Assembly: GCF_016595525.1 (NCBI RefSeq)
Contig: NZ_JAENII010000016.1
Location: 1 to 64,000 of the forward strand
Reading direction: 5' to 3'
DNA: 64,000 nt
Origin: Haloferula rosea
GTDB lineage: Bacteria; Verrucomicrobiota; Verrucomicrobiia; Verrucomicrobiales; Akkermansiaceae
Shown: piece after piece, positions 1-64,000 of the stretch
Position numbering within the stretch: the first letter of the stretch is position 1
Layout: each line of letters starts with the position of its first letter
Notes under the pieces: generated by a model
Told to the model about the DNA's origin: nothing
The model's input: only the letters and a program-made list of their open reading frames with translations
Database searches by the model: none
Position numbers and translations under genes: made by a program

Positions 1-1
1 C

Positions 2-622
2 TGCCCGACCTACGATCCCGCCGATGGCTATGAGATCTCCGGCTTCGTCTGGTTCCAGGGATTCAACGACCTCGTCGACGGCGGCACCTACCCCAACGGG
101 CCCGACGGCACCCGCGACTACTCAAGCTACAGTGATCTGATGGCCACCTTCATCCGCGACGTCCGCAAGGACCTCGACGCTCCCCAGATGCCCTTCGTCA
201 TCGGCGTGCTCGGTGTGGGCGGCGTTGAGGCGAACGCCGGCACGCTTGCCTTCCGCAAGGCGATGGCCGCACCCGCGTCCTTGCCGGAGTTCAAGGGCAA
301 CGTGGCCGCCATCGAAACCGCCCCCTTCTGGTCGGCGGAGCTCGCCGCCATCGACCAAAAACGCGGCAAGGTAAAGCAGATGGCCCACCTGCTCCGCGTG
401 AAAAACAAGAACACCCCCAACGCCGACGGCTCCATGGACGCCGCGGCGCAAAAGGAATACCTCAAGAAATTCGAGGCCGACCTGATCAGCGAGAAGGAAG
501 CAGCCATCTGGAAACGCGGCGCCTCCAACGCCGGCTACCACTACCTCGGCTGCGCCAAAACCTTCGCCCTCATGGGCCAAGCCTTCGCCGAAGCCAACCT
601 GGAGATGCTGAAGGGGAAGTAG
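2..622 (+). CDS. Sialate O-acetylesterase-like (SASA) hydrolase, C-terminal part
   Basis: The frame is open at the left edge (read from base 2) and ends at a TAG, so only about 206 C-terminal residues are present. Near the edge, WFQGFND matches the WxQGExD block of the SASA/sialate O-acetylesterase family (SGNH-like carbohydrate esterases), with Phe where Glu is usual. Towards the end, YHYLGCAKTFALMG resembles the closing block where the family carries its catalytic His. Family members remove O-acetyl groups from sialic acid or other glycans, usually after export. The signal peptide and catalytic Ser are off the window. The sulfatases and secreted glycan enzymes nearby make glycan deacetylation plausible; the substrate cannot be told. 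Confidence 0.75.
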   Translation, partial: CPTYDPADGYEISGFVWFQGFNDLVDGGTYPNGPDGTRDYSSYSDLMATFIRDVRKDLDAPQMPFVIGVLGVGGVEANAGTLAFRKAMAAPASLPEFKGNVAAIETAPFWSAELAAIDQKRGKVKQMAHLLRVKNKNTPNADGSMDAAAQKEYLKKFEADLISEKEAAIWKRGASNAGYHYLGCAKTFALMGQAFAEANLEMLKGK

Positions 623-1086
623 GCAACCAGCCTGATCACCTCCACGTTAGCCAACGTTACTTCTCCTCAGTTCTTGTGCTCGAAAAACGAGACCAACTCC
701 TTCGAGATAAACCCCTTTGATATTTGCACGAGAGCGTTTCGTCATGACGCCGGAAAACCTCGAAGACGAGCGCATCGAATGGTCTTGCTCCTAAAACTGG
801 CTAGCTAAATACAAATCAACTTTCGACTGGATCGAAGCGAACCTCGAGCTACCGAATGAAGACGAAAAGCCTCCATGAATTCATGGAGTTTTCTAACCGG
901 CCAAACTACCGAAAAGCCTTCAAATTCAGCTCCAAACGGGACCGACCTATTTCATGCGCCCATTCCAATGGGCCACCTGTGTTCCCGGTCAACTCGTTAC
1001 TCATGCACTCGGTTCATATCCACTGTGCAATCGGGGATAGATCCGAATATCCTTGAATGAAACTTGCCGTCTGGTGTCTTCATTAA
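623..1086. other. Intergenic region, AT-richer than its surroundings
   Basis: This 464-base stretch lies between the esterase stop and the next signal-peptide start. Two short overlapping plus-strand frames (about 60-66 codons) have no recognisable domain and no ribosome binding site, so they are not called. It holds an 18-base palindrome (871-888) and, just after the esterase stop, a weak ACGTT/AACGT hairpin (near 644-657). No promoter could be placed with confidence. By eye it is AT-richer than most of the window, like the gene that follows. Confidence 0.5.
871..888. repeat. Perfect 18-base palindrome followed by a T-run
   Basis: CTCCATGAATTCATGGAG reads the same on both strands. Folded as RNA it gives a 7-bp stem with an AATT loop, followed directly by TTTT, so it could be a weak intrinsic terminator or a protein-binding dyad. 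It lies 200 bases before the next gene. The low GC of the stem argues against a strong terminator. Confidence 0.4.
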
Positions 1087-4000
1087 ATGAAGATCCTTCT
1101 CATCCTAATTATCGGTTCTCTATCACTTACCCTATCAACCTCAGCTCAAGAGGATAGTGGGAAGCCAGAAAAAGGGGTTGTCGAACTAACAAAGCCGGTT
1201 CCAGCCAAGCCGATTCCAGCCAAGCCGATTCCAGCCAAGCCGATTCCAGCCAAGCCGATTCCAGCCAAGCCGATTCCAGCCAAACCGGTTCCAGCCAGGC
1301 CAGTCCCAGCCAAACCAGTTCCAGCCAAACCAGTTCCAGCCAAACCAGTTCCAGCCAGGCCAGTTCCAGCCAGGCCAGTTCCAGCCAAGCCAGTTCCAGC
1401 CAAGCCAGTTCCAGCCAAGCCAGTTCCAGCCAAGCCAGTTCCAGCCAAGCCGATCCTGAATATAGGCGTCAACGCCAAGGTTCCAACAGACCAACAGGTC
1501 TTGCAGAGTCTAAGTCCGGAATTTTCGTGGTCAGTTCGGGGTCCACAAATCCAAGGCCAAAGTTCCCAATTTACCCTCACGATTCTGAGTATTGAGGGGA
1601 GCAACAGCCTGCAGGAGGCGTTGAACAACAATCAGGTAGTTTATCAGAAGACCCTTACCAAAGCGAACGCTCTAAATCATAGTGCGACATTTCCTGACCT
1701 AACACTGGAAAACAACAAGGCATACATGTGGAGTGTTGCTTGGCGCCGGGGCAATCTGCTCCAGTCGTCCTGGAACCGGTTCGTAGTCACAACCTACGAA
1801 ATTGGAGACCCAGATTCAGAGGGCCTTCATTCGTGTCACGGCAATCTGGTGAAGCAAAACACTTTTACCACGCAGAACGGTTGGGCGGCCTTCCAGGGAA
1901 GCCCGAGTTTCAAAACATCGCAAGGGCATGATGATCCCGGCTACTGTTCCCTGAAAGTCGTCCGCGATCAATCCGACGTCATCATTCATAGGCTTCCACA
2001 AGCACTGGAGCAGAATGCACACTATCACTTCCAGTGTTCGGTCAGGACCCAAAAGAATGTCGGCGGCATGCCGCGACTGATGGTCATCGCCTACAATGGA
2101 ACACTGACGAGCCTAGAGCCGGGGCCAGACACTCAGATTATCGGAAGAAGCGGAAATCTACCAGTCATGAACGAATGGACGAAAATTGAGCTTCACTCAT
2201 GGAGGGCGCCCAAGGCCTTCCAGAGCATTGCGATTGCTGTCTTTTCCGGAGATGCCAGCACTCCTGCCGGTGAAATCCAATACGCAACTGTAGATCTGGA
2301 TCGCATCTGCCTCCACAAAATCGACCACGGGGAGTGTGTAACCGAAAGCGAGATCGAAGTCACTGACGGGCAGTATGTGATTCCCGACGAATACCTTAGC
2401 ACCGGCGGGCAGCAACCCGGACCACCAGTTGAAACGCTTACCGATGAGAACAATGGAAGTGTGAGGGACCTCTACCCAAATGCTGACCTAGGTTCGCTGG
2501 ACTGGCTTACCACCCTAGAAAACGAGGGCGGCGGCTGCTTCTCTGTGGGAGGTGAGGTTCCCCAAGCGGAAATCGATCAAATCAAGGGAGAGTATGATCA
2601 GCGCGAGCTCGATGCGCTGAATCAGGAAACCACAGACATGGATCGGAAGCTCGGTGTGCAATTCAACACGGACACATCCGAGCTTGAGCCAATCGTTCAC
2701 GAGGTAAATAAGGCCTGTGATCAGGGACACGAACCAAAGCTGGATCCATCCAAACCGTTCGGTGGAAGGGATATCGTCTACATCCATGGTCTGCAAATGA
2801 AGGCTCTGCAGGGAAACCTGAAGCCGACTCCAACCTTCCAGGGGAAGTGGCCGCTGGACCGTGAATCCTTCTTCCGAGGGGGGGAGTTCTACGAAGAAGC
2901 GGAGGGATACTGGTCACAGCACATCACAAGGGGGCTCGGATCCACTACCAGCCCGAGCAACTCTTATTTGATCGCCACATATTCAGCCAACCAGAGATTG
3001 CCCTTCGCCGTCCACGCGGTCCTCACCCAGATCAGCGAGGCGATCCAAGGTTCCAATCAGGGCGTAGTCTGGAAGGCCGGGATGAGTGACAAAAAGTGTT
3101 TCGGAGAGAACGGAATCATCATTGTGACGCACTCCACCGGAGGCTTGGTCGCAAGCACAATGTTCGGAATCGCTGAGGCCAGCAGGGGACCCACCAGTCC
3201 GGAACGAGAGACCTATGGCAAAGCCTACGAAATCATCGAAAAGGTGGACGGCCAGGTGGGCCTCAACTCCGCCTATCAGGGTAGTCCGATGGCTCCATTC
3301 GCCTTGGGTCTGGCCGCCAATGCAGGAATACCCGGCCCAAATACGGTGAGAGGAAAGATCCTGAGGCAGTGGCTGAAATCAGATTTGCAGAACATCGAAA
3401 ACCTCGGGCCACTTTTCGGATCAATCCTCATCGACTTGGCACCGAGCAATTCAAGGCAGTGGGCGGAACGCTACTACGGTCAGGGAGACAAACCCACCTT
3501 GACTCTGTCGAGCGGATTTCCCGGATTGGAAGAAGGCTCCCTGATGACTTGGCCAGGCAAATTCATCGTTCCCAGCTTTGACGACGGAGTGTTATCGGTG
3601 GCCAGCCAGAGTGGCAGCAGGCACGCAGCTCCCATGTTCAGGGCGCAGAAGAGTCATCTTCTGATAGATATGGGGGTGCCGAGAGTGTTCAAGAGGACCG
3701 CACTAGGTGCCGAAAGAAGGGATGGCCTATTCAGTGGCAAGAAGCACTATGCTGTTGTTCCTTATTATAGTCAAACCGGCATGCTGCAAAGTCAAAGCGT
3801 GGAATCGATCCTAACTCCGGTGCAGAACTGGCCAAACCATTACTCGGTGATTCAGACAACCGGCAATCACTTCGACAACGTAAATATGGTATACACGAAC
3901 GGGAATGATTACGCGGCCACCGCTGATGGCTGTGGCAACTTCGAAGAAAGTTCGGTGGTGACTGATTCCAACGTCTATTCAATCGGGGCTCTCAACTCGG

Positions 4001-4227
4001 TGTTCCAGAGTCTGACCAACGAACATGTGAGGAAGAAAACATGGGGGCTTCATCTCCCAAGGATCAAAATCTACTTTAGCTGGCAAGGCTGGAGACCAAT
4101 TATCAGGATTGAAGCGTCTTGGGTCTACAAGGAATTCGTCATCTGGAAAAGGACCTATCATCTTCTCGATGACTACAAGACAAAAATGGGGATGGACTAC
4201 TTCTATGAGTATGCATTTCGAGATTGA
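1087..4227 (+). CDS. Secreted alpha/beta hydrolase (lipase/esterase-like) with KPxPA repeat region
   Basis: 1046 residues. Residues 1-21 are a classical signal peptide ending in STSA-QED. Residues 36-120 are 17 perfect-length pentapeptides, K/R-P-V/I-P-A, likely an extended spacer or wall-spanning arm. The middle part (about 125-440) is beta-rich and Cys-containing, resembling a carbohydrate-binding or jelly-roll region. The C-terminal half has an alpha/beta-hydrolase look: DIVYIHGLQ near residue 562 (oxyanion-type HG) and THSTGG with the candidate nucleophile Ser683, in place of canonical GxSxG. His928 in GNHFD is a possible catalytic His. Substrate unknown; a lipase, esterase or PGAP1-like role is inference. 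The upstream region lacks a clear Shine-Dalgarno. GC and codon use look lower than in neighbouring genes, so acquisition by transfer is possible. Confidence 0.7.
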   Translation: MKILLILIIGSLSLTLSTSAQEDSGKPEKGVVELTKPVPAKPIPAKPIPAKPIPAKPIPAKPIPAKPVPARPVPAKPVPAKPVPAKPVPARPVPARPVPAKPVPAKPVPAKPVPAKPVPAKPILNIGVNAKVPTDQQVLQSLSPEFSWSVRGPQIQGQSSQFTLTILSIEGSNSLQEALNNNQVVYQKTLTKANALNHSATFPDLTLENNKAYMWSVAWRRGNLLQSSWNRFVVTTYEIGDPDSEGLHSCHGNLVKQNTFTTQNGWAAFQGSPSFKTSQGHDDPGYCSLKVVRDQSDVIIHRLPQALEQNAHYHFQCSVRTQKNVGGMPRLMVIAYNGTLTSLEPGPDTQIIGRSGNLPVMNEWTKIELHSWRAPKAFQSIAIAVFSGDASTPAGEIQYATVDLDRICLHKIDHGECVTESEIEVTDGQYVIPDEYLSTGGQQPGPPVETLTDENNGSVRDLYPNADLGSLDWLTTLENEGGGCFSVGGEVPQAEIDQIKGEYDQRELDALNQETTDMDRKLGVQFNTDTSELEPIVHEVNKACDQGHEPKLDPSKPFGGRDIVYIHGLQMKALQGNLKPTPTFQGKWPLDRESFFRGGEFYEEAEGYWSQHITRGLGSTTSPSNSYLIATYSANQRLPFAVHAVLTQISEAIQGSNQGVVWKAGMSDKKCFGENGIIIVTHSTGGLVASTMFGIAEASRGPTSPERETYGKAYEIIEKVDGQVGLNSAYQGSPMAPFALGLAANAGIPGPNTVRGKILRQWLKSDLQNIENLGPLFGSILIDLAPSNSRQWAERYYGQGDKPTLTLSSGFPGLEEGSLMTWPGKFIVPSFDDGVLSVASQSGSRHAAPMFRAQKSHLLIDMGVPRVFKRTALGAERRDGLFSGKKHYAVVPYYSQTGMLQSQSVESILTPVQNWPNHYSVIQTTGNHFDNVNMVYTNGNDYAATADGCGNFEESSVVTDSNVYSIGALNSVFQSLTNEHVRKKTWGLHLPRIKIYFSWQGWRPIIRIEASWVYKEFVIWKRTYHLLDDYKTKMGMDYFYEYAFRD
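1192..1446 (+). repeat. 17 x 15-bp tandem repeat encoding K/R-P-V/I-P-A
   Basis: The 255 bases are 17 uninterrupted 15-base units in one reading frame. The units fall into runs of near-identical variants: five consecutive KPIPA, then mixtures of KPVPA and RPVPA. Blocks of the same variant point to recent expansion by slippage or unequal recombination. The unit is a multiple of three, so copy-number changes alter spacer length without breaking the frame. Confidence 0.95.
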
Positions 4228-4363
4228 TCACCCCCTCGGGAGGCAGTTATTTCAAACTCTCTCGCGTCGGAGGGGGTAGTCCTATATTTCGACCATTAGA
4301 AGCTTGGCGGCGGCGGTCGTCTCAGGGGGAACTCAGTGGTCGACCCCGTTTTTCAAGCATTCC

Positions 4364-4434
4364 TCGGTGAGGGCTTGGGCCGCGGTTGGGTCAGTCTTAA
4401 CTCGATGAGATCGGATCGGAGACGATGGGCGTGC
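4364..4434 (+). repeat. 71-bp direct repeat, left copy (flanks S9 peptidase gene)
   Basis: This 71-base segment aligns without gaps to 7757-7827, with 8 mismatches. The last 24 bases (from TCGGATCGGAG to GGGCGTGC) are identical. The two copies sit in the same orientation just outside both ends of the S9 peptidase gene on the minus strand. The region between the stop of the upstream secreted hydrolase and this repeat shows nothing else recognisable. Confidence 0.85.
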
Positions 4435-4492
4435 CTGACAGCCTCTTCACGAACGTCCGCAAGTCTGGGCTGCTCCCTGTCACTGACTCCCT

Positions 4493-7400
4493 TCACTTTT
4501 CAAGATCCTTCTTACGGCGCCTTCGGTTGTCCTTCTTGTTAGGCTTGGAAGGTTTGGCTTCCTTTTGATCAGCAGCATTCGCTTCGTCTGTGGACTGGGC
4601 TGGCGTCTTTTTCTGATCCGCTTCTTCCTTCTTCTCCTCGAGCTCCTTTTGTCGGTCCAGATAGGATTTCCCTTCTGTGATCCACTTGGGTGCTTTCTGT
4701 TCCTTGAGATAATGTCCGAACCACTCCAGAACACGGTAGTGGTAGTCGACCATGTTCTCGTCCTTGCGCAGTCCATGGTTTTCACCGGGGTAAACGAGCA
4801 TCACGACATCGTCTTTTCCTGCCCAGCGGGCTGCATTGTACATCTGCACGCCCTGCCCCCAATCGACGGCGCCGTCCTTGTCTCCGAAGGCCATGAGGAG
4901 CGGGGTTTCCAAGCTATCCAGACCGTGAATGGGTGAATTGCGCACGTAGTTGTCGACGTGGCGCCAGAAGGGCCTGTCCATGCGTCCTTGCGATTCGGAA
5001 AAGATCCGGGCGTTGGGTTGTCCACTGTTCCAGTAAACGCTGGCCGCCATGCTCATCATATTGGTCAAGGGAGCGCCGGCGATGCCTGCTGCGAAGAGGT
5101 CGGTTTGGGTGACGATGAAGGTGGTTTGATAGGCGCCCCAGGAATGGCCAATGAGGCCGATCCGGTCCTCGTCGATCATGCCGGTCTTGATGACCTCCTT
5201 CACGGCAGGGACGACGCATTCGACGGCGGAAACTCCCGGCTCCTGCGGACGGTAAACAATGTCGGGCTGGAACACGAAATAGCCCTCTGCCGAGTAAACC
5301 GTTGGGTTGTAGGGGTGCTTCTCGCTGGGCACGAAGTAACGGTGGAGATTCTGCGAGCGCTCCTCATAGATGTAGACGACCATCGGATACTGCTTGCCCT
5401 CTTGATAGTTCGCCGGGTAGGTGAGCATTCCTTGGAGGGCCACGCCGTTCTTGTTGGTGAAGTCCACCAATTCCGAGTGACCCCAATGGTAGTCGCCTTG
5501 GAAAGAGTTGGTATCGGTAAGTTTCCGGGCCTTGCGCAGATTTCCGTTGCTCACAAACAAGTCGGGCGATACGTCGCTGGCTTCCTTGGTGAAGATGTAG
5601 GTATTGGCTTCTTCGGCCCTGGTCAGGCTGCTGATGGCGCGGTCTTCCCATAGCAGGCGCTCCAGTTTGGCACCCTTCCCGGGCTTCGGGTCGAGGCGCA
5701 TGCGAGCGTATCCTGACTTCTTGGTTCTCTCGCCATACAGGGCGACGTAGAGCTGATTCTTCGGATGGATGGCCCCTTCATCATCCTCGTGGAAGCTCGC
5801 CTGGGAGAGGCGGTGGCGAATCATGTCCTCCGCACCATGGGTGAGCTTCACGGCATTCGATCCGTCGGGAGTGAGCTTCCAGATGTCGAAGCGGTCGTAC
5901 AGGAGAAATGCCGAGGAATCGTGGAGCCAGACGGCATTTCCGTAAGGGCGCTTCTGTTCGGTGAGTGTGTCGTCTTCCTGATTGGTGAAGTACGTTTCAA
6001 GATGCTCGGTGAGGTTGGTGGCCTTCCCCAATTTGACGTCATGAGACCAGACGTGCCCTCCCTTGAGAAACAGGAGGTAGCGACCATTCGGGCTCGAGCT
6101 CAATTGATATTTGAGCTGCTCTTCAATGCACTTGCGTTTCCCGGTAGCGGTATCGATCAGGTAGAGATCATAGAGACGGGGGCCAAACATGGCGGCTTGT
6201 TCGTGCGGCGTGTAGTCTCTTCCGGTGGCGTGCGTGCCACTGCGCAGGATGCTGGTCTGCTCGGTTAGCTCATTGGTGACTTGAATGAGCTTCCCCTTGT
6301 CCAACCACCACACGGCGGAGCGCTCCGGGTTCTTGAGTTTCGCCGCATTTTTCTTCTGCTGCGGCATGATCTCCAGGTCCTTCGAGTGCCAGACTTCAAC
6401 GTTCGAGTCTTTCTCAAGAGTCTCCCGGAGTGGCTTTGCCGCTGACTCCTTCTGGGCCGGCTTGGGGGACGAAGCGGCCTGCTTTTTCCCCTTTTTGCCG
6501 GAGGGCTTCTTCTTGGCATCCTCCTTCTTCTTGGTCTCGGGTTCTGGAGCTGACTTCTTATCGGCGGCTTCCTTGTCTTTCTCTCCCTGACTGGCAGGGC
6601 TTGTCTTTTCAGTTGCCGGCCGCTTCTCCCATTCCTTGAGTTCGCAGTAGAGGGCCTTGCCATCTTCGGACCAACTCAGCCCACCTCTTGAGATGTACAT
6701 CTTCTCGGGAAACGATTTCTCATTCGCATGCTCGTAGCGGAAGGCGAGAGGTTTTCGTCTGTCGAGGTGTCGCCACGCGAGGAGGACATGGGAGACGTCT
6801 TCCTTCTCTTCGTGCTTCATTTCCCGCATCACGGCGAGATCCATGGCATCCTTCCGCCAAAGGAGTTCGGCGTACTCTTCCTCGCTGGTCTCCAAGGTTC
6901 GTAGTTTGCCATCAGCAGGGTCGTAGACCTGGAGGGCGTTGCTGATCGAAGGGGAGTCGATCACCATGGCGAGTAGGGCACCTTCCGTACTCCAAGCATG
7001 GTGGACGACGTTGCCAAAGGTGGTGTCATGACCGGTTTCGAGGTCGCGGACGACGAGGACCTTGCCGGTTTTGCTTTCGGATTCGGGAACGACCTCCATG
7101 GCCGCGAAGCGGCTGTCGGCACTGAATGAAAAGGCGCCGATGTGTTCCAGTGAACGGGTCTCGCCATCACTGAGCCGTCTCAATTTCATGGTCTTCCCGG
7201 CAGGAGCAGGGGCCTTGTCTCCCGCTTCCTTGAGCTTCTTCAACTCGGCGGGCGATTTGCCAATCGTCACTGCAAACCAAGCGCTGTCCTTGGAGAAAAC
7301 AGGCCTCTCTCCGTACTTGTAGCTGGCCGAAGCTTCCTTGTTCTTCCCTTTGAGGTGGTAAAGGTGGAGGGACCGTTCTTCATCGACTCGCCGAATCTCA

Positions 7401-7663
7401 CAGGCAAGCCATTTGCCGTTGGGCGAGAGTTTCTGGGTCCCGAGTTTTTCCCACTGACCATAGTCCGCGGCTGTGAGCGGTGCTTGTTGGTTCTCCAGAG
7501 TGGCCGCCTTCTCGTCTTGGTTCTTCCCTTTGGACTTGCCGATCTTTTTGGTGGCGACGGGCTGGTCGGAGGTGTCCTCGTTCTGAGCACGAGTCGTGGT
7601 GGAAAAGATGGCGAGAGCCAGGAATCCGGGCAGGATGGGACGTACCCAATGGGTCAAGATCAT
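4493..7663 (-). CDS. Secreted S9 family (prolyl oligopeptidase/DPP-type) serine peptidase
   Basis: 1056 residues with an N-terminal signal peptide ending TTTRAQ. The first about 700 residues are a WD/beta-propeller-like region, interrupted near residues 340-410 by a Lys/Glu/Ala/Pro-rich low-complexity insert. The C-terminal alpha/beta-hydrolase domain has the peptidase S9 triad: Ser841 in GHSWG, Asp930 in GDKDGAV and His963 in ENHGL. A charged Lys/Glu-rich tail of about 60 residues follows. S9 enzymes cleave short peptides, often after Pro, in the periplasm or outside the cell. The Lys-rich insert and tail are unusual additions. The gene is convergent with the upstream hydrolase and stands alone. 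A 71-bp direct repeat lies on either side of it. Confidence 0.88.
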   Translation of the reverse strand: MILTHWVRPILPGFLALAIFSTTTRAQNEDTSDQPVATKKIGKSKGKNQDEKAATLENQQAPLTAADYGQWEKLGTQKLSPNGKWLACEIRRVDEERSLHLYHLKGKNKEASASYKYGERPVFSKDSAWFAVTIGKSPAELKKLKEAGDKAPAPAGKTMKLRRLSDGETRSLEHIGAFSFSADSRFAAMEVVPESESKTGKVLVVRDLETGHDTTFGNVVHHAWSTEGALLAMVIDSPSISNALQVYDPADGKLRTLETSEEEYAELLWRKDAMDLAVMREMKHEEKEDVSHVLLAWRHLDRRKPLAFRYEHANEKSFPEKMYISRGGLSWSEDGKALYCELKEWEKRPATEKTSPASQGEKDKEAADKKSAPEPETKKKEDAKKKPSGKKGKKQAASSPKPAQKESAAKPLRETLEKDSNVEVWHSKDLEIMPQQKKNAAKLKNPERSAVWWLDKGKLIQVTNELTEQTSILRSGTHATGRDYTPHEQAAMFGPRLYDLYLIDTATGKRKCIEEQLKYQLSSSPNGRYLLFLKGGHVWSHDVKLGKATNLTEHLETYFTNQEDDTLTEQKRPYGNAVWLHDSSAFLLYDRFDIWKLTPDGSNAVKLTHGAEDMIRHRLSQASFHEDDEGAIHPKNQLYVALYGERTKKSGYARMRLDPKPGKGAKLERLLWEDRAISSLTRAEEANTYIFTKEASDVSPDLFVSNGNLRKARKLTDTNSFQGDYHWGHSELVDFTNKNGVALQGMLTYPANYQEGKQYPMVVYIYEERSQNLHRYFVPSEKHPYNPTVYSAEGYFVFQPDIVYRPQEPGVSAVECVVPAVKEVIKTGMIDEDRIGLIGHSWGAYQTTFIVTQTDLFAAGIAGAPLTNMMSMAASVYWNSGQPNARIFSESQGRMDRPFWRHVDNYVRNSPIHGLDSLETPLLMAFGDKDGAVDWGQGVQMYNAARWAGKDDVVMLVYPGENHGLRKDENMVDYHYRVLEWFGHYLKEQKAPKWITEGKSYLDRQKELEEKKEEADQKKTPAQSTDEANAADQKEAKPSKPNKKDNRRRRKKDLEK

Positions 7664-7756
7664 GCAGCTTGTAGGGGTGGGTGAGTCGCTGGATTACTCG
7701 AAATCGACCCTTCCTAGAAGCCAGCAATCGTGATTCTTCAAGAGATCGGCGCTGAA

Positions 7757-7827
7757 TCGGTGAGGTCTGGGGCCGTGGTCGGGTCAGTCACCACTCGATG
7801 AGGTCGGATCGGAGACGATGGGCGTGC
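7757..7827 (+). repeat. 71-bp direct repeat, right copy (flanks S9 peptidase gene)
   Basis: This copy matches 4364-4434 at 63 of 71 positions in the same orientation. It lies 94 bases upstream of the S9 peptidase start and about 105 bases before the start of the rightward lipoprotein gene, so it sits in a divergent promoter region. It has no coding sense and no terminal inverted repeats that I can see. Confidence 0.85.
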
Positions 7828-7932
7828 ATGGCTGGCTGATCCCTGAGAAGGCGTGACCGACTTTCTTGTCGACCCGGGTTTCGACGGAAAGTTTCTGTCC
7901 GGGGTGCGCCAATGCCGTCATGCTTCGTGGGG

Positions 7933-8487
7933 ATGAAGAAGAGATGCTTGTTGATGGGGGTGCTCCTGGCTTCCTGTTCGCGGGAGGAAGCTCCGGTGGT
8001 TCGATCCGACGCCGAGGTTCTCCATATGGCGAAGGCTTCGGCAGCGGCAGCTTTCGAACGCCTTTCGGCGGAACTCGGAAAGGCGATGGCCGAGGGTGGT
8101 CCGGTGCATGCGATCCCGGTCTGCTCCTCCATGGCGGAAGGCTTGACCGCGGAGGTCGCCGCTGAACACGGCGTGAAAATGGTTCGGCTGAGCGACCGGC
8201 CCCGCAACCCGGCGCAGCGAGCCGACGGCGATGACCTGGCTGCCATGGAGGCGATGAAGAGCCATCCGAAACCACAACTCGTCCACAGCGATGATGGTTC
8301 CGCGGTGGTGAGGTTGCCGATCGTGCTCAGCAACCCCGTCTGCCTGAAGTGCCACGGTGGCGCCGATGATTTGGATGAGGCAACCCGCGGAGTCCTGAAA
8401 GCACTCTACCCGGAAGATCAGGCGAAGGGCTACTCGCTCAATGACCTGCGTGGCATATGGCGGATTGAGGTGCCCGCGGTCGAGTAG
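7933..8487 (+). CDS. Tll0287-like (DUF3365) heme-domain lipoprotein
   Basis: With the start at 7933 the protein is 184 residues and begins MKKRCLLMGVLLASC, a good type II signal peptide with lipobox LASC; an ATG seven codons upstream would spoil it. The mature part matches the Tll0287-like/DUF3365 domain: a helical N-terminal half, the block LSDRPRNPAQRADGDD, and the C-terminal VCLKCHG, a CxxCH site for covalent heme c. Such domains sit in the periplasm and are thought to sense redox state or small ligands; often they are fused to kinases, but here the domain is alone on a lipid anchor. The gene faces the DUF2202 gene tail to tail. Confidence 0.8.
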   Translation: MKKRCLLMGVLLASCSREEAPVVRSDAEVLHMAKASAAAAFERLSAELGKAMAEGGPVHAIPVCSSMAEGLTAEVAAEHGVKMVRLSDRPRNPAQRADGDDLAAMEAMKSHPKPQLVHSDDGSAVVRLPIVLSNPVCLKCHGGADDLDEATRGVLKALYPEDQAKGYSLNDLRGIWRIEVPAVE

Positions 8488-8504
8488 CGCTCCATGGGTG
8501 ACGG

Positions 8505-8537
8505 AAAACGCCTCGCCGCAGGACTGCCGGCGAGGCG
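8505..8537 (-). terminator. Intrinsic terminator of the DUF2202 gene
   Basis: CGCCTCGCCG (8509-8518) and CGGCGAGGCG (8528-8537) form a perfect 10-bp GC-rich stem with a 9-base loop. On the minus strand the stem is followed by TTTT, so it should end transcription of the DUF2202 gene. On the plus strand there is only a poor T-run, but the hairpin may also slow transcription from the lipoprotein gene. Confidence 0.85.
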
Positions 8538-8561
8538 CTGTTGGTTGGAATCGGCAACCGA

Positions 8562-9314
8562 TCAGCGGTTCGCTCTGCCCGGGCCTCCGGGACCCCGTCC
8601 CTGGCCTCGTTGACGCCCTTGGCCGTTACCCGGACCTTTTCCCCGCCCGTTTCCCTGCCCCCGGCCCGCGCCGGCCGCTCCGCCCTGACAGCCCTTGCCA
8701 CAGCCCTGACCCTTGCCCGCTTTGGCGTTGCCTGGGCCGCCCTTTCCACAGTTTTCATCGCAACCACCGCACTCTTGCGGGGAGTTGAGAATCTTGGTGA
8801 GGTCTTCCGCTGGCAGGGCCTCCGCGGTGTATTCCCCGCCGCGGCTCGTGAGGTTCCGGTGAAATGCCCGCAGGTGGTTGTTAGAGGCGGCTTCAAGGCT
8901 GGCGAGAGCCTCCTTGTGCTCGGGGAAGGCGGTCTGCGCCTGCCTCAGGTCGGCGATGTCGTGGTCCTCGAGTCGAACCCCGACCCGGCAGGCATCGACC
9001 TCCGACTTGCTGCCTTCCTTCAGCCACTGGCGGTAGGTTTTGTCGAGGCCCTTGGTGACGAAGCGTCGGTTCTTGGCGGGGGTGGGAATCGCGATCCCTT
9101 CGGCCTTGAGGATCTCGGCCATGACTTCGCGATGGTAGGCTTCGGAATGGGGGATGTTCTGCAATGGGCGGATGTCCGGGTGCTTCTCGGCAAGGGCAAC
9201 GTAGAGGTCGTGAGCAAGCACCTCTTCTTCGTAGAGGCGGACGAGTTGGGACGAATCGGCAGCGGAGGCAACGGTGCTCAGCGCCAGGGCAATCATCAGT
9301 GTCTTGGTTTTCAT
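8562..9314 (-). CDS. DUF2202 ferritin-like protein with Gly/Arg/Pro/Cys-rich tail
   Basis: 250 residues, starting MKTKTLMIALALSTVASA (signal peptide). Residues of about 25-165 match the DUF2202 ferritin-like four-helix domain, with the Glu/His pattern of a di-metal site: EEEVLAHDLY, HSEAYHREVMAEI, RLEDHDIADL and NNHLRAFHRNL. After that comes a low-complexity tail of about 65 residues with CGGCDENC, CGKGC and many GRG, GPG and GQG units. The domain suggests periplasmic metal binding or redox chemistry; the tail could bind metals or polyanions (inference). The histidine kinase about 3 kb away has a similar GPGRGGPGRGG stretch in its periplasmic loop. Confidence 0.82.
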   Translation of the reverse strand: MKTKTLMIALALSTVASAADSSQLVRLYEEEVLAHDLYVALAEKHPDIRPLQNIPHSEAYHREVMAEILKAEGIAIPTPAKNRRFVTKGLDKTYRQWLKEGSKSEVDACRVGVRLEDHDIADLRQAQTAFPEHKEALASLEAASNNHLRAFHRNLTSRGGEYTAEALPAEDLTKILNSPQECGGCDENCGKGGPGNAKAGKGQGCGKGCQGGAAGAGRGQGNGRGKGPGNGQGRQRGQGRGPGGPGRANR

Positions 9315-9558
9315 GGTTGTGGATGAGCGTTTCTGAAGCTCGGCCTCTTTCTACCCGGGCGAAGATGTCGCCAAGATGACGGGCGGGAAAAAGTTGGCTT
9401 CGATGACCATTCGGGGACGCTGGATCCCACGACCCAATCGAGGGGGCCATCATCATCCCGTCATGTTCACGCTGATTGGATGGAGGCACACGAAGTCCCC
9501 ATGGGCTGGACCGGTGGATGCCTGGTTTGGCCCGCGGTAAGAGCCAACTCCTGAAACG

Positions 9559-11196
9559 ATGAAGACAAACCGCCTGCCTCCTTTCACCCTCGCCCTTGCT
9601 GTCTCGGTCGGAACGGCACTCGGCCAGCACCAAACGACGGCGCTTGATGAGCCTCATGTGGGCGGAACGATTCCCTACACGGTCGACATTCAAGAGATCT
9701 CGCTCGCACCAGCAGCTCAACCCAGTTTGCACTCGGTCGCGGCGGCGGAGTGGAATGGTGAGTGGGTGCTTCTGGCAGGGCGTACCAATGGCCTGCACGG
9801 CATGACGGGGATGAACGCATTCGATCCACTCTACGAAAACCGTGAGGTCTGGGTGATCAACCCGGCAACCCATCAATCGTGGCACAAGTCCTTGGAGACT
9901 TCGGCTGCCAGTGGCTTGAGCCAGGATCAGGTCGACAGTCTTTCCTGTGTGAACTCCCAGTTCCATCAGGACGGCGAAACCCTCGTGATCGTGGGTGGCT
10001 ATGGATACAAGCGGTCTGTGGCCGACCACCGCACCTACGATACACTGAGCGCGATCGATCTCCCGGGTTTGGTGGGCTGGGTAAAGCAAGCTGCCGGGAC
10101 AGAGACGAGTCTCGCCAGCGATCACATCAAACAAACCGCGGATGCCTACTTTCAGGTCACCGGTGGTTCGCTGGAGAAAATCGGAGATGAATACCAACTC
10201 GTTTTCGGCCAGAACTACAACGGTCGCTACCGCCCGAACTTCAATGGCGTTTACACGCGACAAGTCAGGCGCTTCACCATGACTCTCGATGCCTCCGGCC
10301 AGCCGGTGATCCCTGCCGGGTCGAAGGTCCCGACAGGCCCTGCCGATGCCTACCGACGCCGGGACCTGAACGTGGTGCCGATCGTAGAGCGTGTCGGTCC
10401 CGGGCTGTTCGAGGAGAAAGTGGTGGCGCTTTCGGGGGTCTTCACGCCGGACAACGGGGTCTGGACCGTGCCTGTGCTGATCGAGGCAGGCGGCGTGGTA
10501 AGCATGGATGATCCACTGGCCCCAGCGTCACTGCAGCAGGCCTTTCAGATCTATCACTGTGCGAAGGCATCCCTCTTCGATCGGGTCACGGGTGAAAGTC
10601 ATATCCTGCTCTTCGGGGGAATCACCGTGCTTGAGCGCGATCTGGCAACGGGCACCTTCATTCGTGATGACCAGGCGCCGTTCACCAATCAATGCTCGTT
10701 GGTGGTGAGGCGGGCGGATGGGTCGTTCACCCAACACTGGCTTCCAACACGGTTTCCGCTGATCACGAGCAATGATCTCGAAATCCGCTTCGGGGCCAAT
10801 GCGGAGTTCTTCCCGGCGGAGAACCTGAAGCAGATCGCCCGGAAAGTACTAGATCTGTCAGAATTGGATGAACCGACGGTGATCGGCCACATCCATGGCG
10901 GACTCGTGGCGGATGCCGGGAACGGAGGAAACACCGGATCATCCGGCAGGGTCTTCCAGGTGACACTGGTGCCGACGGCTGCCTCGGCTCCACCGCTCCG
11001 CATTTCCGAGGACGCGACCGAACTCAGCTGGGATGTGGGGGTGGGCGGAGATGTCTTTCTCCTCGAGGATTCCGGGACCTTGGAATCCTGGGATGAACTC
11101 GCCACCGGTCTGACAAGCAGTCCATTCACCCTTGGGTCACCGTTGGCTCGTCGCCATTTCTTCCGCCTTCGTTCCTCCACACCCGTCAGCCCGTGA
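9559..11196 (+). CDS. Secreted beta-propeller-like protein with shared C-terminal domain
   Basis: 545 residues, with a signal peptide ending GTALGQ. The body has repeated W-W-L/I-G-G style strands (WNGEWVLLAGR, TLVIVGGYG, HILLFGGI) typical of Kelch or galactose-oxidase-like propellers, but no catalytic signature I can name. The last about 70 residues (SWDVGVGGDVFLLEDSG ... HFFRLR) match the short C-terminal domain that also ends four other secreted proteins in this window. It is followed after 50 bases by the response regulator gene in the same direction; a link between them is possible but not shown. Function unknown. Confidence 0.65.
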   Translation: MKTNRLPPFTLALAVSVGTALGQHQTTALDEPHVGGTIPYTVDIQEISLAPAAQPSLHSVAAAEWNGEWVLLAGRTNGLHGMTGMNAFDPLYENREVWVINPATHQSWHKSLETSAASGLSQDQVDSLSCVNSQFHQDGETLVIVGGYGYKRSVADHRTYDTLSAIDLPGLVGWVKQAAGTETSLASDHIKQTADAYFQVTGGSLEKIGDEYQLVFGQNYNGRYRPNFNGVYTRQVRRFTMTLDASGQPVIPAGSKVPTGPADAYRRRDLNVVPIVERVGPGLFEEKVVALSGVFTPDNGVWTVPVLIEAGGVVSMDDPLAPASLQQAFQIYHCAKASLFDRVTGESHILLFGGITVLERDLATGTFIRDDQAPFTNQCSLVVRRADGSFTQHWLPTRFPLITSNDLEIRFGANAEFFPAENLKQIARKVLDLSELDEPTVIGHIHGGLVADAGNGGNTGSSGRVFQVTLVPTAASAPPLRISEDATELSWDVGVGGDVFLLEDSGTLESWDELATGLTSSPFTLGSPLARRHFFRLRSSTPVSP

Positions 11197-11246
11197 CAAA
11201 AATCCTCTTGAAGCCGCCCGTAGAGACTGCGGGAATCCAATGACCT

Positions 11247-11924
11247 ATGCGTGTTCTCGTTGTCGAAGATTCCGCCCGACTCCGTGCAGCCGTGGTGAAA
11301 GCACTGCGCCGCACCGGGTATGTCGTCGATGAGGCGGACAACGGCGAGGACGGGCTGTGGCGGGCGAGGGAGTTCAGCTACGACGCGGTGGTGCTGGATC
11401 TGATGCTGCCCAAGCTCGACGGGCTGGAAGTGCTGGCAACCCTCCGCAAGGAAGAGAACCGCACCCCGGTGCTCTTGCTGACGGCTCGCAACACCGTGGA
11501 AGACCGCGTGGCCGGACTGCGGAGCGGGGCGGATGACTATCTGGGGAAACCCTTCGCCCTGGAAGAGCTGCTTGCCCGCGTGGATGTGATGTGCCGACGC
11601 CATTTCGACCATCCTTCCACCGTCTTGAGGGTCGGGGACCTGGAGGTGGATACGGATCGGAAACGGGCGACTCGCGGTGGGCACCCGCTTGACCTAACAG
11701 CACGGGAATACCGCCTGCTCGAGGTGCTCGCATTTCAACCCGGGAAGGTCATGAGCCGCACCGAAATGGAAACCCATCTCTACGATGAGCTTTCCCCACC
11801 GATGAGCAATGTGGTGGATGCCACCGTGTATCAACTGCGTCGGAAGCTTGGCGCAGCCGGGAGCGGAACCCCGCTGATCCACACCCGGCGCGGTCAGGGA
11901 TATCTGTTTGAGGAGCCATCATGA
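11247..11924 (+). CDS. OmpR-family DNA-binding response regulator
   Basis: 225 residues. The receiver domain (1-115) has acidic Glu7/Asp8, the phospho-acceptor Asp51 in VVLDLMLP, Thr79 and Lys101. The C-terminal winged helix (about 128-222) has the OmpR/PhoB pattern LTAREYRLLEVL and VVDATVYQLRRKL. Its stop codon overlaps the start of the sensor kinase by four bases (ATGA), so the two are translationally coupled and form one two-component system. Targets are unknown; nearby candidates are the DUF2202 metal protein and the secreted propeller. Confidence 0.95.
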   Translation: MRVLVVEDSARLRAAVVKALRRTGYVVDEADNGEDGLWRAREFSYDAVVLDLMLPKLDGLEVLATLRKEENRTPVLLLTARNTVEDRVAGLRSGADDYLGKPFALEELLARVDVMCRRHFDHPSTVLRVGDLEVDTDRKRATRGGHPLDLTAREYRLLEVLAFQPGKVMSRTEMETHLYDELSPPMSNVVDATVYQLRRKLGAAGSGTPLIHTRRGQGYLFEEPS

Positions 11925-13291
11925 AATCAATCCGCAGACGTTTGACGGGATGGTTCCTCGCGGGCCTCGCCCTGCTTTGGCTTGGCGCGGGTGCCAGCGT
12001 GTACTGGTCGTATCGTGCCGGGCTGATGGCCGGATTGGAATCGGAACTGCAAACGCTCTGTCGGCAGGTCCGATCGACAGGAAGCATGGGGGGCGGCGGC
12101 GGGCCCGGTCGCGGCGGCCCGGGTCGCGGCGGTCCGCCGATGCCGTCCGCACAGCAATTGATGGAAGTGCTCGGGCCGGGTGTCTATTGGCAGATCTGGC
12201 AGGCAACAGGAGATGAAAGTTCACGTTCTCCATCCCTTTCCAACGATCTACCGAGAATCGATGAAGGACGCTCCGAGGTCATCACGCTGGAGGACGGCAC
12301 CAGGGCCATGTGCACGAGCCATCAGTTCGGGATGGGACGCGGGGGGCAGTTCGTCAGCGTGGCAAGGCCTCTCGATGAAGTGAACGAAAAGCTGGCTCGT
12401 CTTTTGTGGATGATGGCCCTGACGGGATTGGGCAGTGCCGCCCTGGCGTGGTTCTGGGTACGCTTCGTGGTGAAGGACGGGCTCGCTCCGCTGCGCCGGA
12501 TCGCCGACGAAACGGAGAAAATCGACGTCGCTTCGCTCCGTGATCGCTTCGACGAACGGGGGCTTCCTCTCGAGCTTCAGCCGATCGTGCGGCGGCTCAA
12601 CGAGCTGCTGGTAAGAATGGAGACCAGTTTCACTCGCGAGCAGCGATTCAGTGCGGATCTAGCGCACGAGATGCGCACGCCGATCGCGGAGGCCAAGATG
12701 ATCGCGGAGACGGCGGTCAAGTGGCCGGACGAGGGCGGTCCGGATGCGTGGAAGGATATCATGGCCTCTGTGGAGCGCATGGAATCCGTGGTCCAATCGA
12801 TGCTCCAGCTGGCACGGATCGAGAGGGAATCCCCGCAGCGAACCGGCACGAGCTTTCCACTTCATCCATTGATTGAAGAGTGCTGGTCGGACCATGCCGG
12901 CCTCGCGGCGAATCGCGGTGTGACCATTCGAGTGGAGACCGCCATGGAGCAAACCCTCGAGGGGGATCGCGCATGGTGGATTCATCTGCTGGGTAACTTG
13001 CTGGGCAACGCTGCCAACTACGCGGACAAGAACAGCGAAGTTGTCGTATCCGAGGGGCGAGCGAGTGAAGAAGCCGTCCTCTCCGTCCGGAATTCAGCGA
13101 GCCAGCTTGATGAAGAGGCCGTGCCTCATCTCTTCGATCGCTTCTGGCGGGCGGATCAGGTTCGTGGGGAAAGCGAACATTCCGGGTTGGGTCTCGCTCT
13201 GGCGCAGGCTTGTGCAGACGCCATGGGTTTGCGCATCGAAGCCTCCATCCTTCCGGGTTCGATCCTGGAGATGAGGGTGGTGCAGCAGTGA
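11921..13291 (+). CDS. Sensor histidine kinase (HAMP, HisKA, HATPase) with Gly/Arg/Pro-rich periplasmic loop
   Basis: 456 residues. There are two membrane segments (about 10-32 and 158-181) around a periplasmic sensor loop of about 125 residues that holds GGGGGPGRGGPGRGGPPM and no known sensor fold. A HAMP linker follows, then the dimerisation domain with His249 in DLAHEMRTP. The ATP-binding domain has the N box NLLGNAANYA and the G2 box GLGLALA. It should phosphorylate the overlapping OmpR-type regulator. The Gly/Arg-rich loop resembles the tail of the nearby DUF2202 protein, hinting that both deal with the same ligand, perhaps a metal (inference). Confidence 0.93.
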   Translation: MKSIRRRLTGWFLAGLALLWLGAGASVYWSYRAGLMAGLESELQTLCRQVRSTGSMGGGGGPGRGGPGRGGPPMPSAQQLMEVLGPGVYWQIWQATGDESSRSPSLSNDLPRIDEGRSEVITLEDGTRAMCTSHQFGMGRGGQFVSVARPLDEVNEKLARLLWMMALTGLGSAALAWFWVRFVVKDGLAPLRRIADETEKIDVASLRDRFDERGLPLELQPIVRRLNELLVRMETSFTREQRFSADLAHEMRTPIAEAKMIAETAVKWPDEGGPDAWKDIMASVERMESVVQSMLQLARIERESPQRTGTSFPLHPLIEECWSDHAGLAANRGVTIRVETAMEQTLEGDRAWWIHLLGNLLGNAANYADKNSEVVVSEGRASEEAVLSVRNSASQLDEEAVPHLFDRFWRADQVRGESEHSGLGLALAQACADAMGLRIEASILPGSILEMRVVQQ

Positions 13292-13558
13292 TCCCCCGAC
13301 ATCCACTTCTTCCAGCGCTTCCTCGGCGAGCAGCCACTTTCCACCCCGACGGAAGGGTCGGTTCCATTTGGAGGAGTCACTGCCTCAAACACGGCGTTGG
13401 CCCGACGCTCAAGTCCGCCAGTGCTCCCGGCGTGACGCAGCTTCTTCCCTATCCGGCACCCACCATGCGAATATCATTGATAACGACGAAACGTTTCTTA
13501 CGTTTGGGTTGGGACTATCTTCACGGCGCAGAGGTCGTCATTTCTGCCCCTTCCTCAC

Positions 13559-16500
13559 ATGACCCTTCATCGAATCACCTTCGTGATCATTGGCGTGACT
13601 GCGATGCCGCTGGCCGCAGTCGACCAAGAATCGCAGCCAAGTGGTGGAAGTCTGAGCAGCATTTCCGAAGGCGGATTCGAGTTCCCCGCCCTTTCGCCGG
13701 GCACATTCGCGTACCAACCGGATGGGGCCGCGTGGTCCTTCAGTGGCTCCACCGGCATCTCCAGGGACAACAGCGCTTTCACTTCCGGCAACCCGATCGC
13801 GCCGGAAGGACAGCAGGTTCTGTTTCTTCAGGATGGCACCGGAAATTTCGTCGAACAAACCTTCACCTTCGGGCCGGGCACCTTCCGCCTCCACCTGAAG
13901 GCAGCCCAACGCGCCAATGTCAACCAGGCCGGGCAAACCTTTCGCGTCCTCCTCGACGGACAGGAGATTTCGCAGCATACCCCGAAGGACACCAACTACG
14001 CCGACATGGTGACAAGCACCTTCACGGTCACTGGTGGTCCACACACCATCCGCCTCGAAGGACTCAATCCCCTGGGTGGAGACAACACCGCCTTCATCGA
14101 TGACCTCCAGCTGGAACATCTCGGCAACCCTCTCCTCTGGTCCAGTCCTTCCACATGGATCAGTGGCTCCGTTCCCGGGCCCGGCGACGATGTCACCATC
14201 CCAGCCGGATCCTTCGTTCTCTTCGATCAAACCTCCACCGTCCGAAGTCTCACGGTCAACGGTGCCCTTTTGATCGACAGCCAGAATCTCACACTCGACT
14301 CCGACTGGGTGATGGTCGGCGGCCTCTTTCAGTGCGGCACAGCTGCCAGCCCTCATCTCGAGGACTTCACCCTCACCCTCACGGGGCTCTCCAGCGAATC
14401 CGTCGGCGCGATGGGCGGGAAGTTCTTCGGCATCATGCCGGGAGGCCGAGCAGACGTCCACGGCATCGAAAAACTGAGCTGGACCCAGCTTGGTGCCACC
14501 GCCGAAGCCGGAGCAACCGACATCACATTGAAGGAGCCTGTGGACTGGAGCACCGGCGACGAGATCATCATCGCATCCACGGATTTCGATGCTCATCAGG
14601 CTGAAAAGCGAACCATCACCTCGGTGGATCCGGACGGACTCACCATCAACTTCAGCAGTGGCCTTTCCTACATGCACTGGGGCACCCTCCAGCACTACGA
14701 CGATGGCACCGACCTCCACACTCTCGACGAACGCGCCGAGGTCGGACTGCTTTCCCGCAACATCCTCATCCAGGGAAATGCTGCTTCAGAAAGCGACGGC
14801 TTCGGAGGACACCTCATGGCCATGCCCGGATCCGAAGTGTACTTCGACAGTGTCGAGCTCTACCGCCTTGGTCAGAAGTCCATCCTCGCCCGCTATCCCT
14901 TCCACTGGCACAACGCCGGAAATGTGGCGGGGCAGTACCTCAAGAACTGTGGCATTCATCGTTCCTTCAATCGCGTCGTCACGGTGCACAATACCGACAA
15001 CGCCCTCATCGAAGGGAATGTCGGCTACGATCACATCGGACATGGATTCTTTCTCGAGGACGGAGGCGAAGTCGGAAACATGTTCCGCCGCAACCTCGGC
15101 ATCCTCACGCGCAAACCCACTCCCGGCGAAGAAGTCCGGCCCCACGACCTCGCCATCGATGGCGACTTCGTCAAACTGCCCTCCACCTTCTGGATCACGA
15201 ACCCCAGCAACCATTTCATCGACAACGCGGCGGCGGGTTCCGAAGGATCCGGCTTCTGGATGGTGATCCTCGACGCACCGGTCGGCAGCTACTCTGGCCC
15301 CGCGATGAGACCCGGTAGAATGCCCATGGGGACCTTCACGGGAAACCGGAGTCATTCCAACAGCTTCTCCAGCTTTGCCATCGACGGCGGCATCGACGCC
15401 ACCACCCACGAACTCAGCAGCGGCCACTACAGACCTCGTAGCGATCCATTCAACGGAGGCTCCCCGATCGTCATCCCCGAGATCCGCGATTTCACCGGCT
15501 TCAAGTGTCGCGACCGCTGCCTCTGGTTCCGCGCCGATTCCATCAACCTCTACGACTGCGCCCTTGCCGACAACGGCCGCTCGACCTTCTTCGCCTACAA
15601 CCAGGTCCTCCACGATTCCCTGATCGTCGGTCGCAGCGCCAACATCGGCAATCCCCAGACGGCTACCGAACTCTCCTACGGCTACTCACTCCCGCTTCCC
15701 TCCCGCCGCACCCAGATGCGGGGCCACAGTATCTATGACGGCCCCTGCGGTATCGTGAACGTCCACTTTGCCGGCTTCGACGACATCGACCCCGCCCTCC
15801 AAACCAACGGTGCCGCCCAGAAGAGCACCGTCCACTTCGCCGAAGGCATCACCTTCGACCCCGCCATCTCCTTTGCCAACAAGGTCGACTTCACGCCCGC
15901 CGCGTGGCGGGACTACATGTGGAGTTCCGGTCTTATCGACCGCGATGGCAGCATCACCGGCACACCCGGCACCCGCCTCACCCCGGACATCCCGGACAAC
16001 TACTCCGGTCGTCTCACCGAGGACTTCAACCGGGAAGCCTCCGCGACCCTCGTCCCGGAATGGGGGGCCTGGCTCTGCCCTAACGAACACTACGGCCTCC
16101 TCCGCCTCGACAACAGGTGGCCTCAGTATTCCGGCACGCCCATCTATGCCCACCGCTCCGACGGACCCGCCGCCTACAACCAACAGACCTACGACTGGTA
16201 CAGTCAGAACGCGGTCATCGTGAACTCTCCCCTCAACTACCGCTTCCAGTATCTGGAAATCGCCAATCGCATCGATGTGAATCTCCGTTTCGTCGACGAC
16301 GGCGACGAACTCATCGCGGTCTTTCCGAACATGCCCGCTCACACCTACGTCTATCGGAACAATTTCTCCACCCCCCTTCCCACCGCCTCCAGCCTCAGCG
16401 ACCTCGAATCATCAACCACCGAGAAGTTCTGGTTCCGCGACAACACCCTCCATGTAAAGCTCATCGGCGACAATGGCGGCTACAACCCTCAATTTGGAAA

Positions 16501-18145
16501 CGACTTCAGCTCGCGCAGCTCCAGCATCCGCCTCTGCCAATTCTCCGGCGGGGCCAATTCCTCCGGCCGCACCGACCGCGTGACCCTTGCCGACTTCGAG
16601 ATGGGCGTCGACAACCGCGGCTCCGCCACTTCTCCCGATGGACTGACCGTCTCCCCCGTCATCGCCACCAGCTCTGGCCCGGGCACTGGTCCGTTCGACG
16701 CCACCGACGACCGAATCGCGTGGACCGTCACCAGCGACGGCGACGGGCTCGATGAAGTCGCTGAGTATCGACTGAATTTTCCCCGCCAGATCTGGGCCGA
16801 CTACGACGCCATGAACCTTTCGTTTAGCGGCCCCCGTTCAGAGATCCTCGTCGTCGACCAAAGTGAAGGCGAGTTTTCCATCGGTGTTTTTGATCCCACT
16901 GACAGCGACAACATCCGCCTCGGATCGATCGCTCCCCCCGGTTCGCTCGACGAAGTCGTGGGGCTCGTCATTCGCTGCCGCGAAAGCGATTGGAGTTCCC
17001 TCGGGTCGTCCCTTCCTCAAACCATCGAGCTGCTCCAGATCGAGTTGATCCACTCGTCCTCCGCTCCTTACAGCGTTTCATTTTCCCCCGACCTCGATAA
17101 CGACGGCATTCTCAACGTCGATGAACCTCCCGGCGACCTCGACGGCGACGGACTCAACAACGAGGAGGACACCGACTCCGATGGCGACAACAAACGAGAT
17201 GATTGGGAGCTTGCCCGGGGACGCGATCCCTACCACCCCATCGATCTCGGCTTCGAATTCGAGACCGACCTCGAAGGATTCTCCAATCACAATACTCAAC
17301 TATCAAACCTTCAGGCAAACGGCGGATTTCTGACCACGGTCACCACCGGTGGTGACGGCTACTTCTGGCAGGATGGATTCCACTTCCCCGGCAGCTCCGT
17401 CCCCGCGATTCACGTCAAGATGCGCTCCAGCAAATCAGGTAGCCTCCAGTGCTACTGGGCTCGCCTTGGTGCCCCGAACTTCAGCGAATCACGAATTATC
17501 TCACAAAGCTATAGTCCTTCCGACACCTGGCAGTTGGTCACCCTCGACCATGCCGGACACTCCGAATGGAACGACGAAACGATCAGCAGTCTACGCTTCG
17601 ACCCCATCAACAAGGCATCCGCCACGGTCGAGATCGACTGGATCCGCTCCAGCGATGGTGACATGGATCAGGACGGTATTCCCGACGCCACCGAAGGCAC
17701 CGCCGACCCGGATGGTGACGGACTCTTCAACCTCGAAGATCCCGATTCCGACAACGACGGTGCACTCGACAAGGTCGAGAACCTTTACGGTCGCAATCCC
17801 TATGCAGACGACGAGAGCAGCATCGACTCCGACGGCGACGGCCAAACCGATCTTGAGGAAATGATCGCAGGGCATCATCCGGACGATGCCAGCGACTCCC
17901 TGAAGATCCATCTCACCACGCATGGAAGCGGGCCCAGCGCCTTCTGCCGTATCCACCTCGAGGGCAAAGCGGGACGCCTCTACCATCTCGAAGCCAGCGC
18001 TGATCTCTCGGCAGGTAACTGGAGTTCCGTCCGAACGATTTCCCCGTCCTCAAGTGACTCCCCGATCACCATCGATGATACCGAACTCATCGGTGATCAT
18101 TCCCGGCGTTTCCTCCGCGTTGTCGTCTCCCATCCTGCCCCGTGA
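13559..18145 (+). CDS. Giant secreted G8-domain/parallel beta-helix protein (CEMIP-like) with TSP3 calcium repeats
   Basis: 1528 residues, signal peptide ending PLAAVD. Domains in order: a galactose-binding-like jelly roll (about 36-185); a G8-like region (about 195-330, starting WSSPSTWISGSVPGPGDDV); a right-handed beta-helix with ARYPFHWHNAGN near 445, which closely resembles the YPxHxH block of CEMIP/TMEM2 hyaluronidases; then two blocks of thrombospondin type 3 repeats (near 1178-1215 and 1365-1435, DxDxDG motifs). The protein closes with RRFLRVVV in the C-terminal domain shared by other secreted proteins here. It probably binds or cleaves a polysaccharide outside the cell, with calcium-stiffened stalks. 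It has no close operon partner. Enzyme activity is inferred from the family only. Confidence 0.82.
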   Translation: MTLHRITFVIIGVTAMPLAAVDQESQPSGGSLSSISEGGFEFPALSPGTFAYQPDGAAWSFSGSTGISRDNSAFTSGNPIAPEGQQVLFLQDGTGNFVEQTFTFGPGTFRLHLKAAQRANVNQAGQTFRVLLDGQEISQHTPKDTNYADMVTSTFTVTGGPHTIRLEGLNPLGGDNTAFIDDLQLEHLGNPLLWSSPSTWISGSVPGPGDDVTIPAGSFVLFDQTSTVRSLTVNGALLIDSQNLTLDSDWVMVGGLFQCGTAASPHLEDFTLTLTGLSSESVGAMGGKFFGIMPGGRADVHGIEKLSWTQLGATAEAGATDITLKEPVDWSTGDEIIIASTDFDAHQAEKRTITSVDPDGLTINFSSGLSYMHWGTLQHYDDGTDLHTLDERAEVGLLSRNILIQGNAASESDGFGGHLMAMPGSEVYFDSVELYRLGQKSILARYPFHWHNAGNVAGQYLKNCGIHRSFNRVVTVHNTDNALIEGNVGYDHIGHGFFLEDGGEVGNMFRRNLGILTRKPTPGEEVRPHDLAIDGDFVKLPSTFWITNPSNHFIDNAAAGSEGSGFWMVILDAPVGSYSGPAMRPGRMPMGTFTGNRSHSNSFSSFAIDGGIDATTHELSSGHYRPRSDPFNGGSPIVIPEIRDFTGFKCRDRCLWFRADSINLYDCALADNGRSTFFAYNQVLHDSLIVGRSANIGNPQTATELSYGYSLPLPSRRTQMRGHSIYDGPCGIVNVHFAGFDDIDPALQTNGAAQKSTVHFAEGITFDPAISFANKVDFTPAAWRDYMWSSGLIDRDGSITGTPGTRLTPDIPDNYSGRLTEDFNREASATLVPEWGAWLCPNEHYGLLRLDNRWPQYSGTPIYAHRSDGPAAYNQQTYDWYSQNAVIVNSPLNYRFQYLEIANRIDVNLRFVDDGDELIAVFPNMPAHTYVYRNNFSTPLPTASSLSDLESSTTEKFWFRDNTLHVKLIGDNGGYNPQFGNDFSSRSSSIRLCQFSGGANSSGRTDRVTLADFEMGVDNRGSATSPDGLTVSPVIATSSGPGTGPFDATDDRIAWTVTSDGDGLDEVAEYRLNFPRQIWADYDAMNLSFSGPRSEILVVDQSEGEFSIGVFDPTDSDNIRLGSIAPPGSLDEVVGLVIRCRESDWSSLGSSLPQTIELLQIELIHSSSAPYSVSFSPDLDNDGILNVDEPPGDLDGDGLNNEEDTDSDGDNKRDDWELARGRDPYHPIDLGFEFETDLEGFSNHNTQLSNLQANGGFLTTVTTGGDGYFWQDGFHFPGSSVPAIHVKMRSSKSGSLQCYWARLGAPNFSESRIISQSYSPSDTWQLVTLDHAGHSEWNDETISSLRFDPINKASATVEIDWIRSSDGDMDQDGIPDATEGTADPDGDGLFNLEDPDSDNDGALDKVENLYGRNPYADDESSIDSDGDGQTDLEEMIAGHHPDDASDSLKIHLTTHGSGPSAFCRIHLEGKAGRLYHLEASADLSAGNWSSVRTISPSSSDSPITIDDTELIGDHSRRFLRVVVSHPAP

Positions 18146-18715
18146 AGTCGACCCACAAAGGGGACGGTTTTCGAAATTCAAGGGTTCAAGTCACCCGGAC
18201 CGGAAACCCATCGTCCTCGTTTGGCCAGTTCCAGAAACCATGGGCCCCGAAGATCAACTCCGACCAAACCCATCAGGAAGGCAGCCATGCAGAGTCCCTC
18301 TTCGCAGCGCATGGCGTTGATGGTGGGGTAGTTGGCAAGACGCTTGAAGACACACGGTGCTCCCCCGTTGCGGCCTTCAGGAATCCTTCGCGAAACTCTC
18401 AAGGAAGGGAATCCCGTTTCCCCGGCATTCGGAGACATTTGCTCGATCTTCCTTGGGCCCCGACCCGACAGGGCCATCCGGAGGTCCCGGTCGACCGGGG
18501 AGTCATCCGTGGGTGATTTTCTCAGACCATTCCATCAATTGTCGCTTGCGAATTGTTCTTCCCGGCCGAAATCAAAGGGCGGTCAGGGATTCTTCGCAAT
18601 CCTCGCTCCGAAGCAAAAGCCCACATGTATCAACCACATCTCGAACATGACCCATTGCTTCATCCACGCCTCACGGCGACTCTCCATCACCCGAGGCTTC
18701 ATCAATCGGAGCCCG
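18146..18715. other. Long intergenic region, no supported gene
   Basis: 570 bases between the G8 protein and a small HTH gene. A minus-strand frame of 99 codons and the upstream extension of the HTH frame cross it, but neither has a recognisable domain. Near 18183-18203 the bases GGGTTCAAGTCACCC recall the T-arm of a tRNA, but no acceptor, D or anticodon arm can be built around them. No terminator was seen after the G8 gene. The region may hold decayed sequence. Confidence 0.4.
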
Positions 18716-18961
18716 ATGTTTCGGCGCATTCAGCACTCACGTCGCGCCACGACTGACGAACTGGTTCTCGCGGCCAAGGCCGCGGTGCGGAGCGGGCGCA
18801 TGCGTCCCGGCGATCCATTTCCGACACCGGAAGAAATTTCGGATCTCTCGGGCGCCACACTCGCTGACAGCCTGAACGTCGTGATCGCGCTGATGAAGGA
18901 CGGCGCCATCCGGCAGGATCGATCCGGCTATCTCACCGTAGCTCCTCCGGAGCCGGTCTGA
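18716..18961 (+). CDS. Small GntR-like winged-helix protein
   Basis: The preferred start at 18716 has CGGAG five bases upstream and gives 81 residues; in-frame ATGs further upstream add unconvincing sequence. Residues 14-75 look like a GntR-type winged helix: LVLAAKAAVRSGRMRPGDPF is followed by PTPEEISDLSGATLADSLN as the recognition region and GAIRQDRSGYLTV as the wing. No effector domain follows, so it resembles YtrA-like or stand-alone GntR proteins. Possible targets are the adjacent genes. Function is inferred only from the fold. Confidence 0.6.
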   Translation: MFRRIQHSRRATTDELVLAAKAAVRSGRMRPGDPFPTPEEISDLSGATLADSLNVVIALMKDGAIRQDRSGYLTVAPPEPV

Positions 18962-19054
18962 GGACACGCTGTCGCCAGAAGTCGATCGGACCGGGGGTCG
19001 TAGTCGCGCTAAGGCATTGACCCATCCCGTTCGTTCCTTCTCATTCTCTGGGGT

Positions 19055-19861
19055 ATGCGGTGTGCAATATTCCTCCTCCTGCTAGGCAACGCGTCGCTCC
19101 ATGGCGGCACCGTAGCCCACTATCGCTTCGAAAACGACTACACGGACTCCAGTGGCAATGGCCTCGACGGCGCGGGCAACGGTGCGCTCGCCTTCGACTC
19201 CAACGTCGCGGCGAGCGATGACGCGGGATCCAGCGCCCTGAATGCGACGGCGGATTTTGATTACGTCTCCGTTTCCCACAACGCGGCATTCGAACTGCAG
19301 ACCTTCACGCTTGAAGCCTTCGTGAGGGTCCCCACCCAGTATACCAACACCGTCGGCACGGTCGGGCCCAACAGCCAGTACATCGCCCACAAGCTTCGAT
19401 CCACGAGCAGTGGTTCGTTCCTCTCCTCCTACGGGATCAGTGTCGACCAGTCCTCCTCTGCGGGATCGAACCTGCAGCCCGGTGCGGTCCGTGCCACCAT
19501 CGCCCTGAGCACCGGGGGCATCTCCCTGACCAGCAATGCTGCAATCAATGACAATGCCTGGCACCATGTCGCACTCACCTTCAGCGGGACCGTCGCCACC
19601 CTGTACGTGGATGGACGGGTCGAGGATGTGATCGGCGGCCTCGGCGGCAGCGTCCTTCATGGCGACGCACCCTTTCTCGTCGGTTCCGGGAACTTCGCCG
19701 GATCCACCAGCGTCTTTCGGCGGAACCTCGACGGCTGGGTCGATGAAGTTCGCCTCACCAATACGACCCTCAGCCCCTCAGAGTTTCTGGTCGTGCCAGA
19801 GCCGTCAACCGCACTGCTCGGATGTCTCGGATTGGCGGGATTGCTGCTTCGCCGGCGGTGA
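19055..19861 (+). CDS. LamG-domain PEP-CTERM sorting protein
   Basis: 268 residues. A signal peptide (ending LHGG) is followed by one concanavalin A-like LamG domain (about 20-245): HYRFENDYTDSSGNG at its start, then FTLEAFVR, NDNAWHHVALTFSG, YVDG and GWVDEVRL, the usual LamG strand signature. The C terminus is a PEP-CTERM signal: VPEPS, a hydrophobic segment of about 14 residues, and RRR. Such proteins are exported, processed at the PEP motif by an exosortase and placed on the cell surface or in exopolysaccharide. The exosortase gene itself is not in this window. Confidence 0.88.
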   Translation: MRCAIFLLLLGNASLHGGTVAHYRFENDYTDSSGNGLDGAGNGALAFDSNVAASDDAGSSALNATADFDYVSVSHNAAFELQTFTLEAFVRVPTQYTNTVGTVGPNSQYIAHKLRSTSSGSFLSSYGISVDQSSSAGSNLQPGAVRATIALSTGGISLTSNAAINDNAWHHVALTFSGTVATLYVDGRVEDVIGGLGGSVLHGDAPFLVGSGNFAGSTSVFRRNLDGWVDEVRLTNTTLSPSEFLVVPEPSTALLGCLGLAGLLLRRR

Positions 19862-20038
19862 CTGGGATCCTGCGGCAGATGATGCGTTCACGGGCGCCAC
19901 TCTCCCGTCCTTGATCGTCCGCCACTTGGCAAACTGGGTTCCAGATCAGTCCCGAAAGACACGTCCGTGGAGGAGCCCGGAAGGAGCAGCCCATTTTCAA
20001 GCACGGGGCTACAGCTGGCGGCCGCACCGCTCCGAGCC

Positions 20039-22336
20039 TCAGGGCTTCCGATAAAGCACCACTGTTTGCCACGGCCGGATCGCGATCGACGAAGACTGTG
20101 AGGTTTTCCCGGAAACAAGATCCCTCACTCCGCGGAACTCCTCCGGCACGGAGAACTGAAAAACCTCATCCCTGGTGCAGTTCATGGCGATCACATAGGG
20201 GCCATAGTGCATGAGGTAGAAATCGCCCTTTCCGGCATACGGGTTCTCCTTTCCCGGTGAGTAGTCGAGCTGATCGGCCGGCACCTTCGCGATCGGTTGT
20301 TTCTCTCCCGCCACCGCAAGCGTCATGCCCTGCGATTGATAGAAGCCTTCGTGCCTACGGCTGAAGGGTTCATTCGTCTGGTCCGGGAGGGTGAAAAACA
20401 ACCCGCTGTCCTTGAAACGGGTTTCGATCTTCACCGTGGCATCGCGTTCGGTGCTCGGGGTCAGGTAATGCACACGTGCGAGATTGTTGATGGCATAACG
20501 GGCGCGCCAATAGAGGGAGACGTAAAGAATCTCCCGTCCGTTTTTCAGTGCCACCACGCCAATTTCGGGATCCGCGAACACGAAGTCGGGTTGGTCCCAC
20601 GCCATCGGCAGCCGGTTCTTCTGAGGCGGTTGGGCCTTGATCTTCTCATAGCTCCTTTGTGCTCCAAGCAGGCGGGTCATCGGCGACCATCCGCGCAACT
20701 TCACCCGCTTCCCAATCGATGCGAAGAACTGGTTCTCCTCGATCATCTGCTGGCTGTAGCCGACCAGCACCGGATCGAGCGTGGCAGCCGCGACATCCAT
20801 CGGTGCCTCAGTGGCCATTTGCTCGTAGGTGGTCCCCCCGGGATAGTACCAATCCCGCCAGCCGATGACAGTCTCGATATGCATGCTTCGGTAGCCGTCG
20901 GCATCCGGGAGCGGATAGCGGAACACTCCCCTCGCCCGAGCCATCTTGATCAACTGGGCCTTGAGTCGCGGATCGCCGGGCCTGTCCGGACTCGGGCGGG
21001 TTGAGTCGTAGGCCTCGAGCATCATCCCGATCACGATCTCACCGTAGTGGCCGACGTAGCCGAGCTCCTTGGTGAGTCCCTGGGCGGTGAAAAGCATGTG
21101 CTCCTTCCCCAGCTTCCAGGAGGGAGTGAGGTCGGCGTCCCAGCTTCCGCTCCACGGTTCGACACCAGCGGACTCATGCAGCAGGCGCAACGCCTTGTCC
21201 TCCGGCCACGCTGCCATCGGGCTCAGCGCCTTCACCGCCCGGTTGCAGCGGTAGATGTTCATGTCGACGATCATCGACTGGTTCGTATACGCCCGTCTCT
21301 GGGTCACCTTGCGATCGCGCGAAGCCATGAACATCTCCGCCCACCCTTCCCGCCGGGTCACCTCAGTGCCTTCGATCTCCTCATTGAGGAAGCCCCTCAG
21401 CGGCCCTTCAAGGACCCGCACACCATCGGCGAGCGGCCCATATCCGTGCCACTCCTTCTCCACGGACTGTGGGTCCGCCTCGAAGATCCGGTAGTGTTCA
21501 TCGATTGCCTCGACGATGCGTTCGAGGACCGGCTTCGAGTGATAAGCGTCGCACCACGGCTCCAGACAGGCCCGGGCGAAGAAACGAATGGCATCATGGC
21601 TCATCGTTCCCTTCGAGCGCAGCAACTTGTCGACCTCACCGTTCAGCCGCTCCCTGACCTTGTCGAAGGCCTCCGGTCCCGGTGTCGGGCGTACGGGAAA
21701 GGTCTCCTCCACGTGTCCCGTGGCGTCGCCAGCGGGAATCTCGAAGCACGGGTGGTCATGCACGAATCCGCCGTAGATCCCCCGGGAGGGCTTCGTCATG
21801 TTTCGTTGGAAGCGTTCGGCGGTGTCACCATAACCCCAGATCGGACCCTGCGCTTCGATCGCCAATTCGACCCGACCCTTCCCCCTCGTCATGTTCATCG
21901 GCAGCGGTAGGGTCTTATAGAGGAAGCCCCCCGGGTAGCGGGGATACTCGTACATCGTGTCCAGCTGATCGACTTCCCCGAGGTGCCGCTGGCCGACCTG
22001 TTTGCCGTCGATGAAGAGCATAAGACGACTGTGCTCACCGGTATGGTCACCCCCCCAGAAGATGGCGGTGAAGTAGTTCTGCCCTTCCGGATTCACCGCC
22101 ATGCGGAAGCTCAGCCTTCCTCCCCTCCATCCTGCGGTCGAAGGCGGAAGCAACTGCTGCGCCGGAAGCCCTTGCCGACCACTGATCACTTGGCTGTTGG
22201 TCGCCTCAAGACCATGCGCCACCCCACTCTGTTCGTCTCCGAACTCAATGGCATCCAGCACTTTTGCCATGCAAAAGCTGGAGACGAACGGCAGCAGCGC
22301 CACACCAAGGACCGAGAGCTTACTGAGAGCATTCAT
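20039..22336 (-). CDS. Large secreted protein of unknown function
   Basis: With the start at 22336 the protein is 765 residues and begins MNALSKLSVLGVALLPFVSS, a good signal peptide; a start 61 codons upstream (22519) would bury it. The N-terminal third is beta-rich (a jelly-roll look: LSFRMAVNPEGQNYFTAIFWGGD). The middle is helical and rich in aromatic residues, and the end is beta-rich again (FYLMHYGPYVIAMN, RPWQTVVLYRKP). This order recalls lyase or glycosidase folds with an alpha/alpha-toroid followed by a sandwich, but no family motif is recognisable, so no activity is assigned. The gene stands alone on this strand. Confidence 0.6.
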   Translation of the reverse strand: MNALSKLSVLGVALLPFVSSFCMAKVLDAIEFGDEQSGVAHGLEATNSQVISGRQGLPAQQLLPPSTAGWRGGRLSFRMAVNPEGQNYFTAIFWGGDHTGEHSRLMLFIDGKQVGQRHLGEVDQLDTMYEYPRYPGGFLYKTLPLPMNMTRGKGRVELAIEAQGPIWGYGDTAERFQRNMTKPSRGIYGGFVHDHPCFEIPAGDATGHVEETFPVRPTPGPEAFDKVRERLNGEVDKLLRSKGTMSHDAIRFFARACLEPWCDAYHSKPVLERIVEAIDEHYRIFEADPQSVEKEWHGYGPLADGVRVLEGPLRGFLNEEIEGTEVTRREGWAEMFMASRDRKVTQRRAYTNQSMIVDMNIYRCNRAVKALSPMAAWPEDKALRLLHESAGVEPWSGSWDADLTPSWKLGKEHMLFTAQGLTKELGYVGHYGEIVIGMMLEAYDSTRPSPDRPGDPRLKAQLIKMARARGVFRYPLPDADGYRSMHIETVIGWRDWYYPGGTTYEQMATEAPMDVAAATLDPVLVGYSQQMIEENQFFASIGKRVKLRGWSPMTRLLGAQRSYEKIKAQPPQKNRLPMAWDQPDFVFADPEIGVVALKNGREILYVSLYWRARYAINNLARVHYLTPSTERDATVKIETRFKDSGLFFTLPDQTNEPFSRRHEGFYQSQGMTLAVAGEKQPIAKVPADQLDYSPGKENPYAGKGDFYLMHYGPYVIAMNCTRDEVFQFSVPEEFRGVRDLVSGKTSQSSSIAIRPWQTVVLYRKP

Positions 22337-22700
22337 CAAGCGAAAGAAGTCATATCCACTCCAACATCGAATGCACGGAGTGACAGATGGGAGTATGACC
22401 AAGGACCGTCCCACGGAGCAAGGGCGGCGACGATCTGAGCCGTTCCTCGCTTTTCTGATGGCAAGCAAAGAGGTCAATGCCGGATGAGAGAAATCCAGAC
22501 TGATTTCAAGAGCTTTCAAGAGTGAAAGCCGGACGCGGCACGGTGGTCATCATGTGAAGAAAACATTCTGCCTTACCCCGGCTCTCCGGCTGCCTGCCGG
22601 TCATCTTGGCTTGGTTTTTCCCAGATCGTAGAAGGCAATGCACCCTGCTCACAAGCAGTCGCACCCATGCAGGGCCGGGACCATTCCGAAATATCACCCC
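22337..22700. other. Intergenic region upstream of the large secreted protein
   Basis: This region would contain the promoter of the minus-strand secreted protein gene. It shows a short direct duplication, TTTCAAGAG-C-TTTCAAGAG (near 22502-22520), and otherwise nothing that I can assign. Open frames in it are short, without signals or domains. Confidence 0.35.
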
Positions 22701-23081
22701 TCAGCGAAGCTGCTTCAGATAGGCCACCAGATCCTCCAGTTCCTGCGCGGGAATCACTCCTGCGAACGACGGCATTGCCGCCTCGAATCCCTGCGTCACC
22801 ACCTTGCCTGGTTCGAGAATCGATTCCCGGAGGTAGCCGTCCGGATCATCCGCATGCCGGGTCGCAAGACCGTTCAACGATAGCCCGGAACCGTTGATGT
22901 TCTCGGAAAACAGGCTGCCGCTGACATTGGCTCGCATCCGGTTGGCAAAGCCGACCTCACCGTTGGTCCCTTGGTTCAGAGCGAAGGTGCAGTGGTCCAG
23001 ATCCAGCGAGAGTGCCGCACTGATACGATCGAGCCTTTCAACTGAGACCCCGGATCCGAAAGGATCCCAGGGATGATTCAA
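22701..23081 (-). CDS. Cytochrome c-like C-terminal domain without heme motif
   Basis: 126 residues. The last about 45 residues (YLRESILEPGKVVTQGFEAAMPSF ... LEDLVAYLKQL, given here in parts) match the end of the small cytochrome c domain found in cytochrome oxidase subunit II and nitric-oxide-reductase-type proteins, including the Met that is the sixth heme ligand. The part before it has no CxxCH anywhere and there is no signal peptide. Twenty-six bases separate it from the upstream autotransporter-like gene on the same strand. It is either the remnant of a larger cytochrome or a domain that has lost heme; I did not find a CxxCH in another frame nearby. Confidence 0.5.
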   Translation of the reverse strand: MNHPWDPFGSGVSVERLDRISAALSLDLDHCTFALNQGTNGEVGFANRMRANVSGSLFSENINGSGLSLNGLATRHADDPDGYLRESILEPGKVVTQGFEAAMPSFAGVIPAQELEDLVAYLKQLR

Positions 23082-23107
23082 CTAGCCGTGTTTCGGAGCG
23101 ACCATTG

Positions 23108-24988
23108 TTACTCCGCAACCTCGTCAATCCTGAGCCGAAGGAAAGCTCGCGGGTTTCCGCCCGGCAAGGTGACCGAGCGAATGTTCTTTGAGGCGGTGGT
23201 GCCGGATAGGTTGAAGTTCTCGACGACTGTCCATGATGATGGGGAGAGATCCGTCGATTGCTCGAGCGTCACCGCAAATTCGTTGTCAGCAAACTTGGCG
23301 AAACCCGCTGAAGCGGAAATCGATCCGTCGGTCGGGCTCACATCGAGCTTCAAGGATACCCCTCTGGCTGAGCCCCCGAGATATTCGAAGACATTGGCGA
23401 TTCCGTTGCCGTTGGCATCGTCAAAGGGGCCATCGTTCCCGGTAGGGAGTGACTCTGCCAGAGCCCAGTCCGTGAACGAAATTTGCGCGACTGGGTTCGC
23501 CACGAAATCCGAGAGGGTGACCGTATTCGGAGATGACGAGCCCGGGCCATAGCTCACAAGAAAGCTGCCCAGACCATCGGTGGTGGCGAGACGTGCTCCA
23601 CTCACCACGTTCGAAAAACTGCCTTGGATCGGCAGGTCACTGGTGACGACCTCAAAGGTGTCCGAGTTGGTGAGCTCGCAATCGAAGTCATCGATGATCG
23701 TGAGTTCCAGAGAGCCTCCGAGGGTGATTCCTGTATCTCCCGTGGATTGAGCGAGCACATCGTATTCCGTGCCGGGATTCCTTCCTCCGATCTCGATTCC
23801 GAGGATCGAAGGAGCGAGGAAGTTGAAGTTTCCGGTCATGGTGAGCCGACCAGGAGAGAGTCCCGGGAAGATTCGACCATTGGCTGCCGTGATGCCCCCG
23901 GTGGTTTCAAGTCGCCCGTTTCCGGTGACACTCGCGCCACCATCGTAAAATTGAGTCATGGCACGAAGGACGAAGGTGTCGGTTTCCGAGATGCCGGTAT
24001 TCAGATTTCCACCCGTCTGGGTAAAGCTCCCCGAGATATCATAGAGGCCACCATTTCCTTGGGCATTGAGATCGCCGGTATTGGTGACATCGGACTGGAA
24101 AGTCACCGTTTCTTCGGGAGATATCTCTCGGGTCACGGAACCCAAGGCGAGGGCACCAGCGCAGGAAATCTGGTTGTTGGAACCGGAAAGTTCGATGGTT
24201 CCCGTCCCACTGTAGCCGCCGCTGACATTCAGGACGGTGTTGCCATTCATTTGGATGACCCCGTCATTGATGAGGTTCCCGGCAACATTCAAGACAGGCG
24301 CAATCGGTGAGGGGTTCGCCGCAAGGAAGATACTGGCACCGTTCGCATTGGTGAAATTGCCAGGAACCGAAAGGGTGTAACCGGCATCGAGGACAAAGAA
24401 ACTCTCATTCCGTTCCAGATTCCGGAAAGCATTGAGGCCGGTGTTCTGATCACGAACGATGGAATTGGGTCCGAAGAGATTGAACCCAGCTCCGTTGATC
24501 CGGATATCAGCATTCCGGAACTCAAGGATGGCGGTGCCCGGAGTGAATGCACTGTCGACCAGGTAGGCGGGAGACTGCGCTGTGAGATTTCCGGTGGCGG
24601 AATCAAAGCCATCGAGAGTGCCAAGCGTTGCTTTGCCGTTGCCGTTGACACTGATGAAGCCAAACCCTGTGGTGCTTCCAGTGACCGTGAAAGTATTGTT
24701 GGAAGTGGTCAGATCGACCCCAAAATCCATCTCGAAATTGGCGATGGTCACGGAGCTCTGAAGCTCGACGTATAACTCGAACTCCTGGCCGAACTCATCC
24801 GAGACCGGGGCGAGAAACACATCGCTGGCTGGACCAGGAAGGCCGGGCTCCCAATTGGCATCATCCCAACCCGTGTAATACGGGTCACCAGGAGCAATGA
24901 ACTCAAAATCCTCCTCGAACGGAACGATGGTTTCGGCGTTCAAGTGGTGCGATAGCGTCAGCAGGGGGAGTAAAACAAACAACTTCAC
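23108..24988 (-). CDS. Secreted autotransporter-like beta-helix protein with shared C-terminal domain
   Basis: 626 residues, signal peptide ending HLNAE. The middle (about 70-480) is a Gly/Asn/Thr-rich beta-helix with autotransporter-type repeats such as LNVAGNLINDGVIQMNG, LNVSGGYSGTGTIELSG and FPGLSPGRLTMTGNF. A DANGNGIANVFEYLGG calcium-loop segment (about 520) leads into a final domain of about 90 residues (TLEQSTDLSPSSWTVV ... RAFLRLR). There is no outer-membrane beta-barrel, so export must use another route than type V. Role probably surface structure or adhesion; no enzyme motif. Confidence 0.7.
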   Translation of the reverse strand: MKLFVLLPLLTLSHHLNAETIVPFEEDFEFIAPGDPYYTGWDDANWEPGLPGPASDVFLAPVSDEFGQEFELYVELQSSVTIANFEMDFGVDLTTSNNTFTVTGSTTGFGFISVNGNGKATLGTLDGFDSATGNLTAQSPAYLVDSAFTPGTAILEFRNADIRINGAGFNLFGPNSIVRDQNTGLNAFRNLERNESFFVLDAGYTLSVPGNFTNANGASIFLAANPSPIAPVLNVAGNLINDGVIQMNGNTVLNVSGGYSGTGTIELSGSNNQISCAGALALGSVTREISPEETVTFQSDVTNTGDLNAQGNGGLYDISGSFTQTGGNLNTGISETDTFVLRAMTQFYDGGASVTGNGRLETTGGITAANGRIFPGLSPGRLTMTGNFNFLAPSILGIEIGGRNPGTEYDVLAQSTGDTGITLGGSLELTIIDDFDCELTNSDTFEVVTSDLPIQGSFSNVVSGARLATTDGLGSFLVSYGPGSSSPNTVTLSDFVANPVAQISFTDWALAESLPTGNDGPFDDANGNGIANVFEYLGGSARGVSLKLDVSPTDGSISASAGFAKFADNEFAVTLEQSTDLSPSSWTVVENFNLSGTTASKNIRSVTLPGGNPRAFLRLRIDEVAE

Positions 24989-25259
24989 AATACCCTAAAT
25001 AGGCAATGTTCTCCAGATGGCAATCGTGAAGCAGTCGAAATGACAGCATCAAGGGTGCAGTCGGAGTGAAACCATCCTCTAGGGAACCGATCGTCGAAGG
25101 GAACTTGCGATGGGGCCGGTGGCATTTTGCAATCATTCGAAGGAACTGCCGTTCCTGACCCAATCCGCGGCGACTTTCAGGGCATAACAGTTTGGTCGAC
25201 ACAGACCTCACCCTCTGCACTCTGAATCGAACGAGTTGGCCACGGGCCCACGCTCCGCC

Positions 25260-26417
25260 CTACTCTTTGAATGCCGCCCACAAGAACCCGCCCGCGGGCA
25301 CCTCTAGCTTCAACCGCCCCCGCTTCATCCCATCGAGCTGAATCTCGATCGACTCTCCGCCATTCACCGAAACCTCCGCTTTCCCTTCCAACCCGGAGTA
25401 GTGCAGCGGGATCACCCACTCCTCTTCCAGATCCTTTTCTGTTGGATTGAAAACCACCAGCATCGCCTTCTCCTTCAAACCCGGGTTCACATGGAGCATC
25501 CCATCGAGCCCACGACCGTCGGCACGCCGCAGGTGGATCATGTCACTTTCCAGAATGTCGCGGTGCGCTTTGAACCATGCGACATGTTTCTTCATCATGT
25601 CCCGCACCCGTGGCGTATCAAAGAGCCGCGGCCCGCGATAGCATGCTTGCACTCCCATCGCGAGGTTGCTCAGGATCATCCGCTCGTAGTGATCGATGTG
25701 CTGGTCGAGTGGCTCGATCGTCGCCGCAGCACCTCCCCCATGGTAATGGCTGAGCGGCACGAACATCCATCCCATCGACGGTGTTTTCATCCAGCTGCCG
25801 TCATGGATGTTCTGTCGGGTGTGGATCAACTGCTGCGCACGGGGCAACGACCAGTTGGTTTCCCGATAACCCATCCCACACTTGTTGCTACCAGACAAGT
25901 AGTAGTAGTCCGGGGCGTTCAGATACACCCCGCGACCGCGCAGCCACTTGTAGAAATCGGACCATATCTTCCAGTGCACCCAGCGTGAATCGTCCACGCC
26001 CTTTTGCAGCGGCGGCCGGGCGGTGACATCCACATCTCCCGGATACGGTCCGTCGTGTTCGAAGATCGTGAAGCCGGTTGTCTCGAACAAGCCATAGAGT
26101 TTCTTCAGATACTCCTGTCCCCACTCGCTGGTGATCGCCGGGCAGTTGCCGTGGGCCGGCCGTTCACCTTCCGGAGAGACGATCGAATTCCCGCCGCCGA
26201 TGCTCCGCGACGAGTAGAGCGAATAGCAGCCGAGCTCGATCCCCTTCGACCGGGCATGATCGTTGATCTCCTTCCACTGCGCGAGGTAAGCGGGATCATT
26301 GTTTTCCGCGTTGAAGCCGGAACCAAAAGACAGGATCACCATTTCGAACCCGACCTCCGCCGCCTGGTCAATCGCGCTACGCACCAACTCGGGCTCCGCG
26401 GTGCGCATGTGGTGCAT
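25260..26417 (-). CDS. C-terminal half (TIM barrel) of split GH36-like glycosidase
   Basis: 385 residues if translation could restart at the ATG at 26417, which has no ribosome binding site. It contains the barrel: AEVGFEMVILSFGSGF, IELGCYSLYSS, TGFTIFEHDGPYPGD (Asp is the likely nucleophile, as in GH-D enzymes), a helix-rich stretch, and a closing beta domain (AMLVVFNPT, VPAGGFLWAAF). Substrate is probably an alpha-linked galactoside or related sugar, by family only. No signal peptide, so as a free-standing product it would stay in the cytoplasm. Confidence 0.6.
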   Translation of the reverse strand: MHHMRTAEPELVRSAIDQAAEVGFEMVILSFGSGFNAENNDPAYLAQWKEINDHARSKGIELGCYSLYSSRSIGGGNSIVSPEGERPAHGNCPAITSEWGQEYLKKLYGLFETTGFTIFEHDGPYPGDVDVTARPPLQKGVDDSRWVHWKIWSDFYKWLRGRGVYLNAPDYYYLSGSNKCGMGYRETNWSLPRAQQLIHTRQNIHDGSWMKTPSMGWMFVPLSHYHGGGAAATIEPLDQHIDHYERMILSNLAMGVQACYRGPRLFDTPRVRDMMKKHVAWFKAHRDILESDMIHLRRADGRGLDGMLHVNPGLKEKAMLVVFNPTEKDLEEEWVIPLHYSGLEGKAEVSVNGGESIEIQLDGMKRGRLKLEVPAGGFLWAAFKE

Positions 26418-26426
26418 CAGCGGATT

Positions 26427-28100
26427 CTAGGTCACCCATGGAGCGACCGTGCGATACATCTTTCGCACGGCCAGCGCGCGCCGCTCGCGCTGGGTGCTGT
26501 CCATGGCCAGCTCGAACACCCGGAACGACTCGAACGAAGCTCCCGGCTCCACCGCTTGCGCCGGGCCACGGGTCGGCTCGACGACCAGCAGGCACGGTTG
26601 CTTGAGTGCGTAGTTCACCTGCGTCTTGAACTCGGGGTCCGGGCGATAGTGCACGGCATGTCGGTTCGCCTGCTCATGGTTGAAACCGCCGAATGCCATA
26701 TCAGTCTCCACGTGCAGCCCACGAGGCTGGGGCAGCGGCACTCCCTCGCGTGTCTCGACGTGGTTGCTGTGCTCAACCAAGGCCAGCGTTTCCGCGGTGA
26801 AGCGCTCTATTTCGATCTCGCGGTCACCTCGGTTCTCCACCGTCAGCCATTTCACCAGCAGCGGAATGCCGTCGTAGAGTTCGTAGTGAAGCGAAACCCG
26901 CAGCGGTGAGTCAGCCTGCTCCGGCAACTTCAACGGATCGACCGGGCCGAAGACGCTCACCTGCTCCACGCGGCAGCGTCCCCACTCCCCCCCCAGGTCG
27001 GTCTGGTCGCCCGCCCCGCCGGAGCGGTCGGTCTTGCCGACCCGCATCGCGACGACTTCACCCCAGTTCCCCCGCGCCACCTCGAACAACGAATGCCAAC
27101 GCGCCCCTTCCCGATCGACGGCCACCTCCCAATGCAGCTTCTCCACGCCGATCCTCACCCGCAGTCGATAAGCCTGCTCGACCGACAGGCCGCCATCCTC
27201 CGCGGCGAGCTCCTCCACACTCGCCAACCGTTCACGACCGCCCACCCGCAGCTCGAACGGTCCGTGCTCGCCACGATCGCCGGGCCGCAGGTTCACATCC
27301 ACGACCTGCTTCCCGAATACCAGCGCCATGCCCGGGCCCCAGCTCGTCCCATCGTCGGTTCCAGGATGGATCCGCACCTCGATCAGGCCGGCATCCTTCG
27401 ACACGGCCCGCTCCGCGAAACAATGCACGTTGCTTGGAGCAAAAATCTCTCCCGCCTTCCCCTCATTCTCAAAACCCACCCGCTCCCCGACCGACGATCG
27501 AAGGATCTTCCATGCCGGATCCAGCTTCTCAAACCGATCCTCCCACAGCAGTTCCCTCCCAGCGCTCGCATCGCCGCCACCGGCCGCTACCGCCGAGGGC
27601 TCGAAGTCGAAGCGCAGACTCACACCCGGCGTCGGCCATTCGGCATCCGGTGCATGGTGCCGCACCTTCTTCCACGCAAAGCGCGCCACCGGCTTGCCTT
27701 CCTCCATCCCCACCAGACGCATGGCCAAGGGATCAAAACTCATCGCCGCGAGGTGCTCGTCGGTGAAAAACGCATGGTTCGGCTGCCCCTTCATGCCGCC
27801 GATCACGTGTTCGCGGCCATCGATCACGACACGTGCATCCGGACGGATCGCGCGGATGATCGACTCCCCGGTCGCGAGGTTGTCGAAGCCAATCGTCGCG
27901 AAGCCCGGATCGACGCGGAACACTCGTCGCACCAACCCGTTCGTAAGCGTGACGTCCTTCGATCCGTCGCCTTGCTCGACCCGGGCCTTGAATCCCGACC
28001 CATCGACCAACCAATCGACCTCGGGTCGATAGGTCTCCGGTGGCAGGGCGAAAAGCGGGGCCGTGATGGATGTCACAGCGAGGAGGCACATGCGGATCAT
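26427..28100 (-). CDS. N-terminal half of split GH36-like glycosidase
   Basis: 557 residues as it stands. The start at 28100 gives a signal peptide; an upstream start in the frame would add a charged 19-residue leader. Residues of about 30-175 and 400-555 form the beta-supersandwich usual in front of a GH36 barrel (TNGLVRRVFRVDPGF; FGGFNHEQANRHAVHY). Between them lies an insert of about 190 residues (ELLWEDRFEKLDPAWKIL ... CRVEQVSVFG) that reads like a LamG/DUF1080-type jelly roll. Without the second half it would lack catalytic residues. Confidence 0.6.
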   Translation of the reverse strand: MIRMCLLAVTSITAPLFALPPETYRPEVDWLVDGSGFKARVEQGDGSKDVTLTNGLVRRVFRVDPGFATIGFDNLATGESIIRAIRPDARVVIDGREHVIGGMKGQPNHAFFTDEHLAAMSFDPLAMRLVGMEEGKPVARFAWKKVRHHAPDAEWPTPGVSLRFDFEPSAVAAGGGDASAGRELLWEDRFEKLDPAWKILRSSVGERVGFENEGKAGEIFAPSNVHCFAERAVSKDAGLIEVRIHPGTDDGTSWGPGMALVFGKQVVDVNLRPGDRGEHGPFELRVGGRERLASVEELAAEDGGLSVEQAYRLRVRIGVEKLHWEVAVDREGARWHSLFEVARGNWGEVVAMRVGKTDRSGGAGDQTDLGGEWGRCRVEQVSVFGPVDPLKLPEQADSPLRVSLHYELYDGIPLLVKWLTVENRGDREIEIERFTAETLALVEHSNHVETREGVPLPQPRGLHVETDMAFGGFNHEQANRHAVHYRPDPEFKTQVNYALKQPCLLVVEPTRGPAQAVEPGASFESFRVFELAMDSTQRERRALAVRKMYRTVAPWVT

Positions 28101-28153
28101 CCGCTCCCTACGCAGACCCGCCCGGGATCTTTCCGGGTCGCAGGGTTCTGGCT
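27928..28153 (-). repeat. Direct repeat A, left copy (5' end of GH36-like gene)
   Basis: The first about 58 codons of the GH36-like gene plus about 50 bases of its leader recur at 33734-33961 at an offset of 5806 bases, same orientation and roughly 90 percent identical by eye. Between the copies lies the giant seven-repeat protein gene. Protein differences include Val to Leu and Val to Ile at EVDWLV versus ELDWLI. Confidence 0.85.
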
Positions 28154-28406
28154 CCAATGCAGGTCCGCGAAGGGCCAGTCCCGTTCTTCAAGCGTCGCTG
28201 GTTGGGCGAGAGGCATTGATGGCGCGCTGTGAGCGCGGCTTGAGAACACTGCTGCTTGTTAGTCGTTCGTTCGCACCTTCTCGGTCGCGCTGCATGGGGC
28301 GATCGGGCGCAAAGGGCGAAAAGGTGAATATTTGATAAGATATGCGGAGTCTGCGGCAACTCGTGCCAAGTGGAGTTCCCCGAAATAGCAAAATATGCAT
28401 AGTGCA

Positions 28407-31400
28407 ATGAAAAGCGTACGCATTCCCCTCTGCGCGCTTCTCCCACTTGGAAGCGCATTCGCCCAGACCCACATCTGGGAACACAAGGCCGACGGTCGAT
28501 TCTACGGTGACTGCAATGGCAGCGATCCCGGCGGTGCAAGCTACTGGCCGAACAACACCCGATGGAGCCAAGATTTGGCGATCGGCTCCTGCAATGGCGT
28601 GTCGGGTGTCGTGGTCGAGCCGAGCAACTGGAACGTGGCAAGTTTCCCCAACAGCCCGACGGCGGAAGTCCTGATCAACAGCGGGCCGGAGATCGACGTC
28701 GACGGCTATTTCTCGGTGGGCACCCTGGAGATCACCTCCGGCATCAACCTGCCGCTCTACGGCTCCTCGACGATCGAGGCACATCAGTCGATCACCAACA
28801 ACGGAACCATCACGATCGCCGACCTGGGCCCTGGCTCAGCGGTGCTGAAGATCGACGGCAACGTGACCCTGAATGGAACCGGGGAGGTGATCTTCGGGTC
28901 GGAATTCAATAACCAGATCAGCTCGGTGAACGCTGCCGACGTGCTGACCATCGGAAACGCGCAAGTGATCCGCACGCTGGCCAACACCACCTCGATCGAT
29001 AGCTGGATTCAATGTTCGATCGACAACCAAGGCACGATCAGCGCCGACCAGGGCGACCTCAAACTGTTCTACAACACCAAGACCAACAACGGCACGATGC
29101 AGGCGATCAACGGCGGCACGCTGTTGTTCACCTCGACGACGGTCAACAACGCCGGGGGCACGATCACGGCGGGGCCCGGGAGCATCGTCGACTTCGACGC
29201 GATGACGCTCGCCGGGGGGACGCTGAACGGAGCCGGGACATTCGACGTGTCCGGTTGGGCGTCGGTCTTCGACGGCACAAGCGATCCCGTGGCGGTGAAT
29301 GGCACCGTCGAGGTCAACAGCTATGGAAAGGTGCAGATGAAGGGCGGCATCAACCATGCCAGCACGATCTGGCTCCAGGATCCCGGCTCCGGATACTCCG
29401 AAATCGAGATCAGCGGGGATGTGAACCTTCAGGGTGCCGGGCAGGTGATCTTCAACGGACCGAATGACAACCGGGTGATCTCGGTGAACCCCGGCGACGT
29501 CCTGACCATCGGTCCGGAGCAACAGTGGACGACCAGTGCCGACACCGACATCGACAGCCGGATCATCGCCGCCATCGACAACCACGGAACGATCACCGCC
29601 GATCAGGGCCTCCTCAGACTCGATACCAACCCGAAGACCAATCAGGGCACGCTGCAGGCCACCAACGGAGGCACCCTGCTCGTCCAGTCGATCAACATCA
29701 ACAACACCCTCGGGACGATCACCGCCGGTGACCTGAGCACCATCGACCTGAACAGTGCGACGGTCACGGGAGGAGTCCTCAATGGCGACGGGGTGTTCGA
29801 CATCAGTGGCACCCCTTCGATCTTCGACGGGACGACCTTCCCCGTGAACCTCGTGGGAAAACTCGAAATCAACAGCTATGGCAAGCTGCAGCTTCAGGGG
29901 ACCCTCAACAACACGAGCACCATCTGGATCCAGGATCCCGGCTCCGGTTACTCGGAGATCGAGGTCATTGGCAACGCCAGCGTGCTGGGAGCAGGTGAGG
30001 TGATCTTCAACTCGCAAAACGACAACCGGATCATCTCATCGAACGTGACCGACGTGCTGACGATCGGCCCGTCCCAGCACTGGAAAACCAGCGCCGATGC
30101 GGATCCGTGGGACAACCGGATCATCGCGTCCATCGACAACCAGGGCACGATCAGCGCCGACACCGGGGGGCTCACGCTGGACACCCATCCGAAAACCAAC
30201 CATGGGCTGATGCAGGCAACGAACGGGGGAACCCTGCGGTTCTCCTCGACTCAATTGAACAATGTCAGTGGCCAACTCACGGCGGGCCCCGGCAGCATCG
30301 TGGATCTCAATGCCTCGACGATCACGGGTGGGGTCCTCAACGGATCCGGTAGCTTCGAAGTGATCAACACCACTTCGACCTTCGACGGGTCGGGCAGCCC
30401 GCTGCAGTTCAGCGGAACTGCGGACCTGGGAAGCTACGGCATTCTGGTGCTGCGCGGCGGCGTGCAGAACACCGGTCGCATCAACATCACCGATCCGAGC
30501 GCGGGGACCAGCTACCTGAGAATCGACGGAGACGTCGTTCTGACGGGCACCGGCGAGGTCGTCTTCAACTCGCCGAACGACAACCTCATCGACTCGGTGG
30601 ACCCGGCTGATCTCTTGACCATCGGCACCAACCAGACCCTGCGCACAATCGCCGGGACCAGCCCCATCTACAGCCGCCTGGTCGCGAAGACGGTGAACGA
30701 GGGCACTATCCACGCAGACGGCGGCGGCCTGCAGCTCGACACCCACCTCAAGACCAACAACAGCCAGATCAGCGCCCTGAACGGAGGCAAGGTGAGGATC
30801 TACAATACCTCGGTGGACAACACCAACGGCACCATCACGGCTGAAACCGGCAGCATGGTGGAAATCCAGAATGCCACCCTAACAGGCGGAACCCTCGACG
30901 GAGACGGCAGCTTCTCGGTGGTGGGCGCGACGGGCAACATCATCGATTCCTCGGCCGCACCGGTGATCTTCGACAGCACCATGGAACTGGGCACCGGCGA
31001 CACCCTCACCGTGCGCGGCAACCTCGAGAACCGGGGTGTCATCAACCTCGCCGATCTTGCGAGCGGCATCACCTACCTCCGGCTCGACGGAGACGTGACG
31101 CTCAGTGGCGATGGCCGCGTGGTGTTCAACTCCACCGAGGACAACTACATCGAGGGACTGGATCCGGCGCACGTCCTTACAGTCGGATCCAGCCAGCTCC
31201 TGACCACGAGCACCGACAGCCGGGTGGATTGGAGCCGGTTGGTGGCCGAGACGATCAACCACGGCACGATCCGCGCGGATGGTGGAGGCCTGCAGCTGCT
31301 GACCAACCCGAAACGCAACCACCACCGGATCGAGGCGATCAATGGCGGAAACCTCCGGATCTACAACACGACGATCGACAACCGGGGCGCCACCCTTTTC

Positions 31401-33467
31401 GCCGATCACCTGAGCACGGTGGAGCTCTCCAGCGCCACCGTAAGTGGTGGATCGCTCACCGCCACACGCGTGGGCGAGGATCGGGGAACCTACCATGTGA
31501 TCTCCACCGCCATGCTTGATGGCAGCGTCGAAACCATCACGCTCGACGGAGATCTCGAGATCGATGGCAGTGAGACGCTGACCCTGGTCGGCACGGTCCA
31601 GAACGATGGCATCATCCATGTGACCGACCTCTCCAGCAGCATCGCCTACCTGAACATTGATGGCGATGTGAGCCTGCTCGGCAGCGGCCAGGTCCGGCTC
31701 GAGAGCAACGATGACAACTGGCTGGACTCAGCCGACCCGACCGACGTGCTGACGATCGGCCCGGACCAAGAACTGGTGGCCGACCCTTCGACGCTCGCGG
31801 GAGCGAGCCACAGCCGGATCCTGACGGCCTGCGACAACCAGGGCACGATCACGGTGGACGGCGGCGGGCTGCAGCTCGACAGCCATGCGAAGACCAACAA
31901 CGGCCTGATTCACACGCTCGACGGCGGCAACCTCCGCGTCGAGGGAACCAGCGTGGACAACAGTGGCGGGGTGATCAGCCTCGATGCCGCCGGGATCCTT
32001 CACCTCTACAATGGCACAATCACCGGCGGCGCGATCGACGGTGATGGAGCGATCATCCCGCTCACCGGCACCGACACGCTCGGAGACCTCAGCCTCGGAG
32101 CCGGCGTCACCGCAACGATCGGCACCAGCCGGGTCCTGAACCTGTCCGGCACGGTGACCAACAACGGGCGGATCGAAATCAACGATGACGGTGGCAGCAT
32201 CGCGACCCTGCGGGCCGACGGCCCGGTGAGCCTGCTGGGCAGCGGACAGGTGGTGTTCAATACTTACGACGACTGCTACCTCGACTCGACGGATCCCGGA
32301 GATGTCCTGACGGTGGGACCGGACCAGACCCTCACCACGGCAGCGACGACCCTTCTCGGCGAAAGCCGCCTGATCTGCGCGCTGGTCAACCAGGGCACGC
32401 TGGAGGCGAATGTCGGCAGCCTGAGCCTCTACACCCACCCAAAGACCAACGCCGGAGTGTTCCGGGCAGCGAACGGCGGTACGCTCCAGATCTTGAGCGC
32501 CGACACCCAGCTCACCAACTATGCCGGGGGCACGCTGAGCGGCGGGCGCTGGGAAGTGCTTGGTGATACGGCACCGGCGGTGATCGACCTGCCGGGCACC
32601 ACGATCACTCAACTCGCTCCAGGCACCGAGGTGGTGCTGCGCGGGATGGCATCCATCCCGCAGTTGGCGTCGCTGATCGCGATCCACGGCAAGCTGGCCA
32701 TGCACGACGGACAGAGCTTCACCACGACGGGAAGTCTCGACGTCAACGGCCACCTTGAGTTCGGCCTGCCGGACTCGGGACCTACGAACTGGGACACCAC
32801 CAAGCTGGTGGTCGATGGCGACGTCGATCTCACCGGCGCGGTGATCGACATCGTCAACCGCGGGATGACGGCCGGGCGTTATCGCTTGATCGAATACAAC
32901 GGCTTCCGCACCGGGACGCCGACCCTCGGCACGCTGCCGGCAGGCTTCAGCTACAGCCTCGATACCAGCGTGGCCGGCCAGATCGACCTCGTCAGTGGTG
33001 GGGTCTCCGCCTTCGACGAGTGGAAGAGCAGCGGCAGCATGGGTGCGGTGACCTTCGGTGGCGACACCAACGGTGACGGCGTGCAGGACGGCATGGCCTT
33101 CCTGCTGGGTGTGGCCAATCCGGATCACGATGCCAATGGCTCCCTGCCTGAAGTCAGCGAGGATAGCAGCGGCAACCTGGTCATGGCCTTCCGCTGCCTC
33201 GCCATTACAGAACGCGGCACTTCGGTCCTCAACCTGTCCTATGACGGGGACCTGGCCGGGGCGTGGTTGAGCGTTCATGTTCCCGGTGTGATCGGGGCCC
33301 CCAACCCCTTGGTCGAGTCCACCCCAAGCGGCAGCGTCAGCTTCGTGGCAACGGACGGAGGCACGAACGCCAACGGTGACGCTCTGATCGACATCGTGGC
33401 CACCATCAGCGATGGAACCCAGTCGGCAGGGGGCCAGCTGTTTGGTCGTCTCGAGGGCACCGAGTGA
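28407..33467 (+). CDS. Giant secreted protein with seven about 187-residue repeats
   Basis: The start at 28407 gives MKSVRIPLCALLPLGSAFAQ, a good signal peptide (an ATG four codons upstream is also possible); about 1686 residues. From about residue 130 to 1370 there are seven repeats, each with a block like LxIDGDVxLxGxGxVxFNSxxDN, then DVLTIGPxQ, NQGTI, KTNxG and TGGxLNGDG: a predicted beta-helix. A DTNGDGVQDGMAFLLG calcium-loop segment (about 1555) precedes the final beta-rich part. It is of adhesin or surface-layer type, with no enzyme motif. A strong terminator follows the stop. Spontaneous length change by recombination between repeats is likely. Direct repeat A brackets the gene. Confidence 0.82.
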   Translation: MKSVRIPLCALLPLGSAFAQTHIWEHKADGRFYGDCNGSDPGGASYWPNNTRWSQDLAIGSCNGVSGVVVEPSNWNVASFPNSPTAEVLINSGPEIDVDGYFSVGTLEITSGINLPLYGSSTIEAHQSITNNGTITIADLGPGSAVLKIDGNVTLNGTGEVIFGSEFNNQISSVNAADVLTIGNAQVIRTLANTTSIDSWIQCSIDNQGTISADQGDLKLFYNTKTNNGTMQAINGGTLLFTSTTVNNAGGTITAGPGSIVDFDAMTLAGGTLNGAGTFDVSGWASVFDGTSDPVAVNGTVEVNSYGKVQMKGGINHASTIWLQDPGSGYSEIEISGDVNLQGAGQVIFNGPNDNRVISVNPGDVLTIGPEQQWTTSADTDIDSRIIAAIDNHGTITADQGLLRLDTNPKTNQGTLQATNGGTLLVQSININNTLGTITAGDLSTIDLNSATVTGGVLNGDGVFDISGTPSIFDGTTFPVNLVGKLEINSYGKLQLQGTLNNTSTIWIQDPGSGYSEIEVIGNASVLGAGEVIFNSQNDNRIISSNVTDVLTIGPSQHWKTSADADPWDNRIIASIDNQGTISADTGGLTLDTHPKTNHGLMQATNGGTLRFSSTQLNNVSGQLTAGPGSIVDLNASTITGGVLNGSGSFEVINTTSTFDGSGSPLQFSGTADLGSYGILVLRGGVQNTGRINITDPSAGTSYLRIDGDVVLTGTGEVVFNSPNDNLIDSVDPADLLTIGTNQTLRTIAGTSPIYSRLVAKTVNEGTIHADGGGLQLDTHLKTNNSQISALNGGKVRIYNTSVDNTNGTITAETGSMVEIQNATLTGGTLDGDGSFSVVGATGNIIDSSAAPVIFDSTMELGTGDTLTVRGNLENRGVINLADLASGITYLRLDGDVTLSGDGRVVFNSTEDNYIEGLDPAHVLTVGSSQLLTTSTDSRVDWSRLVAETINHGTIRADGGGLQLLTNPKRNHHRIEAINGGNLRIYNTTIDNRGATLFADHLSTVELSSATVSGGSLTATRVGEDRGTYHVISTAMLDGSVETITLDGDLEIDGSETLTLVGTVQNDGIIHVTDLSSSIAYLNIDGDVSLLGSGQVRLESNDDNWLDSADPTDVLTIGPDQELVADPSTLAGASHSRILTACDNQGTITVDGGGLQLDSHAKTNNGLIHTLDGGNLRVEGTSVDNSGGVISLDAAGILHLYNGTITGGAIDGDGAIIPLTGTDTLGDLSLGAGVTATIGTSRVLNLSGTVTNNGRIEINDDGGSIATLRADGPVSLLGSGQVVFNTYDDCYLDSTDPGDVLTVGPDQTLTTAATTLLGESRLICALVNQGTLEANVGSLSLYTHPKTNAGVFRAANGGTLQILSADTQLTNYAGGTLSGGRWEVLGDTAPAVIDLPGTTITQLAPGTEVVLRGMASIPQLASLIAIHGKLAMHDGQSFTTTGSLDVNGHLEFGLPDSGPTNWDTTKLVVDGDVDLTGAVIDIVNRGMTAGRYRLIEYNGFRTGTPTLGTLPAGFSYSLDTSVAGQIDLVSGGVSAFDEWKSSGSMGAVTFGGDTNGDGVQDGMAFLLGVANPDHDANGSLPEVSEDSSGNLVMAFRCLAITERGTSVLNLSYDGDLAGAWLSVHVPGVIGAPNPLVESTPSGSVSFVATDGGTNANGDALIDIVATISDGTQSAGGQLFGRLEGTE
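28800..32540 (+). repeat. Seven tandem about 560-bp coding repeats
   Basis: Equivalent blocks begin near 28821, 29378, 29932, 30492, 31056, 31625 and 32184, a spacing of about 553-570 bases. Copies 2 and 3 are the most alike (both carry the GSGYSEIE segment), suggesting a late duplication of that unit. The fourth to seventh copies have SYLRIDGD-type versions of the same strand. Confidence 0.8.
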
Positions 33468-33493
33468 TCCACAACGGTTACACCGCTCATTCC

Positions 33494-33527
33494 AACGCCG
33501 GTCCCGCTTCTTCGGGCCCGGCGTTTT
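33494..33527 (+). terminator. Intrinsic terminator of the giant repeat-protein gene
   Basis: It starts 26 bases after the stop codon. ACGCCGG pairs with CCGGCGT, continued after one mismatch by CCCG/CGGG, with a CTTCTT loop and a TTTT run directly after the stem. A strong rho-independent terminator for the rightward gene. Confidence 0.92.
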
Positions 33528-33673
33528 CCTTCTTCCCATCCCACAGGTCTCATCAACGGGACCGCTGGGATCCATCGAGATTCGACGGAAGCCAGATTCC
33601 GCCTCCGTCCCGACAGGCACTACGGCAGAGAGCGCGGCATCGATGACGAGAGGGAAGAGAAGGAAGACACCGA

Positions 33674-33739
33674 CCATGGATCGTTGGAAGCAGACTGCCA
33701 CCCTCTCCTGACAGTCAAAGCATGCCTTCGCGACGCACC
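33674..33739 (+). repeat. 66-bp direct repeat B, left copy
   Basis: Aligns without gaps to 36685-36750 with 14 mismatches of 66; the shared cores are TTGGAAGCAG, CTCCTGACAGTCA and CCTTCGCGAC. Its right end overlaps the broken end of repeat A by a few bases, so it marks a recombination junction. Confidence 0.7.
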
Positions 33740-33906
33740 AACCCGTTCGTGAGCGTGACGTCCTTCGATCCGTCGCCTTGCTCGACCCGGGCCTTGAATC
33801 CCGAACCATCGATCAACCAATCGAGCTCCGGCCGGTAGGTCTCCGGTGGCAGGGCGAAAAGCGGGGCCGTGATGGATGTCACAGCGAGGAGGCACATGCG
33901 GATCAT
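33734..33906 (-). pseudogene. Truncated 5' fragment of a GH36-like gene
   Basis: From the ATG at 33906 it reads MIRMCLLAVTSITAPLFA and continues through TLTNGLVRR, almost identical to the first about 58 residues of the split glycosidase. It then runs into unrelated sequence and stops within six codons at 33715. It contains only the signal peptide and the first strands, so it cannot be functional as an enzyme. It is a duplication remnant; the missing remainder is not seen nearby. Confidence 0.85.
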
Positions 33907-33961
33907 CCGCTCCCTACGCAGACCCGGCTCGGATCTTTCCGGTCCACAGGGATCTGGCGTC
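33734..33961 (-). repeat. Direct repeat A, right copy
   Basis: Second copy of 27928-28153 in the same orientation. It stops abruptly at 33734, exactly where repeat B begins, and fades out at about 33961 in the former leader region. Together with the left copy it brackets 5.6 kb holding the giant repeat-protein gene. Confidence 0.85.
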
Positions 33962-33995
33962 CGTGGTGGTCAGGCAGAGAAGTCCGCGGTGCGCT

Positions 33996-34130
33996 CATCA
34001 TGAAGTCGACGGCAGCTCCGCCAACCGACTCGACGTCGTTGGCTCGGCCGTGTTTCCAACCTCCCCCGCCACCGATCCGGAGACTGGAAAGGATGGCAAA
34101 TTTCTCGTGCGCCTTGTCGTCGAACCGTGA
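33996..34130 (+). pseudogene. Possible C-terminal remnant of a lost gene
   Basis: On the plus strand, about 44 codons read as ordinary protein sequence (LDVVGSAVFPTSPATDPETG, then KDGKFLVRLVVEP) and end at TGA 34128-34130. Upstream of the fragment the frame loses protein character and enters the duplicated leader of repeat A. It looks like the tail of a gene cut off by the same rearrangement. The family is not recognised. Confidence 0.35.
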
Positions 34131-34167
34131 ATCCCGATTCCACGAGTTCCCTATTGCCAGAGGCGGA

Positions 34168-36651
34168 CTACGGTAGAGTGGCTTCGATCCGGTAAAAATT
34201 CCGGGAGTGGGTGATGGGAAGAGTGAACTCCTGGACTGCGATGCTTTGGTCTGAGGGACCGAAGACCACGCTAGGGCCCGAATAGCCAGCCAGACCCGGC
34301 ATTCCCCGCAAGGTCAGAACCCTGCCGGACATCCGCGGACCGAACCGAAAGGTAATGGTGGTTTCGTCGATGGAAGCCACCTCAAGGAAGAACGTGCTGG
34401 CACGGTCATTCTCCGCTGTCCCAAACATGTACTCGCTGAGCGCATCCATTCCGTCACCGTCAGGATCGGTCGCCGCATCTCCGGCGTCGTTGTCACTCAG
34501 ACCGTTCGCTTCCTCATACCACTTGGGGATGTCATCCCCATCGAAGTCGACGTCGCCAACTTTGGTGAGTTCGACGTCATCCCCGTCCCCACCGAGATAG
34601 CTGATGGCATACACATAGTCCCCCAGCTCGACAGTTTCCCCCTCCCCGAGTCCGGCAAAGTTCCCGAGGTAATAACAGCCATTCACATTCTCCAACAGCA
34701 AGTGCGAACCTGATTCAGGAAGATCGCCGCCGAGTGCCAACTGACAGTTGCGCAGATCGATCAAGTTCCCGGCCGCGGCCTCCACCCTTACCGGAGACAC
34801 CGACCCATCCACGAACTCAAACTCGAGAGTCGCCGTGGCACTACCCAGGTCGAGCACTTCGGCACCGGTCTGGCCGATTCCCTGGATCGCCAGCGAGCAG
34901 GCGGCTCCGGTCATTTTCAACAGATTGTTCGTACTATTGAAGAACACCCTTCCACCAATGACGACATCTGCCGCACCACTGACCTCTAGCGCGTCCAGAC
35001 CGGTGCCACCACGCGCAAGGACATTCTCGCCCACGATCAGCGTGCCACCGCTGATCCGGTAGGCGCACGGCTTGAAGTCCTCCGCCATGTTGATGTCGCT
35101 CTCGACGTCCACGGTTCCCGCGAACTGCAAGAAGGTGCCACCGTCGGCATTGATATTGATGTCAGAGTCCGCGGTGCCGTCGAAGTTGCCGATGTTCACA
35201 TCGCCTCCCGCCATCACCACCGTGCCATCGGAAAGCCGGCTCGTCGTGCTTTGCCCAATCACAAGATTGCTACTCAGCTGATCAAAGCGTCCACCGTTGA
35301 TGTTGAAGAATCCCTGTCCGCCGCGGCCTACCTCGGTGTTTCCGCCGGTGACCTGCAGAATGCCGCCGTTCAAGTTCACGATCCCAACCGCACTGAAGTC
35401 AGTGTCATCGACCGCTGCCCCCGCAATGAATAGGCTCCCCCCGTTAATGTTCGCCTCGGGGAAATCCACCTGGGCCACACCGACCGTCACGGTTCCATCG
35501 TCGATCGTCAGCACACCGTCCGAACGCCCACTGGTATTCAGCGGATCACCCGCCACATCGCCCAGAACGAGACTGTCACAGGCGAGACGCGATGCCGGAT
35601 GGTCGACGACCACTGCCCCCCTGGCCAGCTGCGTGTTGGTTCCGTTGTTTTCCTCCTGTCGACCCACCTGGAGTTGTCCTCCGATGATCACCGTACCAGG
35701 CCCAACAGCGTTTCCCACCTCAAGAGACCCCTTCGCCGAGGCCGTATCGTTGTTCGTCGTCGACGAATTCGCGGTCACTCCGAGTTGCATTGCGCCCCCA
35801 CCACGGATGACACAAGTTGCGCCGCCGACCACCCGCAGCGTTCCCTCGTAGTGTCGCGAGCTATTGTTCACCTTCGCCACCTGTGAAAACAACCCGTTCA
35901 CCCGATCACCATCACCCAGCGTATACGTGACGGCATGGTTCGGTATACCGGATGCGTTGCCGAACGGGCTCCCGTTGACCAGCACTTGCAGGACCTCGAC
36001 GTTGAGTGTCTGCGGTGCCGAGCCGTTGAGCACGAACCCGTCGGTCCGGTTGACGATGTAGTCGATTGCAAAAGCATCAGTCGCGTCGGCCCGCACCCCG
36101 GCGGTGTCCATGTTGCCAGAAATGAACACCGTCGGCGTCGCCGTCTGGTCGTCAGGAGTGACAGTAATGAAGTTCGCCCCGTGGTTCGATCCGCTCACCA
36201 CATCGCGCACGGTTAGCGTCGAGCTCCCGCGATTCAGCGCGATCGCCCCGGCAAGGTCGCTGCCGCCATCGAACGAGAGCCCGCCGATCGTCACCAACTC
36301 GGCCACCCTCAGGGCCGCCGTGTCCTCCCGCAGGTGCAACTCGGTCGGCAAGGTCGACCCGGTCGCAGTCTGCCCACCAACCGCCAGCTTGGAAATCTCT
36401 CCGGCATCCACCTGCAGCCTGACGTTGTGGTTAGACACCCGGTTGTTTCGGATTCGCACGTCGTCGTCATTGAATGATGTCCCATTCAGCAAGTCTCCCG
36501 GACTTCCCACCTCGTCCCAGTTCGACGCCACGTTCCACCGCGATGCCTCGTTGTTGTGTTCGATTCCGGTGTAGTTGTAGACCGCTTGGGAAAAAGCAGA
36601 GGAACTTGTCAGCAAAAGCACCGATAGCGAAGGAGAATGGGGGATTTTCAT
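34168..36651 (-). CDS. Secreted autotransporter-like beta-helix protein with shared C-terminal domain
   Basis: 827 residues, signal peptide ending SSAFSQ. Residues of about 25-640 form a Gly/Asn/Asp-rich beta-helix with recurring INGGSLFIAG, LNGGILQVTGG, INGGRFDQLSS and AGGDVNIGNF strands like those in autotransporter-associated repeats. A DFDGDDIPKWYEEANGL and DPDGDGMDALSEYMFG pair (about 685-725) supplies TSP3/EF-like calcium loops, then a final domain ends SRNFYRIEATLP. No barrel, no enzyme motif: a surface or matrix protein by analogy. One copy of repeat B lies 34 bases upstream of its start; the other is beyond its 3' end. Confidence 0.72.
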   Translation of the reverse strand: MKIPHSPSLSVLLLTSSSAFSQAVYNYTGIEHNNEASRWNVASNWDEVGSPGDLLNGTSFNDDDVRIRNNRVSNHNVRLQVDAGEISKLAVGGQTATGSTLPTELHLREDTAALRVAELVTIGGLSFDGGSDLAGAIALNRGSSTLTVRDVVSGSNHGANFITVTPDDQTATPTVFISGNMDTAGVRADATDAFAIDYIVNRTDGFVLNGSAPQTLNVEVLQVLVNGSPFGNASGIPNHAVTYTLGDGDRVNGLFSQVAKVNNSSRHYEGTLRVVGGATCVIRGGGAMQLGVTANSSTTNNDTASAKGSLEVGNAVGPGTVIIGGQLQVGRQEENNGTNTQLARGAVVVDHPASRLACDSLVLGDVAGDPLNTSGRSDGVLTIDDGTVTVGVAQVDFPEANINGGSLFIAGAAVDDTDFSAVGIVNLNGGILQVTGGNTEVGRGGQGFFNINGGRFDQLSSNLVIGQSTTSRLSDGTVVMAGGDVNIGNFDGTADSDININADGGTFLQFAGTVDVESDINMAEDFKPCAYRISGGTLIVGENVLARGGTGLDALEVSGAADVVIGGRVFFNSTNNLLKMTGAACSLAIQGIGQTGAEVLDLGSATATLEFEFVDGSVSPVRVEAAAGNLIDLRNCQLALGGDLPESGSHLLLENVNGCYYLGNFAGLGEGETVELGDYVYAISYLGGDGDDVELTKVGDVDFDGDDIPKWYEEANGLSDNDAGDAATDPDGDGMDALSEYMFGTAENDRASTFFLEVASIDETTITFRFGPRMSGRVLTLRGMPGLAGYSGPSVVFGPSDQSIAVQEFTLPITHSRNFYRIEATLP

Positions 36652-36684
36652 AGAGGCGAGGAAGCTTGGTCGGTTTACGTTTCC

Positions 36685-36750
36685 CCTTGGACCCTTGGAA
36701 GCAGAAAGTCACTCACTCCTGACAGTCACCGGCTACCTTCGCGACTCACC
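36685..36750 (+). repeat. 66-bp direct repeat B, right copy
   Basis: Matches 33674-33739 at 52 of 66 positions, same orientation. It lies in the gap between two divergent genes (starts at 36651 on minus and 36845 on plus), so it may carry promoter or leader elements of one of them. Confidence 0.7.
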
Positions 36751-36844
36751 TTCCTCGCCATGTCGCATGGCAGCACTGTAACCATAATTTCTCGGATTCC
36801 CCTTCCTTCCGGAGCATATGGCTGGCTATGTGCTACCCGGAATC

Positions 36845-39800
36845 ATGAGCAAATCCCCCTTATCGCAAAAAAATCTCGTTCCGATCTTATCGGGAGTCGC
36901 GGTGTTGGTGACAGCCTACCTTTGGTTGGATCGCGACCCAAGCCAGAAAGAGCGGCCCCACGGCGAGGTCATTGGAGCATCCGTGGAAGAGACCACCCCG
37001 CCTGAAGCGGTGGTGGCAGTAGAAGAAATGCAGGACCCGCCGATGGTGGAATCGGCACCTGATCAGCCGAGGACCCACGACACGACCGTATTCATCGACG
37101 CCCGGCCCGGAGCCGCGGAGCCGCCAGCCGCAGCCGAACCACGCCCTCTTCTGCCAAGCGGAGTACGCGAGCGGAAGACCACCCCCGCCCAAATCGCACA
37201 GCGTGAACGCTCCATCCAACAGCTCGCCAAACGGGAACAGGACAGAAAAGAGGAAGCACGGGCGTGGGCGAAGGCGAATGGCTGGGAGATGAAGGGACGA
37301 AAGCCCGATGGGGGCGACTGGGAGATCATGCGCCTCGATGCAAATGGCGAACCCGTCATTTACGAAACAGACAACGAAGAAGCGCGAATTTCACACAACG
37401 TCGAGCCACTCACCCAATTCGGATCACCGGGCGGGCCGGTCAACCTGAGTGGATTTGGTTGGACCGCGGGGATGTGGGAGTCGGGGCCACCGCGGCTGAC
37501 CCATACCGAGTTCAATGACTTCCCGGGGCGGGTGGTCTATGGCGACAGCAACCCCAACGACGCTGATAGTGCCAACGACATTACGGACCACGGCACGCAC
37601 GTCCTCGGCACGATACTGGGCAATGGCTTCAGCGGAAGTAACGACGACACACGGGGCATGGCGTGGCGGGCCTCGGCGCGCACTTTTGGCTGGAATGGTG
37701 ACGACTCTGAGATGCGTAGCAATGGGGCCACCGCACCCAATCAGCCTTCGCGGATCTATGTATCAAACCACTCGTACGGCATCGGTGCGGGTTGGTTCCG
37801 CACAAGGACCGGGCCACGCGCGGGGACCTGGGGTTGGTCGGGTTCTCCTGGCGCCAGCGAAGATGATGACTTTGGTCGCTACAGTGAGAACGCGGAGGAT
37901 CGCGACATCACCTGCAGGATGAACCCCTACTATCTGCCCTTCTTCTCGGCGGGCAACGAACGGGGCAACGTTCCGCCGGATGGTGCGACAATCTTCATCA
38001 ACGTCCCCGATGGCAATGGCGGCTTTACCGAGGTGCAGCGAACCTGGCCCGATGCGCAAGCCCCCGCGGCCGACGGTGCGGGCGATGGTGGATACGATAC
38101 CATTCGCGACAACGCGCTTTCCAAGAATGCCATGGTGGTAGGCAACCAGCAGGACGCGGTCTTGTTCGTTCCCGGAACCGGGGATATCCGCTTTCCGGCT
38201 GTCAGCATGTCGCCCAGTTCGAGCTTTGGTCCGGCCGACGATGGTCGGATCAAGCCTGACATCGTGGGCAATGGGCACGAGGTGCTTTCGGCTGTCAGCA
38301 GCGGCGATGAAGATCGGGGTGTCAAAACGGGGACGAGCATGGCCACACCCGGTGCAACCGGAACCGCTCTGCTTCTGCACGAACACTTTCGCAACCGTAC
38401 CAATGGTTACCTGCGGAGCAGTGCGCTCAAGGCTCTCATGATTCACACTGCGACCGATGTGCAATCGACAGGTCCGGACTACGCCTCGGGTTGGGGATTG
38501 ATCGACGCCGTGGCGGCAGTGGCCCACATCGATCTGGCCGCGGACCATCCCGGCGGATTTCACATTTATGACGGCGAGCTATCGGCCGACGAACCCGAGT
38601 TTCGGCTGACGTTCCAGGCCGATGGCCCGGTGAAGGCCACGCTGGTATGGACCGACCCGGAAGGTACCGAGCAATTCGGCATCGACAACCGTTCCAAGAT
38701 CCTCGTGAACGACCTCGATGTGGAAATCCGTCGCCCGAACGGCAGCTTCGTCCTCGCCCCGGAACTCGATCCGACGAGCCCGACCGATCTCGCAACCTAC
38801 GCAGGCAACGATACCGACAATGTGGAAATGCTTGGAGGTGCGGGCAACCTCATCGCTCAGCAAGCCGGGGTGTATGAACTGGTGATCAAGCACAAGGGCC
38901 AGATCACCGAACCTGGTCTGCAGCCGGGCGAAACCCCAAGGCAGGTCTTTTCGCTGATGCTGGAAGGCAACATCGAGGACGACACAGGCTCCGTCGCGCA
39001 AGCGGTGGACCTTCCGGAACGGGTCTTCATCAAAGCAACCACGGCTGACGTCGGGTTCGGTTTCGAGGACAATGCGTCCTTCAACTTTGGCGACCGGGCG
39101 GTGAGCCTCGACATCAACGACAGTCAGAAGGCGGGATTTCAAACGACGGTCACGGGTCCTGTCACCGTGACCTTCGACTGGGGGGTGAGTTCGGAGAGCG
39201 GCTTCGACTTCCTGCGCTTCCTTGACGACGCCGTGGAGGTCGATGCGATTTCGGGCACAGTGGGCACGACACAGGTGGCTTATAACGTCCCGGCCGGTGA
39301 GCACGTTCTCAGCTGGATCTACGAGAAGGACAGTACCGTGAGCGTCGGTGACGACGCCGGTTTCGTCGACAATATCAGCCTCAACAGTCTGGCAGAGGCC
39401 CTCGACAACTTCGACTTCGCCTTCCTCGAACCGGGATCATCTTCAGCAGGGTGGACCATCGAGCCCATTGATCCGACCGTCGTACCCGGTGTGCCAACAG
39501 GTGACATCGCCAAAGCCGGCGGCGTGAGCGGGTCGCAGTTTTCAGCAATGGAAACGTTCATCGAAGGCCCGGCTCTGGTCCAGTTCACGATGGTGCAAAC
39601 GGGCGATGGCACCCTTTTTGCGCAATGGGGACCCGGGTTGACCCGCCTCATCACCCACAATACCGGCAACGCGTTCCGGCGCTACAGCATCGAGCTGGGC
39701 GCAGGTCTGCAACCGGTGCGCTGGACATGGTCAAATCCAAATGGCGGAACCGATGCCGGCCGGGTGGACTCACTCGTCGTCACCCCGCTACCCGGGACCC

Positions 39801-41443
39801 TGCGCACCGCCGCCAACCTGCCCACGAGCAGCTCCGACCTGGTCATCGCCGACCCTTCGCAAGCCGCGTGGCAGGCTGATGCCTCCGATGGCGCCCCCCG
39901 CGGGCAGGATGGTGAACCGGATGACTCGTCCATTCGTAGCGTCTTCATTCCCACCGGAAGCTTCCCGGGCAACACCAATGTGGCGGACATCCGCTACCCC
40001 GTAACCGGACCTTGCCTGCTATCCTTCTGGTGGCAATGCGGTGGCTCGGCGGATGGAGAATTCTCCGTCGACCTGCGTATGGATCCCCTTGATCCCTTCG
40101 TTCCCGCGGGCGGGAGTGAAGGCCCACGGAAGATCAACCCCATCCCCGGAGGAACTCCTTGGCAGCAGGTCTTCCTCGAGATCCCGCCGGGCATTGCGGA
40201 GCTACGCTTCCTCTACACCCCCGCTGCGAATGGCGCGGAAGGGAACGGCTGGATCGACCAAATCAACGTCCTTTCCGATCCCGGGGTCTTTCTCGCTTCA
40301 CAACTCCACCCCGCACGTGGGCTCGACCACTGGAGCGCCCGCTGGGAAACCTACGGCGACGCACCGTGGTTCGGCATCTATGACGAGAGCAACGGTGGCA
40401 TCGACAGCACCAGCCACGACGACCTGGACGACAATGAAAGCACCACCCTCACCACCACCGTGCAGGGGCCGAAGAAGCTCTTCTTCCATTGGAAGGTGAG
40501 TAGTGAGCTTGGATTCGACCGATTGATCTTCACCCTCGACGGCACCGAGGTGGTGCCGCCGATCTCGGGTCTGGTCGACTGGACACCCGTCGAAATCGAC
40601 ATCCCACTCGGCACGCACGTGCTGCGCTGGACCTACCAAAAGGACGGCTCGGTTACGAATCACGAGGACCGTGGCTGGGTCGATGGCGTGGCGCTGCTAC
40701 GACCGGACTTCGGCATCAATTCGATCAGCCACACGCCGGGATCGGGTTTCGCGCTGCTGAGCGTGAGCAAGGATCCGACCTCGGGGTTCTTCCTGGAATC
40801 GAATGCCACCCTCGACCCGGATGGCTGGGCACCGACAGGGACGGCGGGCACCATCAACAACTCCGGGCTCATTCCGCCCAGTCTCGAAGATGTCACTCTG
40901 ATCGTACCAGCCACTGGGGATCGCCAGTTCTATCGCCTCGTTTTCCACCCCGAGATCGTCCAGCAGATCGACGATGCGAGCTTCGACCTCGTGACGACTC
41001 CCGCAGGCTTCTTCCAGAGCAACAATGCGTCCTGGGGTCCCGACGACGACCCGTTCACCGCGACCTCCTTCGAGCACATCGCTGGATTCGCGGCGGATGG
41101 CGACAACCACCTGAGCATCAAGGAGGGCTTCTTCAGCGAAATGAAGGGCAGCTTCATCGCCTACAAAGGGGTCCACTCGGTCACCGCAGCGATCGGTCAT
41201 CGCTCGGGTTTTACCGCAGGCAATGATCGGTCCGCCGTGGTGCTCACGAGTGGCATCGAGCTGGGGCGTATCGAGTACTTCGGAAACAACATTCCCGGCA
41301 ATACCTTCGTCGACGCCTTCCCGGTGAGCTTCGACACCTTCACCGGACCAGACGACGCGAACTTTGCCTACAAGGTGCGTCTGGAGAGCGAAGGCGGACG
41401 GTCGTTCTTCGATAAGATTCGCGTGGTCTCGGAATCCCAGTAG
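36845..41443 (+). CDS. Multidomain S8 (subtilisin-family) serine protease, membrane-anchored or secreted
   Basis: The start at 36845 gives MSKSPLSQKN and a hydrophobic segment (about 11-31), a signal anchor or uncleaved signal; 1532 residues. Residues of about 35-150 are Pro/Glu/Arg-rich. The protease domain has His249 in DHGTHV, Asn in FFSAGN and Ser498 in GTSMATP. At the position of the first catalytic residue (usually Asp in xWDxG) it reads MWESG, so Glu212. After that come a beta-sandwich (ATLVWTDPEG ... LVNDLDVEI), two copies of a MAM-like domain (VSSESGFDFLRF; VSSELGFDRLIF), a related WWQCGGSADG domain, and the short RQFYRL domain followed by one more beta domain. Extracellular proteolysis is likely if Glu212 can replace Asp. 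Confidence 0.82.
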   Translation: MSKSPLSQKNLVPILSGVAVLVTAYLWLDRDPSQKERPHGEVIGASVEETTPPEAVVAVEEMQDPPMVESAPDQPRTHDTTVFIDARPGAAEPPAAAEPRPLLPSGVRERKTTPAQIAQRERSIQQLAKREQDRKEEARAWAKANGWEMKGRKPDGGDWEIMRLDANGEPVIYETDNEEARISHNVEPLTQFGSPGGPVNLSGFGWTAGMWESGPPRLTHTEFNDFPGRVVYGDSNPNDADSANDITDHGTHVLGTILGNGFSGSNDDTRGMAWRASARTFGWNGDDSEMRSNGATAPNQPSRIYVSNHSYGIGAGWFRTRTGPRAGTWGWSGSPGASEDDDFGRYSENAEDRDITCRMNPYYLPFFSAGNERGNVPPDGATIFINVPDGNGGFTEVQRTWPDAQAPAADGAGDGGYDTIRDNALSKNAMVVGNQQDAVLFVPGTGDIRFPAVSMSPSSSFGPADDGRIKPDIVGNGHEVLSAVSSGDEDRGVKTGTSMATPGATGTALLLHEHFRNRTNGYLRSSALKALMIHTATDVQSTGPDYASGWGLIDAVAAVAHIDLAADHPGGFHIYDGELSADEPEFRLTFQADGPVKATLVWTDPEGTEQFGIDNRSKILVNDLDVEIRRPNGSFVLAPELDPTSPTDLATYAGNDTDNVEMLGGAGNLIAQQAGVYELVIKHKGQITEPGLQPGETPRQVFSLMLEGNIEDDTGSVAQAVDLPERVFIKATTADVGFGFEDNASFNFGDRAVSLDINDSQKAGFQTTVTGPVTVTFDWGVSSESGFDFLRFLDDAVEVDAISGTVGTTQVAYNVPAGEHVLSWIYEKDSTVSVGDDAGFVDNISLNSLAEALDNFDFAFLEPGSSSAGWTIEPIDPTVVPGVPTGDIAKAGGVSGSQFSAMETFIEGPALVQFTMVQTGDGTLFAQWGPGLTRLITHNTGNAFRRYSIELGAGLQPVRWTWSNPNGGTDAGRVDSLVVTPLPGTLRTAANLPTSSSDLVIADPSQAAWQADASDGAPRGQDGEPDDSSIRSVFIPTGSFPGNTNVADIRYPVTGPCLLSFWWQCGGSADGEFSVDLRMDPLDPFVPAGGSEGPRKINPIPGGTPWQQVFLEIPPGIAELRFLYTPAANGAEGNGWIDQINVLSDPGVFLASQLHPARGLDHWSARWETYGDAPWFGIYDESNGGIDSTSHDDLDDNESTTLTTTVQGPKKLFFHWKVSSELGFDRLIFTLDGTEVVPPISGLVDWTPVEIDIPLGTHVLRWTYQKDGSVTNHEDRGWVDGVALLRPDFGINSISHTPGSGFALLSVSKDPTSGFFLESNATLDPDGWAPTGTAGTINNSGLIPPSLEDVTLIVPATGDRQFYRLVFHPEIVQQIDDASFDLVTTPAGFFQSNNASWGPDDDPFTATSFEHIAGFAADGDNHLSIKEGFFSEMKGSFIAYKGVHSVTAAIGHRSGFTAGNDRSAVVLTSGIELGRIEYFGNNIPGNTFVDAFPVSFDTFTGPDDANFAYKVRLESEGGRSFFDKIRVVSESQ

Positions 41444-41567
41444 GCGACCCCAACCACCCGGTCCAACAACGCACCGACAGCCGTCAACTCACCCACAAAG
41501 CCGTCGCTGGGAAAAACCGCTTCATCAGCCGTGACGCGGCCCGTTTCCGTGCGAGACTCCCGTGTCC

Positions 41568-43649
41568 ATGACCACCGCCTTGATTGCCCTCGCCACCGCC
41601 CTTTCCTACCCCGATACCCGCATCGATGAAACCGTGGAGACCCTCCACGGTATCAAAGTCGCCGACCCCTACCGCTGGCTCGAGGACGACCATTCGGAGG
41701 AAACGAAGGCCTGGGTGAAAAGCCAGAACAAGGTCACTCAGGCCTACCTCTCCGGGCTGCCACAGCGCGCTGAGATCCACGACCGCACCGCCAGGCTGCT
41801 CGACTTCGAACGCATCGGCACCCCACGCGAGTTCGGAGGGCGCTGGTTCTTCACCTACAACTCCGGGCTGCAGAACCAGTCCGTGCTGATGACCTCGGCT
41901 TCACTCGGCGGTGAACCCGAACTGCTGCTCGATCCGAATTCACTCTCGAAGGAAGGTACGGTCTCGCTCGCCGACTGGACGCCGAGCAAGGACGGCAAGC
42001 TCCTCGCCTGGGCACTCTCGCGCGGTGGTAGCGATTGGAAGGAGATCCGCGTCCGTGACGTCACCACCGGCAAGGACCTCAAGGATCATCTGCGGTGGGT
42101 GAAGTTCAGCGGAATCTCGTGGCTGCCGGATGGTTCCGGCTTCTACTACAGCCGCTACGACGCCCCCGACGACCAGGCCGAGCTCACGGGGAGAAACGAG
42201 AACCATCAGCTCTGGTTCCATCGCATCGGCACCCCTCAATCCGCCGATCGGCTGGTCTACCGTCGCGTCGACCATCCCACCTGGGGATTCTACGGCGGCG
42301 TCACCGATGACGGCAGCTACCTTGTCATCCATGTGTCCGACGGCACCTCCACCAAGAACCGATCATTCTATCAGAAACTCGGCGACAAGACCGATGGGGA
42401 CATCGTCGAACTGCTGAACGAGGCCGATGCCGCCTACCGCTTCCTTGGGAATGTCGGCAGTCGATTCTTCTACCGCACCAACCTCGATGCCCCGCGCTAC
42501 CGGGTCATCGCGATCGACATCGAGAACCCGGGCCGTGAGCACTGGGAAGAGATCATTCCCCAGAGCGACGAGAACCTGGACGAAGTCTCGCTCGTCGGCG
42601 GTCACCTCGTCTGCAGCTACCTCAAGGACGCCCGCAGCGTCATCCGCGTCCATGACCTCAACGGCAAGCACGTCCGCGACGTCGACCTCCCCGGACTCGG
42701 TTCGGCAGGAGGATTCCGCGGTCGGCTCGATGACACCCATACCTTCTACGGCTTCAGCTCCTTCACCGACCCCGGTGCGATCCACCGCTACGAACTGGCC
42801 ACCGGAAAGAGCGAGCTTTGGCGCAAGCCGGACATCGACTTCGATGGCTCGGGCTACGTGACGAAGCAGGTATTCATCCCGAGCAAGGACGGCACCAAGG
42901 TGCCGGCCTTCATCGTTCACCGCAAGGGCATCGAGCTCGATGGCTCCCACCGCACGCTCCTCTACGGCTATGGCGGCTTCAACATCCCCGTGACTCCCGG
43001 CTTTTCCGTCAGCCGTGCCGTCTGGCTCGAGCGCGGCGGAGTCTTCGTGCTCGCCTGCATCCGCGGCGGTGGCGAATACGGTAAGGAATGGCACGAGTCC
43101 GCCATCCGGTTGAAGAAACAGAACAGCTACGACGACTTCATCGCGATCGCCGAATGGTTGACCGAAAACGGCTACACATCCCCGAAGAAGCTCGCCATTC
43201 AGGGTGGAAGCAATGGCGGCCTGCTCGTCGGTGCCTGCATGACCCAGCGGCCGGAGCTGTTCGGCGCCTGCCTGCCAGCCGTCGGTGTCATGGACCTGCT
43301 GCGCTTCCACAAGTTCACCATCGGCTGGGCCTGGAAACGCGACTACGGCGATCCGGAGAACCCCGAGGAGTTCGCCAACCTGCTCAAGATCTCTCCCTAT
43401 CACAACCTGAAGCCCAGCGTCCGCTACCCCGCCACCCTCGTGACCACCGCCGACCATGACGACCGCGTGGTCCCCGCCCACAGTTTCAAGTTCGCCGCAC
43501 GTCTCCAGGCCTGTCAGCCGCCGGACGGGCCACCGGTCCTTATCCGCATCGACACAAGCGCTGGCCATGGCGCCGGCACCGCGCTGGACAAAGTCATCGA
43601 TCTCGCCGCCGACCAGTGGGCCTTCCTTGAGGACAGTCTGAAGGACTGA
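41568..43649 (+). CDS. Prolyl oligopeptidase (S9A)
   Basis: 693 residues from the ATG at 41568 (a GTG two codons earlier is less likely). The N-terminal LHGIKVADPYRWLEDDHS is the hallmark start of prolyl oligopeptidases; residues of about 75-415 are the seven-bladed propeller that gates access to the active site. The catalytic domain carries Ser548 in QGGSNGG, Asp631 in DHDDRV and His667 in AGHGAG, at nearly the same spacing as the pig enzyme (554, 641, 680). It cleaves peptides shorter than about 30 residues after Pro. A short hydrophobic leader (MTTALIALATALS) may be a minimal signal peptide; location is uncertain. Confidence 0.93.
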   Translation: MTTALIALATALSYPDTRIDETVETLHGIKVADPYRWLEDDHSEETKAWVKSQNKVTQAYLSGLPQRAEIHDRTARLLDFERIGTPREFGGRWFFTYNSGLQNQSVLMTSASLGGEPELLLDPNSLSKEGTVSLADWTPSKDGKLLAWALSRGGSDWKEIRVRDVTTGKDLKDHLRWVKFSGISWLPDGSGFYYSRYDAPDDQAELTGRNENHQLWFHRIGTPQSADRLVYRRVDHPTWGFYGGVTDDGSYLVIHVSDGTSTKNRSFYQKLGDKTDGDIVELLNEADAAYRFLGNVGSRFFYRTNLDAPRYRVIAIDIENPGREHWEEIIPQSDENLDEVSLVGGHLVCSYLKDARSVIRVHDLNGKHVRDVDLPGLGSAGGFRGRLDDTHTFYGFSSFTDPGAIHRYELATGKSELWRKPDIDFDGSGYVTKQVFIPSKDGTKVPAFIVHRKGIELDGSHRTLLYGYGGFNIPVTPGFSVSRAVWLERGGVFVLACIRGGGEYGKEWHESAIRLKKQNSYDDFIAIAEWLTENGYTSPKKLAIQGGSNGGLLVGACMTQRPELFGACLPAVGVMDLLRFHKFTIGWAWKRDYGDPENPEEFANLLKISPYHNLKPSVRYPATLVTTADHDDRVVPAHSFKFAARLQACQPPDGPPVLIRIDTSAGHGAGTALDKVIDLAADQWAFLEDSLKD

Positions 43650-44121
43650 AGAGCGGCATTGCGGTTCAGTTCGACCGCCCCGGGCACTTCTTGATGCTCC
43701 CGATCACTGCGCCCCGGATTCAGACCCTCCAGGCCAGGAGTTGTCCTAACAAAAAGATGTCCGGTTTCAGGTCCATGAGGGAATCCCTGTGTCAGCTCGC
43801 GATGCACCACCCGGGACAGCACCCGAATGCATGGGTGGAAAGAAGAGCTTGCCTTCCTCACGCACAACCCGGCCAAAAGCTCCCCCATCGATTCACAACA
43901 ATCTTGTTGTGAATCACTTGCCGTCAAAGTCGGCATCCCGACCGCCACCCATCTGGCCGACTCGTCACCGCAAAGGAATCGAAAGATCCGTTCGACTGAA
44001 CCAATCGTCCGAAAATTGTCTTTGATTCGAATTGGAGCCACGCCAGTCTCCGGATCTTGTACTTTGCACCTCATTTTCCCTCAACCGGTACATCTCTTCC
44101 CCAACTGAAACCAAACCAACC
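43650..44121. other. Intergenic region upstream of sulfatase with a strong inverted repeat
   Basis: 472 bases without a supported gene. It holds CCACCC/GGGTGG arms (about 43807-43838) and, most notably, the perfect 12-bp inverted repeat at 43890-43915. Open frames on both strands lack signals and domains. It contains the likely promoter and leader of the sulfatase gene; I could not place -35/-10 boxes confidently. Confidence 0.5.
43890..43915. promoter_or_regulatory. Perfect 12-bp inverted repeat (candidate operator)
   Basis: GATTCACAACAA - TC - TTGTTGTGAATC: two exact 12-base arms around a 2-base spacer, about 207 bases before the sulfatase ATG. The tight spacing and AT-rich arms suit a dimeric DNA-binding protein better than an RNA terminator, and no T-run follows. 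The regulator is unknown. Confidence 0.6.
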
Positions 44122-45717
44122 ATGAAACCAACACAAAGACTCCGGCGATTCATGATCGCCGCCTCGGTCGCCTTGGCGGCGGCCGCCACCGCCCAAGACA
44201 AGAAGCCAAACATTCTCGTCATCTGGGGCGACGACATCGGCGTATGGAACATCAGCCACATGAACCGTGGCATGATGGGCTACAAGACGCCGAACATCGA
44301 CCGCATCGCGAACGAAGGCATCTACTTCACCGATTATTACGGTCAGCAGTCCTGCACTGCCGGACGCGCGGCCTTCCTCAATGGCAGCGTTCCGGTCCGC
44401 ACCGGTATGACCAAGGTAGGCCTCCCCGCCGCCCCCCAGGGTTGGCAGAAGACCGACGTCACATTCGCCGCCGTCCTCAAGGGCCAGGGTTACGCCACCG
44501 GCCAGTTCGGCAAGAACCACCAGGGCGACCGCGACGAGCACCTGCCGACCAACCACGGCTTCGATGAATTCATGGGCAACCTCTACCACCTGAACGCAGA
44601 AGAGGAACCAGAAGACCGCGACTACCCTGCCGACATGAAGCTCGCCGACGGTTCGACCTTCCGTCAGAAGTTCGGCCCCCGTGGCGTGATCAAGTCAACC
44701 GCCGACGGCAAGATCGAAGACACCGGACCACTGACCCGGAAGCGGATGGAAACCGTGGACGATGAAACCATCGCCGCCGCCAAGGACTTCATCCAGCGTC
44801 AGCACAAGACCGGCAAACCATGGATGTGCTGGTGGAACGGCACCCGCATGCATTTCCGCACCCACGTCAAGGACGAGCACACCGGCATCGCCGGCAAGTC
44901 CGGAAACGTCTACCACGACGGAATGGTCGAGCACGACATGCACGTTGGAGAACTGCTGGCGCTCATCGATGAACTCGGCATCGCCGACAATACGATCGTT
45001 CAGTACTCCACCGACAACGGCGTGCACTACAACACCTGGCCGGATGCAGGAACCACTCCCTTCCATGGTGAGAAGAACTCCAACTGGGAAGGTGCCTTCC
45101 GCGTTCCCTGCTACATCCGCTGGCCCGGCCAGTTCCCTGCGGGAGCCACCGTCAACGGCATCGTCTCCCACGAAGACTGGCTTCCCACCTTCGCCGCCGC
45201 CGCGGGCAACCCCGACATCAAGGAGCAGCTCCGCGAGGGGGTCGACCTCATCGGCCGCACCTACAAGAACTACATCGATGGCTACAACATGCTCGATTAC
45301 CTCAAGAAGGCGGGAACCTTCGAGACCATCGACGACGACATCAAGGCCTGCCCGCGCAAGGAGTTCATCTACACCACCGATGGAGGTGAAGTCTGCGCCA
45401 TCCGCGTCCATGACTGGAAAGCCACCTATCTGGAAAACCGGGCAAACCGCCTGCAGATCTGGCGCGAGCCCTTCATCAAGCTCCGCACGCCGCATCTGTA
45501 CCACCTCCGTCGGGACCCCTTCGAGAAGGCTCAGATCGGTTCGAACACCTACGAAGACTGGTACATGGACAAGGTCTACCTGCTCGCACCCATGCAGGTT
45601 GTCGCCTCCAAGTTCCTCATGACCATGAAGGACTACCCACCAAGCCAGACGCCCGGCGACTGGAGTCTTTCCACCTTGGAAGAACAGATCAAGGACATGA
45701 GACCCACCACCCACTGA
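44122..45717 (+). CDS. Exported arylsulfatase
   Basis: 531 residues from ATG 44122, which opens a signal peptide (RRFMIAASVALAAAATAQ). The sulfatase fold is clear: KPNILVIWGDDIG at the start with the metal-binding Asp pair; Cys78 in SCTAGRAAFLNG, the residue turned into formylglycine (C-x-A-x-R type); GKNHQGD; and STDNGVHYN with the second metal site. It hydrolyses a sulfate ester in the periplasm or outside. Cys-type sulfatases need a formylglycine-generating enzyme or anaerobic maturase, which is not in this window. A perfect inverted repeat lies upstream and a strong terminator follows, so it is probably a single-gene unit with its own control. Confidence 0.93.
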   Translation: MKPTQRLRRFMIAASVALAAAATAQDKKPNILVIWGDDIGVWNISHMNRGMMGYKTPNIDRIANEGIYFTDYYGQQSCTAGRAAFLNGSVPVRTGMTKVGLPAAPQGWQKTDVTFAAVLKGQGYATGQFGKNHQGDRDEHLPTNHGFDEFMGNLYHLNAEEEPEDRDYPADMKLADGSTFRQKFGPRGVIKSTADGKIEDTGPLTRKRMETVDDETIAAAKDFIQRQHKTGKPWMCWWNGTRMHFRTHVKDEHTGIAGKSGNVYHDGMVEHDMHVGELLALIDELGIADNTIVQYSTDNGVHYNTWPDAGTTPFHGEKNSNWEGAFRVPCYIRWPGQFPAGATVNGIVSHEDWLPTFAAAAGNPDIKEQLREGVDLIGRTYKNYIDGYNMLDYLKKAGTFETIDDDIKACPRKEFIYTTDGGEVCAIRVHDWKATYLENRANRLQIWREPFIKLRTPHLYHLRRDPFEKAQIGSNTYEDWYMDKVYLLAPMQVVASKFLMTMKDYPPSQTPGDWSLSTLEEQIKDMRPTTH

Positions 45718-46083
45718 TCGGTGCTCTGAAGAATATCGGACCCGTCTCGACCATGGACGGCCACCCGGTTTCGCTTCTCAACCCAGCCGCGTCCGGAGTC
45801 ACTCCGGGCGCGGCTTTCCTTTGGTCACCGTCACAGGGTGATCACAGCCGTTGTCGTAGTCGTCTGTGCCTCCATGATTTCCATCCAGCTCCCTCGTTGC
45901 TCACCGGAAATCCTGCTCCGCAGGATTCATGAACCAACCATGCTCCATGCCGGGCGCCAACCAAGCCGAACCGCTACAGGCTCACAAACCACCCCGGGGC
46001 ACACAACGAAGAACCCGTCCTCAGCCAACCCGTACGCCACGCCATCACCCGACCCGTTTGACCATCAGCCTCGGCAGGCTCCA
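45718..46083. other. Intergenic region after sulfatase, terminator only
   Basis: 366 bases. Apart from the terminator near its left end I see no gene, repeat or RNA. Two plus-strand frames of 69-86 codons lack a start signal and any domain. Confidence 0.45.
45785..45821 (+). terminator. Intrinsic terminator of the sulfatase gene
   Basis: AGCCGCG pairs with CGCGGCT and, after one mismatch, CCGGA with TCCGG, around a GTCAC loop; TTCCTTT follows the stem. It lies 68 bases after the sulfatase stop. Confidence 0.88.
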
Positions 46084-46539
46084 TCAGATCGGACTTGAAG
46101 CGACCTTATCCAGGTCAGGCCTCCAGATCGGGTGGTAAATGACCAGTTGATGTCTACGCTTCTGATGCACACAGATGAAGTTGGCACTCTTCTTGTCCTG
46201 CTCAGTCCGTTGATAGAAGTAGCCAAGGTTCACACCCTCGTCATCCAACAGCTCCTTGAGCTTTTCGGCATGTTTGTCGGGATTTAGTGGGGTATTGAGC
46301 TTCCATTCACCATTTCCATTCAATCTTCGCATTCCCTCGGCTTCTTCAAGTGAGATCCGTTTCCCCGATTTTTTCTGGATGATCGCATAGACACAGAAGC
46401 CCTTGTGGTATCCGAACTCATACTTGAAGCCGGTTTCCGAATGCTGGCTCTTGTCCTCGGCGTTGAAGCGTCCTCGTTTCAGGCCACCGATACGGGTGCC
46501 GTAATATTCGTTGATTTGCGCGGGGGTGAGGTAGATCAT
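46084..46539 (-). CDS. Hypothetical cytoplasmic protein
   Basis: 151 residues from the ATG at 46539 (a TTG 18 codons earlier, at 46593, is possible but adds odd sequence). It has no signal peptide or membrane segment and is rich in Lys, Glu, Tyr and aromatic residues (YLTPAQINEYYG, YEFGYHKGFCVYAII, LVIYHPIWRPDLDKV). No family recognised. It is divergent from the DUF2235 gene, with a 181-base gap that holds a small dyad and a palindrome. Like that gene it looks AT-richer than the surrounding chromosome, so both may have arrived together. Confidence 0.55.
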   Translation of the reverse strand: MIYLTPAQINEYYGTRIGGLKRGRFNAEDKSQHSETGFKYEFGYHKGFCVYAIIQKKSGKRISLEEAEGMRRLNGNGEWKLNTPLNPDKHAEKLKELLDDEGVNLGYFYQRTEQDKKSANFICVHQKRRHQLVIYHPIWRPDLDKVASSPI

Positions 46540-46553
46540 CGTGGTATGTGTTA

Positions 46554-46568
46554 GTTCCAGTATGGAAC
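46554..46568. promoter_or_regulatory. Small dyad upstream of the divergent gene pair
   Basis: GTTCCA - GTA - TGGAAC, exact 6-base arms, 15 bases upstream of the minus-strand start at 46539. A possible operator for one of the two divergent genes; short enough to be chance. Confidence 0.3.
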
Positions 46569-46708
46569 CAACATATTCGACCCTAGGGTTCAAGCACTTG
46601 TTCTGTTAGTGGAAATTCATGGACCGAAGGGTGAGTAGAAGAACGGATCGCCTCACGCGCTGCGTCATGTCTTCGTAAATCCTCGACAGGCGGCCTGGAT
46701 GCTGCTTG

Positions 46709-46722
46709 ATAGGATATCCTAT
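46709..46722 (+). promoter_or_regulatory. Palindrome covering ribosome binding site and start codon
   Basis: ATAGGATATCCTAT is a perfect 14-base palindrome. Its left part holds the AGGA ribosome binding site and its right end the first two bases of the ATG of the DUF2235 gene. It settles the start at 46721. Such a palindrome could be an operator or let two messages pair and block translation (inference). Confidence 0.4.
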
Positions 46723-47749
46723 GAAAAGGATTGTCATTTGTTCTGACGGGACTTGGAACTCGCCCGACGACGAACAAGCGACAAACGTGCTGCGGTTCTC
46801 GCGCGCCATCGCACCTGTGGACAATGACGGCGCCAATCAGGTCGTCTTCTACGACTGGGGTGTGGGGGCCGACCGAAAGAAGATGAGCGGCGGCATCTCG
46901 GGTGCGGGAATCGATAAGAACATCATGGACTGCTACCGGTTCATCGTTCACAATTTCGAACCCGGCGATCAGCTCTTCTTCTTCGGATTCAGCCGTGGCG
47001 CCTATACCGTTAGATCACTTGGCGGATTCATTCGGAATTGTGGGATATTCAAGCGGGAACATGCCGACCGAATCCCTTCGGCCTATGATCACTACAGGCG
47101 TCGTCAACCGAGCAGCAGCCCCGATGCGCATGCCTCCGTCGAACTGCGACGTCGCTACGCTTGGAAAGACCGGCCCGAGATCGAGTTTCTGGGAGTATGG
47201 GACACAGTAGGGAGTCTGGGTGTCCCTGTCACCTTCTTCGGTCTCCTCGACAACGAAGAGTATCTGTTTCACGACACCTCGCCTAGCAGCATCATCCAGT
47301 GTGCCCGACACGCCATGTCCATCGACGAATGCCGGAAGGACTTCCCAGTGACCCGCTGGGATGTGAAGCCGGGAATCGACCTGAAGGAGGTTTGGTTTGC
47401 CGGCGTACACAGTGATGTGGGAGGCGGCTACGAAGACGACAACCGGCTCTCTGAAGTTGCAGCGACGTGGATGGCGCAAGAAGCCGCGGCAAGGGGGCTT
47501 CGGTTTGAGTCCTTCCTTCTCGATGCACTGGAGGATGTACCCGGAGCATCCCAACACCCCCAGCCCACCGGGATCTACCGGGTCAGAGGCAAGCGCTGGA
47601 GGAAGCTGCTGCTCGATGACCTTGTCCACGAATCGGTCAGGCGCAGATACCAGTATCTTGGCCGCAGATGGAAAAGCCCAGCGTTCCGGAAATTCTTCAA
47701 GGCCCACGATCACGACTGGTCCAGTCTACATATCGAAGGAAATCCGTAG
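46721..47749 (+). CDS. DUF2235 alpha/beta hydrolase (phospholipase Tle1-like domain)
   Basis: 342 residues from ATG 46721, which has AGGA six bases upstream (an ATG five codons earlier lacks it). The family is clear: KRIVICSDGTWNSPDD at the N terminus, GFSRGAYTVRSLGGFI with the nucleophile Ser, LGVWDTVGSLG, and WFAGVHSDVGGGY with the catalytic Asp/His region. DUF2235 occurs in Tle1-type phospholipase effectors of type VI secretion and in stand-alone cytoplasmic proteins. No secretion signal is present. Gene order is DUF2235, two-TM protein, TPR protein, all rightward. No VgrG, PAAR or other type VI gene is near. Toxin, defence or lipid turnover roles are all open. Confidence 0.85.
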   Translation: MKRIVICSDGTWNSPDDEQATNVLRFSRAIAPVDNDGANQVVFYDWGVGADRKKMSGGISGAGIDKNIMDCYRFIVHNFEPGDQLFFFGFSRGAYTVRSLGGFIRNCGIFKREHADRIPSAYDHYRRRQPSSSPDAHASVELRRRYAWKDRPEIEFLGVWDTVGSLGVPVTFFGLLDNEEYLFHDTSPSSIIQCARHAMSIDECRKDFPVTRWDVKPGIDLKEVWFAGVHSDVGGGYEDDNRLSEVAATWMAQEAAARGLRFESFLLDALEDVPGASQHPQPTGIYRVRGKRWRKLLLDDLVHESVRRRYQYLGRRWKSPAFRKFFKAHDHDWSSLHIEGNP

Positions 47750-47803
47750 TGGCTTCATATCCTATTGATCCACCATCTCACTCATACCCCCACTCCCATC
47801 ATC

Positions 47804-48403
47804 ATGAGGCACTCTGCTGACAACGTGACTGGAATGTCATTCTTCACCGCCGATATCGACGGAGGCGGATTCGATCCTCTCGCTGCCCTCGAATACGGAG
47901 GAATCGGGCTTGCCGCGGTATGTGCCTATCTCGCTTACACCCTCCTCAAGGATGTCGGGGAAGAGGAAAGGAACCGTCAGAAATTGATTGAGCGGTTCAT
48001 GATCTTTGCGCTGATCATTGCCGTATTGGGTTCCACTGCGAAAATCATCGAGCTCTCGATTGGAGATGGTTCAAAACCGGTCAAGGGTCGTGTCTCCGCC
48101 CTGCTCCACAAACCGGGAAAGCTTGAGGAGATCAAGGTGTCCCACCGATCGGTAGGCAACGAAGCAGTCGAACTCGCCTTCAGTGAAACAGATGGCTTCT
48201 GCAACACCGAGCTGGCGGATGGCCACGTGATCACCATTCAGGATTCCGGTCTTCTCGCAGCACTCAAGTATTCCCTCCAACAAGTGGAGAAAGAACGAAA
48301 GGAGCTCCAAGATCGAATCAACAGATTGGAGCAGAGGCAGAATCCAAATGAAACCCCAGGAGATCATGAAAGTGAACGTGGAATTCTTGACGCTGGTATC
48401 TGA
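47804..48403 (+). CDS. Two-TM protein with C-terminal coiled coil
   Basis: 199 residues from ATG 47804 (a TTG at 47765 or an ATG at 47834 are alternatives; none has a clear ribosome binding site). There are two hydrophobic segments, LEYGGIGLAAVCAYLAYTLL (20 residues) and FMIFALIIAVLGS, joined by a short charged loop. A soluble domain of about 70 residues follows, then the coiled coil YSLQQVEKERKELQDRINRL. No known family. It starts 54 bases after the DUF2235 gene and its end overlaps the TPR gene, so the three are probably co-transcribed. It may anchor the hydrolase at the membrane or act as an immunity or sensor subunit (inference). Confidence 0.6.
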   Translation: MRHSADNVTGMSFFTADIDGGGFDPLAALEYGGIGLAAVCAYLAYTLLKDVGEEERNRQKLIERFMIFALIIAVLGSTAKIIELSIGDGSKPVKGRVSALLHKPGKLEEIKVSHRSVGNEAVELAFSETDGFCNTELADGHVITIQDSGLLAALKYSLQQVEKERKELQDRINRLEQRQNPNETPGDHESERGILDAGI

Positions 48404-49406
48404 CCGGATGCTCCCGCAAGCGCTCAGAGGTTTGCTCACTTCTGTCCTGTTGCTTCCGGCAACGGCACAGGACAAGTTTCAGCCGGAGATCCCTGAGGAC
48501 GCCGTCGAGAAATTGGAAGTCGCACGAGCGGACCGACTGGAGGGCAGGATTGACGAAGCCAGGCAGCGGCTGACGGATTTGATAAGTGATCATCCCGACT
48601 ACTATCGGGCGCGCTACAACCTGGGTTTGCTGGAGTATGATGCCGGCAACACGGATTCCAGCAAGGAAACCCTGAGCAAGGTGTATGCGATGCGCCTTTC
48701 GGACGACCACGAGATTGATGAAAATTCGATATTCTCGACGTTCGGCTGGGTTTGCTTCGTGGATGGCGATTTCAAGCAAGCCGAAGGGGTTTACAACAAG
48801 GGTTATGAACTTGCAAAGAACGATCCAGCCCAACGAGCCCTACAAAGCAACCTGCTCGCGAATCTTGGAGAACTCTACTATGTCACAGGTCGATTCGAGG
48901 ATGCCATCGAAGTGTTGACGAAGGCCAGGACGGAGTTTGGCAACGACAAGGCATCAGAGACCTTGAACCGAATCGAGGAATACCTCGCGATGAAGAAGGA
49001 GTTGGCTTCAGCAGACGATCCAGACTCTCTCGTCGCCTTGCTTTCAAGCGACCGGTCGGCCGTGAGGAAGGCGGCCTACTTTTCCCTCGAACTGAGGAAT
49101 GACAAAACTGAGGTCACAGATGCGCTTTTTCAAGCGCTCGAGAAGGAGCTGACAAGCAAGGAACCATCTTGGATTGCAGTCGTGAACAGTGCAGACTTGC
49201 TCACTAGAAGCTTCGCCATTCATACAGATGCTCAGATCAAGATGCTCTCTGACATGAAGGAGCAGTGGGAGGAGCGCAGCAAGGGGTGGACTGGAATTGA
49301 TGACTCTTCATTACTTGCGATGAGAGAGGCGCTGTGGAGGATTGCGGCTGGTGAGAATGCAACACCCGACAGCGGGGAATCCACTGGTCCGATGCCCGAA
49401 GACTGA
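48366..49406 (+). CDS. TPR-repeat protein, probably exported
   Basis: 346 residues from ATG 48366, chosen because AGGAG lies three bases upstream; the frame overlaps the previous gene. Starting at the ATG at 48408 instead gives a clean signal peptide, MLPQALRGLLTSVLLLPATA, so the mature protein probably begins at QDKFQPE either way. Residues of about 60-215 hold about four tetratricopeptide repeats (RYNLGLLEYDAGNTDSSKET; FVDGDFKQAEGVYNKGYEL; LGELYYVTGRFEDAIEVLTK). The C-terminal third is helical (HEAT-like: LLSSDRSAVRKAAYFSLE). TPR proteins are scaffolds; here the likely partner is one of the two upstream products. The stop codon lies in the first unit of a tandem repeat. Confidence 0.65.
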   Translation: MKVNVEFLTLVSDRMLPQALRGLLTSVLLLPATAQDKFQPEIPEDAVEKLEVARADRLEGRIDEARQRLTDLISDHPDYYRARYNLGLLEYDAGNTDSSKETLSKVYAMRLSDDHEIDENSIFSTFGWVCFVDGDFKQAEGVYNKGYELAKNDPAQRALQSNLLANLGELYYVTGRFEDAIEVLTKARTEFGNDKASETLNRIEEYLAMKKELASADDPDSLVALLSSDRSAVRKAAYFSLELRNDKTEVTDALFQALEKELTSKEPSWIAVVNSADLLTRSFAIHTDAQIKMLSDMKEQWEERSKGWTGIDDSSLLAMREALWRIAAGENATPDSGESTGPMPED

Positions 49407-49439
49407 AGACTGAAGACTGAAGACTGAAGACTGAAGACT
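49398..49439 (+). repeat. Six perfect GAAGACT heptamers
   Basis: GAAGACT is repeated six times without error; the first unit contains the TPR gene's last two codons and its TGA stop (49404-49406), the others lie downstream. Because every unit contains TGA when read from its own start, changes in copy number would not extend the protein. It probably arises by slippage; the same heptamer array occurs in other bacterial genomes and may be a mobile or slippage-prone element. Confidence 0.95.
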
Positions 49440-49605
49440 GAACCTTCAGTCGCTCGGTTCCAAAGTGAAGTTCTCCGCACTACCGTGCCACCTCCAGACT
49501 GCCATTCTGGGAAGTCAAACCTCAGTTTTCAGCATCCCACCTCTGCCACACTTGCGGTTCACATTTATTTGAATCAGATGGGGCATCAAATATGGTAGGG
49601 AGCAA

Positions 49606-51099
49606 ATGCTCCGCTTCATCCTCCCACTTTGGCTCGTCCTGTCCGGTATCATCGCCAATGCCGCCGACCGGCGCGATCATGTCCTGCTCATCACCATCGA
49701 CGACCTCAATGACTGGGTCGGTTGTCTGAGCGAGAAGGATTCCCCTTCCAAGGGCGGCCAACTCACCGGCGAGGGCCACCCCCAGGCATCCACACCCCAT
49801 CTCGATCGACTTGCGAAGCGCGGCGTGCTGTTCACCAACGCCCACTGCCAGGCACCGATCTGTCGACCATCGCGCACCAGCTTCATGTCCGGCCTGCGGC
49901 CCACGACTTCAGGCATCTACGGCAACGGGCCCAAGTACGACGCCGATGGGAAGCATGTGCCGGGACAGGACCTGCCGTGGTTGACCCGCCGCTTCGAGGA
50001 CGCTGGCTACCATGTTTTCACTGCCGGGAAGATCCTCCATGCCAGTCAGAACAAGGTGCTGGGGGGCACGGAATGCTTCAAAACCAACCAAGGGCCATTT
50101 CCACCGCAGAAACTCGGCGTCCCCAAGAAGATCACTCCCAACAGCATCTGGGACCTCGGCGCCTACCCGGAAAGCCCGGAGCGCTACACCGACCTGCGGA
50201 TCGCCAGGTGGACCGCCGAGCACATCCGCAAGCCTCTCGCAGCGGAGGACAAGCCCCGCTTCATGGCACTCGGCTTTTACAACCCGCACCTGCCCTTGTT
50301 CGCTCCCCGAAAATGGTTCGATGAGGCACCGAAGAAGGAGGACGTCCTGCTTGGAGCCAGACGCGCAGGCGATCTGGACGACCTTCCCGCCATTGCGAAG
50401 CGCATCGCCAGCCGTGTCTCATTTCAGGAATGTGCCGATTGGTCACTCAGAAGCGAAGACAACCTCCGCAGCCTGACCCAGGCCTATCTCGCCTGCACTT
50501 CCGCCATGGATGATGCCCTCGGTGAAGTCATCGATGCTCTCGACGAAAGTGACATGGCAGAACATACGTGGATCGTCGTACTATCGGATCACGGCTGGCA
50601 TTTGGGGGAGAAGAACCACATCGCCAAGCAGACGTTGTGGACACGTTCCACACGCGTGCCGCTCATTGTGGTGCCTCCCAAACATCTGGAAGACACGCCG
50701 CGTGGCGTCCGATGCAATCGGCCTGCCGAGCTGCTGGATGTCTATCCCACCCTGATCCAAGCCGGCGGGCTGGATGCCCGGCCGAGCGACAACCTACTCG
50801 ACGGACTGAGCCTGATTCCATGGATCGCCAATCCCGCTGCGCAGAAAGATCGTCCTGCCATCACCACCATTTACGCCCACAATCACAGCATCGTCGGCGA
50901 CCGCTACCGCTACACGCGCTATGCGGATGGAAGTGAGGAACTCTACGATCGCCAGAAGGATCCCCATGAGTTCGACAACCTGATCCCCCGCATCGAGAAT
51001 GACGAAGCGCTGCAAGGGGTCGTCAAAACACTCTCATCGTGGATTCCGAAGGAGGAAGCCGGCAAACCGGATCTGGTCGATGACCGCATCGAGCGGTAG
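49606..51099 (+). CDS. Exported sulfatase (iduronate-2-sulfatase-like)
   Basis: 497 residues with a signal peptide ending IIANAA. The sulfatase core shows DHVLLITIDDLNDWVG with the metal ligands, Cys86 in CRPSRTSFMSG (canonical C-x-P-S-R, formylglycine site), GKILH, and VLSDHGWHLGEKNHIAKQT with the second metal-binding Asp/His and the conserved Lys. The DDLNDW start and WHLGEKNHI block are typical of iduronate-2-sulfatase-like and choline-sulfatase-like enzymes. Likely substrate: a sulfated sugar in a glycosaminoglycan or algal polysaccharide (by family). The gene stands alone, after the heptamer repeat. Confidence 0.93.
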   Translation: MLRFILPLWLVLSGIIANAADRRDHVLLITIDDLNDWVGCLSEKDSPSKGGQLTGEGHPQASTPHLDRLAKRGVLFTNAHCQAPICRPSRTSFMSGLRPTTSGIYGNGPKYDADGKHVPGQDLPWLTRRFEDAGYHVFTAGKILHASQNKVLGGTECFKTNQGPFPPQKLGVPKKITPNSIWDLGAYPESPERYTDLRIARWTAEHIRKPLAAEDKPRFMALGFYNPHLPLFAPRKWFDEAPKKEDVLLGARRAGDLDDLPAIAKRIASRVSFQECADWSLRSEDNLRSLTQAYLACTSAMDDALGEVIDALDESDMAEHTWIVVLSDHGWHLGEKNHIAKQTLWTRSTRVPLIVVPPKHLEDTPRGVRCNRPAELLDVYPTLIQAGGLDARPSDNLLDGLSLIPWIANPAAQKDRPAITTIYAHNHSIVGDRYRYTRYADGSEELYDRQKDPHEFDNLIPRIENDEALQGVVKTLSSWIPKEEAGKPDLVDDRIER

Positions 51100-51138
51100 G
51101 CCCATGCTGGCTGCCTCCCGTCACTCGGCAGGCGCATT

Positions 51139-52002
51139 TCACTCAGGCTTCATCTCAAAGGGGATCTTCCGCTCGATGAAAGCGGGGGCCGCATACACGT
51201 GGATCCTCTCGAGGGGCCCGGTATCCGCGAAGCGGAAGGATGTTTGACCCGCACCGGGATGATCAAGGCGTTGCTGCCCGCCGCGGCCGACAATCTTCAG
51301 CTCCTTGCCGGCTGCATCGATCCCCACCACATGGAGCACCTTGCGGTACTCATTCTCGCCATACTCGACAACCACCTCCTGATTCTCCCAGTTCGGACGC
51401 AGGGTGAGCCCATCAGCGATCTCAGTCGTAGCCGCTCCATCCTTCGTCAGTTCGATCGACTGGGTACGGACCGGCAGGGTCAGGGTGACCTCACCGACGA
51501 TCTTTTCGATATCACGGGTCTTGGCTTCCCCATCAATCTTCAGGCCACGGGAATCGCGGAAGGTTCCCTTGTCGGCCTGCCACGTCTGACTTGAGCCCGC
51601 CTTAGGACCCGCCGGGATGGTGGTGCCATCCTTGAGATGCACGACCCCCTCGATGGCCAGCGCGCCGCCTTCGTAGGTCGGTCGCGCCCCACCCGGCCCG
51701 GGGTTGAGGTTGAGCTCCGGTCCGTAGCTCATTCGCACATACACCTCATTGAAGCCTCCGCTGACGGAGACGAACTTCAGCTGTTCCGCAATCAGCTTGT
51801 CGATCTCCTCCTCGGTCTGGCTGCGCGGACTGAGCGCGAGGAAACCTTCGGGAATCTCCAAGGGGGTGTAGTCGGTGAGAACCACCTCCGCGGCCGGCTC
51901 TTCAGGCTCAGTCGGCGGAGCCTCTGCCCCGCTCTCCTTCTTGCAAGATAGCAGTCCGATGAATGCCAAGAGCGGCAGGGATGTTGCGATGGGTTTGAGC
52001 AT
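51139..52002 (-). CDS. Lipoprotein of unknown function
   Basis: 287 residues. MLKPIATSLPLLAFIGLLSC is a type II signal peptide with lipobox LLSC (lipidated Cys20). An acidic Pro-rich linker (about 22-40) leads to a beta-rich mature domain with TLTLPVRTQSIELTKDG, NQEVVVEYGENEYRK and SFRFADTGPLERIHVY, reminiscent of immunoglobulin-like or DUF-type periplasmic domains. No family recognised. It is convergent with the sulfatase gene upstream and divergent from the MaoC gene. Confidence 0.65.
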   Translation of the reverse strand: MLKPIATSLPLLAFIGLLSCKKESGAEAPPTEPEEPAAEVVLTDYTPLEIPEGFLALSPRSQTEEEIDKLIAEQLKFVSVSGGFNEVYVRMSYGPELNLNPGPGGARPTYEGGALAIEGVVHLKDGTTIPAGPKAGSSQTWQADKGTFRDSRGLKIDGEAKTRDIEKIVGEVTLTLPVRTQSIELTKDGAATTEIADGLTLRPNWENQEVVVEYGENEYRKVLHVVGIDAAGKELKIVGRGGQQRLDHPGAGQTSFRFADTGPLERIHVYAAPAFIERKIPFEMKPE

Positions 52003-52139
52003 CCAGCCAGATTGACCTCTCGCCCGGGCGCGTCAACCCATCTCACCGACCCCGGGCGACATCGGCTCCACACAAAGGCAGGCTTGCATTCTCCATGGCA
52101 AAGCCAAGGGTGGCCGCTGGCTTCGGCCACCTGAAACTC

Positions 52140-52541
52140 ATGAAATTCTCTGAACTCTCGGTCGGCCAGAAAGCCAGCAACACCATTCTCATCACTCCGG
52201 AAATGATCAACGGCTTCGCCGACGTCACCGGAGACCAGAATCCCCTGCATACGGACCCAGCCTATGCAGAGCCGAGGTTTGGCGGTGTCATCGCCCACGG
52301 GGTGCTGTTGGTCGGCTTCTTTTCCGCCCTTCTTGCCACCGAGCTTCCCGGACCGGGAGCTGTCGCACGCTCCCTGAACGCCCGATTCAAGTCCCCCGCC
52401 CGCCCCGGAGATGAGGTCAAGGTCGAGGTGGAGATCGTCAAGCTGGTGCCGAGGATCCGCAAAGCCGCACTGGAAGGCCGGGCCACCATCGGAGACCGCG
52501 TGGTGCTTCTGATCTCGGCCGAGTGCCTGCTGGAAGAGTAG
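52140..52541 (+). CDS. MaoC-like (R)-specific enoyl-CoA hydratase
   Basis: 133 residues from the ATG at 52140; the upstream ATG at 52095 would add 15 basic residues that the family does not have. The hot-dog fold signature is complete: DVTGDQNPLHTDPAYA with catalytic Asp and His, then FGGVIAHGVLLVGFFSALL and RFKSPARPGDEVKV. Such enzymes hydrate trans-2-enoyl-CoA to (R)-3-hydroxyacyl-CoA and link fatty acid oxidation to polyhydroxyalkanoate or other lipid synthesis, in the cytoplasm. It stands alone, divergent from the lipoprotein gene. Confidence 0.88.
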   Translation: MKFSELSVGQKASNTILITPEMINGFADVTGDQNPLHTDPAYAEPRFGGVIAHGVLLVGFFSALLATELPGPGAVARSLNARFKSPARPGDEVKVEVEIVKLVPRIRKAALEGRATIGDRVVLLISAECLLEE

Positions 52542-52690
52542 GGTCAGGGACCCAATGCTCTCTGCGGACCTCAGTTCCGAGTCGGCAACTTCGTCTTTGG
52601 AAAGCACCGGATGATTCCAGGATCTTCCGGTATTTCATCCGCTAGGCTCTCGGAATCCCCCCACCCTCTCCGACGCACCTCTGGGCCCAT

Positions 52691-52719
52691 ATAAAAGATG
52701 CCGCTCCGAAGAGCGGCAT
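52691..52719 (-). terminator. Intrinsic terminator of the L,D-transpeptidase gene
   Basis: ATGCCGCTC (52698-52706) pairs with GAGCGGCAT (52711-52719), nine perfect base pairs. On the minus strand the loop is TTCG, a very stable tetraloop, and the stem is followed by CTTTTAT. It lies about 40 bases after the stop of the minus-strand gene. Confidence 0.92.
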
Positions 52720-52760
52720 GCAAGGGGCGGTCAACGACCGCCATGGAGCGACAGCCGGGC

Positions 52761-53390
52761 TCAGTTGAAGTTCCACATCTTGCCTTGCTCGTGATCCGCA
52801 AAGACCTTGCTGCTCTTCATGTAGGAATCCGGTGGATTCGGAAGCGGTCCGTCGTCGAGACGGGGAAGAGTGGCTCCGATGGTGCTGTCCCAAGGTTGCG
52901 AAGAAGCCACCACCACTGGCGTGCCGACCCGCACCATGTCGAAGACCTTCCGCGCGGAGTTCAGCGGCATGCGCACACAACCGTGAGTGGACGGGTAGGG
53001 CTTCACGAAACCCCAGTGCATGCCATACGCAGGCCTGTAGAAGGACATCCAGTAGGTCATCGGGTAGCCGGCTCCCGGATTGCTCTGACGGCGGCGATGG
53101 CGGGTCTTGGAAAGGATCCGGTGAGTGCCCTTCGGGGTGGGAGTGGCACTGGTTCCGACGCCTACGGGCGTGGCAAGCAGGACGTTGTTTCCTTCCGTGA
53201 CGTAGAGTTTACCCGCACCGGTGCTGATGTGCACCTTCACTGCGGAAGGGTTGGTCGGCTTCTTCGCCGGTGGGTCGAATGAGAACGCCGTGCCCGAACG
53301 GGAGGTCGTGCTCATGTTCGTGCAGGAGCTCAGGAATAGGGCGGCACCGCCGAGGGCGATGGAAATGAGGAATCGAAGCGGTTTGTTCAT
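52761..53390 (-). CDS. L,D-transpeptidase (YkuD family) lipoprotein
   Basis: 209 residues from the ATG at 53390; the upstream ATG in the frame adds five residues without benefit. The leader MNKPLRFLISIALGGAALFL ends in lipobox LSSC (Cys23). The YkuD domain (about 50-165) has the full active site: His125 in GMHWGF, and STHGCVRMP with His136 and catalytic Cys138. These enzymes make 3-3 crosslinks in peptidoglycan or attach proteins to it in the periplasm. The short Pro/Ser-rich tail after the domain is of unknown use. Followed by a strong terminator, so a single-gene unit. Divergence from D,D-type enzymes implies resistance to most penicillins (family knowledge). Confidence 0.92.
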   Translation of the reverse strand: MNKPLRFLISIALGGAALFLSSCTNMSTTSRSGTAFSFDPPAKKPTNPSAVKVHISTGAGKLYVTEGNNVLLATPVGVGTSATPTPKGTHRILSKTRHRRRQSNPGAGYPMTYWMSFYRPAYGMHWGFVKPYPSTHGCVRMPLNSARKVFDMVRVGTPVVVASSQPWDSTIGATLPRLDDGPLPNPPDSYMKSSKVFADHEQGKMWNFN

Positions 53391-53464
53391 GGTCTTACCG
53401 GACATGGATGGAGGGTGGGATCGGGAATTCGAAAATGGATGGCGAGGTCGCGGCGATGGCTGCC

Positions 53465-53878
53465 TCAGCGGACGGCGGCATCCCGCAATTCAAGATAGCT
53501 TTGGTATTCCGCAAGGGTGACTTTGCCATCCTTGTTGGCATCCGCTTCGTCGAAGGAGCCGACGAAGGTATTGAATACCAGCGGGCTGGCCTGTGCTTCG
53601 GCCAGAGTAACCTTTCCACTCCCGGATTGATTGACCTTGCGGAAATTCTCCGCAGTTCCGCCTGCGGCGACGAACTCGGCCTCGGTGACCACCCCGTCGC
53701 TGTTGGAGTCATACATCTCGAAGGCCTCGGCGATGATCAACTTGGTCACCTCGACGCGTTCGACCGACCCATTGCCATCCTTGTCGGCTTGCTTGAATCG
53801 TTGCTCAGGGGAAGAGGTTGAGTTGGTGGCGCAGCTGGCCAGAAACAGGAGCGGAAGAAGCGGCATGATCAATTTCAT
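53465..53878 (-). CDS. EF-hand lipoprotein
   Basis: 137 residues from the ATG at 53878. The upstream extension of the frame has no protein character. MKLIMPLLPLLFLASC is a type II signal peptide (lipid Cys16). Four EF-hand loops follow: DKDGNGSVERVE, DSNSDGVVTEAE, the weaker NQSGSGKVTLAE (Gln/Ser in place of acidic ligands) and DANKDGKVTLAEY. A calcium-binding periplasmic or outer-membrane lipoprotein; partner unknown. It is 74 bases upstream of the transpeptidase gene region on the same strand. Confidence 0.85.
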   Translation of the reverse strand: MKLIMPLLPLLFLASCATNSTSSPEQRFKQADKDGNGSVERVEVTKLIIAEAFEMYDSNSDGVVTEAEFVAAGGTAENFRKVNQSGSGKVTLAEAQASPLVFNTFVGSFDEADANKDGKVTLAEYQSYLELRDAAVR

Positions 53879-54276
53879 TGGCGGAAAAATGGCGCAGATC
53901 CCGCGATCCGTCGATGTGGAAATTGGGCTAGTTTCGCCACCCGAACGGGACGTGCCTGAGAACCCAAAACCCGACATCGGCATGGCCGGCGAATCGTTCG
54001 AACCAGCCCGGGCAGGATTCCCGGAGCCGTCGGCTTCATCGCGAGCCAGCTCCATCTTCTCCCATTGCAAATTGGCGATTTGCACATACGGGTCCGTGCA
54101 TTCTGCGCGATCCATGCGGGTTTCCCCGCCCTCGGCGCGACCCCACTTTCCCCACCGGGAATGTGGGGTCGGCCCTATCAGGAAGCGGTCGGGAGGGCGA
54201 TTGGCGGCCTGCCAGCCACGGACCGCCTCACCCGGCATCCTTCTTGCGAAACGAAGGGGAACCTACTGACATCCCC
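53879..54276. other. Divergent intergenic region with a long hairpin
   Basis: 398 bases between the EF-hand lipoprotein and the rightward Pmp3 gene. Frames crossing it have no domain. The notable element is a hairpin at 54138-54171. AAGGGG about 18 bases before the Pmp3 ATG is too far to be a good ribosome binding site. Confidence 0.45.
54138..54171. repeat. 15-bp inverted repeat / hairpin with one mismatch
   Basis: CGACCCCACTTTCCC and GGGAATGTGGGGTCG pair at 14 of 15 positions with a CACC loop. No T-run follows on either strand, so it is not a classical terminator. It could be a small RNA structure, a processing site or an operator for the divergent genes. Confidence 0.65.
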
Positions 54277-54432
54277 ATGAACAAACTACTTCTCGTCCTC
54301 CTCTCCATCCTCCTTCCACCCCTCGCCGTCTACCTCAAGGCCGGTGCCGGCAAACAACTGGTGCTCAACATCGTTCTCGTCTTCCTCTTCTGGGTTCCCG
54401 CCGTCATTCACGCGCTCCTGGTCGTTCTGTAA
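54277..54432 (+). CDS. Pmp3/UPF0057 (YqaE-like) small membrane protein
   Basis: 51 residues: MNKLLLVLLSILLPPLAVYL, then a short loop KAGAGKQLVLNI and a second membrane helix VFLFWVPAVIHALLVVL. The LPPLAVYLK and FWVPAVIHAL blocks are the Pmp3/UPF0057 signature. These proteolipids of the inner membrane are linked to membrane potential and stress tolerance in other organisms. It is followed in the same frame and direction by a gene of unknown function and a PAP2 phosphatase. Confidence 0.85.
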   Translation: MNKLLLVLLSILLPPLAVYLKAGAGKQLVLNIVLVFLFWVPAVIHALLVVL

Positions 54433-54504
54433 ATCACCCCGCGGCCTCGGCCTCAGGACGGACGGTCCATCCGCCTGCCACTCGAACAGAATCTCATCCA
54501 CAGC

Positions 54505-55155
54505 TTGAAAGCGAACCGCTCCAGCACGCTGTCCGAGCACGCGGGTCAGGGAAAGCCGGCCCAATTCCGGATCGCAAGCGCGCGCACGGGCGCTTTCGAG
54601 TTGATTCCCCTGCCTTTCGTCGATGAATGGCTGATCAACCGACAACGGCGGGTCATGGTGAAGCGCATCCTCGACGAGCGCGGGATCCGTTTTGACCGAG
54701 GCGTTCCAAGGATGCTCGCAGGCGGAGGACGCGGACTTTTCTCCCGCATTGGCGGGGCCATCCGCGGGCTCGTCTTCAAGCCCTTGCGCAAGATCTTCCG
54801 CAGCGTCTTCTTCTGGCTGACGGCCAGGAACGCCGCGCGGACGGCCTTGGTCACCTACTTCCTCGCCCGATTCGTCCACCATCCGGGCATCGCACCGGAC
54901 GCCGGCCCCCTCACCCGCCAACGAGCGGAGGAATTGGCGCGGGTTTTCCGCGAAGTTGCCAAGGGGCTCGACCTGAAAGCGGCAAGCGACGCCTACCGGC
55001 GACTGCTTCGCTTCTTCAAGGGCAACGATCGGATTGCTCCCGACCGCCTGTCCCGGGCGATCGAGGAGGAGGCGCCCGGATTCATGGCGGAATTCGATAC
55101 CCGCATCGCGGAACGACTTTCGACCCTCAACGCCCTGACCTCAGCCGCGAACTGA
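54505..55155 (+). CDS. Hypothetical protein, partner of PAP2 phosphatase
   Basis: 216 residues if it starts at TTG 54505; the next ATG (54655) would cut well-formed sequence, and the frame is open back to the Pmp3 stop, so the true start is uncertain. The block FELIPLPFVDEWLINRQRRV recalls DUF697/EcsC-like membrane-associated proteins, but the match is not strong enough to name. Residues of about 85-130 include an amphipathic or membrane-prone stretch (SVFFWLTARNAARTALVTYF); the C terminus is helical. Its TGA overlaps the ATG of the PAP2 gene by one base (TGATG), so the two are translationally coupled. Confidence 0.55.
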   Translation: MKANRSSTLSEHAGQGKPAQFRIASARTGAFELIPLPFVDEWLINRQRRVMVKRILDERGIRFDRGVPRMLAGGGRGLFSRIGGAIRGLVFKPLRKIFRSVFFWLTARNAARTALVTYFLARFVHHPGIAPDAGPLTRQRAEELARVFREVAKGLDLKAASDAYRRLLRFFKGNDRIAPDRLSRAIEEEAPGFMAEFDTRIAERLSTLNALTSAAN

Positions 55156-55892
55156 TGTCCACCCTCTCCCACTCGGTCTGGCGCGAATCCACCCGCTGGA
55201 TGGTCCGCCTCGGTCGCAACGAGCGGCCGCTTCTGCTCATGATTCTGGCGCTCTCGCTCGCCGCGTGGGGGTTCGTCGCGCTTGCGGATCAGGTCATGGA
55301 AGGTGAAACCCAATCAATGGACACCCATCTGCTACTCGCCATGCGGGCCGCAGACAACCCAAGCCAACCTTGGGGTCCGGAATGGGTCCATGAAATGACC
55401 CGGGACATCACCGGCCTTGGCGGCACTGCCATCCTCACCAGCCTATCGCTCGCTGCCGTCGGCTACCTCGCACTGATCCGAAAGTTCCACCTCATGACCT
55501 TCCTCATCGTCGCCATTGGTGGCGGAATCGTGGTCAGCACCCTGCTCAAACTCGGCTTCGACCGGCCCCGCCCCGATCTCGTCCCCCACGGCTCCCATGT
55601 TTACACGAAAAGCTTCCCCAGCGGTCACTCGATGATGGCAGCCGTGACCTATCTCACGCTCGGAGCCCTCCTTGCGCGCATTCAGCGGCGCCGCTCGCAC
55701 CGCGCCTACATCCTGATCATTGCCACCGTCGCCACGCTGGCGGTAGGTGTCAGCCGGGTCCATCTCGGCGTCCACTGGCCGACCGATGTCCTCGCCGGCT
55801 GGGCCGTCGGCTCGGCATGGGCCGCAGCCTGCTGGACAGTCGCCAATCTGATGCAGCGACGTGGTGAAATCGAAGGAACTCCATCGTCGTGA
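55155..55892 (+). CDS. PAP2-family membrane phosphatase
   Basis: 245 residues with about five or six membrane helices. The three PAP2 motifs are intact: K132-LGFDRP-R139-P140 (KX6RP), PSGH at 155-158, and S200-R201 with His207 and Asp211 (SRX5HX3D). Such enzymes remove phosphate from lipid phosphates such as undecaprenyl pyrophosphate or phosphatidic acid, with the active site on the outer face of the inner membrane. Coupled to the upstream gene of unknown function, which may belong to the same lipid pathway. Confidence 0.92.
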   Translation: MSTLSHSVWRESTRWMVRLGRNERPLLLMILALSLAAWGFVALADQVMEGETQSMDTHLLLAMRAADNPSQPWGPEWVHEMTRDITGLGGTAILTSLSLAAVGYLALIRKFHLMTFLIVAIGGGIVVSTLLKLGFDRPRPDLVPHGSHVYTKSFPSGHSMMAAVTYLTLGALLARIQRRRSHRAYILIIATVATLAVGVSRVHLGVHWPTDVLAGWAVGSAWAAACWTVANLMQRRGEIEGTPSS

Positions 55893-56025
55893 ATCCGGGC
55901 CGGAGAACTTCATCAGATCCCGTTAGATCGCGTGCCTGCCAGAGAACGAGCTGTCCCTCTCGTCATCCCCGGTGAGTCGAAGTTCCTTGCTTTCACCGCC
56001 GCTTGCTCTTCGTTTGCTTTTCATC

Positions 56026-57312
56026 ATGAGACTCCTTTCCATCCTCGCCCTCCTTTCGCTCACCGCCGCTGCGAATGACTGGCCTCGCTTCCTGGGTCCG
56101 ACGCGCGACGGCGTTTCCACCGAAACCAACCTGCTGCGGGCTTTCCCTGACGATGGCCCGCCAGTCGTGTGGGAAAAGGAACTCGAAGTCGGGTTCGGCG
56201 GTTGCGCGGTGGTGGGCGACGAAGTGTATGTCGTCGACCGGGTGCGCGATGAATCCGACCTGCTGCTGTGCCTCGATGCCGCAACGGGTAAAGAGAAGTG
56301 GCGCTTCGAACATGAGGCGGAAGGCGAACCTCCCTTCCCGGGCTCACGCAGCGTTCCCACCGTCGAAGATGACGCCGTGTATTTCATCAATGCCTTCGGC
56401 TCCGTCTTCCGTATCGATCGTGAATCCCACAAGGCGACTTGGAGCGTGAAGCTCGACGAACGCTACGACGGTGCCACACCGAAGTGGGGATGGGCCCAGC
56501 CGGCGCTCGTCGAGGGCGACGTGCTCATCGTCCCACCATTCGGAGAAAAGATCGGCATCGTCGGGCTCGACAAGAAGACCGGTGAGGAGATCTGGAAGAG
56601 TGGCCCCATCGGCGACTCCCACTCCTCGCCCACCGTGATGGAGTTCGGCGGCGAAAAACACGTCGTCATCGTTTCCGTCACCGACAAGGACGGCAAGGAA
56701 GGCCTGGTCACCAGCTATCGCCCGACGGATGGCGAGATCCTCTGGCAGACCGACCTCTACTTCAACCGCATCCCCATCCCCGTCGTGACCAAGGTCGACG
56801 ATAAACGGATCTTCGCCACCGGGGGATACGACTGCGGTTCCATGATGCTGGGGATCGAGAAGACCGACAAAGGTTACGAGCTCAGCAAACTCTGGTCCGC
56901 GAAAAAGGGGTCTCAGGTGCATCCAACCATCCTCGCGGATGACCACCTCTACTTCCTCGCCAACGAGAACTCGAACTACAAGGTGAAGTCCAAGCGCGCG
57001 ACCGGCGGGCTCACCTGTTGGACGCTCGACGGTAAGGAACTGTGGAACACCGGCAACGAGCCCTTCATGGGCCGGGGAGGGATGATCCATGCCGACGGGA
57101 TGTTGATCATTCAGGATGGTGAAAACGGCGTGCTGCGACTCGTCGACCCGTCGCCCGAAGGATTCCGACTTCTCGCGGAAGCCAATGTCTTCGGCTCGGA
57201 TCTCAACAAGCGCTTCGACCTCAAATACTGGACCCCACCGGCCCTGAGCAACGGCCGCCTTTACCTGCGCGGGCAGGAAAAACTCATCTGCGTCGACCTG
57301 CGCGCGAAGTAG
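56026..57312 (+). CDS. PQQ-like beta-propeller protein
   Basis: 428 residues from ATG 56026, which opens a short signal peptide (MRLLSILALLSLTAAAND); an ATG 18 codons upstream is less suited. WPRFLGPTRDGVSTE at the mature start is the common opening of PQQ-like propeller proteins in planctomycetes and verrucomicrobia. The tryptophan-docking repeats are present: LDAATGKEKWRFE, LDKKTGEEIWKS, PTDGEILWQTD and LDGKELWNTG. No PQQ-dependent dehydrogenase active site was seen, so a scaffold role as in BamB-like proteins is as likely as catalysis. Convergent with the sugar isomerase gene. Confidence 0.85.
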   Translation: MRLLSILALLSLTAAANDWPRFLGPTRDGVSTETNLLRAFPDDGPPVVWEKELEVGFGGCAVVGDEVYVVDRVRDESDLLLCLDAATGKEKWRFEHEAEGEPPFPGSRSVPTVEDDAVYFINAFGSVFRIDRESHKATWSVKLDERYDGATPKWGWAQPALVEGDVLIVPPFGEKIGIVGLDKKTGEEIWKSGPIGDSHSSPTVMEFGGEKHVVIVSVTDKDGKEGLVTSYRPTDGEILWQTDLYFNRIPIPVVTKVDDKRIFATGGYDCGSMMLGIEKTDKGYELSKLWSAKKGSQVHPTILADDHLYFLANENSNYKVKSKRATGGLTCWTLDGKELWNTGNEPFMGRGGMIHADGMLIIQDGENGVLRLVDPSPEGFRLLAEANVFGSDLNKRFDLKYWTPPALSNGRLYLRGQEKLICVDLRAK

Positions 57313-57369
57313 GTCTCAGACGGCAAAGGTGGCGCACGGAGGAAAGAGAAACCCCAATCTTCGGTTCTC

Positions 57370-58314
57370 TCAGACTCCCGCTTTCGCCACCGCCGCCTTC
57401 ATTTTCGCCAGACCCGTTCTGGCCACCTCGATCGCCGGCTTCTGCCAGTAGGAACGGTTGAAGAGCTCGAGGTTGAGAACCGGGTTGGCTCCGACCCGGC
57501 GGAAGCCCTGCAGGATCTCGTCCAGCGGAGCGATGCCATCACCCGGATAGACCCGGTGCTCGTCGCGGATCGTCTCGCGGGGCGGGTCCGCCGGATAGTC
57601 ATTCATGTGGAAGGTCTGCAGGGCCTGCGGCCCCAGTTGAAGCAGCGCTTCGAAAGCCGAGCCACCCTTGTAGGTGTGATAGACATCTCCCAAGAAGCAC
57701 GCCTTCGGGTGCCCCGATTCCATGGCGATGAACACCGCAGTGCTCACCCGGCCGATGCTCTTGTTTCCTCCCCACATCTCGATCTGCGGGACCACGCCCA
57801 TCTCGTCGCCGAGCTCAAGAAGCTGCCGGTAGCGCTCGGCAATCCGCATCGGGTCGATGCCTCGATCCCGCGGCGCCCCCGCAGGTGCCGCCGCAATCCG
57901 GGTTCCTCCAAGCTGGGCGATCACATCCATGTCCCGCTTCGCTTCCTCGAAACCCTCGGCACGCTTCGCCTCATCGTCCACGATCCACGGCGCGAAACCG
58001 ATCGCACTTTCCACCGTCAGGCCGCCGTCCTCGATGCGCTTCCGCAGATCCGCGAGCTTGCCGCCACGCTCCACATGCTCCCGGAGCTTTCCCAGCCACG
58101 GCTCGATCGCATCATATCCCGCTTCGATCGCCACATCGATCTCCCCGGCGGCATCCAACCCTTGCCCGCGGATCGTGCTCATGTTCAGCCCGTAGCGAAA
58201 TCGGGCAGGACTCGCCTTTGCAGCCTCGACGGCCACCGCGGGACTGGCCGCAGCTCCAGCAGCAAGAGTGCCGCAAGCCATGAAACCGCGACGTGAACAG
58301 GTTGGGACCTTCAT
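57370..58314 (-). CDS. TAT-exported sugar phosphate isomerase/epimerase-like TIM barrel
   Basis: 314 residues from ATG 58314 (two GTGs precede it). The leader TCSRRGFMACGTLAAGAAASP has the twin-arginine motif SRRGFM, so it is exported folded. The TIM barrel of the xylose-isomerase-like/AP endonuclease 2 type has its metal ligands in place: Glu in PQIEMWGG, Asp/His in FLGDVYHTY, His in FHMNDYP and Glu in NLELFN. Likely isomerises or epimerises a sugar or inositol in the periplasm. No operon partner; the substrate is unknown. Confidence 0.88.
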   Translation of the reverse strand: MKVPTCSRRGFMACGTLAAGAAASPAVAVEAAKASPARFRYGLNMSTIRGQGLDAAGEIDVAIEAGYDAIEPWLGKLREHVERGGKLADLRKRIEDGGLTVESAIGFAPWIVDDEAKRAEGFEEAKRDMDVIAQLGGTRIAAAPAGAPRDRGIDPMRIAERYRQLLELGDEMGVVPQIEMWGGNKSIGRVSTAVFIAMESGHPKACFLGDVYHTYKGGSAFEALLQLGPQALQTFHMNDYPADPPRETIRDEHRVYPGDGIAPLDEILQGFRRVGANPVLNLELFNRSYWQKPAIEVARTGLAKMKAAVAKAGV

Positions 58315-58459
58315 CACCACGAAGGCTCGTCAGCATGAACTCACCTGACAACGTCTTTCGCCATCAAAAGGAATCACGACGGCAAGTGGCACCGCCGATC
58401 GGAGAATACACACAGCATTGAATCTTCGCGTTCCCCCCGAACCAAGTGTAGGAATCGCC

Positions 58460-59863
58460 ATGGTCAACATCCCCGTCGACGACAGCGTCGAATCAATCGA
58501 ACAGCCCGTCGATGAGCGCCCATGGGAAATCCTCGCGGAGAAACTCGAAGCCGAGGACCACGCCGGGGCCGCCGCCCTTCTCTCCGACCTGAGTGTCGAG
58601 GACCAACGCCTGGCGATGGCCCACCTCGCCGAAGGCTCCCAGGTCATCCTCACTTCCTCGCTTCCCCCTCAGGAAGCCGCCGAGATGCTCGAGATCCTGC
58701 CCGAAGCCCAGGCCGTCAGCATCCTCAACCAGCTGCCATCCGAGGCCGCCGCCGACATCGTCGAGATGCTCCCCGGCTCGATCGGGTCCGACCTCCTGCG
58801 CGAGATGGACGAGGAGGACTCCGATGCCGTCCTCGCCGAACTGGATGACCCGGACGAAGCCGAGAAACTCCGCACCCGGGTCGAGTATGAGTGGGACACT
58901 GCCGGGGGCCTGATGCGCACCCGGCTGGCTTCATTTTCTGAAACCGCGACGGTCGGTGACGTCCTCGCCGACCTCGGGGAGAACGCCGAGTCCTACGCCG
59001 ACATGGATGTCCAGTATGTCTACGTGACAGGCGAGGGTGAGAAACTCCGCGGCGTCCTGCGCCTGCGCGACCTCGTGCTGACACCGAGGAAAACCCCGGT
59101 CTCCAAGGTCATGATCTCCGACCCGGTCTGCGTCAAGGCATCCGACAATTTCTCCAGCCTGCGCACCCTCTTCGATGAGAAGAACTACATCGGCCTTCCG
59201 GTCGTCGAAGAGGACGGATCACTGATCGGAGTGATCACCCGGCAGGCCGTTCGCGAAGCAACCTCGGAGCACCAGACGGAGGATTTCCTCCACACCCAGG
59301 GCATCCTCGGTGGTGAGGAACTGCGCTCCATGCCGATGGTAGCGCGCTGCGGCCGCCGCCTCGCCTGGCTCGGCCCGAACATCATTCTCAACCTCGTGGC
59401 GGCCAGCGTGATCGCGATGTACGAAGACACGCTCCAAGCCGTCATCGCACTCGCCGTCTTCCTGCCCATCGTTTCCGACATGAGTGGATGCTCCGGCAAC
59501 CAGGCCGTCGCGGTGTCGATCCGCGAACTCACACTCGGCCTGATCCGCCCGACCGAATTCCTGCGCATCGTCTGGAAGGAGGGAATCCTCGGCATCGTGA
59601 ACGGATTCGTCCTCGGCCTCCTGCTCGGAACGATCGCCGCCGTCTGGAAAGGAAACATCTATCTCGGACTGGTGGTCGGCGGCGCGCTGTTCCTGAACAC
59701 CATCCTGTCGGTCCTCCTCGGTGGCATGGTGCCGCTCTTCCTGAAGCGGCTGAAAGTGGATCCCGCACTTGCTTCGGGACCCATCCTCACGACCTGCACG
59801 GACATGTGTGGTTTCTTCCTCGTCCTCAATCTCGCCTCCGCCGTGCTGTCGAAGCTCGGGTAA
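58460..59863 (+). CDS. mgtE: Magnesium transporter MgtE
   Basis: 467 residues from ATG 58460. The N domain (about 25-135) is helical and Leu/Asp/Glu-rich (MLEILPEAQAVSILNQLPSE), followed by two CBS domains (about 150-270: VGDVLADLGENAESY, FDEKNYIGLPVVEEDGSLIGVIT) that sense magnesium in known MgtE. Five membrane helices follow, with MSGCSGNQAVAVSIREL in the position of the GNxGxQ pore block and TDMCGFFLVLNLA, which carries the conserved Asp of the selectivity site. A gated, inward magnesium channel in the inner membrane. No riboswitch was seen upstream. Confidence 0.93.
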   Translation: MVNIPVDDSVESIEQPVDERPWEILAEKLEAEDHAGAAALLSDLSVEDQRLAMAHLAEGSQVILTSSLPPQEAAEMLEILPEAQAVSILNQLPSEAAADIVEMLPGSIGSDLLREMDEEDSDAVLAELDDPDEAEKLRTRVEYEWDTAGGLMRTRLASFSETATVGDVLADLGENAESYADMDVQYVYVTGEGEKLRGVLRLRDLVLTPRKTPVSKVMISDPVCVKASDNFSSLRTLFDEKNYIGLPVVEEDGSLIGVITRQAVREATSEHQTEDFLHTQGILGGEELRSMPMVARCGRRLAWLGPNIILNLVAASVIAMYEDTLQAVIALAVFLPIVSDMSGCSGNQAVAVSIRELTLGLIRPTEFLRIVWKEGILGIVNGFVLGLLLGTIAAVWKGNIYLGLVVGGALFLNTILSVLLGGMVPLFLKRLKVDPALASGPILTTCTDMCGFFLVLNLASAVLSKLG

Positions 59864-60013
59864 CGCATCGGCGCCCCGCCCATGAGCGGAGCGGACCGCT
59901 CCAGCCAGAATAGGATTGAACGGAGCTCCGAGTCGGCTATGTCTCGGAGTGATATCTGGCTCATTCCATGGGAGCCGCTATCTAACAGAAGCGAGAAACA
60001 AACCCACACCTGC

Positions 60014-60271
60014 ATGAAAACCTTCCAAGTCCTTTCCACCGGGAAGCCCATCTTCTTCTTTGAGGTCGAACCCGAATATGCCGACGATGACGTGAGTCCG
60101 CGGAACAAGGAGCTCGCCGAGAATCTGGCGAACGCACTGGGCGTGAAGGAACATGGCCCGGCCTTCCATCCCCAGCTGATTTCCCGGCTGCCACTCGTCG
60201 TGGAAGACCGCGCACCCGATCACGCCCAGCCCGGCCTGAAGGCCTGGGTCTCGCCAAAGCTCAACCGCTAG
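60014..60271 (+). CDS. Small hypothetical protein
   Basis: 85 residues from ATG 60014: MKTFQVLSTGKPIFFFEVEP, an acidic stretch (YADDDVSPRNKELAENLAN) and a Pro-rich end. No signal peptide or membrane segment. Codon choice and protein-like composition support a real gene, but no family is recognised and the ribosome binding site is weak. It stands between mgtE and the cytochrome gene, all in one direction, with gaps of about 150 bases on each side. Confidence 0.5.
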   Translation: MKTFQVLSTGKPIFFFEVEPEYADDDVSPRNKELAENLANALGVKEHGPAFHPQLISRLPLVVEDRAPDHAQPGLKAWVSPKLNR

Positions 60272-60425
60272 ACCAGGACCGGGGAACCGGGCCCGGCAGC
60301 GGACGAACCAAGGCAACGCGATCTGCCGCCTCTTCCCGATGGAAGCGGTGACGGGTCTTGCGCGCCCATGCAAGATGGGGCGGCCCCAGGCCGTATGCCA
60401 CCCGCTCTCGCGGACATCCGGCCGC

Positions 60426-61217
60426 ATGCTCGCTATGCCGATCTTGAAACGCCCCGTCTCTCTGATGCTCGCCCTGCTGTCAGCCTCATCGCTGCGTGCC
60501 GACAAAGAGCAGGACCACCCGACAGATGAATCGCCCAAGCTGCCGGCGAAGGAGGTGAAGGAGCCCGAGGCCTTCTTCAACTGCAAGGCGTGCCACCTGC
60601 CGAACGACGTCCAGGTCGGACCTTCACTCGTCGAGATCCGCACTGCCTATCCCGCGGAGAAACTGGATGAGTTCGTCGAGTGGTGCATCAACCCGGGAAA
60701 GAAGCGTCCCGAGATGCCGCAAATGCCATCCATGGCTCACATTCCGAAACCCGAGCTGGCCGAGATCCATGCCCACATCCTGAAAGTCACGAAAGGACTG
60801 AAGCCGCCGCGGAAGCGGCCCAGGGAGGATCCTTTCAAAGCCACGAAGCGGCCCCGCATTGTTAGAACCTTCGTCCCCGACGCCAGCCCGGCCGCCATCG
60901 TGGTGTGCCTCGACACCGAGGAGAAACACAACCTCGTCTGGGACACCGTCGGCTGCCGTGTTGCCTACGTCACCCTTGGCGAGATCGACAACTGGCCCTA
61001 CCTGCGGAGCAATGGCAACTCGCTTGCCAAGGTCGGCAAGACGATCTTCACCAACGACTCCCCGACCAAGGTGGAAAGGGTCTATCGCGGCTATCGCATT
61101 GATGGGAACGGACTGCCGGTCTTCCTCTACTCCGATGGAGATCAGGAATTCCGTGATGCCATCATTCTCTCATCCGACCGCCTTCAGGTGGGCACTCAAT
61201 CCATCCCACTGAAATAG
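60426..61217 (+). CDS. c-type cytochrome-like secreted protein
   Basis: 263 residues from ATG 60426 (MLAMPILKRPVSLMLALLSA, then SSLRA: signal peptide; ATG 60435 is an alternative). The N-terminal domain (about 40-130) has FNCKACHLPNDVQVGPSL, a CxxCH heme c site with the usual VGPSL after it, and MPQMPSMAHIPKPELAEIHA with candidate axial Met. After a basic linker (PPRKRPREDPFKATKRPR) comes a second, beta-rich domain without heme motifs. It stands ten bases before a sorbosone-dehydrogenase-like propeller gene, so it may take electrons from that enzyme. Confidence 0.8.
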   Translation: MLAMPILKRPVSLMLALLSASSLRADKEQDHPTDESPKLPAKEVKEPEAFFNCKACHLPNDVQVGPSLVEIRTAYPAEKLDEFVEWCINPGKKRPEMPQMPSMAHIPKPELAEIHAHILKVTKGLKPPRKRPREDPFKATKRPRIVRTFVPDASPAAIVVCLDTEEKHNLVWDTVGCRVAYVTLGEIDNWPYLRSNGNSLAKVGKTIFTNDSPTKVERVYRGYRIDGNGLPVFLYSDGDQEFRDAIILSSDRLQVGTQSIPLK

Positions 61218-61226
61218 GAGCCTCCG

Positions 61227-62753
61227 ATGAAATCCATCCTGACTTCCATCGCCCTCCTCGCGAGCTCGCCATCGGCCTTTGCCGGTTTCGACTGGCAGGA
61301 CCATTACACGGTCGAACCCATTCCGCTGCCGCAGGGAGTCGACCCACAAGTCGGCGGCATGACCCTGACGCATGACGGAAAGCTGGCCGTCTGCCTTCAT
61401 CGCGGTGAAGTCCTCATTTACGACGAAGACAGCCAGCACTGGTCCGAGTTTGCCAATGGACTGCACGAGCCACTCGGCATCCACGCCGAAAAGGATGGAA
61501 GCATCCTCGTCGTCCAGCGGGCGGAGCTGACCCGGCTCGTCGATGAGGATGGGGATGGCAAGGCGGACCTCCACCAAGTCGTCTGCAACGACTGGGGCGT
61601 CTCGGGAAACTACCACGAGTTTGCCTTTGGTTTGGCCAAGGACTCCAAAGGAAACTACTACATCAGCCTCGGCACCGCCTCCAACGGCTCCGGAGTCCGC
61701 TCCATCATCCGCGGTGAATGGAACAACACCGGCGGCCTCACTCAGGACAAGTTCCTCTACGGCGGAAGCCACGGAAGCTGGACGGAGAAGAAACAAGCCG
61801 TGCCGCGGATGTATGCCCGCGTGCCCTACCGGGGATGCATCCTTCAGATCTCGCCCGACTCGAGGAAGGCCAAGGTGTATGCCACCGGCCTCAGAACCCC
61901 CAATGGCCTGTTCATGGACGAGAACGACCAACTATGGGTATCGGACAACCAGGGGGATTGGCTCGGGGCCTCGAAACTTCACAAGATTGAAGAAGGCGCC
62001 TTCTACGGTCACGCGGCCTCCCTCCTTTGGAGCCGGAATCCTCCGGATGTCACGCCCGCCGATCTGCCGCCTGCATCGCTGGATGCCATGCGCCGCAAGG
62101 CCGCCGCTCTGCTACCCCAGGGTGAGTGCGGAAACTCGATTACCGAAATGCGCGTCCTTCGCCCATCTTTCGCCCCCATCGAGAACCCCGGCGCCCTGAT
62201 CATCGGGGAGATGAACCAACCAAGGATGCCGGTCTACCTTCCCGATACCGTCAACGGTCAGCCACAGGGAGCCATCATGCACTTCCTCGACACCCCGGCA
62301 ATCGGTGGCGGCATCAACCGCATGGTCTGGTCGCCGGATGGAAAAAGCCTTTACGTCGGGAAAACCCACCTCAGCTGGCCCGGCAAGGAGGGCATCAACC
62401 GGATCCGCTACAACGGCCACCCCTTCCTCCAGGTCCAGCAGTTCAGGCTCACTGCCAGTGGATTCGAGATCCAAACCAATGGCGAACTCACCGACGTCCT
62501 CAAGCCGGACGACTACCGCATCGAATCCTTCAGCCTGCAGTACGGCCCGAGATACGGGTCACCGAAAGTCGACCGCTCGTCTGAAACCGTCGCCAAGGTC
62601 GAGAAGCAAGGCAACTCCCTCATCATCCATCTCAAGGACAAGCCGAGAGCGAACCGGGTCTATGGCATCGAACTCCCCGAACAGCTTTCCAACGAAAAGC
62701 TGGGCCCACTTTCAGCCACCCGATACTGGTACACCGCCCATCAGGTGCACTGA
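61227..62753 (+). CDS. Sorbosone dehydrogenase-like / PVC-type beta-propeller protein
   Basis: 508 residues, with a signal peptide ending PSAFAG. GGAG lies eight bases upstream of the ATG. The six-bladed propeller resembles glucose/sorbosone dehydrogenases: PLPQGVDPQVGGMTLTHDG, LHEPLGIHAEKDGSILVVQ, DEDGDGKADLHQVV (an acidic calcium-like loop), TGLRTPNGLFMDENDQLWV and INRMVWSPDGKSLYVG. The cytochrome gene lies directly upstream, so oxidation of a sugar with electrons passed to cytochrome c is a reasonable model (inference). No heme motif in this protein. Confidence 0.83.
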   Translation: MKSILTSIALLASSPSAFAGFDWQDHYTVEPIPLPQGVDPQVGGMTLTHDGKLAVCLHRGEVLIYDEDSQHWSEFANGLHEPLGIHAEKDGSILVVQRAELTRLVDEDGDGKADLHQVVCNDWGVSGNYHEFAFGLAKDSKGNYYISLGTASNGSGVRSIIRGEWNNTGGLTQDKFLYGGSHGSWTEKKQAVPRMYARVPYRGCILQISPDSRKAKVYATGLRTPNGLFMDENDQLWVSDNQGDWLGASKLHKIEEGAFYGHAASLLWSRNPPDVTPADLPPASLDAMRRKAAALLPQGECGNSITEMRVLRPSFAPIENPGALIIGEMNQPRMPVYLPDTVNGQPQGAIMHFLDTPAIGGGINRMVWSPDGKSLYVGKTHLSWPGKEGINRIRYNGHPFLQVQQFRLTASGFEIQTNGELTDVLKPDDYRIESFSLQYGPRYGSPKVDRSSETVAKVEKQGNSLIIHLKDKPRANRVYGIELPEQLSNEKLGPLSATRYWYTAHQVH

Positions 62754-62898
62754 CGCCGGGCTCCCCCAGCGGCTCATCAACTTCCCCCCGCCCATCGATG
62801 GAATCCGCAGCTGATTTTTGAATGGCGCCTCCACCGGGTCCCGCCGAATGTGCCTCAGCAAGGTGGCCAGCGCCTCCACGAATTCTTTGACCGATCCA

Positions 62899-64000
62899 AT
62901 GAGTGAACCACCCCCGCTGCCCGCCGACCGCACCCGGTCACGGACCGTGAACCTGATCACGTCCATCCTTTTCCTGTTGTTGGCCACCTGGACCTTGGTG
63001 GCCGACCTGCGCTTCCCGGTCGACATGCTGCTGCAGAGCTCGGCAAGCAGCGTCCTCCTCGCCCTGTTCGTGAGTGTCTGGCTGTTTGCGGCCGTCATCA
63101 CCTCGGCGTTTCCGAAGCGCATCGTCATCGCCGCTTCCATCCTCGTCACCCTGCGGGTCGGATTCGGCTGGCCCCTGAACCATCTCATCGGGAATACCCC
63201 GGCGGCCCAGATCATCAGCTCACTCATCTTCGTGCTCGCAGCCGGCTACCTCTTCGGCTCGCTGAAGAGTTGGCCGGGCATCGCCGCGCGACCATGGTTC
63301 CAGCTCAAGCACTTCTTCATCATGCTGGCCTTCTGGCTGATCTTCGGCGTGGTCTCGTTGGTCCCCGTGGGCCTCGGGGTGCTCCAGGGCTTGGACAACT
63401 TCGCCGGGACCTACGTCGACCTATCAATCAAGGGAGTCAGCCTGAAGGAACGCATCTTCGAGAAAGGAGACTCAAGGGTGCGTCTCACCGGCATGGTCCA
63501 TATCGCGGATCCATCGTTCTACCAGACGCTCGCCTACCGGCAGTCACCCCCACCTTCCGAGCGCCACCTGGTCCTGACGGAAGGAGTCTCGGATCGCGAC
63601 GAGATCCTCCCCGAGTCATTCCGAACCGGGCAGACTTATGCCAAGCTCGCCGCCAAGCTTGGCCTCGAGCCCCAAGGAAGCCCACGCGAATCCAGCGAAG
63701 CAGCCGCCCCGATCGTTCCTCCAGGCATGACCTATCTGAATGCCGATAGCGACATCTCGGACCTGCCCCAGAAACATCAGGACCTCCTCGTCAAACTCCT
63801 CACCTTCATCGATGAAGCCGAACTCTTCGAGATGTTCACCATGCCCGATGGGGTCACCGCCCTCGACGTGCACGACCTGTTCATGGTCGGTCTCCTGAAA
63901 AGCCGGAACGATCACCTGATGGCGGTCATGGATCAGGAAATGCCGGGCTACGACGAAGTCCACATCCCATGGGGCGCCGCCCACCTTCCCGACATCGAGG
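62899..64000 (+). CDS. Multi-TM protein with TraB/Tiki-like domain, N-terminal part
   Basis: Open from ATG 62899 through the right edge (367 residues so far). The N-terminal half has about five membrane helices (NLITSILFLLLATWTLV; VLLALFVSVWLFAAVITSAF; IISSLIFVLAAGYLFG; FFIMLAFWLIFGVVSLVP). The C-terminal half resembles the TraB/PrgY/GumN superfamily: VRLTGMVHIADPSFYQTL with the first His, LTEGVSDRDE with the conserved Glu, and PWGAAHLPDIE at the window edge, matching the second GxxH block. TraB/Tiki proteins are metal-dependent peptidase-like enzymes; PrgY removes a peptide pheromone. Substrate here unknown. Confidence 0.7.
   Translation, partial: MSEPPPLPADRTRSRTVNLITSILFLLLATWTLVADLRFPVDMLLQSSASSVLLALFVSVWLFAAVITSAFPKRIVIAASILVTLRVGFGWPLNHLIGNTPAAQIISSLIFVLAAGYLFGSLKSWPGIAARPWFQLKHFFIMLAFWLIFGVVSLVPVGLGVLQGLDNFAGTYVDLSIKGVSLKERIFEKGDSRVRLTGMVHIADPSFYQTLAYRQSPPPSERHLVLTEGVSDRDEILPESFRTGQTYAKLAAKLGLEPQGSPRESSEAAAPIVPPGMTYLNADSDISDLPQKHQDLLVKLLTFIDEAELFEMFTMPDGVTALDVHDLFMVGLLKSRNDHLMAVMDQEMPGYDEVHIPWGAAHLPDIE

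Follow-up and report, generated by a model that had tools for sequence, protein, structure and literature searches.

The GH36 alpha-galactosidases, among them SpAga (6phv), AgaSK (2yfn), AgaA (4fnr) and AgaB (4fnq), are the described enzymes closest to the protein considered here. Their fold consists of an N-terminal beta domain, a (beta/alpha)8 barrel and a C-terminal beta domain, and barrel strand 4 ends in the catalytic Asp. At the level of the gene, the closest described system is the ordinary young nonsense pseudogene, that is, a patchily distributed accessory gene which by general knowledge carries one in-frame stop and is otherwise intact; the gene described below shares these properties.

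In this paper we describe a GH36-like glycosidase gene of Haloferula rosea, located at 25260-28100 on the minus strand of the stretch of 64,000 nucleotides that was analysed (the window). The contig that holds the window is 85.9 kb long, and the genome amounts to 4.68 Mb in 69 contigs and is 97.5% complete. The gene has 946 codons and a terminal TAG (25260-25262) and is broken once, by a premature TAG at codon 558 (26427-26429). A comparison of this codon with its equivalents in homologues, together with the decoding capacity of the host and the predicted fold of the protein, suggests that an accessory gene has probably been inactivated by a recent nonsense mutation. Titles and abstract openings in the literature yielded nothing on this gene, which does not prove its absence from print.

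Materials and Methods

Homologues were obtained from 97 related genomes, from genome_contigs, and from a class-wide sample of 384 genomes in which at most two candidates per genome were scored. A scan of genome_contigs with a single sequence as query gave no match; a profile-based scan gave 534 pattern-matched stretches, 524 of which encode relatives, and the best 80 were kept. Codon 558 was read in 118 homologue loci (13 from the 97-genome search, 80 from genome_contigs and 25 from the class-wide sample), and distinctness was judged by 303 nt of context, by which 113 of the 118 are distinct. The sequences of L007 and L091 are the same around the site.

The structure model used was built from 81 sequences (mean pLDDT 90.8) and replaced an earlier model built from 14 rows (pLDDT 75.8). 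Background levels of in-phase frame pairs were taken from 483,923 bases of the organism's own genome, the window included, using open frames of at least 100 codons. A codon-usage test for split genes gave four candidates and missed the known TAG, and it was replaced by a plain list of in-phase frames. The 42 tRNA places found were all read with ARAGORN.

Results

Read on the minus strand from 28100 to 25260, the frame runs from an ATG to the terminal TAG and contains a single internal stop, the TAG at codon 558. The first-pass annotation of this DNA had described two minus-strand frames joining in phase at 26427-26429, with protein unbroken on both sides, and had ascribed the break to a single base change without frameshift or deletion. 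Its coordinates and phase are correct; homologue alignments run straight across codon 558, the best of them spanning approximately residues 11-945; and across the 946 codons there is no second stop and no frameshift or indel is needed. The nearest same-genus homologue (L003 = L032, 69% identity) has GAG at the site, one base away from the TAG found here.

A residue is aligned to codon 558 in all 118 loci. It is Glu in 112 of the 113 distinct loci (59 GAG, 53 GAA), as had been predicted for the stop position, and Gln in the remaining one (CAA, L088); a conserved stop was not found, the count being 0 of 113. Among the 80 genome_contigs loci (the best 80 of 524), 76 have one open frame over the site, three are cut by contig ends and one (L068) has a TAA elsewhere, so that separate N-terminal and C-terminal genes with the same boundary, the arrangement which the first-pass annotation had named as contrary to its reading, were looked for and occur in none of them. 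The 25 further class-wide loci have Glu at the site and no stop within the alignment across it. The frame is therefore continuous in homologues around the stop, as in a nonsense pseudogene.

Interruptions at other positions were seen in a few relatives. L068, from a Bacteroidetes MAG, carries its single TAA (L068:4770) near query residue 393, in the linker that joins the inserted domain to the GH36-like part. One TGA each is present at a place in G179 and in G077, the latter within a weak match of 61 residues, and the match of L013 (G066) ends after query residue 730.

The 557 codons before the stop (26430-28100, minus strand) encode a start that by eye resembles a signal peptide (the protein is probably secreted), followed by beta-domains that include an inserted beta-sandwich at approximately residues 178-395 and by a linker helix (538-552). 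The 388 codons beyond it (25260-26426, minus strand) encode the (beta/alpha) barrel and a C-terminal beta-domain, and the first in-frame ATG past the stop, codon 562 (26415-26417, minus strand), is a possible restart that lies within barrel strand 1 (562-565). The model thus contains the three elements of the GH36 fold in order, N-terminal beta domains, (beta/alpha)8 barrel and C-terminal beta domain; shorter homologues are without the inserted beta-sandwich. Both Foldseek and VIA-align placed GH36 alpha-galactosidases at the top, over model residues 38-946, with 6phv as the best VIA-align match (Z 24.2, rmsd 5.1, 572 residues aligned), and GH27 barrels came next, over the barrel part (Z approximately 20-21). 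Asp683 (26052-26054, minus strand) is invariant in homologues and ends barrel strand 4 in the model, and is a likely candidate for the nucleophile. The stop stands directly before barrel strand 1, with Asp683 beyond it, and the active-site domain would therefore be lost.

By sequence the relationship is faint. Pfam Glyco_hydro_36N scores 19.8 bits, under the cut-off of 27, and the protein is therefore not filed as GH36 by sequence; the post-stop part matches no Pfam family at E <= 0.1, NCBIfam gives no match at E <= 0.01, and sequence searches of solved structures return nothing at E <= 0.01, the best hit (0.028) being an alpha-galactosidase. The GH36-like identity proposed in the first-pass annotation is accordingly upheld at the level of the predicted fold, by the model, Foldseek and VIA-align, and is weak at the level of sequence.

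Constraint on either side of the stop was assessed at positions conserved in homologues. At sites conserved in at least 95% of homologues, the gene departs at 2 of 66 pre-stop and 2 of 107 post-stop positions, and as many departures or more occur in 33 and 19 of the 80 homologues, respectively; when the threshold is lowered to 90%, the departures number 7 of 100 and 3 of 123, and 12 and 27 of the 80 have as many or more. The pre-stop part is somewhat high in departures at the 90% level, and on neither side are conserved sites clearly enriched in changes, as would be expected if the inactivation is young. In the C half, dN for the window and for a same-genus relative is 0.293 and 0.316 when measured to L039, and 0.276 and 0.282 when measured to L004; the corresponding values in the N half are 0.573 and 0.553 (L039) and 0.569 and 0.635 (L004). 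The C half is thus no faster than in the same-genus relative, and the N half is slightly faster against L039. Since dS is near saturation, the change is not datable; the lack of a second lesion and of long decay means that it is recent, or an error.

The host has prfA (RF1), which scores 481 bits where the cut-off is 423. The anticodon CUA is absent from all 42 tRNA genes found, the 'tag' of L156 being that of a tRNA-Leu, and a missed tRNA is possible because the genome is 97.5% complete. TAG closes 3 of the 13 window genes whose ends were checked, namely this gene and two other large ones. As in a nonsense pseudogene, the stop is therefore probably one that the host does not decode as an amino acid. 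Given RF1, the lack of a CUA anticodon in the tRNA genes found and the use of TAG as a gene end, reassignment of TAG is not supported and tRNA suppression of the TAG at codon 558 is unlikely.

In the sample of the organism's own genome, 31 pairs of in-phase open frames meet at one stop, including the present pair and the pair at the gene's own end. Ten of the 31, the glycosidase pair not among them, were put to Pfam, and in none of these did a family match cross the stop; L157, for which there is no family, is uninformative.

The gene is patchy in its distribution. A match at E <= 0.001 was found in 17 of the 97 related genomes, own genome included, and of the 16 others 11 are strong (E < 1e-80) and five are weak or partial, mostly to the inserted domain; within the genus, the gene was matched in 3 of 17 genomes, and this patchiness makes loss of the gene plausible. 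In the class-wide sample, 30 of the 384 genomes, own included, have a match at E <= 1e-20. Outside the organism's own genome, 34 class-wide matches reach E < 1e-90; 33 of them are without an internal stop and one has a TGA (G179:C30).

A second copy of the catalytic part was not found in the own genome (97.5% complete), which holds only a relic of the 5' end. This truncated duplicate (33727-33971, minus strand) comprises approximately 55 bp of upstream sequence and the first 60 codons, after which the similarity ends; 33731-33962 is a 93% copy of 27925-28155, 5.8 kb away, and at its widest the repeated pair is 33727-33971 and 27925-28165 (minus strand). The relic shows that an earlier duplication and rearrangement took place at the locus, and together with the gene start it flanks a repetitive 1690-aa ORF (28395-33467, plus strand) with internal repeats of approximately 555-558 nt that are 60-79% alike and with no Pfam or NCBIfam match.

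Elsewhere in the window, a 71-bp direct repeat (4364-4434 and 7757-7827, 89% identical) flanks a prolyl-oligopeptidase (S9) gene at 4493-7663. The ORF at 13559-18145 (plus strand) encodes 1528 aa with a G8 domain and a CEMIP beta-helix, domains known from animal hyaluronan-binding proteins. Pfam T6SS_Tle1-like_cat matches (E 2.4e-81) residues 16-268 of the ORF at 46679-47749 (plus strand).

Discussion

We consider it likely that a recent nonsense mutation inactivated this accessory GH36-like glycosidase gene. A conserved Glu codon would recently have become TAG through one base substitution. Translation would then end after 557 residues, with the N-terminal beta-domains made and the catalytic barrel missing. 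Were translation to restart at the next ATG, its product would start within barrel strand 1 and have no export signal, so that an active enzyme is unlikely. We infer that the TAG base is real in living cells and that enzyme function is lost. Against this reading stand the 7 departures in 100 before the stop at the 90% level and the N-half dN to L039 of 0.573 as against 0.553. The conserved post-stop part is also compatible with an error, or with a gene that still works.

The first-pass annotation had left three options, recent inactivation, readthrough and sequencing error, and readthrough is made unlikely by RF1, the lack of a CUA anticodon, the use of TAG at gene ends and the 0 of 113 stops in homologues, so that recent inactivation and error remain. 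An error in sequencing or assembly, by which the organism's gene is intact and one consensus base is wrong, would account for a lone substitution that is the gene's only lesion and is flanked by no clear decay. There is no sign of many such errors in this genome, in that none of the ten in-phase pairs put to Pfam (of 31) is crossed by a family match; that sample is partial and includes L157, which has no family, and it says little about one isolated error, which we regard as rather unlikely.

It is quite improbable that the amber codon is tolerated and the protein still made, through low-level readthrough or restart, in a smaller amount or as two pieces separated at the domain boundary. Of these two routes, readthrough would supply a little full-length enzyme by near-cognate decoding of UAG, and it would explain why the post-stop part is still conserved and the frame intact; against the RF1 of this host, a set of 42 tRNA genes with no CUA anticodon, TAG at 3 of 13 window gene ends and the complete lack of stops at this position in 113 distinct homologues, we hold it to be very improbable. 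A functional split, in which the second part is restarted at the ATG four codons past the stop and the two parts cooperate, draws on the position of the TAG at the junction of N-terminal domains and barrel. It would nonetheless place the restart inside barrel strand 1; the second part, judged by eye, has neither a clear Shine-Dalgarno sequence nor an export signal, and no homologue is divided at this boundary (76 of 80 are in one frame, three end at contig edges and one has its stop elsewhere); this makes it very improbable too.

The observation, then, is real, its cause is most likely ordinary, and a new kind of gene is not indicated. The inactivation by nonsense mutation is of little significance in itself, being a further case of a lone nonsense codon in an accessory carbohydrate-active gene, and for annotators it is a caution that what look like two neighbouring ORFs belong to one broken gene. 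Intact relatives are widespread and make up a GH36-like group (524 of the 534 stretches) whose catalytic part is unmatched by Pfam and NCBIfam models, and which may merit separate characterisation.

Compared with the ordinary young nonsense pseudogene, only the particular gene differs. The predicted fold of its product is like that of SpAga, AgaSK, AgaA and AgaB over nearly the whole length, whereas identity to these GH36 alpha-galactosidases is approximately 10%; the window protein differs from them further in its added beta-sandwich at approximately residues 178-395 and in its interruption by a TAG.
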